Below the pieces are notes generated by a model. That model saw nothing but the letters and a program-made list of their open reading frames with translations, was not told the DNA's origin and searched no databases. This document shows positions 1 through 37,512 of a DNA stretch of 37,512 bases, piece after piece (the first letter of the stretch is position 1; the number at the start of each line of letters is the position of its first letter). The position numbers were made by a program, and so were the translations under genes. Source of the DNA: an uncultured Bacteroidota bacterium. GTDB lineage: Bacteria > Bacteroidota > Rhodothermia > Rhodothermales > UBA10348. The stretch covers positions 1 through 37,512 of the forward strand of contig CALEEY010000095.1 in NCBI GenBank assembly GCA_937877085.1. The letters are read 5' to 3'.

Positions 1-732
1 TATATATCCACCAGTGAGCAATTGTCCATCGATTTTCATGTCTGGGTCGAAGGAATTTACGCTACCGCCACCCATTTGGGGTTTGTTGTACGCAAGAACC
101 ACTTCGCCCTCCAATAAATGGGAAATCAACGAATCGCCCAGAACCACGATCTCGGCTCGAACCCATTCATCCCCGTGATACGTTTTGGATGTCGAGTTGA
201 CGCAGTGATTCGTAATCAACTCGCCGCTCATTTCGACATTCGTTCCGGGTGTACACAAATTGGAAGTCGTTCGTTCATCCACTCCATTCCCGCCGAGCAT
301 CTGGACTTCAATGGAAATGGGAAAGTCTTGATCGATTAGCATGGTCTCGCCGGGTGGCGAATGAATCATGATCCCCGAATTCCGATACGCCCATCCCGGT
401 CCCCCGGGAGCCTGCTCGCCCGTAAACCGGTACTCGACAGCCATCTTGTAAAAGGAAAACGGCGAGGCGTAGAAAAGATGTCCAAATCGTTCGTTGAAGG
501 TGTCATAGCCATCGTACGAAACAGCGATTGCGCCGTCTTTAATCCGAAACGTATCCGCAAAATTGTCTCCGAACGCATACCCTCGAATCTTAGGAGTCCA
601 CCCGTTGAGGCTTGTCCCATCAAATAGCTGAATCCAGGCCTCCTGATCTGCTCCCTCGGGAGGTCCCTGGGTTCCACATGCAGAAACCATAAAAAGGGCC
701 ACTGCGAGCCCTAAAAGCGATATTTTGCTCAT
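1..732 (-). CDS. DUF1080 / 3-keto-disaccharide hydrolase-type protein, lipoprotein-like signal, 3' end cut by window start
   Basis: Manual minus-strand translation from ATG at 732-730 stays open to position 1 (244 codons). Segments read: MSKISLLGLAVALFMVSACGTQGPPEGADQEAWIQLFDGTSLNGWTPKIRGYAFGDNF. LFDG.SLNGW is typical of DUF1080. Absent from the supplied ORF track, apparently because no stop falls inside the window. Confidence 0.85.
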   Translation of the reverse strand, partial: MSKISLLGLAVALFMVSACGTQGPPEGADQEAWIQLFDGTSLNGWTPKIRGYAFGDNFADTFRIKDGAIAVSYDGYDTFNERFGHLFYASPFSFYKMAVEYRFTGEQAPGGPGWAYRNSGIMIHSPPGETMLIDQDFPISIEVQMLGGNGVDERTTSNLCTPGTNVEMSGELITNHCVNSTSKTYHGDEWVRAEIVVLGDSLISHLLEGEVVLAYNKPQMGGGSVNSFDPDMKIDGQLLTGGYI

Positions 733-1259
733 CGAAGGTTGTACCGTTCGTTTAAAATATGTAGATGATGTTGGCAATGCCCGGCAATAATCCAGCACAT
801 GGCTCGAACGGAGAAGGAAAATCCGCTGGCTACACCTGTGCGGTTAAATATTTCTTCTGAAAAACTGCCGATTAATTGAGAGGAGGCCGTGCGCAAACCC
901 GAAAATTCTGCTCGCATATCTGCCAAAGAGCGGTCAGAAAAATTAGCGCCAGCCATAAACACATCCTGATCTATTCCGGGTAGCGGGGACTGATCGCCGC
1001 GTGCAAATCGCAGGGCTCGATAGGTGAAAATCCATTCGGTGTCGATTATGTGACCAGCCACTTCTTTAGCGGACCACTTACCGGGAGCATACCGAAAATC
1101 CGCCTGCTGCGTGGTCGCAGCATCCATCCAGATCAACACGGCTTCTTTCTGTGCGACCAAGGTTTGGGTAATGTCGCCATCCGGGACAGCGTTGACATAG
1201 CCAGCATAGAAGGAGTTGTATTCGCTCGGGTCGGGTCGGACCGATCTAAAAAGAGTCAT
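729..1259 (-). CDS. DinB-like domain protein
   Basis: 176 aa; GKWSAKEVAGHIIDTEWIFTYRALRFARGD and C-terminal AGHCQHHLHILNERY match the DinB_2 helical-bundle pattern with metal-binding histidines. Confidence 0.85.
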   Translation of the reverse strand: MTLFRSVRPDPSEYNSFYAGYVNAVPDGDITQTLVAQKEAVLIWMDAATTQQADFRYAPGKWSAKEVAGHIIDTEWIFTYRALRFARGDQSPLPGIDQDVFMAGANFSDRSLADMRAEFSGLRTASSQLIGSFSEEIFNRTGVASGFSFSVRAMCWIIAGHCQHHLHILNERYNLR

Positions 1260-1266
1260 TTGCGGA

Positions 1267-1917
1267 TCATCGAACAGCGTTCATGACAATGTTCGAAAGT
1301 AAAATATTGGATTCAAATGGCGCCCCGCTTTCGTTCCCGGTGCAGTGGGTGGGCATTTCGATACTTCGCAGTGAACCCAGTGCATCTAATTGAAGGACCA
1401 CTCGCTCGGTCGGAAATCGTTCGGGATATAATATGATGGTTCCGTCTCGCAACCCGTAGACGCCTCGGATGTCAGCACTGCAGAGTGCTGTCGGGCCTAG
1501 ATCCAGCCCGGATCGAACAGCGTAGCGGCTGTATTGGAGAATGAATCGAAAAAAGCCGTTATCCTTTAATTCGAGGCGTCCCCAGTCCAAAACACGGTGG
1601 CGAGTAATGGTTGTACCCGCCGTCTCAAAGTTGACTGCCTCTGGCACCCTGCCGTCCAAATAAATGGGGTCGATATCGCCTATTGGGACCTGCAAACGCG
1701 AAACATAAGCCAAATCCCAGGTGTCGCTTTTAATCAGTGAGGACGAATTGCCAATTTGCGTCCCCGCAGATAAGTCCCGGGCGACATCCTTACCCCCGAG
1801 TGGATCTAGAGGGCCACACGACGCAACGGTCAGAGCAAAACCGAATATCAACACCCTTTGAAGCACGATTCCTGAGGTTAATTTAGCTGGTTGAGATGAA
1901 GTATCTGGCCCGGCCAC
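1267..1917 (-). CDS. hypothetical lipoprotein
   Basis: 216 aa with hydrophobic N-region and lipobox-like VASC; no domain recognised. Ends 7 nt before the DinB-like start on the same strand. Confidence 0.6.
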   Translation of the reverse strand: MAGPDTSSQPAKLTSGIVLQRVLIFGFALTVASCGPLDPLGGKDVARDLSAGTQIGNSSSLIKSDTWDLAYVSRLQVPIGDIDPIYLDGRVPEAVNFETAGTTITRHRVLDWGRLELKDNGFFRFILQYSRYAVRSGLDLGPTALCSADIRGVYGLRDGTIILYPERFPTERVVLQLDALGSLRSIEMPTHCTGNESGAPFESNILLSNIVMNAVR

Positions 1918-1970
1918 TCGTGGCCGGGCCAGTAACTTACCTACAGACGCCCTTGCGCCAAAAACCTAAT

Positions 1971-2411
1971 TTAGGCGCGGTATTCGTCCGCTTTCCAATT
2001 CTTAATCGCCATCTTGATTTCCTTCTCTGTCATGTTGTTGGCGACCGCTTTTTTAGCTAAAGCGTCATATTCATCATCCGGAGCAAACCGAAGGCCAATA
2101 ATCTGGCGGGTAGTCAATTTCGGATCCAAGAGAACGCCGTGACGAACATAATTACGCAAGTTCTCCTCGACTCGGATGGCCCGGTCCTGCGCTTTTAGAG
2201 CGAAAACTCGTCCAAAAACGCCGGCCAAAACGAGTACAATCGAAATGACGGCTATTAGCGAAGCTCCATACCGATCTCCGGTGCCCCACCACGAAACGTA
2301 CAGATGGACGAAGGATCCGATAACGGTCAAAAATCCGACCATTAGGACACCGAAGTGAAATAAAGGGACAAACTTAGCGTGGTTCTTAAAATTTTGTTCT
2401 GACTTGGACAT
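1971..2411 (-). CDS. DUF6526-like small membrane protein
   Basis: 146 aa with two N-terminal TM segments; MSKSEQNFKNHAKFVPLFHF..., RAIRVEENLRNYVRHGVLLDPKLTTRQIIGLRFA resembles the DUF6526 family. Confidence 0.7.
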   Translation of the reverse strand: MSKSEQNFKNHAKFVPLFHFGVLMVGFLTVIGSFVHLYVSWWGTGDRYGASLIAVISIVLVLAGVFGRVFALKAQDRAIRVEENLRNYVRHGVLLDPKLTTRQIIGLRFAPDDEYDALAKKAVANNMTEKEIKMAIKNWKADEYRA

Positions 2412-2644
2412 GATCGGATAAAATTTAGTTGGAGGGTTCTAGAAGGTCCACGATAATGAATTGTCACATAATCTGCACCTGTTTGGAGTCAAGGCCCTGA
2501 ATAAATGAGCCCCGTCAAGCCAAGAAAAGTCGTAGCAAGTACGTGCGCCACCGATATGGACCGGACTTCAACTAGCGAGGACGGCCGTGCCATTCTTTTT
2601 CATTTTGCTCCTTTTCGAAGAGAATACTTTCGGCCGACCGGTAC

Positions 2645-3373
2645 TTATTTGGCCTGATAGACGAAATGTCTACCAGGACCCATCTCCGTTTCGGACCGAA
2701 GCAGTTGTCCGGAGTCCTTGTCTATCGACAAGATAGCCACCAGACCACCTCCTGGGCTGTACCCCACGACCCAAACGTTGTGGGATTGGCCGTTTAGTTC
2801 AACAATTCCCGAATCCAATACTTTTACAGACGCCACTCCCTTACCCGTTAGGTAGTTGTACACCGGAATATCTGCTTCAAATCCATCGGCGAGGGGAAGC
2901 GCCGGTATGATTCCTTGAAAGCCACCTGCATCGTACAGAATTTCTGTTACGGTCGTATCAATCTGCGTCGTAAGACTGTCTCGATGAAACGAACCCGTAA
3001 TATGCCCATCGATCCCGTAATCTAGTTTGATGGACTGGCTACCTGCCATCACGTTGCGATAGCGAATAGGCCGAAACGTCGCTTCCTCCACCCACAGCGT
3101 ATCGTACATGGTCCCCATTCCCATTGCTTGAATCATAATCAATTCGATCATTTTCGTCCTTTTTTCCGTGAATCTCTTCACTTCTGCCGTCGATGTGCCG
3201 ACCGATCGGAACACAGAATCGACTACGAACACCATATCGGATTCCAACCGACCGTCTGGAAGCGACTCACTGTTGAATTCAAAGGTCAGGTTATTCGTCA
3301 ATGTAGAAGTAGGACCCTGTTGGCAACCTATGACAAAGGTTGCGAACAATACGATGGAGAGTGTTTTGAGCAT
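2645..3373 (-). CDS. hypothetical lipoprotein (possibly DUF3108-like)
   Basis: Internal Met gives MLKTLSIVLFATFVIGCQQG, a clean lipoprotein signal, so I prefer start 3373 over the 3412 track start. Body is beta-rich; family uncertain. Confidence 0.6.
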   Translation of the reverse strand: MLKTLSIVLFATFVIGCQQGPTSTLTNNLTFEFNSESLPDGRLESDMVFVVDSVFRSVGTSTAEVKRFTEKRTKMIELIMIQAMGMGTMYDTLWVEEATFRPIRYRNVMAGSQSIKLDYGIDGHITGSFHRDSLTTQIDTTVTEILYDAGGFQGIIPALPLADGFEADIPVYNYLTGKGVASVKVLDSGIVELNGQSHNVWVVGYSPGGGLVAILSIDKDSGQLLRSETEMGPGRHFVYQAK

Positions 3374-3474
3374 TGGAGTCTGAAGTGATAGAAAGGGTAA
3401 GTCGGCGAGCAAATCTGAACCAAGTTGCGATGTGAAATTGGGTTATCCACCGCTCATGTTGTAGGCCCAACCGA

Positions 3475-5760
3475 CTATTTGTAAACGTCGAATAAGTAGG
3501 TGTATTTAAGGATCAAACCTTTTTGAATCGGTTCGCCCGGGAATTCAGAGGTGTCAGTTGTTATGGACTCCCACCGATTGATCGAATTGTACACAATAAA
3601 CAGCCCCGTGTTTGCGGCTTGCAGCCATCCAATACGCATATTCATTGACCATTCCTCGGTTTGGTCGTTGTATTGGCCAAGGGCCTGAGCATAAAGACGA
3701 GGCGTGAACGAATAAGACAGGCGAGCTCGAACCAAATTGGTTATAAAGTCGCCGCCAGGTAATGTTACCCTCGTGTGTCCCAGGGTCAGTTCGGCTGAAA
3801 GTTTATCGCTGGCGCGAGCATTTATCGACGGAACCATGGCCACTCGATTACCCCCGAAGAACCCGCCGTGATTTAACTTGAGCTCCAAGCGAACTTTATT
3901 CTTTTTGGGCATCATGGCCACCCACGCGAATTCTTGTTCAGGATAGCTTCCCGGTGGCACGAACACCCCATTTGAAATTTCAAAAGGAGTACTGACGCCT
4001 TCATTCGTAAAGTTATACCCTGTATGAATCTCGTATCCCGATTTAAACTCCCAGTGGTTGTCAAAGTGGATTAATCCGGTTTCCAAAAAGCCATCTCGAC
4101 GCCAATAGGTCCGATAGTTGATATGAGGACGAAGCTCATGCAGTGAAAGCGCCTCTTTAACGCGGATAGGGACTAATACGGAGCCAAAGACTTTCCTGTA
4201 ATCGGATCGCCGTAAAAATCCAACTTCTGGATTAAAGTCTTCCCCAACTTCGGCATAGGTAGCGCTCAGGGTGAATCGCTCTTCTGCGTACGTCGCTGTA
4301 AGTTGACCGGCGTTTGCATTTCCATTTCGACCAGGCGTGTCGGACACGGCTACGAAACTGGTAACGGTACCATAATCTCCAATACCCAGCCTACCGTCAA
4401 GTGCAAAGACCCGATTGTAGTCTTTGTTGCCAGCCAGCTTGCCGGTCCCCGTTCGGTTGGTGAACACCATTCCAGCGGACGTCCTGTTGGCGAACTCTCT
4501 CATGACCCGCACAACGCCAAAGTTGTTGGCCGATATGGTCGAACCGACTTGCTCGGTCTGCATCTCCAAGAGTCCAACTTTGTAGTTTCCAATACTGCCA
4601 GTTAGTCGAGCGCCAGCTACAATCGGAACAGTACCCCCATTTTCGTCGATGCCAATGCGTCGGCTGAAAAACATTTCAGCTTCTCCTGTTTCGCCTACCG
4701 AAAACAATCCGGCATTTTCTAAAAAGAAGGGTCTTTTTTCTGGAAAGAACAACGAAAACCGGTCTAGGTTGATTTGCTGTTCATCCACTTCTACCTGAGC
4801 AAAATCGGTATTGTACGTGGCATCCAGCGTCAATCCTGCGGTCAAGCTGTACTTTACATCCACCCCAAAGTCTTTGAGATAGTTCGTTTTGGCATTGGCT
4901 GCGCTATAATTGTGGGTGGCCCCCGAAAGCACGTAAGGAAGAATTTTCAGATTTCTCGGCGCCGGCACCTGTAGGTCGGTCAATCGTCCAGCATGCGTAA
5001 CTCTGGTCAAATTGAACTGCCTTTCTAACGGCGACCAGAAAGCCGTCTCGTTGGTACGTCGGATGGACCGTTGAAAATTGATGCCCCACTCCTGAACGGC
5101 CTGATTAGGATACCTAAGCGTGGAGAAAGGTATCGCAAACTCGGCACTCCACCCAGTGGTGGTCACCGCGGCTTTTACCATCCAGGAACCGTCCCAGTTT
5201 GTATTGAGCCCACCCCCAGATCCGCCTGTTAACCTGTTTCCAAATCCGCCGCCTTCCGAAGATCCGGTAAACTGGGCGTCGTATTCGGCCCCGGCTGCGT
5301 TCGTCCCAAAAACAAATCCGTTTTGTGCGTCGGAAAATGTATCTAGAATAAACCTAAAACTATCGGACTCGTCGAGGGATGCGTCGCGGCGGCGATCGGC
5401 AATGACCAGCAGTTCCGGATTCGTATCCAATAATTCCACTCCTACGTAGAGCACATTGTCAAAATATCCTACACGGACTTCCGTTTTTTGACTGGCCGGC
5501 GCGCCGTCGGATGGAGCAATTTGCGTAAACCCTGTAACTGGGGCAAAGGATTGCCACACCTCCTCCGTTCCGACCAAACCATCGACCACAGGGTGCGCAG
5601 ACAGCTTTTCTGCTCGAATTGCAGGTCTCGAGGCCCCTGCTTCCTGGCCGCGAGAGGCGCCACTTGGCATGTTTTGGGCCCCGGCTTCTGGCACAGCAAC
5701 GCAACAAACCGCACAAACAGCTATGACAGCAACAAGGCTAAAAGAGGGGGCACATCTCAT
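3475..5760 (-). CDS. DUF5916 domain protein with N-terminal CBM9-like domain
   Basis: 761 aa, signal peptide; VDGLVGTEEVWQSFAPVTGFTQIAPSDGAPASQKTEVRVGYFDNVLYVGVELLD (CBM9-like) followed by FRFILDTFSDAQNGFVFGTNAAGAEYDAQ and a beta-barrel-like C-terminus, the DUF5916 pattern. Confidence 0.88.
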   Translation of the reverse strand: MRCAPSFSLVAVIAVCAVCCVAVPEAGAQNMPSGASRGQEAGASRPAIRAEKLSAHPVVDGLVGTEEVWQSFAPVTGFTQIAPSDGAPASQKTEVRVGYFDNVLYVGVELLDTNPELLVIADRRRDASLDESDSFRFILDTFSDAQNGFVFGTNAAGAEYDAQFTGSSEGGGFGNRLTGGSGGGLNTNWDGSWMVKAAVTTTGWSAEFAIPFSTLRYPNQAVQEWGINFQRSIRRTNETAFWSPLERQFNLTRVTHAGRLTDLQVPAPRNLKILPYVLSGATHNYSAANAKTNYLKDFGVDVKYSLTAGLTLDATYNTDFAQVEVDEQQINLDRFSLFFPEKRPFFLENAGLFSVGETGEAEMFFSRRIGIDENGGTVPIVAGARLTGSIGNYKVGLLEMQTEQVGSTISANNFGVVRVMREFANRTSAGMVFTNRTGTGKLAGNKDYNRVFALDGRLGIGDYGTVTSFVAVSDTPGRNGNANAGQLTATYAEERFTLSATYAEVGEDFNPEVGFLRRSDYRKVFGSVLVPIRVKEALSLHELRPHINYRTYWRRDGFLETGLIHFDNHWEFKSGYEIHTGYNFTNEGVSTPFEISNGVFVPPGSYPEQEFAWVAMMPKKNKVRLELKLNHGGFFGGNRVAMVPSINARASDKLSAELTLGHTRVTLPGGDFITNLVRARLSYSFTPRLYAQALGQYNDQTEEWSMNMRIGWLQAANTGLFIVYNSINRWESITTDTSEFPGEPIQKGLILKYTYLFDVYK

Positions 5761-5909
5761 GTGGTTGGAGTATTCAGGGGACGAAAAAAATGGTTGGGGC
5801 CGAAATTACAAGATCTGATCGAGATTACACAGCAAAGAATGCCGTCCAATGGTCGAATCGGGGCCGGCATAGCCCGGTTTTTTGACGGGGATCGATATGG
5901 TTGTACGGT

Positions 5910-8900
5910 CTACTGCTTGTTTTTTGGCGTCGCCTTAACAAGCGCCTCTTCGGCAATAGCTGAGCGGTCATTCAGTTCTAAATACTGCCTTTTAAGCTCA
6001 GCCAACCGGACGTAGGCGTCGTTTCCCGGACGCTGATCCGACCCAGTGGCCATGCCACCCAAATATCCTATTTGGCTAATAAGCATGGGCGGCGGATAGC
6101 TATCGGAATTGTCCGTTTCTAATTGAGAAAGCACGTAATTGAGCTCTGCGATGGGGTCTGAAGAGACATCTGGCATCCGCTTTCTGCTGTCCTTCATTCC
6201 ATCCTCGACGATTTTAGCGTCTTTGGGAGCATTTTTAATCAGCCCTTTGACCTTTTCCGCTAAGGAATTTGCTTCCAGGGATAACTGGGCCCATTCGACG
6301 GCAAACGTGAATTGCGCTTCCAAGTCGTCAAAAGTCAGCCCTTCGGCCGCCATCAACGGATCGATGACCAATTCAACCGTCTGCTCGCCGGACCATTCTC
6401 CTACCGAAATCTTAGCGGTGTACGTTCCAGGAAGGGCCACTGGGCCGCGAGTTACCTCTCCTTTTGCATTTTTCGGACCATCTACGCGCATGTCCCACAC
6501 AAATCGGTGCAGCCCTTTTTCCGCGCTTAGGCCAGCAGCAGCGGCCGATCTTCCTTGCGGACCTCTCATGCCTTGCCCTGGTTGGCTCCCCTCCCGAGTC
6601 GGCTCATTTTTAAATTGGCGTACCACTTTTCCTTCGTGCAGAATCGAGATCAACACATCGGAAGCGGAGCTAGCTGCTAGGAAATAGTTCAATTTCACCC
6701 CAGAAGGCGCATAGTCCGGGTCAGCGGAACTGCTTCGACGGGCGAATCGAGACGTTCTAAACGTGTCTCGAGGGTCGAAAAACTGATTCGAGTTGGCGTC
6801 CGCGAACTGTCTGAGCGGCGACACATCGTCCATAATCCAAAAACCGCGGCCCATGGTCGAGAGGACGACGTCTCCTTGGACCACTTTGATATCGGTTATC
6901 GGGGTTGCCGGCAAGCCAGAGTCGAAACGCTGCCACGTGCCTCCATCGTTGAAAGACACATAGAAACCATATTCAGTACCCGCATAAAGCAATCCTCTGC
7001 GCTCTGGATCCTCGCGAACGACCCGAACCGGGGTGTCGATGGCAATGCCGTTTTTGCCATCTGTCAATCGAGTCCAGGTTGCCCCAAAATCGGTGGTTTT
7101 GAAAACGTAGGGCTCGAAATCATTCAGGAGGTACCGATATCCGGCCACATAGGCCGTACCTGCATCAAACGGGGACGGGTCGATATGTTGAATGCGTCCC
7201 TCTGGAGGCATTCCTTTAGGCGTCACATTGGTCCATGTTTTCCCGCCGTCTCTGGTCACGTGCACGGGCCCGTCATTGGCGCCTGTCCAAATCACCCCTT
7301 CTTGGACAGGGCTTTCCTCGATGGTGTACAGAACGGAATAGTGCTCTTCGCCCGTAATATCTCGGGTGATTGGGCTTCCCGACTCGACTTGACGCTCTTT
7401 TCGAAATGCCGTCAAATCGGGGCTGATGGTCTCCCATAACTCGCCATTATTGGACGTTTTATGCACAAATTGGGAGCCGTGATAGACCACATTGGGATTG
7501 TGCGGCGACACTTCAATGGGGACTGTTCGCTGAAAACGATACGTAAGCTCGGCCGGATTCCGGCCGTACATGTTGGCCGCGCCTACATAATACTGCTGGG
7601 ATTGACCCGTTCGGCGATTAAACACGTCAAACATCCCCTTGCAGTTGGCATACACCACATCGGCGTCGCCAGGCTTGGGCACGGCCGGCCCGGTCTCGCA
7701 CCCGCCGGTCGCTTCCCAATTGGCTGCAGACCCGATCACCTTATTTCCTGTCGAATTACTAGGAACGGCGATCGTAGAATTGTCTTGTTGACCCGCGTAC
7801 AACCAGTAGGGAAAGCGATCGTCCACATTAACTTGGTACAGCTCAGCTGTTGGTTGATTGTCTTGGGTGGACCACGTAGCGCCTGAATCCAGGGTAATGT
7901 TGGCTCCGCCATCGTTGGATTGAATCCAAATTCTGCTATCGTCGGGGTTAATCCACATGTCGTGGTTATCGCCGTGGGGCGTAGATGCGGATTTCCAGCT
8001 TTTTCCGGCGTCCGAAGACACGTAAAACCCGGTGCTATTTACATAGAGCTGGTCGGCGTTCGTTGGGTCGGCATCGATGTTCGTGTAGTAAAATGGCCTA
8101 TCCATTAGGGGGCGAAAATTGGTCACCAGGTGCCACGTTTCACCATAATCGTTGGAGCGATAGAGTCCCTCTCTCTCGGGATCGGTCTCGACCAATGCAT
8201 AGACCCGGCTAGGATCTGCAGCCGAAACGGCAAAATCTACCTTGCCGATTAAATCGTTTGGAAGGCCAACCGTTTTTTTGGACCACGTGGTCCCGCCGTC
8301 TCGGGAAACATAAATCCCGTCCTCCTTCCCGTTGTCGCCGCTAATAATGGTCCAAGGCTTGCGTTCGGCCCGCCAAAGCGCTGCATAAACAATGTTAGAG
8401 TTGTCTGGACTGAGTTCGATATCGACGGCGCCCGTTTTAGAAGACACGAACAGCACGTGCTGCCAGGTATTCCCGCCATCCGTGGTTTTGTAGACTCCAC
8501 GTTCAGGACCATCCCCAAATGGGCTTCCGAGAGCCGCGACATATACCACCTCTGGATTCGTTGGGTGAACCACAACCGAACCCAGTTGCCCCATATCTCT
8601 TAGGCCTTTCATTTCCCAGGTTTTGCCGGCATCCGTAGATTTGTACAACCCTCGGCCAATGATCACGTTGCTTCGGATACCGTCCGATCCGGTTCCTACG
8701 TATATGATGTTGGGATTGGAATCGGCCACGTCCATGGAGCCAATGGAGCCGGTTTCAAAAAAGCCGTCCGAAAGGTTATTCCAGTTGGCGCCCGCATCTG
8801 TTGTTTTCCACACACCGCCGCCTGTGGCGCCCATATAGAAAGTGCGCGGCTCTGCCCGGTGCCCGGTCACCGTGGTAGCGCGGCCGCCTCGGGAGGGGCC

Positions 8901-9008
8901 AACGTACCTAAATTTTAAGTCCTTAAAATCGGATGATACATCTTGACTAAAACCGGTGTCGCATAGAAAAAGCGCACCGGCAAGGAGTAGAACCACAAAT
9001 CGGGACAT
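5910..9008 (-). CDS. VPS10/sortilin-like BNR-repeat exported protein (glycosyl hydrolase-like)
   Basis: 1032 aa with signal peptide and about ten Asp-box-like motifs (KTTDAGANW, KSTDAGKTW, KTTDGGNTW, SRDGGTTW, RSNDYGETW, SSDAGKSW, TRDGGKTW, KTTDFGATW and others). Confidence 0.88.
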   Translation of the reverse strand: MSRFVVLLLAGALFLCDTGFSQDVSSDFKDLKFRYVGPSRGGRATTVTGHRAEPRTFYMGATGGGVWKTTDAGANWNNLSDGFFETGSIGSMDVADSNPNIIYVGTGSDGIRSNVIIGRGLYKSTDAGKTWEMKGLRDMGQLGSVVVHPTNPEVVYVAALGSPFGDGPERGVYKTTDGGNTWQHVLFVSSKTGAVDIELSPDNSNIVYAALWRAERKPWTIISGDNGKEDGIYVSRDGGTTWSKKTVGLPNDLIGKVDFAVSAADPSRVYALVETDPEREGLYRSNDYGETWHLVTNFRPLMDRPFYYTNIDADPTNADQLYVNSTGFYVSSDAGKSWKSASTPHGDNHDMWINPDDSRIWIQSNDGGANITLDSGATWSTQDNQPTAELYQVNVDDRFPYWLYAGQQDNSTIAVPSNSTGNKVIGSAANWEATGGCETGPAVPKPGDADVVYANCKGMFDVFNRRTGQSQQYYVGAANMYGRNPAELTYRFQRTVPIEVSPHNPNVVYHGSQFVHKTSNNGELWETISPDLTAFRKERQVESGSPITRDITGEEHYSVLYTIEESPVQEGVIWTGANDGPVHVTRDGGKTWTNVTPKGMPPEGRIQHIDPSPFDAGTAYVAGYRYLLNDFEPYVFKTTDFGATWTRLTDGKNGIAIDTPVRVVREDPERRGLLYAGTEYGFYVSFNDGGTWQRFDSGLPATPITDIKVVQGDVVLSTMGRGFWIMDDVSPLRQFADANSNQFFDPRDTFRTSRFARRSSSADPDYAPSGVKLNYFLAASSASDVLISILHEGKVVRQFKNEPTREGSQPGQGMRGPQGRSAAAAGLSAEKGLHRFVWDMRVDGPKNAKGEVTRGPVALPGTYTAKISVGEWSGEQTVELVIDPLMAAEGLTFDDLEAQFTFAVEWAQLSLEANSLAEKVKGLIKNAPKDAKIVEDGMKDSRKRMPDVSSDPIAELNYVLSQLETDNSDSYPPPMLISQIGYLGGMATGSDQRPGNDAYVRLAELKRQYLELNDRSAIAEEALVKATPKNKQ

Positions 9009-9223
9009 TTTGGTTTATTCTGGTTATTTGGACAGCTCTCAATAGTAGGGTTGGGAAGATCTCGGATCAACCCGTATTTGCGATTCCGTCTTCGTTTTGA
9101 AAGGTAGGCCTGATGGGGTAAAGTGATCTAAAGCCCAAATTCCGCATGGAATTTAAATTGTTCAGCCGTTTCCAGATCGATTTTGGAGTACTTTACGGCG
9201 TCTTTTAATCGATCCCCCATACC

Positions 9224-10384
9224 ATGCTAAAGCTTTTAACCCATGCGGACGTTTACGCACCCCACCATGTTGGGCTGAGTCACGTATTGGTGGCAGGAGA
9301 TAAAATTGTTTATATCGGGGCCCAGTTGCCCGTTTTTGATGATTTTCTCGATGTCGAAATAACCGATTTAAAGGGTGCACGGCTCATTCCGGGATTTATC
9401 GATGCACACGCTCACATAACCGGCGGTGGCGGAGAAGCGGGATTCGAAACCTCCGTTCCGGCTCCGTTTTTGAGTGAATTCACTTCGGCCGGAGTAACCA
9501 CGGTTGTTGGACTCTTGGGCACCGACGATTGTGTTCGGTCAACTTCCTCGTTGATTGCCAGAATTAAAGCGCTCCGAGCAGAGGGACTTTCTGCTTATGG
9601 GTATACGGGTGGCTATCACATACCACCAACTACCCTGACCGGATCGGTAAGAAGCGACCTCGTACACGTCGAAGAGTTGATAGCTGTTGGAGAGGTGGCC
9701 ATTTCCGACCACAGATCGAGCCAGCCCACTTTTGAAGAAATCCTGCGCATAGCTAGCGAGGCGCATGTGGCTGGTTTGATGACGGGTAAGGCCGGATTGG
9801 TCCATTTTCATGTGGGAGACGGCCCAAAAGGACTCGAATTGATTCGCAGGGCATTGGACGAATCGGAAATCCCCGCGCGGACGTTTTATCCTACGCATGT
9901 AAATCGTCGGAAAGCCTTATTTGTAGAGGCCTGCGCAGTGGCCACGAGGGGCTGCCCGATTGATATCACGGCATTTCCGGTCGAAGAAAACAGCGACGAA
10001 ACCAGCGCGGAAGACGCCTGGTGTCAGTATATAGACGGGGGATTTCCACCCGACAATGTGACTATAAGCTCGGACGGAGGCGGTTGCCTACCCGTTTTTA
10101 ATGCGCAGGGTGAATTGGACAGTTTGGACTATGCGAAAGCGTCGGCCCTACCTCAAACCTTAAAAGCGCTCGTTGAACGCGGGCGCGCGCTAGAACACGT
10201 GCTACCAGCCTTTACAAGTAACGTGGCGCGTATTCTGAGGCTCAGTGGAAAAGGGAATATTTCTAACCATTCGGATGCCGATCTTATCATTCTTGGGAGA
10301 GACCATTTACCTTCTTGGGTCATGGCCCGTGGAAAGTGGCACCTCAGAGAGAACAAAATAATTACCAAAGGAACGTTTGAATAG
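9224..10384 (+). CDS. iadA: isoaspartyl dipeptidase (beta-aspartyl-peptidase)
   Basis: 386 aa amidohydrolase; PGFIDAHAHITGGGGEAGFETSVP, GYTGGYHIPPTTLTGSVRSDL, FYPTHVNR, VTISSDGGGCLPVF are IadA hallmarks; followed directly by cphB and cphA. Confidence 0.93.
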   Translation: MLKLLTHADVYAPHHVGLSHVLVAGDKIVYIGAQLPVFDDFLDVEITDLKGARLIPGFIDAHAHITGGGGEAGFETSVPAPFLSEFTSAGVTTVVGLLGTDDCVRSTSSLIARIKALRAEGLSAYGYTGGYHIPPTTLTGSVRSDLVHVEELIAVGEVAISDHRSSQPTFEEILRIASEAHVAGLMTGKAGLVHFHVGDGPKGLELIRRALDESEIPARTFYPTHVNRRKALFVEACAVATRGCPIDITAFPVEENSDETSAEDAWCQYIDGGFPPDNVTISSDGGGCLPVFNAQGELDSLDYAKASALPQTLKALVERGRALEHVLPAFTSNVARILRLSGKGNISNHSDADLIILGRDHLPSWVMARGKWHLRENKIITKGTFE

Positions 10385-10385
10385 T

Positions 10386-11243
10386 ATGATGACGGAACGG
10401 CCAGCAAGATCGACCGGAAACGCCAAGCGCGGATACCTCATTCCAATTGGCGGAGCTGAGGAAAAGGAGGTTCATCCTGTCATTCTGAAGCGTTTTATTG
10501 AATTATGCGGAGGCAAAAAAGCCAATATCGTGGTGATCCCGACGGCTTCCAGATTGGCGGACACCGGATCGCTTTACGTCGAGCTATTTGAAAAAATGGG
10601 TGCATCGCAGGTCGACTTCATGCAGCTCAAAACACGTAAAGACTGCGAAAGACCTTCGTATTTATCTCGATTGGACGATGCCACAGGGATTTTCATTACC
10701 GGGGGCAACCAACTACGACTGTCGACCATTGTGGGTGGAACGCCGTTTGCCGATAAACTTCGCTACCTCAATGCCCACGGAGTCCATATCGCGGGTACGT
10801 CGGCCGGAGCTGCGGTCATCCCTGAACACATGATTGCCGGCGGGGATGCGGGCCCTACGCCCACCCAAGCCGGCGTTACGCTAACTCCCGGGCTAGGATT
10901 TATAAATACAGTGGTCATCGACCAGCATTTTCGTGAAAGGGACCGCCTAGGCCGATTGCTTACTGCTTTGGCCTATAATCCATATGCGTGCGGACTCGGA
11001 ATTGACGAAGATACGGCCGCCTTTATCGATCCAGAGGGCGTTTTAGAGGTGGTCGGGAGTGGCGGTATCACGGTTGTCGATCCGTCCGATTTAGAATATT
11101 CGTCTATCGCAGAAATCCGAAAAGGCGAAGTGGTCAGCTTGTTAAACGTCCGATTACATATCCTGGCATCCGGTGCGCGTTTTGATACCATCACCCGAAA
11201 ACCGTTTGTTTTAGCCGAACTTGAACCCGAAGAAATGGCATGA
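10386..11243 (+). CDS. cphB: cyanophycinase (peptidase S51)
   Basis: GYLIPIGGAEEK, FITGGNQLRLS, nucleophile motif IAGTSAGAAVIP, TPGLGFI. ATG at 10386 preferred over the TTG at 10377 used in the track. Confidence 0.94.
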   Translation: MMTERPARSTGNAKRGYLIPIGGAEEKEVHPVILKRFIELCGGKKANIVVIPTASRLADTGSLYVELFEKMGASQVDFMQLKTRKDCERPSYLSRLDDATGIFITGGNQLRLSTIVGGTPFADKLRYLNAHGVHIAGTSAGAAVIPEHMIAGGDAGPTPTQAGVTLTPGLGFINTVVIDQHFRERDRLGRLLTALAYNPYACGLGIDEDTAAFIDPEGVLEVVGSGGITVVDPSDLEYSSIAEIRKGEVVSLLNVRLHILASGARFDTITRKPFVLAELEPEEMA

Positions 11244-14038
11244 GAATTTTATCGACCAACGTGTACGTGGGGCCCAATTTGTATGCCCACTTCCCAGTTA
11301 TCCGTCACGTATTAGACTTGGGCGCGCTGGAAGACTGGCCTACCGCACGGTTGGGCGAGGATTTCATTTCTCGATTGGTTGAACTGTTGCCCGGGCTCTC
11401 GGAGCATGGCTGCTCGTATGGCGTAGCCGGCGGATTTTTACGCCGAATGCGGGAGGATGAAGGCACGTGGATGGGTCACGTTTTGGAGCACGTTTCGATT
11501 GAACTGCAGATTCAAGCCGGCTCTGAAGTCTCGTTTGGACGTACCCGTTCGACCGGAAATCCTGGGGAATACAATATGGTATTCCAATACAAACAAAAGG
11601 ACGTTGGCCTGGAAGCTTCCCGGTTAGGAATACAGCTATTGAAGCAACTGCTTCCAGCCGAATTGAACGCGCAGCTCTCGGAACCGGCAGAAGTCGACTT
11701 CAATTTTGAAGAAGAAAGAACCGCCTTTATTCGATTTGCCCAGCGCAAAGAATTTGGCCCAAGTACGCAATCGTTGGTCAATGCGGCCGACGAACGGGAC
11801 ATCCCTTGGCTTCGTTTGAATCAGAACAGCCTCGTCCAATTCGGCCACGGGAAATTCCAAAAGCGCATTCAAGCCACGATTACGAGCGAAACGCGGCATA
11901 TTGCAGTTGAAATAGCCTGCGACAAGGAAGACACGCACAAGCTGTTGAACGATTTGGGCCTCCCCGTTCCGCAGCAGGAACTAGTCTACAATGCCCGCCA
12001 AGCCGTTTCTTCTGCGACCAGAATAGGATTTCCGGTTGTTTTGAAACCCCTCAATGCCAACCACGGCCGAGGCGTTTCAATCAACTTGGTTACGGACGAA
12101 GCCGTACGCGATGCTTTTGAGCACGCGCTTGGCGTTGGGACGTCCCGAGCCGTGATTGTAGAGAGTTTTATAACCGGGTTCGATCACCGTATGTTGGTGG
12201 TGAACAACAAGTTAGTGGCCGTAGCCAAACGCGTACCGGGCCATGTGAAGGGAGATGGAAAAAACACGATCGAGCAGCTCGTCGATATTGTAAATAGCGA
12301 CCCGCGCCGGGGTATTGGGCACGAGAAAGTGCTGACCCAACTGGAGTTTGATAAGGCGGCGGAGCAGCACATGGCGGACGCTGGGTATACACGGCAGACC
12401 GTGTTGGCCGATGGCGAAATTCTGTTTTTGAGATCCACCGCGAACCTTTCGACCGGCGGAACGGCCATCGACCTAACCGATATTGTGCACCCAGACAACC
12501 GTAAAATGGCCATTAGAGCTGTTTCCGCCGTGGGTTTGGATGTGGGTGGTGTCGACTTTTTGACAGACGACATATCCCAATCTTACAAAGACATTGGCGG
12601 GGCGATAGTCGAAGTAAATGCGGCGCCAGGATTCCGTATGCACGTGGCACCCTCGGAAGGGAAACCACGAGACGTGGCTGGGGCTGTGATGGATATGTTG
12701 TTTCCCGTAGGCACGCCCATTCGAATTCCGATGGCAGGGATCACGGGGACTAACGGAAAAACGACTACCAGCCGCATGCTGGCCCATATTCTGAAAGGGT
12801 CGGGCCGCACGGTTGGCATGACGTCGACCGATGGGGTCTACATTGATGGCCACCTGAGTGTAAAGGGCGATATGACAGGGCCCGTTGCGGCTCAAATAGT
12901 CCTGCGCGATCCATCGGTGGATGTGGCTGTTTTGGAAACGGCTCGAGGAGGGTTATTAAAACGAGGCCTCGGGTACCGCAAATCCAATGTAGCGGCGTGT
13001 TTGAACATCGCTGCGGACCACCTCGGAATGCGAGGGATCGATACTTTAGAGCAGCTGGCCGAGCTGAAGCGGATCGTAGTTGAAGTAGCGCAAGACGTTG
13101 CTGTTCTCAATGCGGACGACGAATTGTGCCTGAAAATGGCCGATTACACGCAAGCCAAGCGTCTCTGCTATTTCACGCTCAACTCCAATCACGAGTTGGT
13201 GCGCGAACACATTCGGGCGGGCGGATTGGCAGCGGTTTTGGAGCAGGGCATCAATGGACACATGATCACATTGTTTGATGGTGGTTCACATATCCCGCTT
13301 CTATGGACGCATCTGATCCCTGCTACGTTGGAGGGCAAGGCCATTCACAACGTCCAAAATGCCCTTTGTGCGGCTGCCATGGCCTATGCCATGGATGTTT
13401 CGCTAGAGGACATTCGCCTAGGACTTCGCACCTTCGATTCGTCCTTTTTCCAAGCTCCTGGTCGCATGAACGTGTTTGATGAGCTGCCCTTTAAAGTCAT
13501 TTTAGACTATGCTCATAATCCGGCGGCCATAGAGGCTATGTGTAAAACGGCCAAACAGCTTACGGTGGCTGGTAAACGAGTGGTGGTGTTGGCGGCCCCC
13601 GGCGATCGTCGGGATGAAGACATTGACAACATGGCCCGGTTAGCCGCACCTCACTTCGATATGTTCATGCTCAAGGCCGACGACGATCGCCGGGGGCGTG
13701 GCTTTGACGAAGTACCTGAGCGCCTAAGAGCCGTTTTATTGGCGGAGGGTGTTCCAGATGCAAATATTCGAGTCGTGCCGGACGAAAGCGCATGCCTCGA
13801 TCAGGCGTTGCACTTTTGCGAGCCTGGAGACCTATTGATGGTCTTTGGAGACGATACCACGCGTTGTTGGAAGCAAATCATCCATTTTAATTCGGAGGAA
13901 TCGCCTCACGAACCTGGAACGATGTCCAACCCTGAAGTGTCGGCTCTGCCCGACCTGGAAGACTACGTTTTAGACACCGGGATGAATCTGATTCGCGATG
14001 GACGCGGCGTACGGCTCGCGAAAGAGGAAAATGACTAG
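11240..14038 (+). CDS. cphA: cyanophycin synthetase
   Basis: 932 aa; N-domain with GPNLYAHFPVIRHVLDLG, ATP-grasp region (GFPVVLKPLNANHGRGVSINL), Mur ligase region (GITGTNGKTTTSRML, VLETARGGLLKRGLGY, DYAHN). ATGA overlap with cphB. Confidence 0.96.
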   Translation: MRILSTNVYVGPNLYAHFPVIRHVLDLGALEDWPTARLGEDFISRLVELLPGLSEHGCSYGVAGGFLRRMREDEGTWMGHVLEHVSIELQIQAGSEVSFGRTRSTGNPGEYNMVFQYKQKDVGLEASRLGIQLLKQLLPAELNAQLSEPAEVDFNFEEERTAFIRFAQRKEFGPSTQSLVNAADERDIPWLRLNQNSLVQFGHGKFQKRIQATITSETRHIAVEIACDKEDTHKLLNDLGLPVPQQELVYNARQAVSSATRIGFPVVLKPLNANHGRGVSINLVTDEAVRDAFEHALGVGTSRAVIVESFITGFDHRMLVVNNKLVAVAKRVPGHVKGDGKNTIEQLVDIVNSDPRRGIGHEKVLTQLEFDKAAEQHMADAGYTRQTVLADGEILFLRSTANLSTGGTAIDLTDIVHPDNRKMAIRAVSAVGLDVGGVDFLTDDISQSYKDIGGAIVEVNAAPGFRMHVAPSEGKPRDVAGAVMDMLFPVGTPIRIPMAGITGTNGKTTTSRMLAHILKGSGRTVGMTSTDGVYIDGHLSVKGDMTGPVAAQIVLRDPSVDVAVLETARGGLLKRGLGYRKSNVAACLNIAADHLGMRGIDTLEQLAELKRIVVEVAQDVAVLNADDELCLKMADYTQAKRLCYFTLNSNHELVREHIRAGGLAAVLEQGINGHMITLFDGGSHIPLLWTHLIPATLEGKAIHNVQNALCAAAMAYAMDVSLEDIRLGLRTFDSSFFQAPGRMNVFDELPFKVILDYAHNPAAIEAMCKTAKQLTVAGKRVVVLAAPGDRRDEDIDNMARLAAPHFDMFMLKADDDRRGRGFDEVPERLRAVLLAEGVPDANIRVVPDESACLDQALHFCEPGDLLMVFGDDTTRCWKQIIHFNSEESPHEPGTMSNPEVSALPDLEDYVLDTGMNLIRDGRGVRLAKEEND

Positions 14039-15780
14039 TGGAGTTGCTCGATTCTAGGCGGTTGACGGGACCCAATTTAGTTTGGGACTCCCCCGGAGCG
14101 CTCCTTGACGTGGCGTTTTCCGAGGAGCATCGTCAGGTGGTTGCCTATTGGACGAGCGAAATCCGTTTGTTGTTGGCCGCGGCAGGCCTTCCGGCCATGG
14201 GAATCGCCACCAAATCGCGGAAGCACGGAGCTTGGCTGGTTGCTGGAGGCCCTATCGATCAGCTTTATGGCTTGATAGATGTAAGCGAAATGGCTTGGAA
14301 TCTGGCCGTGGCCAAGGTTTTGGATGAATTGGGCCTCGTTCACTCAGATATTATTCGGTTCCAACCATTGGAAGGCATCGAGCCGAGCCCAGATTCGAGC
14401 CCAGATTGGGATGAAATTGCGAATCGGCTAACGACGGAGGCCAATCCCGCTTTGATCGCCCTTCAGCAGGCAGCGCTCGAACATCGCGTATCCTTTTTTT
14501 GGGATGATGATTTTGCTTCCGTCGGGATGGGGGAAACCTCGAAAACGTGGCCTATCCGGGCCTTGCCCTCCCCTACAGATATCGATTGGGCCTTTTTTGG
14601 TGATGTCCCCCTCGCTGTGGTTACCGGTACGAATGGCAAATCCACCAATATTCGGCTGCTGTCCTACATAGCCGATTGCGCCGGTTTTACAAACGGGAGC
14701 ACGTCTACCGATTGGATTCGGGTTGGCCAGGACGTGTTGGATACCGGCGATTATTCGGGCCCAGGGGGCGCGCGTACGGTATTAAGAGACCCGCGCGTCG
14801 AAATCGCTTTTCTTGAAACGGCCCGCGGCGGTCTTCTGAGGCGGGGAGCTGGTGTAGAGCGTGCCCGAGTGGCTCTAATAACCAACGTAGCCGAAGACCA
14901 CATGGGGCAATACGGCATTCACAGCGTCGAGGACCTGGTCGAGGCCAAGATGATTGTCGCCCGTTTGGTTCGGGATGGCGGAGTCCTCGTACTGAACGCG
15001 GACGATCCGGCATTGGTCAAGGGCACAGCCTCGCTATCTGGACAGGAAATATGTTGGTTTTCCCTTGATTATTTGAATGAAAAGGTAGTTTCGCATGTGC
15101 GTGATGGAGGACGTGCCTGTGCCGTTAAAGAGGGGGCCGTGACCTATTGGGGCTCCGATGGACCTATTCAGGTGGCAGCAGTCGATCACATTCCGATCAC
15201 CCTAGAAGGAAAAGCAGCTTACAACGTCTCTAATTGTCTTTCGGCAGCGGCGGTGGCACTAGAACTCGGAATTCCGCTAGCGGCGGTTCAAAAAGGACTT
15301 ACTCATTTTGAAAGCACGCCCGATTCCAATCCAGGGCGAAGCAATTATTTTCAAGTGGGCGACATACAAGTGCTTCTAGACTATGCGCACAACGTGCATG
15401 GACTGACGGCCATATTGTCTACGACGGCCCTTTTAGGCGCAAAAAGGAGGATTCTTACCCTAAGCACGGCTGGCGACCGAACAGAAAATGAAATCCGACA
15501 ATTGGCAGCCGAGGCGGCGCGGTTCGGTGTCGAAGAGATTATCGTGAGCGATTGTATCGGATACGAACGCGAATTGGGGACCGGCGGCGTTCCTCGTATC
15601 CTCCAGGATGAACTGCACAAACACGGCATTCAATCGACTGCGACCCATACCGAGCTAGACGCGACAAAAATCGCATTTGAACGGGCCCGACCGGGCGATA
15701 TATTAATCTTGTTGGTTAAAGCCGAGCGAAGCGCGTGCGTTGACATCATCCGGAAAGAAGCCGCATTGAGATCCAAATGA
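14038..15780 (+). CDS. CphA-like Mur ligase family protein lacking the ATP-grasp domain
   Basis: 580 aa, GTG start overlapping the cphA TAG stop by 1 nt. Mur motifs VVTGTNGKSTNIRLL, FLETARGGLLRRGAG, NVAEDHMG, LLDYAHN; N-terminus SRRLTGPNLVWDSPGALLDV resembles the CphA N-domain start. No ATP-grasp region between. Confidence 0.88.
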   Translation: MELLDSRRLTGPNLVWDSPGALLDVAFSEEHRQVVAYWTSEIRLLLAAAGLPAMGIATKSRKHGAWLVAGGPIDQLYGLIDVSEMAWNLAVAKVLDELGLVHSDIIRFQPLEGIEPSPDSSPDWDEIANRLTTEANPALIALQQAALEHRVSFFWDDDFASVGMGETSKTWPIRALPSPTDIDWAFFGDVPLAVVTGTNGKSTNIRLLSYIADCAGFTNGSTSTDWIRVGQDVLDTGDYSGPGGARTVLRDPRVEIAFLETARGGLLRRGAGVERARVALITNVAEDHMGQYGIHSVEDLVEAKMIVARLVRDGGVLVLNADDPALVKGTASLSGQEICWFSLDYLNEKVVSHVRDGGRACAVKEGAVTYWGSDGPIQVAAVDHIPITLEGKAAYNVSNCLSAAAVALELGIPLAAVQKGLTHFESTPDSNPGRSNYFQVGDIQVLLDYAHNVHGLTAILSTTALLGAKRRILTLSTAGDRTENEIRQLAAEAARFGVEEIIVSDCIGYERELGTGGVPRILQDELHKHGIQSTATHTELDATKIAFERARPGDILILLVKAERSACVDIIRKEAALRSK

Positions 15781-16505
15781 AACTAAAATTCCACACTTCA
15801 TCCCAAACGGCTATGGCCCCTTTGTTTCCCCGAAAACAGCTTACGACGGCCCTGTTCATGATTGCCCTAGCCTGCACTCTAGTAAATCTAACGTCGTGTA
15901 TGTCTAAAACGCCGCTCGTCCCGTTGGCAGAGGTCGATCCAACGATTGGCCAAGAACCCAAATATTTTGGCAGCGATAACTTTATGGGGCGCCCCATTCG
16001 GGGGTACAACGTAGCAGCCGTGTGGTTGTCGCACGAAGCGGCTGCCGCGCTTACTGCCGCCCAAAAAATGGCTACAGAAGAGGGGTATTCCATTTTTGTA
16101 TATGACGGATACCGGCCACAAAGAGCTGTCGATCACTTTGTTGAGTGGGGCGCTGACCTCGCGGATTCGCTCAATAAGGCCACTTTTTACCCGGATGTCC
16201 CAAAAGAAGAACTGTTCGATCGCGGTTACATTTCGGCAAAATCCGGCCACAGTCGCGGGAGCACCGCCGATTTGACGATCACGAAAGATGGAATCCCTCT
16301 CGAAATGGGGACCCCCTTTGACTTTTTCGATGAGCTATCTCACACCGAAAACCCAGCCATTACCGGTCAGCCCATGACCAATCGAATGATTCTCAAGTCG
16401 ATTATGGAACGAGCAGGATTCACCAACTACGAGAATGAATGGTGGCACTACACGCTTAAAAACGAACCTTATCCGGATACCTACTTCGATCTACCGATTG
16501 AATGA
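15777..16505 (+). CDS. VanX/DdpX-type D-Ala-D-Ala dipeptidase (M15D-like), predicted lipoprotein
   Basis: 242 aa; YDGYRPQRAVDHF, SGHSRGSTADL, NEWWHY match the M15D zinc/catalytic signature; N-terminus contains LTSCMSK lipobox-like sequence. ATGA overlap with the preceding gene. Confidence 0.88.
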   Translation: MKLKFHTSSQTAMAPLFPRKQLTTALFMIALACTLVNLTSCMSKTPLVPLAEVDPTIGQEPKYFGSDNFMGRPIRGYNVAAVWLSHEAAAALTAAQKMATEEGYSIFVYDGYRPQRAVDHFVEWGADLADSLNKATFYPDVPKEELFDRGYISAKSGHSRGSTADLTITKDGIPLEMGTPFDFFDELSHTENPAITGQPMTNRMILKSIMERAGFTNYENEWWHYTLKNEPYPDTYFDLPIE

Positions 16506-16612
16506 CGGGCTGGCGCCACGACCTGGGGTGCTACATTTTTTAGATTTCGGGGGACATTTAAAAAATCATGTCTATTATTTCCCTTTCAACATCAATAAAA
16601 CCTGTTCTAGTT

Positions 16613-16954
16613 ATGTCAAAAACAATCTCTTGGGTTATTAAACTATCTTTGAATGAGGGAAAAGCGAACGATTTCAAAGCCCTGATGTCTGAAATGGTCG
16701 CATCTACGCGCGGCGAAACGGGCTGTGAAGCCTTTGAGCCGTTCGTAAGCCCCGACGGCGCGTCTTTTCACATTTACGAACGCTACGCGGATTCCGGAGC
16801 GGCGCTTGTTCATCTCGGAAATTTCGGAGCCAAGTTCGCTGGACGGTTTATGGGATGCGTCACGCCAACTGGTTTGGATGTCTATGGAGAACCCACCGCC
16901 GAATTAAAAGGTGCTTTGGACACCATGGGCGCCGTGTATTACGGTTCCTTCTGA
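16613..16954 (+). CDS. antibiotic biosynthesis monooxygenase (ABM)-like protein
   Basis: Start at internal Met MSKTISWVIKLSLNEGKANDFKALMSEMVASTRGETGCEAFEPFVSPDGASFHIYERYADSGAALVHLGN: ferredoxin-like ABM pattern. Confidence 0.75.
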   Translation: MSKTISWVIKLSLNEGKANDFKALMSEMVASTRGETGCEAFEPFVSPDGASFHIYERYADSGAALVHLGNFGAKFAGRFMGCVTPTGLDVYGEPTAELKGALDTMGAVYYGSF

Positions 16955-16990
16955 TGTTTTACTAAATAGTCGGCCTTTGGATTTGGGGAG

Positions 16991-17025
16991 CTAGGCCCTT
17001 CCTCTGCGAAAGTGGCGGGGCCTAG
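16991..17025. terminator. Candidate bidirectional hairpin between convergent genes
   Basis: CTAGGCCC (16991-16998) / GGGCCTAG (17018-17025) between the ABM-like gene (+) and pirin gene (-), overlapping the pirin stop; no strong T-tract. Confidence 0.3.
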
Positions 17026-17960
17026 AATTCCTCGATCAGGACCCCCATTTTGCCCATCTGCGCATCCCGCATGGCTTCCATAACTTGGGTGTGGGTGTTC
17101 ATTACGAAAGGACCAGACTTTACAACCGGCTCGCCAATGGGCAGACCGGACACGATGAGCACGCGGGCTTCGTTCAAAGCTTCAATTTTGACCGGGCCGT
17201 TCCCGTCAAATTCAACCATTTCATGCGCGACCACAGCGATTTCATCGCCCATGATGACTTCCCCGCTTAACACGTACGCGAGTGCTGCGTGATCGTCCGA
17301 AAGATGGATGATGGCCGAAGCGCCTTTGGCAAATTGAGCGTTCAGCGCCGTAACGGGCGTGTGCGTCTGAACCGGGCCCGTTACTCCATCTAGTTGTCCT
17401 GCAACGACTTGGATCGTAGCACCATTTCCGGACTCTATGACGGGTATCTCTTCTTTGGTAAATCCTTGATAGCGCGGTTGCACCATCTTGCTCTTGGCTG
17501 GAAGGTTGACCCACAATTGAATGATTTCCTGTTCACCTCCCGTTTCCATAAGCTCGGCAGGAGGTCTTTCGCTGTGGACAATTCCCATCCCTGCCGTCAT
17601 CCACTGGACACCGCCCTCTCCAATTATGGAATCGTTACCCCTCGAATCGCGGTGATGAACGCCTCCTTTGTAGACAAACGTCACGGGTTCAAAACCCCTA
17701 TGAGGATGCGGAGGAACCCCTTCATGCGCCGATACACTACCCGGCTCATAGGACGTGGGCCCCGCGTGATGCAACAATAAGAACGGGTCGATCTGGTCAA
17801 TCCGTTGGTGAGGCAGTGGCTGTCTGACGGCAAATTTACCCATCGTAAAGGCCACGCCTTTCACTTTGGTTACCACCTTTCTAAATTTGTTCATTTGCGT
17901 GCTTTGTGATGGCAGGTACGCCTTCTCATTTAGTATACTGTCGACTGCCGTTTTTATCAC
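17022..17960 (-). CDS. pirin family protein
   Basis: FAVRQPLPHQRIDQIDPFLLLHHAGP, HPHRGFEPVTFVYKGGVHHRDSRGN, GGVQWMTAGMGIVHSE are pirin cupin motifs; true start may be MNKFRKV (17894). Confidence 0.92.
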   Translation of the reverse strand: MIKTAVDSILNEKAYLPSQSTQMNKFRKVVTKVKGVAFTMGKFAVRQPLPHQRIDQIDPFLLLHHAGPTSYEPGSVSAHEGVPPHPHRGFEPVTFVYKGGVHHRDSRGNDSIIGEGGVQWMTAGMGIVHSERPPAELMETGGEQEIIQLWVNLPAKSKMVQPRYQGFTKEEIPVIESGNGATIQVVAGQLDGVTGPVQTHTPVTALNAQFAKGASAIIHLSDDHAALAYVLSGEVIMGDEIAVVAHEMVEFDGNGPVKIEALNEARVLIVSGLPIGEPVVKSGPFVMNTHTQVMEAMRDAQMGKMGVLIEEF

Positions 17961-17975
17961 CCGACCAGTACCCCC

Positions 17976-19550
17976 GTGCGTTTTTTTCTGCTGATTTGTT
18001 TGTGTGTCTGTTTTGCCCCTAGTGTTACAGCACAGGACGTGACCTATCCAGCGGGTTTTGACGAGCCCTTTCCGCTCTTTTCAAAGGCGTTAGGTCCATT
18101 CACTCGGACCATCTCAACAGACAGTGAAAGGGCGCAGATTTACTTCAATCAAGGCATCCAGATGATGTATGCCTTCACGACGGTGGATGCGGCTAGATCA
18201 TTTCGGGAAGCACAAAAGGCGGATTCGACGTGCGCTATCTGCCACTGGGGCGAAGCGTGGGCATGGGGTTCGTATCTCAATGGCCCGATGACGGCAGAGG
18301 CCGCCCCCAGAGCGTATGCGGCCATTCAAAAGGCCCTGAAAAAATTGAGTTCTGCCAATGAAGTGGAAAAGGCGCTCATTGAAGCGATGTCGGTGCGGTA
18401 CGTGGCCAATTTTGACCCCGACACGCGAGCGGTTCAGGATTCAGCCTACGCCAAAGCTATGGAAGCGGTCGCGGACCGTTTCCCACACGATCTAGACGCG
18501 GTTACCATGTATGCGGAAGCCCTTTTTCTTTTAGAACCACGTCGCGGGAATCGAGACATTAACGACCCGGACGTTATGAAACTGCACGAGGTCCTCCTAA
18601 GGGTTTTAAAACAAGACATTCAGCACCCAGGAAGCTGCCATTTATATATCCATGCTACAGAATCGACGCAGGATCCTGGGCGAGCAGCGGACTGCGCGGA
18701 GTTTTTAGGAAATGCGATTCCCGGAGCGAGCCACATCAACCATATGCCATCCCACACGTGGAATGAAATTGGACGATGGGGCGATGGCGTTCGGGCCAAT
18801 ATTCAGGCGTGGCATTCGGATCAAAAAGCGGCCATTAACGAAGGATTTGCCATTTACCCCAATCATAACCTTCATATGCTGCTTTTTGCAGCCTCTATGG
18901 ATGGCCAGGGCGCCATTGCCGTGCAGGCTGGAAGAGATTACGAGACGCTGACGGGATTTAACCTGTATTCGGCGCTGACGCTCGTGCGATTTGGGCGATT
19001 TGCTGAGATAGATGGACTCTCCGGGCGTTCGGACAACGACATTTATGGTGGTATGTGGGATTTCGCCAAAGGCTACGCTGCGCTCAAAAAAGGGGATGCG
19101 GATTTCGCAAAAGTGTATGCCGGGCGGGTTCTAACGGCTTCCGATTCTTCCAAGGCGTCCTTTAGGGGGCATTCGGCCAAGCATCTTTTAGGCACGGTTG
19201 GAAATATTTTGATGGGCGAAATTCATCGCTCCAACGGCAATTCCGCTGAGGCGTTAAAAGCGTTCAAACTAGCGGCTGAATTGGAAGACCAAATGGCCTA
19301 CGACGAGCCCGAGCCGCTTCCTTTTGCGGCCAGGCATTGGCTGGGGGCTTTTCAATTGGAACAGGGTGCCTACGTGGATGCGGAGGCGACGTATCGCGAA
19401 GAATTACTCGATCATCCCCACAACGGGTGGTCGTTATTTGGCTTGCTAGAGGCACTAAAAGGGCAAAAAAAGACCGATGCGGCCATACAAGCCGATTTTG
19501 ACCGGTCATGGGCGCGGTCCGATACATGGATTCGAGGATCCCGTTTCTAA
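17976..19550 (+). CDS. exported TPR-like repeat protein
   Basis: 524 aa, signal peptide MRFFLLICLCVCFAPSVTAQ; YFNQGIQMMYAFTTVDAARSFREAQKADSTCAICHWGEAWAWG and helical repeats. Stop directly abuts the next ATG. Confidence 0.78.
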   Translation: MRFFLLICLCVCFAPSVTAQDVTYPAGFDEPFPLFSKALGPFTRTISTDSERAQIYFNQGIQMMYAFTTVDAARSFREAQKADSTCAICHWGEAWAWGSYLNGPMTAEAAPRAYAAIQKALKKLSSANEVEKALIEAMSVRYVANFDPDTRAVQDSAYAKAMEAVADRFPHDLDAVTMYAEALFLLEPRRGNRDINDPDVMKLHEVLLRVLKQDIQHPGSCHLYIHATESTQDPGRAADCAEFLGNAIPGASHINHMPSHTWNEIGRWGDGVRANIQAWHSDQKAAINEGFAIYPNHNLHMLLFAASMDGQGAIAVQAGRDYETLTGFNLYSALTLVRFGRFAEIDGLSGRSDNDIYGGMWDFAKGYAALKKGDADFAKVYAGRVLTASDSSKASFRGHSAKHLLGTVGNILMGEIHRSNGNSAEALKAFKLAAELEDQMAYDEPEPLPFAARHWLGAFQLEQGAYVDAEATYREELLDHPHNGWSLFGLLEALKGQKKTDAAIQADFDRSWARSDTWIRGSRF

Positions 19551-22500
19551 ATGGCTAATCGTTGGAGTCATATTGCTTTTGCGGCCTTGGTTTGGGGCGG
19601 TTGTTCGGTCGATAAACCGGCCGAAATCCTCGATGCGGAAACGCGCATTCCAGACAAAATTAGTTTTAGTCTCCACGTCAAGCCGATTCTCTCGGACCGG
19701 TGTTATTCCTGCCACGGCCCGGACGCCGAAGGAAGAGTAACCAACCTGCGTTTCGATACCCCTGAGGGCATTCGGGCAAAGTTGACGGAGAGCCGCAGAA
19801 GCCACGCGGTAAACGGCGGAAATCTGGGCTCAAGTGAACTGTATCACCGCATTTTGTCCGACGATCCCGAATACAGAATGCCGCCGCCTGAGTCCAATTT
19901 GTCGTTGACCGTAGAAGAAAAAGCCATTCTGGTACGCTGGATTGAACAAGGTGGCGAGTACGAGTCGCATTGGTCATTTACCCCTCCCGCCGTTGCTTCT
20001 TTGCCCGCCGTTTCGAATGAATCGTGGCCCCGGGATGGCATGGACCGCTTCATCTTAGCTGATTTAAAGCGAAACAGCCTTCAACCCGCCGAACAGGCAA
20101 CGAAAGAGACCTGGATTCGAAGAGTATCGTTCGATTTAACCGGCCTACCCCCCACGCTTGCAGCGATTGATGCTTTTCTCGCAGATAAGGCTGAAGGAGC
20201 TTACGAACGGGTGGTGGACAGGCTGTTGGGATCCCCTCAATATGGAGAGCGAATGGCCGTGGACTGGCTTGATCTGGCGCGCTACGCGGACAGTCATGGG
20301 TACCAGGACGATGGCTGGCGCAATATGTGGCCGTGGCGAGATTGGGTCATTCGATCCTTCAACGCCAATATGCCCTACAATGAGTTCGTGACGGATCAGC
20401 TAGCAGGAGACCTACTGGAAAATCCTACACGCGATCAAATTCTGGCCACGGGGTTCAATCGCAACCATCTACAGAGCCAAGAGGGAGGTATTGTCCTTGA
20501 AGAGTATCGGGTCGAGTACGTCGCGGACCGTGTAAATACGTTTGGGAAGGCCTTTTTGGGGATAACCACCGAATGCGCGAGGTGCCACGACCATCGATAC
20601 GATCCGGTATCGCAAGCCGAATATTATCAGTTATTCAGTTTTTTCAACAACGTCAACGAAATAGGCAATATCCCTTACGCCGGAGAGGCCAGCCCGACCA
20701 TCATTTTGACCAGTGAGGTGGACGATCAAAAACTGGCCTCGATAAAGGGTAAAATTGCCCAACTTGAATCGGGGCTTGACCCCAATAACTCGTTGTACGA
20801 CAAGGAATATCAGGCGTGGATGACGGCCCATGCGGCTCCAGCCGTTCTGGAGCCCCAGGGCATGGTCGCCTACTATCCTATTGAGGCATTTGTTGAGAAA
20901 AAAGACCTTCTGACGCTCGAAGATCGGGTCCAACCCGATAGCGCCGGATACTTTTGGGGTGATAAGGACAACCTTCCAACCATCGTTGACGGGGCGCCCG
21001 GCGTAACGGGGCCTGACGGAAAAGCGAGTAAAGCCATGACATTGGTCGGCGATGGCTGGCTGGACATGGGCGGACAACGGCACCATTTTGATCGTACAGA
21101 CGGGTTCAGCTTAAGCCTTTGGTTTAAAATTGAGGACCCGAAGGCGTTTGGTCCTTTGATCGCTAAAACGAGTGGCTTGTTCGATGGGGACCGGGGATAT
21201 CATGCGTTTCTAAATCCCGACCATACGTTCACGGCGAGGCTCGTGCACGTGGGACCGGACAACGAAATTGCTATTCAAAGCACGGATTCTGTATCAACAG
21301 GAAGTTGGCATCACATCGTGATGGCATACGATGGCTCGAGCCGAGCCGCTGGGCTAGAATTGTATATGGACGGGGCACGGATGCCCAGGAAAGTGCTCAC
21401 GGACAACCTCAAAAAGAGTATGACCGTAACCATTGACCCGATTACGGGGGATTCCACCAATTGGGCTGGCTCCGGGGATTTAAGGCTCGGTTTTTCGGAC
21501 AACAACCAAAAGATGCTGGTCGGAGTGAGCATTGACGAATTCAAGGTCTTCAATCGATCCTTGACCCTTCCGGAAGTACACGTCTTGGCCGGCAAACCAG
21601 GGCCTTCCAACGATTTACGCTCGTTTTTCGTGACCACCCAGTCTGAAAATTACCGTTCCAATTTTCGAGCGATCAAGAAACTGCGCGACCAAGAAAACAT
21701 GATCCTGACGCACGCACCGGAAGTCATGGTTATGAAGGACTTACCCGAGCCACGGGAAACGCACGTGCTTTACCGCGGCCAGTACGATCAGCCGCTCGAT
21801 AAAGTGGAGCCTGGCACACCTAAAGCCATTCTCCCGTTTTCGGAAAGTCTTCCACGCAACCGGCTGGGATTAGCTCAGTGGCTCTTTGATGAGGCCAATC
21901 CATTGACGGCAAGAGTGGCTGTAAACCGTTTGTGGCAACAGGTTTTTGGAACAGGGATTGTGCGGACATCGGACAATTTTGGATCGCAAGGCGCCGTGCC
22001 GACTCATCCCGAATTGCTCGATTATTTAGCTGTGGAGTACCGCGCGTCGGGCTGGGACACCAAAAAGATGCTTCGACGGCTCGTTCTCTCGGCCACGTAT
22101 AGACAAAGCTCGTTCACGAGTCCTGAAGTACGCGAAAGGGACCCGGACAACAAGCTGTTGGCGCGAGGACCCAGTCGGAGGCTCACCGCCGAGATGATGC
22201 GAGACAACGCCTTAGCGACAAGTGGTTTGCTGGTTTCGTCCATCGGTGGCCCCCCCGTGAAACCGTATCAACCGGCCGGACTGTGGGAGGAGCAGGCTAC
22301 GCGTAACGGTACGAAATACGTGCAGGACCACGGAGAAAGTCTGTACCGCAGAAGTATGTATACGATCTGGAAGCGAACCACGCCGCCGCCTGCCATGATG
22401 AACTTCGATACATCCGAGCGCAATTTGTGCATCATTAAGCGTCAGAGTACGGCTACTCCGCTTCAGGCGTTGGTCTTGATGAACGATCCTCAATTTATAG

Positions 22501-22802
22501 AGGCCGCTCGGCTGTTGGCCGAGCGCATGCTGTCTGAAGGTGGCAAGCAGGATGAATCCCGCATTCGGTTTGGATTCCGAAGCTTAACGGGAATGGAGCC
22601 ATCGACCGAAAATGTGGAGACGCTTCGGCGATTATTAGACCAGGAGCGCAAGCGTTTTGCGCGGGATCCCAATGGCGCGAGGCAGCTGGCATCTGCCGGA
22701 GAGTTCCGAGCAAACGACACCTTGCCAGCCTCCGAAGTGGCGGCGTTTGCCACGGTTGCTACAACCCTTTTAAATTTCGATGCCACGCAGGTTGTGAGGT
22801 AA
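19551..22802 (+). CDS. PSCyt1 - DUF1549 - LamG-like - DUF1553 protein
   Basis: 1083 aa; [14 protein letters not shown] (c-type heme motif), [20 protein letters not shown] and [11 protein letters not shown] (DUF1549), [11 protein letters not shown]...[14 protein letters not shown]...ELYMDG (LamG-like), [22 protein letters not shown] (DUF1553). Confidence 0.93.
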
Positions 22803-22805
22803 AAC

Positions 22806-24290
22806 ATGAGCGATTTTGACGACATCAAATATCACTGCTCCAGAAGACATTTTTTGTCTCGAGCAAGTTTAGGCATCGGAACGGCTGCATTGGCCTCTAT
22901 TTTGGGCCCCGGCATGGCCATGGACGCGTTCGGCGCGGTTCCAGGCGTTGGTTCACCCGGAATAATGGGTGGTTTGAGCGGCGGACCCATGGGCCCTCAT
23001 TTTCTACCCAAGGCTAAACGGGTTATCTACCTCTTTCAGAGCGGCGGACCTTCGCATTTGGAGCTTTTAGATTATAAGCCCACCCTCCAAGAACTAAACG
23101 GTCAAGAATTGCCCGCTTCCGTCCGCGGCGGACAGCGACTAACGGGCATGTCCGCCAATCAAAAGTCGCTCCCTATGGCCGGCTCGCAGTTCAAGTTTAG
23201 CCAACACGGGAAAGGGGGAGCCTGGTTTTCGGACCTTATTCCGCACACGGCCAGCATTGCCGACGATATTTGCGTGATTCGCTCCATCCATACGGAGGCC
23301 ATCAATCACGATCCAGCCATCACTTTCTTTCAAACCGGCTCCCAGCAGACCGGAAGGCCTTCTTTTGGGTCCTGGATGAGCTATGGCCTTGGTTCGATGA
23401 ACGACAATCTGCCCACGTTTACCGTTTTGCTTTCCCGCAGCCGCGACGGCGATCAACCTCTGTATTCTCGGCTTTGGGGCAACGGCTTCCTCCCTTCCCT
23501 GCACCAGGGAGTTCAGTTTAGAAGCGGCGCCGACCCGGTTCTGTATTTGAAGGATCCGGACGGCATGTCTAGAGAGAGCCGCCGATCCATGCTTAATACG
23601 TTAAAGGAGTTGCACCAGGAAGAGCACAATCGGGTGATGGACCCCGAAATTGACTCGCGCATAGCCCAATATGAAATGGCCTATCGGATGCAAACGTCGG
23701 TGCCGGGCGCTATGGACCTATCGGACGAGCCCGATGAGGTGTTTGAACTATACGGCGAGGAGGCCCGGACCCCCGGCACGTATGCGGCTAACTGCTTGTT
23801 GGCCAGGCGGTTAGCGGAACGAGACGTTCGGTTCATCCAGCTGTACCACCAGGGGTGGGATCAACACGGAAATCTTCCTAACGACATCTCCATCATGGCT
23901 AAGGATACCGATAAACCCTCAGCTGCGTTGATCAAAGACCTGAAACGACGAGGTCTTTTGGATGACACCTTGGTCATTTGGGGCGGCGAATTTGGCCGAA
24001 CCAGCTATTCCCAGGGCAAGTTGTCGGCAACGAACTACGGTCGGGACCATCATCCGCGGTGTTTCTCGATCTGGGTGGCCGGCGGAGGAATTAAAGCCGG
24101 ATCGGTCTACGGCGAAACGGACGATTTTGGATACAACGTAGTCCGAAACCCGGTGCATGTGCACGATTTTCAAGCCACGCTTTTACACTTGTTAGGATTT
24201 GATCACGAACGCTTGAACTTCTTGAGTCAAGGTCGTCGATACCGGCTTACAGACGTGCACGGTAAAGTGGTCCAATCGCTGATTGCCTAA
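22806..24290 (+). CDS. DUF1501 protein with Tat-like signal
   Basis: 494 aa; SRRHFLSRASLGIGTAALASILG, VIYLFQSGGPSHLELLDYKP, VIWGGEFGRTSYSQG, YGRDHHPRCFSIWVAGGGIK. Confidence 0.93.
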   Translation: MSDFDDIKYHCSRRHFLSRASLGIGTAALASILGPGMAMDAFGAVPGVGSPGIMGGLSGGPMGPHFLPKAKRVIYLFQSGGPSHLELLDYKPTLQELNGQELPASVRGGQRLTGMSANQKSLPMAGSQFKFSQHGKGGAWFSDLIPHTASIADDICVIRSIHTEAINHDPAITFFQTGSQQTGRPSFGSWMSYGLGSMNDNLPTFTVLLSRSRDGDQPLYSRLWGNGFLPSLHQGVQFRSGADPVLYLKDPDGMSRESRRSMLNTLKELHQEEHNRVMDPEIDSRIAQYEMAYRMQTSVPGAMDLSDEPDEVFELYGEEARTPGTYAANCLLARRLAERDVRFIQLYHQGWDQHGNLPNDISIMAKDTDKPSAALIKDLKRRGLLDDTLVIWGGEFGRTSYSQGKLSATNYGRDHHPRCFSIWVAGGGIKAGSVYGETDDFGYNVVRNPVHVHDFQATLLHLLGFDHERLNFLSQGRRYRLTDVHGKVVQSLIA

Positions 24291-24300
24291 GGTCGAATCG

Positions 24301-26412
24301 TTACTTATTCGATGCTGTTGAATACTTGGCTTTGGTCACTTTCAAAAACACCGGATCGCCCAGAATCGTGAGCCTATCCCCCTCTGTCAGAAGGGTATCG
24401 CCGGTCGGAATGATGTTTTGGTCTCCTCTACGAATAACAGCAATCAAATTCCCTGAAGGCAATTTCATTTCCTTCAAGGTTTTTCCGAGTAGCTCCGATG
24501 TACCTGAATGGGCCCGAATGGTTAGGTACAAGAAGTGCTCCTCTTTGAGCAACACTTCTTTAAGTTCTGCTTCATCCGAAGCCGAATCCCACTCCAAACG
24601 AAATTCAGGACTATCGACACGACGCGCAATTTGAGCGAGTATGCGTAGATGTTGACCGGGGTCTTCCTTGGGGCTGATTAAAAAGAAGATCGCATGTACC
24701 GTCGATTCCGGCGTATCTGGACTCAGTTCTAAGTCAGGAGCGAGCAAACGAACGCCCGATTTAGCCCGCACAATGACCATTTCAGGATTTAGGAGCCCTT
24801 CGAGGCTCAAATGGGGTAGGGCGACGCCTTTGGTGACGGGTGTAGCACCTACCCGCGTTCCTTCTAAAAACTTGCGAGCAATGTTATGAGAGGTCAACGG
24901 GATCCGGTGGGACAAGCGAGAGGATGCTTGTTCAACAACATCTTCAAACGTCGTCGAGAGATCTAGGTCCATGACGAAGCTGCGCGCGATAATTTCGTCG
25001 AAGGGATCGTCCGTCCGAAGGCCTTTTTCCTTTAAGATGGTGCGTAATTCGCGGTCCAAGTCGGTGCTACTGCTTCTTCCAAGGCGCTCGAATATGTTAA
25101 AAATGGCCCCACTGCGCTCAATTCTGCTGGAAGCATAGTACCGGTACCATAGCGCGCCGAACCACAACATGCCGACGGTAAACGCTACAGATAAATACCC
25201 CATTTGGAATATCAACCAGAGCGAAGCGATAATCCCAACAATCTGAAGCCACGGATAGAATGGGCTTTTGAATCCCGGATCGTATGAATCCAAACGGGCT
25301 TCTCGCATCACGATAACGGCTATCGTGCTCATCGTAAACATAAGCAACTGGAAGGACGAGGCCAGTTTTGCAATCTTTAAAGGGTTGAGAACCGTCACAA
25401 ACAACACGACGATGGCTGTTGTAACCAAGACGGAAACCCAGGGAGCCGATGTTTTTTTGGTGAGTCGACTCATAAAGTCGGGCAGCAACCGATCCCGGCT
25501 CATGGCCATTGGGTACCGAGAGGCGCTTAGAATACCTGAATTGCCAACGGACAAAAACGCCAGCACGGCGGCAATGGTCATCAATATTTTTCCCCAATTG
25601 CCTACTAAGAGGTCTGCCGTAGTCGCGACAGGGGTTAAATCGCCCCCATTCAAACTGAGAGCTTCTACCCCCACGACCCCAACCATGACGGTCGTTCCAA
25701 TCATATACACGACAATAGCCGTGATGTAAGCCAGAAACATCCCTAGGGGGAGATTGCGTTCCGGATTTTTTACTTCGCCAGCTACGCTGGCCACTTTAGT
25801 GAGACCCATGTAGCTGACAATGACCAAACCAGCGGTAGAAATCAACGAGCCTGAAGGCGTAGCGAGCAATTCACTAAAATGGCTGGCCTCGATATTAAAT
25901 AGGCCTAAACCGCTAAACCAAGCAAGAAGTAGCAAGAGCCCTATTACTAAAACACCTTGCGCCGTTCCGGTCTTTTTGGCCCCCAACAAGTTAATGACGC
26001 CAAAAATTACGGCTAAACCAACCGCAACCGTTTTTATCTGCAGATTGGGGAAAAATAATCCCAGATAGGCCCCCACACCAATGAGCGCAAAGGAGGTTTT
26101 CAGAATGAGCGAAAACCAGGTCCCAAACCCCGACATCGTTCCCCAAAGCGGGCCCATCGATCGATCTAGAAAAAAGTAGACTCCACCCGAGCGTGGCATG
26201 GCCGTAGCTAACTCAGCCTTGGCAAACAGCCCGGGAAGTAGGAAGAGCGCAGCAATCAGATAAGCAAATGGCAGGGCTGAGCCCACGCTTGCGGCCGCGA
26301 TTCCAGGGAGCAAGAAGAAACCACCTGCGAGTGTAGAGCCTGTTGCCAATGCGTACACATCAAACAGGCCCAGTTCTTTTTTCAGTTTTGACGAATCGGG
26401 GGTTTTCGCCAT
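24301..26412 (-). CDS. APC family amino acid permease fused to PTS EIIA-like and RCK_C/TrkA_C-like domains
   Basis: 703 aa; YALATGSTLAGGFFLLPGIAAASVGSALPFAYLIAALFLLPG (APC TM region); C-terminal KGVALPHLSLEGL (EIIA-2-like His site); LGKTLKEMKLPSGNLIAVIRRGDQNIIPTGDTLLTEGDRLTILG (RCK_C). Confidence 0.87.
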   Translation of the reverse strand: MAKTPDSSKLKKELGLFDVYALATGSTLAGGFFLLPGIAAASVGSALPFAYLIAALFLLPGLFAKAELATAMPRSGGVYFFLDRSMGPLWGTMSGFGTWFSLILKTSFALIGVGAYLGLFFPNLQIKTVAVGLAVIFGVINLLGAKKTGTAQGVLVIGLLLLLAWFSGLGLFNIEASHFSELLATPSGSLISTAGLVIVSYMGLTKVASVAGEVKNPERNLPLGMFLAYITAIVVYMIGTTVMVGVVGVEALSLNGGDLTPVATTADLLVGNWGKILMTIAAVLAFLSVGNSGILSASRYPMAMSRDRLLPDFMSRLTKKTSAPWVSVLVTTAIVVLFVTVLNPLKIAKLASSFQLLMFTMSTIAVIVMREARLDSYDPGFKSPFYPWLQIVGIIASLWLIFQMGYLSVAFTVGMLWFGALWYRYYASSRIERSGAIFNIFERLGRSSSTDLDRELRTILKEKGLRTDDPFDEIIARSFVMDLDLSTTFEDVVEQASSRLSHRIPLTSHNIARKFLEGTRVGATPVTKGVALPHLSLEGLLNPEMVIVRAKSGVRLLAPDLELSPDTPESTVHAIFFLISPKEDPGQHLRILAQIARRVDSPEFRLEWDSASDEAELKEVLLKEEHFLYLTIRAHSGTSELLGKTLKEMKLPSGNLIAVIRRGDQNIIPTGDTLLTEGDRLTILGDPVFLKVTKAKYSTASNK

Positions 26413-26520
26413 GTGCTTCTCAGTTGAATGAACGGTGGTCTTCCGCCTTTATAATACGGGTTTTTGGCGGTGTAGACGATCTGATGAAGAATAATTAAAA
26501 CAAGAAGGCCCTTTTTTTGT

Positions 26521-26677
26521 GGCAACCGTTGTGGTGGTCGCAGGGCGTGCTTCTTTGGACTGGAAGAAATCAACGGGAAAGGATATAAAACTTCTGACCT
26601 TTTATTTGGATGTTGATTTCTTCAACGTCCTCACAACCACGCCCTGCGACCTCACGCCCAACGAGACTACGGTTGCC
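26521..26677. repeat. Hairpin element copy 1: imperfect long inverted repeat with asymmetric core
   Basis: Complementary blocks: 26521-26529/26669-26677 (GGCAACCGT), 26536-26549/26638-26651 (GGTCGCAGGGCGTG), 26557-26560/26627-26630 (GGAC), 26563-26574/26612-26623 (GAAGAAATCAAC). 37-nt loop. Confidence 0.9.
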
Positions 26678-26881
26678 AATTCCAAATGGCACCTTGGATT
26701 TGTTTGTAGCGTTCTCAAAAGCATGCCCCGCTCCCAAAACAAGCTGACTCATTTGGACCTCATTCCTCCCAGAATCGGAGCTTGTATCAGAATCCTTCTC
26801 CTCCTACATTCGAAGTGATTTTCGGTCCCTTCGAGATCGGCCAATGGAACAGGAGCACAGGGAAAAGACAGTGAGAAGAGA

Positions 26882-27898
26882 ATGAGACAAGCCGTCATGA
26901 CAGCCCCCGGGGTGATCAAGCATAACGAAGTACCGGAGCCAGTCCCCGGACCCGGCGAAGTACTGCTCCGCATCCACAGAATCGGTGTTTGTGGGAGCGA
27001 TGTCCATGTCAATCATGGCAAACATCCATTCACACCGTATCCAGTGATTCAGGGCCACGAGTTTTGTGCCACCATTGAGTCGCTTGGTCAAGGAGTTGAC
27101 GGTTTTGCAATCGGGTCCAAGGCTACCGCACTGCCTCAGATTGTGTGTGGAGCATGCGATCGATGTTTAGAAGGCCATTTCCATATCTGCGATAGCCTAA
27201 AAGTCCGTGGATTTCAAGCTCCGGGCGTCGCTCAAGACTTATTTGTGACCGAAGCCGACAAGCTCATTGCCTTACCTGAGTCCTTCTCGTTTGAACAAGG
27301 CGCCTTTGTCGAACCCGCAGCCGTGGCCATTCGGGCTACACGAAGAGCTGGAAATCTTGACCAGTTGAATGTTGCCGTTCTGGGAGCTGGACCTATCGGC
27401 AACCTGACTGCCCAGATGTGTCGCGCCCGCGGCGCTAAGGTTCTCATAACCGACATGAGCGAATATCGGCTTGACGTAGCCAGCCAATGTGGAATTGACG
27501 CGACATCCAATCCTCAAAGCGAATCCTTACATGCGGCCTCTCTTCGAGTATTTGGCCGACGCGGAATTGATGTCGTCTTTGACTGCGCCGGAGTCCAGGA
27601 AACGATTAGCGCGGCCATCGACACGGTAAATAAAGGAGGTACCGTCGTGGTCGTTGCCGTGTACGGCGAAAAGCCGCGAGTGGACCTCGCTGTGGTGGGG
27701 GATCGTGAGCTTAGCATCGTAGGGACGTTGATGTACCAACATGCTGACTACGAAGAGGCCGTTTTGCGCATTGAATCAGGAGATATCAACACCATCCCAT
27801 TAGAGACCAAACATTTTCCATTTGCTGAGTTTTCTGCTGCGTATGATTTCATTGACCGAGAGGGACCTCGAAGCATGAAGGTGTTTATTGACCTCTAA
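26882..27898 (+). CDS. zinc-dependent MDR alcohol/polyol dehydrogenase
   Basis: 338 aa; GVCGSDVHVNHGKHP, IQGHEFCA, CGACDRCLEGHFHIC (structural Zn), VLGAGPIGNLTAQ (Rossmann). Confidence 0.92.
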   Translation: MRQAVMTAPGVIKHNEVPEPVPGPGEVLLRIHRIGVCGSDVHVNHGKHPFTPYPVIQGHEFCATIESLGQGVDGFAIGSKATALPQIVCGACDRCLEGHFHICDSLKVRGFQAPGVAQDLFVTEADKLIALPESFSFEQGAFVEPAAVAIRATRRAGNLDQLNVAVLGAGPIGNLTAQMCRARGAKVLITDMSEYRLDVASQCGIDATSNPQSESLHAASLRVFGRRGIDVVFDCAGVQETISAAIDTVNKGGTVVVVAVYGEKPRVDLAVVGDRELSIVGTLMYQHADYEEAVLRIESGDINTIPLETKHFPFAEFSAAYDFIDREGPRSMKVFIDL

Positions 27899-28781
27899 AC
27901 ACGTCACGGTGGCCTTAAACGCTCCAAAAATCGTCGGAATCGGCGAACTTCTGTGGGATGAATATCCCGAGGGGCGGCAAATGGGCGGCGCCCCTGCCAA
28001 TTTCGCCTATCACTGCCAAGTGCTTGGTGCACAGTCTTTTATAGTCAGCGCTGTGGGGCAGGACGAGGCGGGGCGAGATTTGTTTGAGGCTCTTGCGGCG
28101 CAGAACCTGGATACTTCACACGTCGATACCCGCCCAGGCTATCCAACAGGGTCGGTTTCTGTTCACTTGGACCCCGACGGTATCCCGGCCTACACCATCC
28201 ATGAACCCGTGGCTTGGGATTTCCTTCAGTCAACTCCCCAGTTGCAACGTCTTGCCTCGCAAGCTGATGCCGTTTGTTTTGGCACACTCGCCCAGCGATC
28301 ACCGATTTCTCGCACCACGATTCAGTCTTTTCTCCGAGCAACCGGGCCCAGTTGTATTCGGGTTTTTGATATAAACCTGCGTCAGGAGTTCTATGACCGC
28401 TCCGTCATAATAGAAGGCTTGTCCCTCGCGACGGTTTTGAAGCTAAATGAGGACGAGCTCGTGATTCTGGCCCACCTTTTAGGACTGGACGGCACTACGC
28501 ACGACCTCCTGGGCCAACTGGCCACCCAGTTTGCACTAAACACCGTTGCGCTCACCATGGCCGAACGAGGATGCATCGTTCGCACGCAAGACGCGGTTGT
28601 GCATCTTGAAGGGGTAAGGCGCGGCCCTGTAATAGACACGGTTGGAGCTGGCGACTGTTGGACAGCCGTTCTTATCATGGGAATGCTAAATAAAGACCCA
28701 ATAGACGAGGTCGCAGCACGAGCCAACTGGCAAGCGGCGTACGTTTGTACTCAACCGGGTGCCATGCCTGAAATGCCGTAA
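27888..28781 (+). CDS. PfkB family sugar kinase (fructokinase-like)
   Basis: 297 aa; GIGELLWDEYPEGRQMGGAPANFAYH, INLRQEFY, DTVGAGDCWTAVLIMGML (PfkB signature). TTG start overlapping the upstream stop is tentative. Confidence 0.9.
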   Translation: MTSKHVTVALNAPKIVGIGELLWDEYPEGRQMGGAPANFAYHCQVLGAQSFIVSAVGQDEAGRDLFEALAAQNLDTSHVDTRPGYPTGSVSVHLDPDGIPAYTIHEPVAWDFLQSTPQLQRLASQADAVCFGTLAQRSPISRTTIQSFLRATGPSCIRVFDINLRQEFYDRSVIIEGLSLATVLKLNEDELVILAHLLGLDGTTHDLLGQLATQFALNTVALTMAERGCIVRTQDAVVHLEGVRRGPVIDTVGAGDCWTAVLIMGMLNKDPIDEVAARANWQAAYVCTQPGAMPEMP

Positions 28782-28828
28782 CTTCAACCGGCGCAATCAA
28801 ATATCGGAAAAGAACCATCGCACAGACT

Positions 28829-29998
28829 ATGATCAAAAATTTTGGATTTCATGTCCCCACCGAAGTACAATTTGGTGTGGGAAAGATCGCGGGTGTCGGG
28901 GAGGCGGTTGCTCGATTCGGAAATCGCTGCCTCTTGGTCACAGGCCCGAAGTCTGGCTCGGTGCGCCACTATCTACCTCGGCTAATTTCCCTACTCGAAA
29001 GCGCTGGTATTTCGGTCGCTCATTTTGACGGAGTCATTCCAAATCCGACCACGGACACCATTCATGCGGGTGCGCTAATGGCCGCGAAGCACCGGGCTGA
29101 TGTTGTGCTCGGTGTGGGCGGTGGCTCAAGCATGGATGCAGCAAAAGCCATCGCCGTTGAAGCGACGCACGAAGGCAGCTGCTGGGACTATCTTTTTTAT
29201 AAAGATGCGAAGCCCACCGAAAAAACACTGCCCGTCGTGGCCGTTTCCACAACCTCGGGGACCGGCGCTCAGGTCACCCAAGTATCGGTCGTTACGCATA
29301 CGGCGACGCGGGATAAGTCGGCTTTGTACAATTCGCTCATCTTCCCGCGTGTGGCCATTGTCGATCCCGAGCTCATGCTCAGCGTTCCAAAATATGTGAC
29401 GGCGTGCACAGGTTTCGATACGTTTACTCATGCTTTTGAAAGTGCCATACACGTCAATACCTCGCCGTATGTGGAGTTGATGGCTTGGGAAGCCATTTCG
29501 CTCGTTTTCTCCAATTTACCTGCCGCTCTGCAGGATGGATCGAACATGGAAGCCCGTACGGCGCTAGCGTACGCGGACACGCTGGCCGGGATGTGTATTG
29601 CGAATGCTGGAGTCACCTTGCCACACGGAATCGGCATGGCGATTGGCGGAATGTATCCACACATTGCACACGGTGAAGCCCTTGCGCTCAATTATCCAGC
29701 TTTCATGCGCTTCACGTACGCCTCAGCTGTAAAGCCCTTTGCGAAACTAGGCCGGATGCTAAATCCAAAACTAAAGGATGTGGATGACGAGACTGCGGCG
29801 AAAAAGTCGTGCGACGAACTGGACCTCTTCCTTAAGCAGATTGGACTTTGGAAGGGCCTGGAAGAGATGCAGGTCCCCGAAGAAGAGCTTGAGCTCTTAG
29901 CTAAGCAATGCCGAGTGCTTCCTGACTATATGAACAACCCACGCGTCGCCTCAGAAGCGGATATGCTTCATCTGATGCAGCAGTGCTTTAGACGTTAA
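28829..29998 (+). CDS. iron-containing (group III) alcohol dehydrogenase
   Basis: 389 aa; VQFGVGKI, VVLGVGGGSSMDAAKAIAV, STTSGTGAQVT, DTFTHAFES, LPHGIGMAIG. Confidence 0.93.
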   Translation: MIKNFGFHVPTEVQFGVGKIAGVGEAVARFGNRCLLVTGPKSGSVRHYLPRLISLLESAGISVAHFDGVIPNPTTDTIHAGALMAAKHRADVVLGVGGGSSMDAAKAIAVEATHEGSCWDYLFYKDAKPTEKTLPVVAVSTTSGTGAQVTQVSVVTHTATRDKSALYNSLIFPRVAIVDPELMLSVPKYVTACTGFDTFTHAFESAIHVNTSPYVELMAWEAISLVFSNLPAALQDGSNMEARTALAYADTLAGMCIANAGVTLPHGIGMAIGGMYPHIAHGEALALNYPAFMRFTYASAVKPFAKLGRMLNPKLKDVDDETAAKKSCDELDLFLKQIGLWKGLEEMQVPEEELELLAKQCRVLPDYMNNPRVASEADMLHLMQQCFRR

Positions 29999-30037
29999 CC
30001 TTTTCATTTCACCAGATTCATTCCATAGGAAAGCGGT

Positions 30038-31657
30038 ATGACGACACTCGATATTGCCATCGTGGCCACTTACATGTTAGGGATCATGGGTATCGGGATC
30101 TATGCCGGATACCGAAAGAATACCTCCAGTACACAGTTTTTTCTGGCTGGAAAATCTCTCCGTTGGCCGATTATTGGTGCGGCCCTTTTCACGGCAAATA
30201 TCTCTACGATTCACCTCGTGGGCCTCGCTGCCGATGGATATCGGATCGGCTTTGTGGTGGGCAATTTCGAATGGATGGCCACGTTTACGCTCATCGTGTT
30301 GGGCTTGATATTCGTACCGTTCTACCTGCGAAGCAATATCACGACGCTACCAGAATTCCTTGAGAAGCGGTACAGCCCTGCCCCAAGGTTGATTTTGGCG
30401 GTCATTACCGTCATTTCGGCCCTGTTAATCCACATTGGAATTAGCATCTATGCTGGAGCGATGGTATTCCTGTACTTTTTTGGGATACCCGTGCTTTGGT
30501 CCGTGGTCGCCATTGCTGTCGTTGCAGCCACCTATACCATTATCGGCGGGCTTCGAGCCATCGCAGTCACGGACTCCATTCAGGCTGTCTTGCTACTCTC
30601 TGGGGCCATTGTTCTGACCCTTTTTGCCATTTTCGCCTTGCCCGAACACGGCATCCATTCTTTCGCAGATCTGCAAGCAGCCGTCAAGCCTGACCAACTG
30701 AACATGCTGCACTCATTCCGGAATCCAGAGACCGGCAGACTGAACGAGTATTCCTGGGTGTCGGTTCTTTTAGGCTATCCCATATTGGGAATCTGGTATT
30801 GGTGTACTGATCAGACCATTGTACAGACAACGCTGGGTGCACGAAGCATGAGGGACGGTCAATTGGGGGCCATCTTCGCTGGGGGGCTCAAAATCCTACC
30901 CCTCTTTTTTATGGTACTACCTGGCGTTCTGGGATATGTCCTGTTTCAAGATATTATTGAAACCCCAAATGACACGTTGCTGGTCATGATTCAAGAACTC
31001 TTGCCAACCGGTTTGAAGGGCCTGCTAGCTGCGGGAATGTTGGCTGCTGTGATGAGTACCGTTGAATCGGCCATGAACAGTACGGCAACAATTGTAGCAG
31101 AAGACATTGTCAAGAAAATGCGCCCTGAGACCAGTGATAAGGCGCTTGTAACTATTGGAAGAATCACCGCTGCGGTTGTAATCGTTCTTGCCATCTTCTG
31201 GTCGCCTTACGGTGGTAAATTTGTGAGCATCTTCGAGGCCATCAATAAGATCCCAATGATGTTTGCGCCTGCCATCACGTGCGTGTTTCTCTTCGGAGTT
31301 TTCTGGAAACGAGGCACTAAGGAAGCAGCTGTTTCGACCTTAGTGTTCGGTCTAATAATTGGCGTCGCTTATTTCCTCGTAGACCTTCCGGTGATAGGGG
31401 ACACACGCCTTGTTGCAGATACCTTGGGCATCCCGTTTATGCAAGTGGGATGGTGGCTGTTCTGCCTGTGTTCAGTGGTCTATGTGGTTACCAGTCTCCT
31501 GACTCCTCCTACGCCCGATGCACAGCTTGAGGCCATTCAGTGGGAACCACCAATGAAGGCCATTCTAGGTACACGAATAGACAGTTTAACCGACCCAAGA
31601 GCCGTGTCAATCGGTTTGGTTGTGCTAATGGCCATCCTGTATTTCTGGCTGAGTTAA
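30038..31657 (+). CDS. sodium:solute symporter (SSS) family transporter
   Basis: 539 aa; FFLAGKSLRWPIIGAALFTANISTIHLVGLAADGYRIG, YTIIGGLRAIAVTDSIQAVLLLSG, GLLAAGMLAAVMSTVESAMNSTATIVAEDI are SSS/SGLT motifs. Confidence 0.93.
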   Translation: MTTLDIAIVATYMLGIMGIGIYAGYRKNTSSTQFFLAGKSLRWPIIGAALFTANISTIHLVGLAADGYRIGFVVGNFEWMATFTLIVLGLIFVPFYLRSNITTLPEFLEKRYSPAPRLILAVITVISALLIHIGISIYAGAMVFLYFFGIPVLWSVVAIAVVAATYTIIGGLRAIAVTDSIQAVLLLSGAIVLTLFAIFALPEHGIHSFADLQAAVKPDQLNMLHSFRNPETGRLNEYSWVSVLLGYPILGIWYWCTDQTIVQTTLGARSMRDGQLGAIFAGGLKILPLFFMVLPGVLGYVLFQDIIETPNDTLLVMIQELLPTGLKGLLAAGMLAAVMSTVESAMNSTATIVAEDIVKKMRPETSDKALVTIGRITAAVVIVLAIFWSPYGGKFVSIFEAINKIPMMFAPAITCVFLFGVFWKRGTKEAAVSTLVFGLIIGVAYFLVDLPVIGDTRLVADTLGIPFMQVGWWLFCLCSVVYVVTSLLTPPTPDAQLEAIQWEPPMKAILGTRIDSLTDPRAVSIGLVVLMAILYFWLS

Positions 31658-31681
31658 TTTTTCTTCAGTGTCTTCTTGGTC

Positions 31682-31788
31682 GTGGGTCGGTATTCCTCGG
31701 ACTGGAAGAAATCAACGGAAACGGATTCAACATCCGCTGACTACTTAATGGTATGTTGATTTCTTCAACGTCCTCGCCATCTCGCCCC
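31682..31788. repeat. Hairpin element copy 2, same orientation as copy 1
   Basis: GGAC 31699-31702 / GTCC 31770-31773; GAAGAAATCAAC 31705-31716 / GTTGATTTCTTC 31755-31766; 38-nt loop. Same core and same TG versus AAC asymmetry as copy 1; outer arms only partly complementary, so outer borders are approximate. Confidence 0.85.
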
Positions 31789-31876
31789 ACTCCCCTTTGG
31801 GGGGCTCAGATCCTAACAATTCCCACTAATCTCGAAAGCCCTTCAACTTCCTTTTGGGGGTAGAGGGGCATTTTGA

Positions 31877-31910
31877 GGACATTCGGAAAATGTCCCATTT
31901 TCCGCAGTCC
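31877..31910. other. Overlapping alternative hairpins
   Basis: CGGAAAATG-TCC-CATTTTCCG (31884-31904), inside GGAC/GTCC, competes with GGACATT-CGGAA-AATGTCC (31877-31895). Confidence 0.6.
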
Positions 31911-31953
31911 GAGGAATGGCCCTTTACTTCCTGATGTGATGGCGGAGCGGGTG

Positions 31954-31971
31954 TGTTTCGCTGGCGAAACA
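31954..31971. other. Palindrome TGTTTCGC-TG-GCGAAACA, possible operator
   Basis: 8-bp perfect arms with 2-nt centre. Confidence 0.4.
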
Positions 31972-32075
31972 GTTTTGAGAGTGGCACGCGGGGAATATGA
32001 TCGTTTTTAGGTTGTTTTGGAGGGTTTTGTGGTCTGATAGCGGCGCGGCATGGCGCTTCCAAAAGAAGCAAGGTT

Positions 32076-32106
32076 GCAGGGGGCGGGTCTTTGACCCGCC
32101 CCCTGC
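32076..32106. other. Perfect 14-bp GC-rich hairpin with TTT loop
   Basis: GCAGGGGGCGGGTC-TTT-GACCCGCCCCCTGC; no T-tract after it on the plus strand. Confidence 0.8.
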
Positions 32107-32239
32107 TCCGTTTATACGTTTACTGCGAAATGTGCGATCCATTGGACCCACTCTGATGGATCAATGGTTAATGGGGCAGCGGCAGTTTAGGGTTAGAGAC
32201 TCGCCCACCAAAGAATTCAGTTAAACGAACATCGCAACC

Positions 32240-33658
32240 ATGAACATTTTTCTGACAGGCGCCACAGGATTTATTGGCCGAGCCCTCGTTCTTCGTTTAC
32301 GACGCGATGGACATCAGGTCACCGCTTTCGTGCGCAACGAAAAGCGTGCTCGGTCACTGTTGGGCCACGAGTGTACGTTTCTTGAAACTAGCGTCGACCC
32401 GTCTGCACTCAAAAAGGCCATAGCGGCATCAGATGCCGTCATCAACACTGCGGGAGAACCGTTGCTAGGAAAACGGTGGGATGAGAAGCGGTTGGACTCC
32501 ATTCGAAAAAGCCGGCTGGATGTGACGAGGCAATTAGTAGATGCCATGGCCCAGGAAACGGCACCCAAAGTCTTCATTTCGACAAGTGCCGTCGGTATTT
32601 ACGGAGATGGCCAGGATACTATTTTGACGGAAGAGTCAGAAGCTGGCACCGATTTTTTGGCAACATTGTGCCGCGACTGGGAATCTGAAGCCATCAAAGC
32701 CCGAGATCTTGGCGTTCGAGTCGTGCGATTGCGCATTGGCGTCGTTCTGGGTCGAGGCGGAGGTGCATTGGATCAAATGCTTTTGCCATTCAACCTAGGT
32801 GTGGGTGGTCCGATCGGAACCGGCAAACAATATGTGCCTTGGATTCACATCGAAGACCTCGTTGACCTTTTCGTAGCCGGGTTAAACAATCCTGCTATGT
32901 CGGGCGCTTTTAATGCAACAGCGCCCACCCCCGTCACCTTTAAAGCATTTGCAACGGCTCTCGGTAAGCAGTTGAAGCGGCCTTCATTCATACCCGTTCC
33001 CGAGTTTGCCGTCAAACTTCTTTTTGGTGACGCCTCGATCGTCCTTTTGCAAGGCCAACGCGCCATTCCGGCCCATACCCAAAAGGTTGGCTTTACGTAT
33101 CGGTTTGAAACCATTGAAGCTGCACTCGCAGATTTGCTGCAAAACGACTTTGTCAAAATTGAAGATGCTGGTTCTGACTATCCCCAATCGGAGTATCTCC
33201 AAAAAACGCCTCCAGCGTTCGTATTGCAGACATCAACAGTGATCGACCGACCCATTGAGGAGGTCTTTCCTTTCTTTTCGCGGCCCGAAAACCTCGGATT
33301 GATTACCCCGTCGGCTATGCAATTTCGCATCACGAGTCTTCCAGATGTTATGGAAGATGGGGCCTTGATTGATTACACATTGAAAGTGGGCCTCGTGCCC
33401 ATTAAGTGGCGAACGCGGATAGAAGACTGGGAAGACGGTCGCAAGTTTGTTGATTCTCAGCTCGAAGGCCCCTACAGCTGCTGGTGGCACGAACACTCGT
33501 TTACCCCAGACGGCAATCGGACGATTATGACTGACCGCGTGTTTTACACACCGCCCGTTGGCCCCATTGGCCGGGCAGTCAACTCTCTGTTCATAGCTGG
33601 ACAATTGCAGCAAGTGTTCGGATACCGCTCAAGCGTACTCCGACTTCGTTTCGGTTGA
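32240..33658 (+). CDS. TIGR01777-type SDR epimerase fused to SRPBCC-like domain
   Basis: 472 aa; MNIFLTGATGFIGRALVLRLRRDGHQV, INTAGEPLLGKRWDEKRLDSIRKSR, FISTSAVGIYGD; C-terminal VIDRPIEEVFPFFSRPENLGLITPSAMQFRI (SRPBCC). Confidence 0.92.
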   Translation: MNIFLTGATGFIGRALVLRLRRDGHQVTAFVRNEKRARSLLGHECTFLETSVDPSALKKAIAASDAVINTAGEPLLGKRWDEKRLDSIRKSRLDVTRQLVDAMAQETAPKVFISTSAVGIYGDGQDTILTEESEAGTDFLATLCRDWESEAIKARDLGVRVVRLRIGVVLGRGGGALDQMLLPFNLGVGGPIGTGKQYVPWIHIEDLVDLFVAGLNNPAMSGAFNATAPTPVTFKAFATALGKQLKRPSFIPVPEFAVKLLFGDASIVLLQGQRAIPAHTQKVGFTYRFETIEAALADLLQNDFVKIEDAGSDYPQSEYLQKTPPAFVLQTSTVIDRPIEEVFPFFSRPENLGLITPSAMQFRITSLPDVMEDGALIDYTLKVGLVPIKWRTRIEDWEDGRKFVDSQLEGPYSCWWHEHSFTPDGNRTIMTDRVFYTPPVGPIGRAVNSLFIAGQLQQVFGYRSSVLRLRFG

Positions 33659-33714
33659 GAAGCACCGATGTTGCGCTAGAGAAAGTCAAGGGTGGCACCA
33701 AGAAGCTCCATGCG

Positions 33715-34776
33715 TTATATGCGCTGAAGCCGAATGGGATAGGTTTGCTCTGCGTTCCACTGACAAACGTAGATGTTTTTGTCTTCGTCAATGCATACGT
33801 CGTGGCAGTGGTGAAATACTTTTTCCTGTTGAACCATCACCTGTAAAACGCCATCCCGGTACTCAGGAGCCGTACCCCCGGGATTCGATACCACCGTGCC
33901 TTTAGAATCCAAAATGGTCACAAAACCCGAATTCGGAGTTTGGTTCAGGTACTTTAGCCGCGACCAACAGGCTCCAGAATACAACATATCATCATCAATA
34001 ACGGCGCGGCAGACAAAGGCTCCCGGTAAAAACAAGGTTTCCAGATATTCGCCTTCCATGGTGAACCTTTTGAACGCGTTGTGGCCGCGGGACGTAATCA
34101 ACAGGGTATCAGGACCCGGCCCCCGGCTGTCTACGCATACCCCGTGTGCCGTGGAAAATTCAGCATCTCCATCGCCCCGTCCACCGAATTTTCGGATGAA
34201 GTGACCTTCCTTTGAAAATTGCAAAATCCATTGGCTACCGTACCCGTCGGCCACATATACGTCGCCATTTGACGCGACCGCTGTTTCTGTGGGATGAAAA
34301 TTGTCGGTCTCTGGGTAGACTCCAATATCTTTGGGAACAGGTAACCGCATAACCTCGCGCCCCTCCAACGTGGTTTTAACCACTTGCGGATTTCCGCCAA
34401 ACCCATTGTCGCAGATCCACAAATACTCCGCATCCCCTTCGTCTGAGATGGTTAGGCCGTGCCCATCCGGGAATGAATTGCCCCAACTTCCGAGATACTT
34501 GCCACTTTTATCATAAATAATAATGTTGTTCTTGGTCTCGTCGGTAATCATGATGAGGCGACCAAACCGATCTTGCACCATTTCGTGGCAATTCTTAACC
34601 GGAGTAGACATCGGATCTAAATTTCCCCAGTCTCGGTCTACCGAATATTGAAAGTCGCCGTGGCCAATAATCTCTTTGGGCGCGGCTTTTTTTGAGATGA
34701 TGTGTAGTGCGCGCGGCATAAAAGATGCTCCTGCTGTGGCTAGAAGGCCGTGTTTGGTAAACGTGCGTCGGTTCAT
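33715..34776 (-). CDS. Tat-exported NHL/six-bladed beta-propeller-like protein
   Basis: 353 aa; Tat-like MNRRTFTKHGLLATAGASF; FGRLIMITDETKNNIIIYDKSGKYLGSWG, YVADGYGSQWILQFSKEGHFIRKFGGRGDGDAEFSTAHGVCVDSRG. Confidence 0.82.
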   Translation of the reverse strand: MNRRTFTKHGLLATAGASFMPRALHIISKKAAPKEIIGHGDFQYSVDRDWGNLDPMSTPVKNCHEMVQDRFGRLIMITDETKNNIIIYDKSGKYLGSWGNSFPDGHGLTISDEGDAEYLWICDNGFGGNPQVVKTTLEGREVMRLPVPKDIGVYPETDNFHPTETAVASNGDVYVADGYGSQWILQFSKEGHFIRKFGGRGDGDAEFSTAHGVCVDSRGPGPDTLLITSRGHNAFKRFTMEGEYLETLFLPGAFVCRAVIDDDMLYSGACWSRLKYLNQTPNSGFVTILDSKGTVVSNPGGTAPEYRDGVLQVMVQQEKVFHHCHDVCIDEDKNIYVCQWNAEQTYPIRLQRI

Positions 34777-34915
34777 GGTATCGGATAGGCTGGATTAATC
34801 TCGAAGTATATGGATTTCTGTGATTCAATTCCGATGGTAGCGGTACAAAAACCATTTTCAATTGGTCGAATTTTAAGATTGACTATCTGATGTGTTTTGC
34901 CCGATTCTAGCAGGA

Positions 34916-37300
34916 ATGAAGCATTCAATTTCCATAGGGATTGTAGTCGCCCTCTTTTCCGGGTGCGGGCCAGCGAAAGTTGACTTCAATGCCGACATTC
35001 GGCCCATTTTGAATGATCGTTGTGTGACCTGCCACGGTGGCGTCAAGACAAATGCAGACTTGAACCTTCAGTTTCGAGAGTTAGCTCTGTTAGGCGGCGA
35101 ATCGGGAAACCCCGCCATTGTCCCGGGCGATGCGGATGCGAGCGAGTTGATTCGAAAGGTGACGCACGCCAATGCCAGCGACCGTATGCCGAAAGACGAA
35201 GCCCCGCTTTCTGAAGAGCAGATTCAAAAGCTTCGTGATTGGATTAATCAAGGCGCTGAGTGGGAAACCCATTGGGCCTATGTCGTGCCGGTAAAGAGTA
35301 CACCTCCCGTCGAAGATGCGTGGATTCGGTCGCCAATTGACTCCTTCGTCTTGGATGCTTTGCGGAAAAACGGCCTGGATCCCGCTCCAGAGGCCGATTG
35401 CCATGTGTTAGCGAGGCGCGTGAGTCTCGATTTGACCGGTTTGCCGGCTACGTATGAACAAGCTGCAAGCCTATGTGAGACAGGCAATTACGAGAAATTA
35501 GTTGACGAATTATTGGCTTCCCCTGCGTTTGGCGAGCGCTGGGCTGCCCTGTGGTTAGATTTGGCTCGATATGCCGATTCTAAAGGCTATGAGGCCGATC
35601 GCGAACGCTCCATTTGGCGCTACCGCGATTGGTTGATTGATGCTTTTAATAAGGACCTACCCTTTGACGAGTTTACGATTGAACAATTGGCAGGCGATTT
35701 ACTGCCCAACCCAACCACCGAGCAGCTCATTGCGACGGCGTTCAACCGAAACACCATGACCAATGAGGAAGGTGGCACGGACGACGAAGAACACCGGTTT
35801 GCCTCGGTGGTGGACCGGGTAAATACGACTTGGGAAGTGTTTCAAGGGGTCACCATGCGCTGCGTGCAATGCCACGGCCATCCCTATGACCCCTTCGTGC
35901 ACGAGGACTTCTACAGCTCGTTTGCACTATTTAATAATACAGCCGATTGGGATCAGGCCAGCGAAGAGCCGGTTTTGCGCGAATTTGAAGCCGCCCACCA
36001 GGCTAAGGGCCAAGAGTTACTCAGCGCGTTGGCCAAAGTGAACGCCGCCATCAGCGATGGCGTGGCGGGAGCGGCCATGAAGGAGACATTAGCGAATTGG
36101 GAAACGACGCTGGACGACCCTCAAGTGGTCGGGATGTTGTTGAACACCTCCAAAAACGAGATTCGGCGCATCGCCGCGAAGCCCATTTCCGAGCGGAGTC
36201 CCTACGAAAAGACGTTTATTCAGGCGCGTTTTGCGGATGCACATGAGTCCGTTAAGGATCTTCGAGAAGAGCGGAATAAGCTTCAGGGCGAAATTAACAA
36301 GCTAAAGCCGATCATCACCCCGGTCATGAAAGAGCTTCCGGCCTCTGCCCAGCGAGAGACAAGGCTCCGAACCAGAGGCAGCTTTTTATCCCCTGCGGAC
36401 GTCATGCAGCCCGCCGTTCCCAAAGTCTTTCCGCCCCTGCCGACGGGTGAAAAAGCGGATCGCTTAGCTTTTGCTAAATGGTTGGTTTCGGACGAAAATC
36501 CGTTAACCGCTAGGGTTACCGTCAATCGTTTTTGGGAGCAGCTGTTTGGACTCGGCATTGTTGAATCGAGCGACGATTTTGGGACGATTGGGATTGCCCC
36601 GACACATCCTGAGCTATTGGACTGGTTGGCCGTTCAATTCAGCCAAGACCACCATTGGAGCCAGAAGGGAATTTTAAAAGAGATCGTGCTTTCAGCTACG
36701 TATCGTCAGGCGTCGGTTGTGACACCGCTAAAACTGGAACGGGATTCCCGCAATCAATTGTACTCTCGTGGCCCTCGGTTTCGCTTGTCGGCTGAGCAGC
36801 TAAGGGATCAGTCGCTGGCGGTAAGTGGCTTATTGTCCCGAAAACAGCACGGCCCCTCGGTCATGCCTTCCCAGCCAGCGGGCGTATGGAAAAACCCCTA
36901 TAACGGCCAGCAATGGGTGCTCGCGGAGGGGGAAGATCGGTACCGAAGAGCCATTTACACCTATTGGCGTCGCACCAACCCCTATCCAGCAATGGCCCTG
37001 TTTGACGCGCCTTCCCGCGAATTCTGTATTTCCCGCCGCATCCGGACCAATACCCCGCTGCAGGCGCTGGTTACGCTCAATGACCCCGCGTTTTGGGAGG
37101 CAGCAAAGGCGCTTGCAGCCAAGATGGAGTCCGCTAAGGGTTCGATGGAAGATCGGGTGCGGTCCGGCTATAGGCTGGCTTTGGCCCGAGACCCCGATCC
37201 AAGGGCCTTGGCGACTCTTGTTCAGTTGGCCTCGCAAACATCGCTTCCCGTTGTGGCCAACACCATTCTCAATTTGGATGAGTACCTGACAAAAGAATGA
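34916..37300 (+). CDS. PSCyt1 - DUF1549 - DUF1553 protein (no LamG domain)
   Basis: Start at MKHSISIGIVVALFSGCG (lipoprotein-like). [61 protein letters not shown]; coiled-coil-like LREERNKLQGEINKLKP in the middle. Confidence 0.92.
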   Translation: MKHSISIGIVVALFSGCGPAKVDFNADIRPILNDRCVTCHGGVKTNADLNLQFRELALLGGESGNPAIVPGDADASELIRKVTHANASDRMPKDEAPLSEEQIQKLRDWINQGAEWETHWAYVVPVKSTPPVEDAWIRSPIDSFVLDALRKNGLDPAPEADCHVLARRVSLDLTGLPATYEQAASLCETGNYEKLVDELLASPAFGERWAALWLDLARYADSKGYEADRERSIWRYRDWLIDAFNKDLPFDEFTIEQLAGDLLPNPTTEQLIATAFNRNTMTNEEGGTDDEEHRFASVVDRVNTTWEVFQGVTMRCVQCHGHPYDPFVHEDFYSSFALFNNTADWDQASEEPVLREFEAAHQAKGQELLSALAKVNAAISDGVAGAAMKETLANWETTLDDPQVVGMLLNTSKNEIRRIAAKPISERSPYEKTFIQARFADAHESVKDLREERNKLQGEINKLKPIITPVMKELPASAQRETRLRTRGSFLSPADVMQPAVPKVFPPLPTGEKADRLAFAKWLVSDENPLTARVTVNRFWEQLFGLGIVESSDDFGTIGIAPTHPELLDWLAVQFSQDHHWSQKGILKEIVLSATYRQASVVTPLKLERDSRNQLYSRGPRFRLSAEQLRDQSLAVSGLLSRKQHGPSVMPSQPAGVWKNPYNGQQWVLAEGEDRYRRAIYTYWRRTNPYPAMALFDAPSREFCISRRIRTNTPLQALVTLNDPAFWEAAKALAAKMESAKGSMEDRVRSGYRLALARDPDPRALATLVQLASQTSLPVVANTILNLDEYLTKE

Positions 37301-37512
37301 ATGTATTTGACGAAGCGAAATTGAGGTTGGCAGAACTTCACACCCGCCGACATTTTCTTAAGTCGTTTACGGCCGGTTTAGGCGGAGCCGCCCTGTCCTC
37401 GATTATGGGGGGTGCCGCTTATGGTGCGGCCGGTTTGGGCGCCGGTGTTCCTGGTTTTGGGGGAGTCGGAGCAGCAGGCGGAATGCTTGGGATGGATCCG
37501 TTGTCTCCGCGG
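37297..37512 (+). CDS. DUF1501 protein, 5' part only
   Basis: Manual translation MNVFDEAKLRLAELHTRRHFLKSFTAGLGGAALSSIMGGAAYGAAGLGAGVPGFGGVGAAGGMLGMDPLSPR: Tat-like signal as in the first DUF1501 protein; ATGA overlap with the preceding DUF1553 gene. Open at window end. Confidence 0.85.
   Translation, partial: MNVFDEAKLRLAELHTRRHFLKSFTAGLGGAALSSIMGGAAYGAAGLGAGVPGFGGVGAAGGMLGMDPLSPR

Follow-up and report, generated by a model that had tools for sequence, protein, structure and literature searches.

The window, that is, the whole stretch of 37,512 nucleotides analysed here (contig CALEEY010000095.1 of an uncultured Bacteroidota bacterium), contains a four-gene operon bracketed by two copies of one hairpin. 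This raises the question of what these hairpins are and whether they had a part in bringing the operon to its present site. A preliminary description of the DNA had offered three explanations: a mobile or REP-like element that assembled or moved the operon as a cassette, a structured RNA at both transcript ends, or direct repeats allowing excision of the operon as a circle. The hairpin element is called E below, and the features of the region are as follows.

24301..26412, minus strand: amino-acid permease with PTS EIIA and TrkA-C domains, left neighbour, used as site marker in relatives
26508..26736, plus strand: E1, full-length hairpin element (core 26543-26644, inner hairpin 26557-26630), outer arms TGGCAACCGT.../...ACGGTTGCCA
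26882..27898, plus strand: Zn-dependent alcohol dehydrogenase (Zn-ADH; Pfam PF00107/PF08240)
27888..28781, plus strand: PfkB carbohydrate kinase (Pfam PF00294)
28829..29998, plus strand: Fe-containing alcohol dehydrogenase (Fe-ADH; Pfam PF00465)
30038..31657, plus strand: sodium:solute symporter (SSF/SSS; Pfam PF00474)
31685..31787, plus strand: E2, second copy in the same orientation, ~22-28 nt past the symporter stop
31863..31924, minus strand: E3, inverted third member with the same frame, inner stem CGGAAAATG-GGA-CATTTTCCG
31953..32135, plus strand: F1 relic (leader 31953-32065, terminator-like hairpin ~32076-32106)
32240..33658, plus strand: epimerase/DUF1731 protein, right neighbour, adjoining the right E of the operon in G005 too
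33715..34776, minus strand: NHL-repeat gene, with the permease as near neighbour in G001, G004 and G005

The two hairpins were found exactly where the preliminary description had placed them, at 26557-26630 and 31699-31773, both on the plus strand. The left arm GGACTGGAAGAAATCAAC matches exactly at 26557-26574 and 31699-31716 and the right arm GTTGATTTCTTCAACGTCC at 26612-26630 and 31755-31773, again all on the plus strand, against a chance expectation of 0.02-0.04 matches for each arm pattern even when 3 mismatches are allowed. The claims of identical inner arms (12 nt, equal in both), loops of 37 and 38 nt, a spacing of 5142 bp (core start to core start) and an equally oriented TG/AAC asymmetry all held, and coordinates and Pfam domains agree that the interval contains exactly the Zn-ADH, PfkB, Fe-ADH and symporter genes. 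Folding z-scores of the two hairpins were -9.0 and -2.9.

Several features had gone unnoticed. E1 has an outer stem, including 25-nt arms of 84% complementarity as well as TGGCAACCGTTGT/ACTACGGTTGCCA, that extends the hairpin to ~190 bp in all. The window holds the inverted E3 with its different inner stem, and the same genome, G000, has a third copy of the E1/E2 inner stem on a different contig (C206), 3' of nrdJ. E1 is homologous over 26508-26726 to the element 3' of nrdJ (C206, G001) and over 26670-26736 to G003, the inner hairpin and loop of E2 share 96% identity over 83 bp with the nrdJ-linked copy on C206, and E3 sits within 125 bp that match a stretch downstream of nrdJ in G002 at 90% identity. 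E1 and E2 are equal at 78 of 103 positions and differ in outer arms and loops, so that they are not a fresh duplication; together with the recurrence of E-operon-E in a separate assembly (G005), this also makes a false assembly join unlikely.

Covariance models (R1 built from seven members, then R2 from sixteen) were used to search the genome and its relatives, as the preliminary description had proposed, and revealed a dispersed family of ~20 copies in five of the six genomes of the genus (G000 to G005). The counts per genome range from 1 to 7 (G000 5-6, G001 1, G002 6-7, G003 3, G005 3-4) and are lower bounds because the searches were prefiltered. G003 has one additional weak copy at hprK. 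The same covariance-model search detected no E in G004 and no convincing E in a further 35 genomes from the family and order; the relatives are draft genomes, some near 84% complete, with those of the genus at 84-100%. A pattern scan of genome_contigs found a single record, a MAG contig of an uncultured Bacteroidetes bacterium with the same sequence as contig C124 of G001. The pattern TCGGACTGN{20,50}GTCCTC was too strict and gave one match. Two matches of the left arm in viral_contigs (L021, L022) lacked the hairpin and were put down to chance or coding sequence. Hits on G001 C30 (~21 bits), in G022 (20 bits, E-value 0.1) and at L053:10458 (17 bits) were taken as noise. There was no E match above the gathering score in Rfam, and a literature search did not find the family described. 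Its members have the frame UC-GGAC-U[G/A]-stem/stem-AA[C/U]-GUCC-UCA with variable inner and outer stems, and nearly all of 21 members keep the 4x4 and TG/AAY internal loops. Inverted pairs occur (E2/E3, C207a/b and C261b/c of G002), and half-elements are also present among the dispersed copies. By the sequences compared, E is a family of imperfect palindromes in intergenic DNA, limited to this genus in the searches made. A dockerin-like reading of the hairpin loop was dropped on inspection by eye, the frames shifting and the site being intergenic.

Several positions of E are common to different species. Five genomes have an element 3' of nrdJ, three (G000, G002, G003) have one 3' of hprK, where G004 and G005 have none, and two (G000, G003) have one 3' of smc. 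Both operon ends carry E in G000 and G005. Such conserved sites could also reflect function with little movement. Mean identity was 0.66 for pairs from the same genome at different sites, 0.59 for pairs at the same site and 0.55 for pairs sharing neither. A permutation test gave p=0.0003 for the genome label and p=0.16 for the site label, values that serve as a guide only since copies were treated as independent. E2 and the nrdJ copy of G000 are equal at 72 of 74 positions of inner hairpin and loop. Between G000 and G001, the genome closest to it in permease identity (90%), the nrdJ copies agree at 68 of 74. Likewise, the smc and hprK copies of G003 have the core CTGAAAGAATGGGACATTCTTTC in common, unlike the copies of G000. 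As judged from these alignments, E copies are homogenised within each genome, though their positions are partly conserved.

The operon itself is present in G000, G004 and G005 (Fe-ADH identity 79%), and G001-G003 have only distant relatives of the Fe-ADH. It adjoins a divergent sulfatase gene in G004 and G005 and the permease in G000. In G005 the operon is flanked by E on both sides, in the same orientation, with the epimerase gene next, while a 106-bp gap without E lies upstream of the operon of G004. The operon-E-epimerase adjacency common to G000 and G005 could be whole-block inheritance. The window's site was found without the operon in G001, G003, G004 and G005, also without E in G003 and G004 and with one E in G005. 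In G003, G004 and G005 the permease adjoins an intact gene of F1, a secreted-protein family, with a single intervening E only in G005; in G000, therefore, additional DNA separates the permease promoter from the F1-leader relic, where the F1 gene itself is missing. The 115-bp repeat at 31953-32065, considered as a second mobile repeat, was rejected, being the conserved leader of F1 genes. Homology of the permease promoter stops near 26464, within 44 bp of the start of E1 at 26508, and E3 stops at 31924, within 30 bp of the F1-leader homology that begins near 31953. No target-site duplication was seen at permease/F1, where the flanks align poorly. The comparison of empty and occupied sites that had been suggested thus yielded operon-free sites, but none that aligns closely enough to reveal exact E-to-E recombination. 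At a second place, hprK and PepX are directly adjacent in G005, are separated by three E copies in G002, and in G000 are separated by one E and ~4 kb that include HipA-type genes. E recurs at rearranged edges, namely permease/operon, hprK/PepX and nrdJ/next gene.

REP, BIME and REPIN elements have been described as imperfect palindromes of intergenic DNA that conserve unpaired bases, often follow genes and form inverted pairs and clusters (PMC3733652, PMC8266576, PMC2817692, PMC3116915). E shares with REP/BIME repeats its short palindromic form in intergenic DNA, the conservation of unpaired or bulged bases and the inverted pairs. It differs in its larger outer stem, its two conserved internal loops, the lack of GTAG at the hairpin foot (members judged by eye) and its copy number, which is 1-7 detected per genome as lower bounds whereas REPs are reported to exceed 100 copies usually (PMC2817692). 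Furthermore, the RAYT domain PF01797 was matched in none of the six genus genomes (84-100% complete), against 7 of 27 genomes searched, with positive controls. On copy number, GTAG tag and RAYT, then, E is not classed as REP/BIME, though it behaves like one. REPs with a CGTC tag, reported also in Bacteroidetes, lack a dedicated transposase in the account of PMC3733652. E likewise has a CGTC-like motif beside the stem (AACGTCC, with TGTC variants). The elements of that account have an unpaired CGTC/TGTC tag, an 8-9 bp stem, a 4-5 nt loop and a CCA tail (PMC3733652), whereas E has a paired GTCC on the 3' side of the inner stem, larger stems and loops and no CCA tail. E also differs from ERIC-type and other stem-loop repeat families in the lack of an Rfam match, in a modular inner stem swapped as a block and in its link with operon edges. 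ERIC-type repeats are, like E, intergenic imperfect palindromes of 100-230 bp whose mobility is unclear, and stem-loop repeat families are reportedly covered by one published survey. E is best read, from sequence comparison, as a low-copy family that would work like a REP/BIME repeat.

The stems bear on whether E acts as DNA or as RNA. Among 16 members, 68 cells of the stems had changes in both partners, compared with 23 in shuffles, and sliding the pairing partners destroyed the signal (at most 18). Both unpaired stretches are kept while the stems change. Across 21 members, the GGAC and inner stems contain 253 Watson-Crick, 3 A-C and 13 other pairs and not a single G-U pair. Selection on RNA helices usually leaves G-U intermediates, and the strong covariation without G-U pairs is read as maintenance of the stems at the DNA level, which these data suggest. 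The proposal that E is a structured RNA, either a 3'-end hairpin stabilising or terminating transcripts or the target of an RNA-binding protein, with a regulon of nrdJ, hprK, smc and the operon, draws on stable folds, on this same covariation with conserved internal loops, and on the first E being co-oriented with the gene at 12 of 12 post-stop placements (four independent sites: nrdJ, symporter, smc, hprK); within-genome similarity would then be co-evolution with a species-specific partner. This orientation at gene 3' ends speaks for the second explanation of the preliminary description. However, G-U pairs are absent despite two-sided changes at many stem positions, some copies sit between divergently oriented genes or ahead of the operon, at nrdJ E stands after an apparent terminator, hprK lacks it in G004 and G005, and Rfam offers no match, so that a structured RNA is considered unlikely. 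Template switching at quasipalindromes can yield compensatory changes without RNA selection (PMC8794818), and E resembles hairpins of this kind in its Watson-Crick stems. Acting alone, template switching should also remove the conserved asymmetric loops, which E retains, and it leaves the similarity between distant E sites unexplained.

The first explanation of the preliminary description, a REP-like repeat tied to a cassette, is the best supported of its three as far as sequence comparison goes: the family is dispersed, the operon is bracketed by E in two species and contexts, and operon-free sites exist. Its stricter part, a non-autonomous mobile element, did not fare as well, with no Y1/RAYT match in the genus, no target duplication seen, partly conserved positions and low copy number. 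It had been stated that the hairpin at many unrelated sites apart from cassettes would favour a generic interspersed repeat, which is in part what was found, because most E sites outside the operon are single-gene 3' ends. The opposite outcome, just two copies with the operon fixed in every relative, does not agree with the genomes. A MITE- or REPIN-like element whose hairpin-recognising transposase is extinct or absent from the drafts, with the operon trapped as in a composite transposon, would account for the dispersed copies, the inverted pairs and half-elements (E2/E3; C207 and C261 of G002), the ~220 bp that E1 shares with the nrdJ site, and asymmetric loops conserved as in the REPs that TnpA_REP is reported to read (PMC8266576). 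It is nevertheless rather improbable, given the missing PF01797 matches, the 1-7 copies detected per genome, positions largely common to different species and no target duplication seen at the poorly aligning permease/F1 flanks. Excision and insertion of the operon as a circle by a tyrosine recombinase acting on attC-like sites is highly improbable: the same operon does have same-orientation E copies at two different loci, and the hairpin is bulged with a variable apical part, but the core consensus GTTRRRY/RYYYAAC was not seen by eye in the E frame, there is no cassette array and most E sites are single. Finally, the E-operon-E-epimerase block may have arisen once and been inherited, its left flank being rearranged later without E, which would then be a passive old palindrome. 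Operon-E-epimerase and several E sites are indeed common to different species, but the recurrence of E at rearranged edges and the homogenised cores leave this account with little probability.

The explanation favoured here, to which an even chance is given, is that E is a REP/BIME-like low-copy hairpin homogenised by DNA copying that serves as a recombination portal for the operon. The hairpin core would be copied between E sites at the DNA level, by gene conversion, replication template switching or a putative hairpin nuclease, and such copying would give concerted evolution with nearly pure Watson-Crick stems. Conversion tracts below 100 bp are short for RecA. The resulting direct repeats could serve as homology portals; from an ancestor in which the four-gene operon was flanked by E, recombination between E copies may have joined the operon to the permease/F1 site, giving E-operon-E. 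Just past a stop codon, E probably also caps the mRNA 3' end. Gene conversion plus recombination between short direct repeats would be the simplest account without a dedicated enzyme, and a richer one adds the putative hairpin-specific nuclease. That an enzyme of the genus reads the E hairpin as ssDNA, overwrites E cores and moves E-bounded operons, with conserved landing sites 3' of housekeeping genes, is a long shot; if true, operons would move as cassettes with no known transposase taking part.

Hairpin repeats in bacteria are generally attributed to RAYT transposases or left without explanation. E is a low-copy family with partly fixed positions, a sequence rewritten in concert within species and pure Watson-Crick covariation, which makes DNA copying and RNA selection separable in a testable way. 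It would also provide a concrete case of hairpin repeats marking the ends of a relocated operon.

The region 3' of nrdJ contains a stretch that is about 81-87% conserved in five species (extracted locus L062, 11906-12050, and the equivalent place in L063, L058, L055 and L060). A strong terminator (GCGTCCGG...CCGGACGCCATTTTTTT) closes this stretch, which had no match in Rfam and could be an unrecognised RNA. The start of the nrdJ-linked copy of the hairpin repeat E falls inside the T-run of this terminator. After smc of G003, E half-elements with repeated TTTCAACGTCTTCC were found in an array (L121, 4765-5000), which suggests decay or partial duplication of E. Between PepX and hprK, G000 harbours a HipA-type gene with small neighbours (L053, 5212-7173) that are absent from this interval in G005 and G002; this segment is possibly a recent insertion adjoining an E copy.

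The window also harbours part of a locus of F1, a family of secreted proteins:

31953-32135, conserved F1 leader (~115 bp) and terminator-like hairpin, F1 coding gene missing

Unlike the window, G001, G003, G004 and G005 have the leader followed by an intact F1 gene. The F1 proteins (about 157-190 amino acids, signal-like start) had no match in Pfam.

The permease left of the operon (24301-26412, minus strand) has an unusual-looking architecture, with PTS EIIA and TrkA-C domains fused to an amino-acid permease. The epimerase gene adjoins the operon in G000 and the permease in G003, and in G001, where it lies downstream of the nrdJ-linked E, an F1 gene stands on either side of it (contig C124; L063, 11515-13818). 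With its different neighbours, the epimerase gene thus also changes place between genomes.
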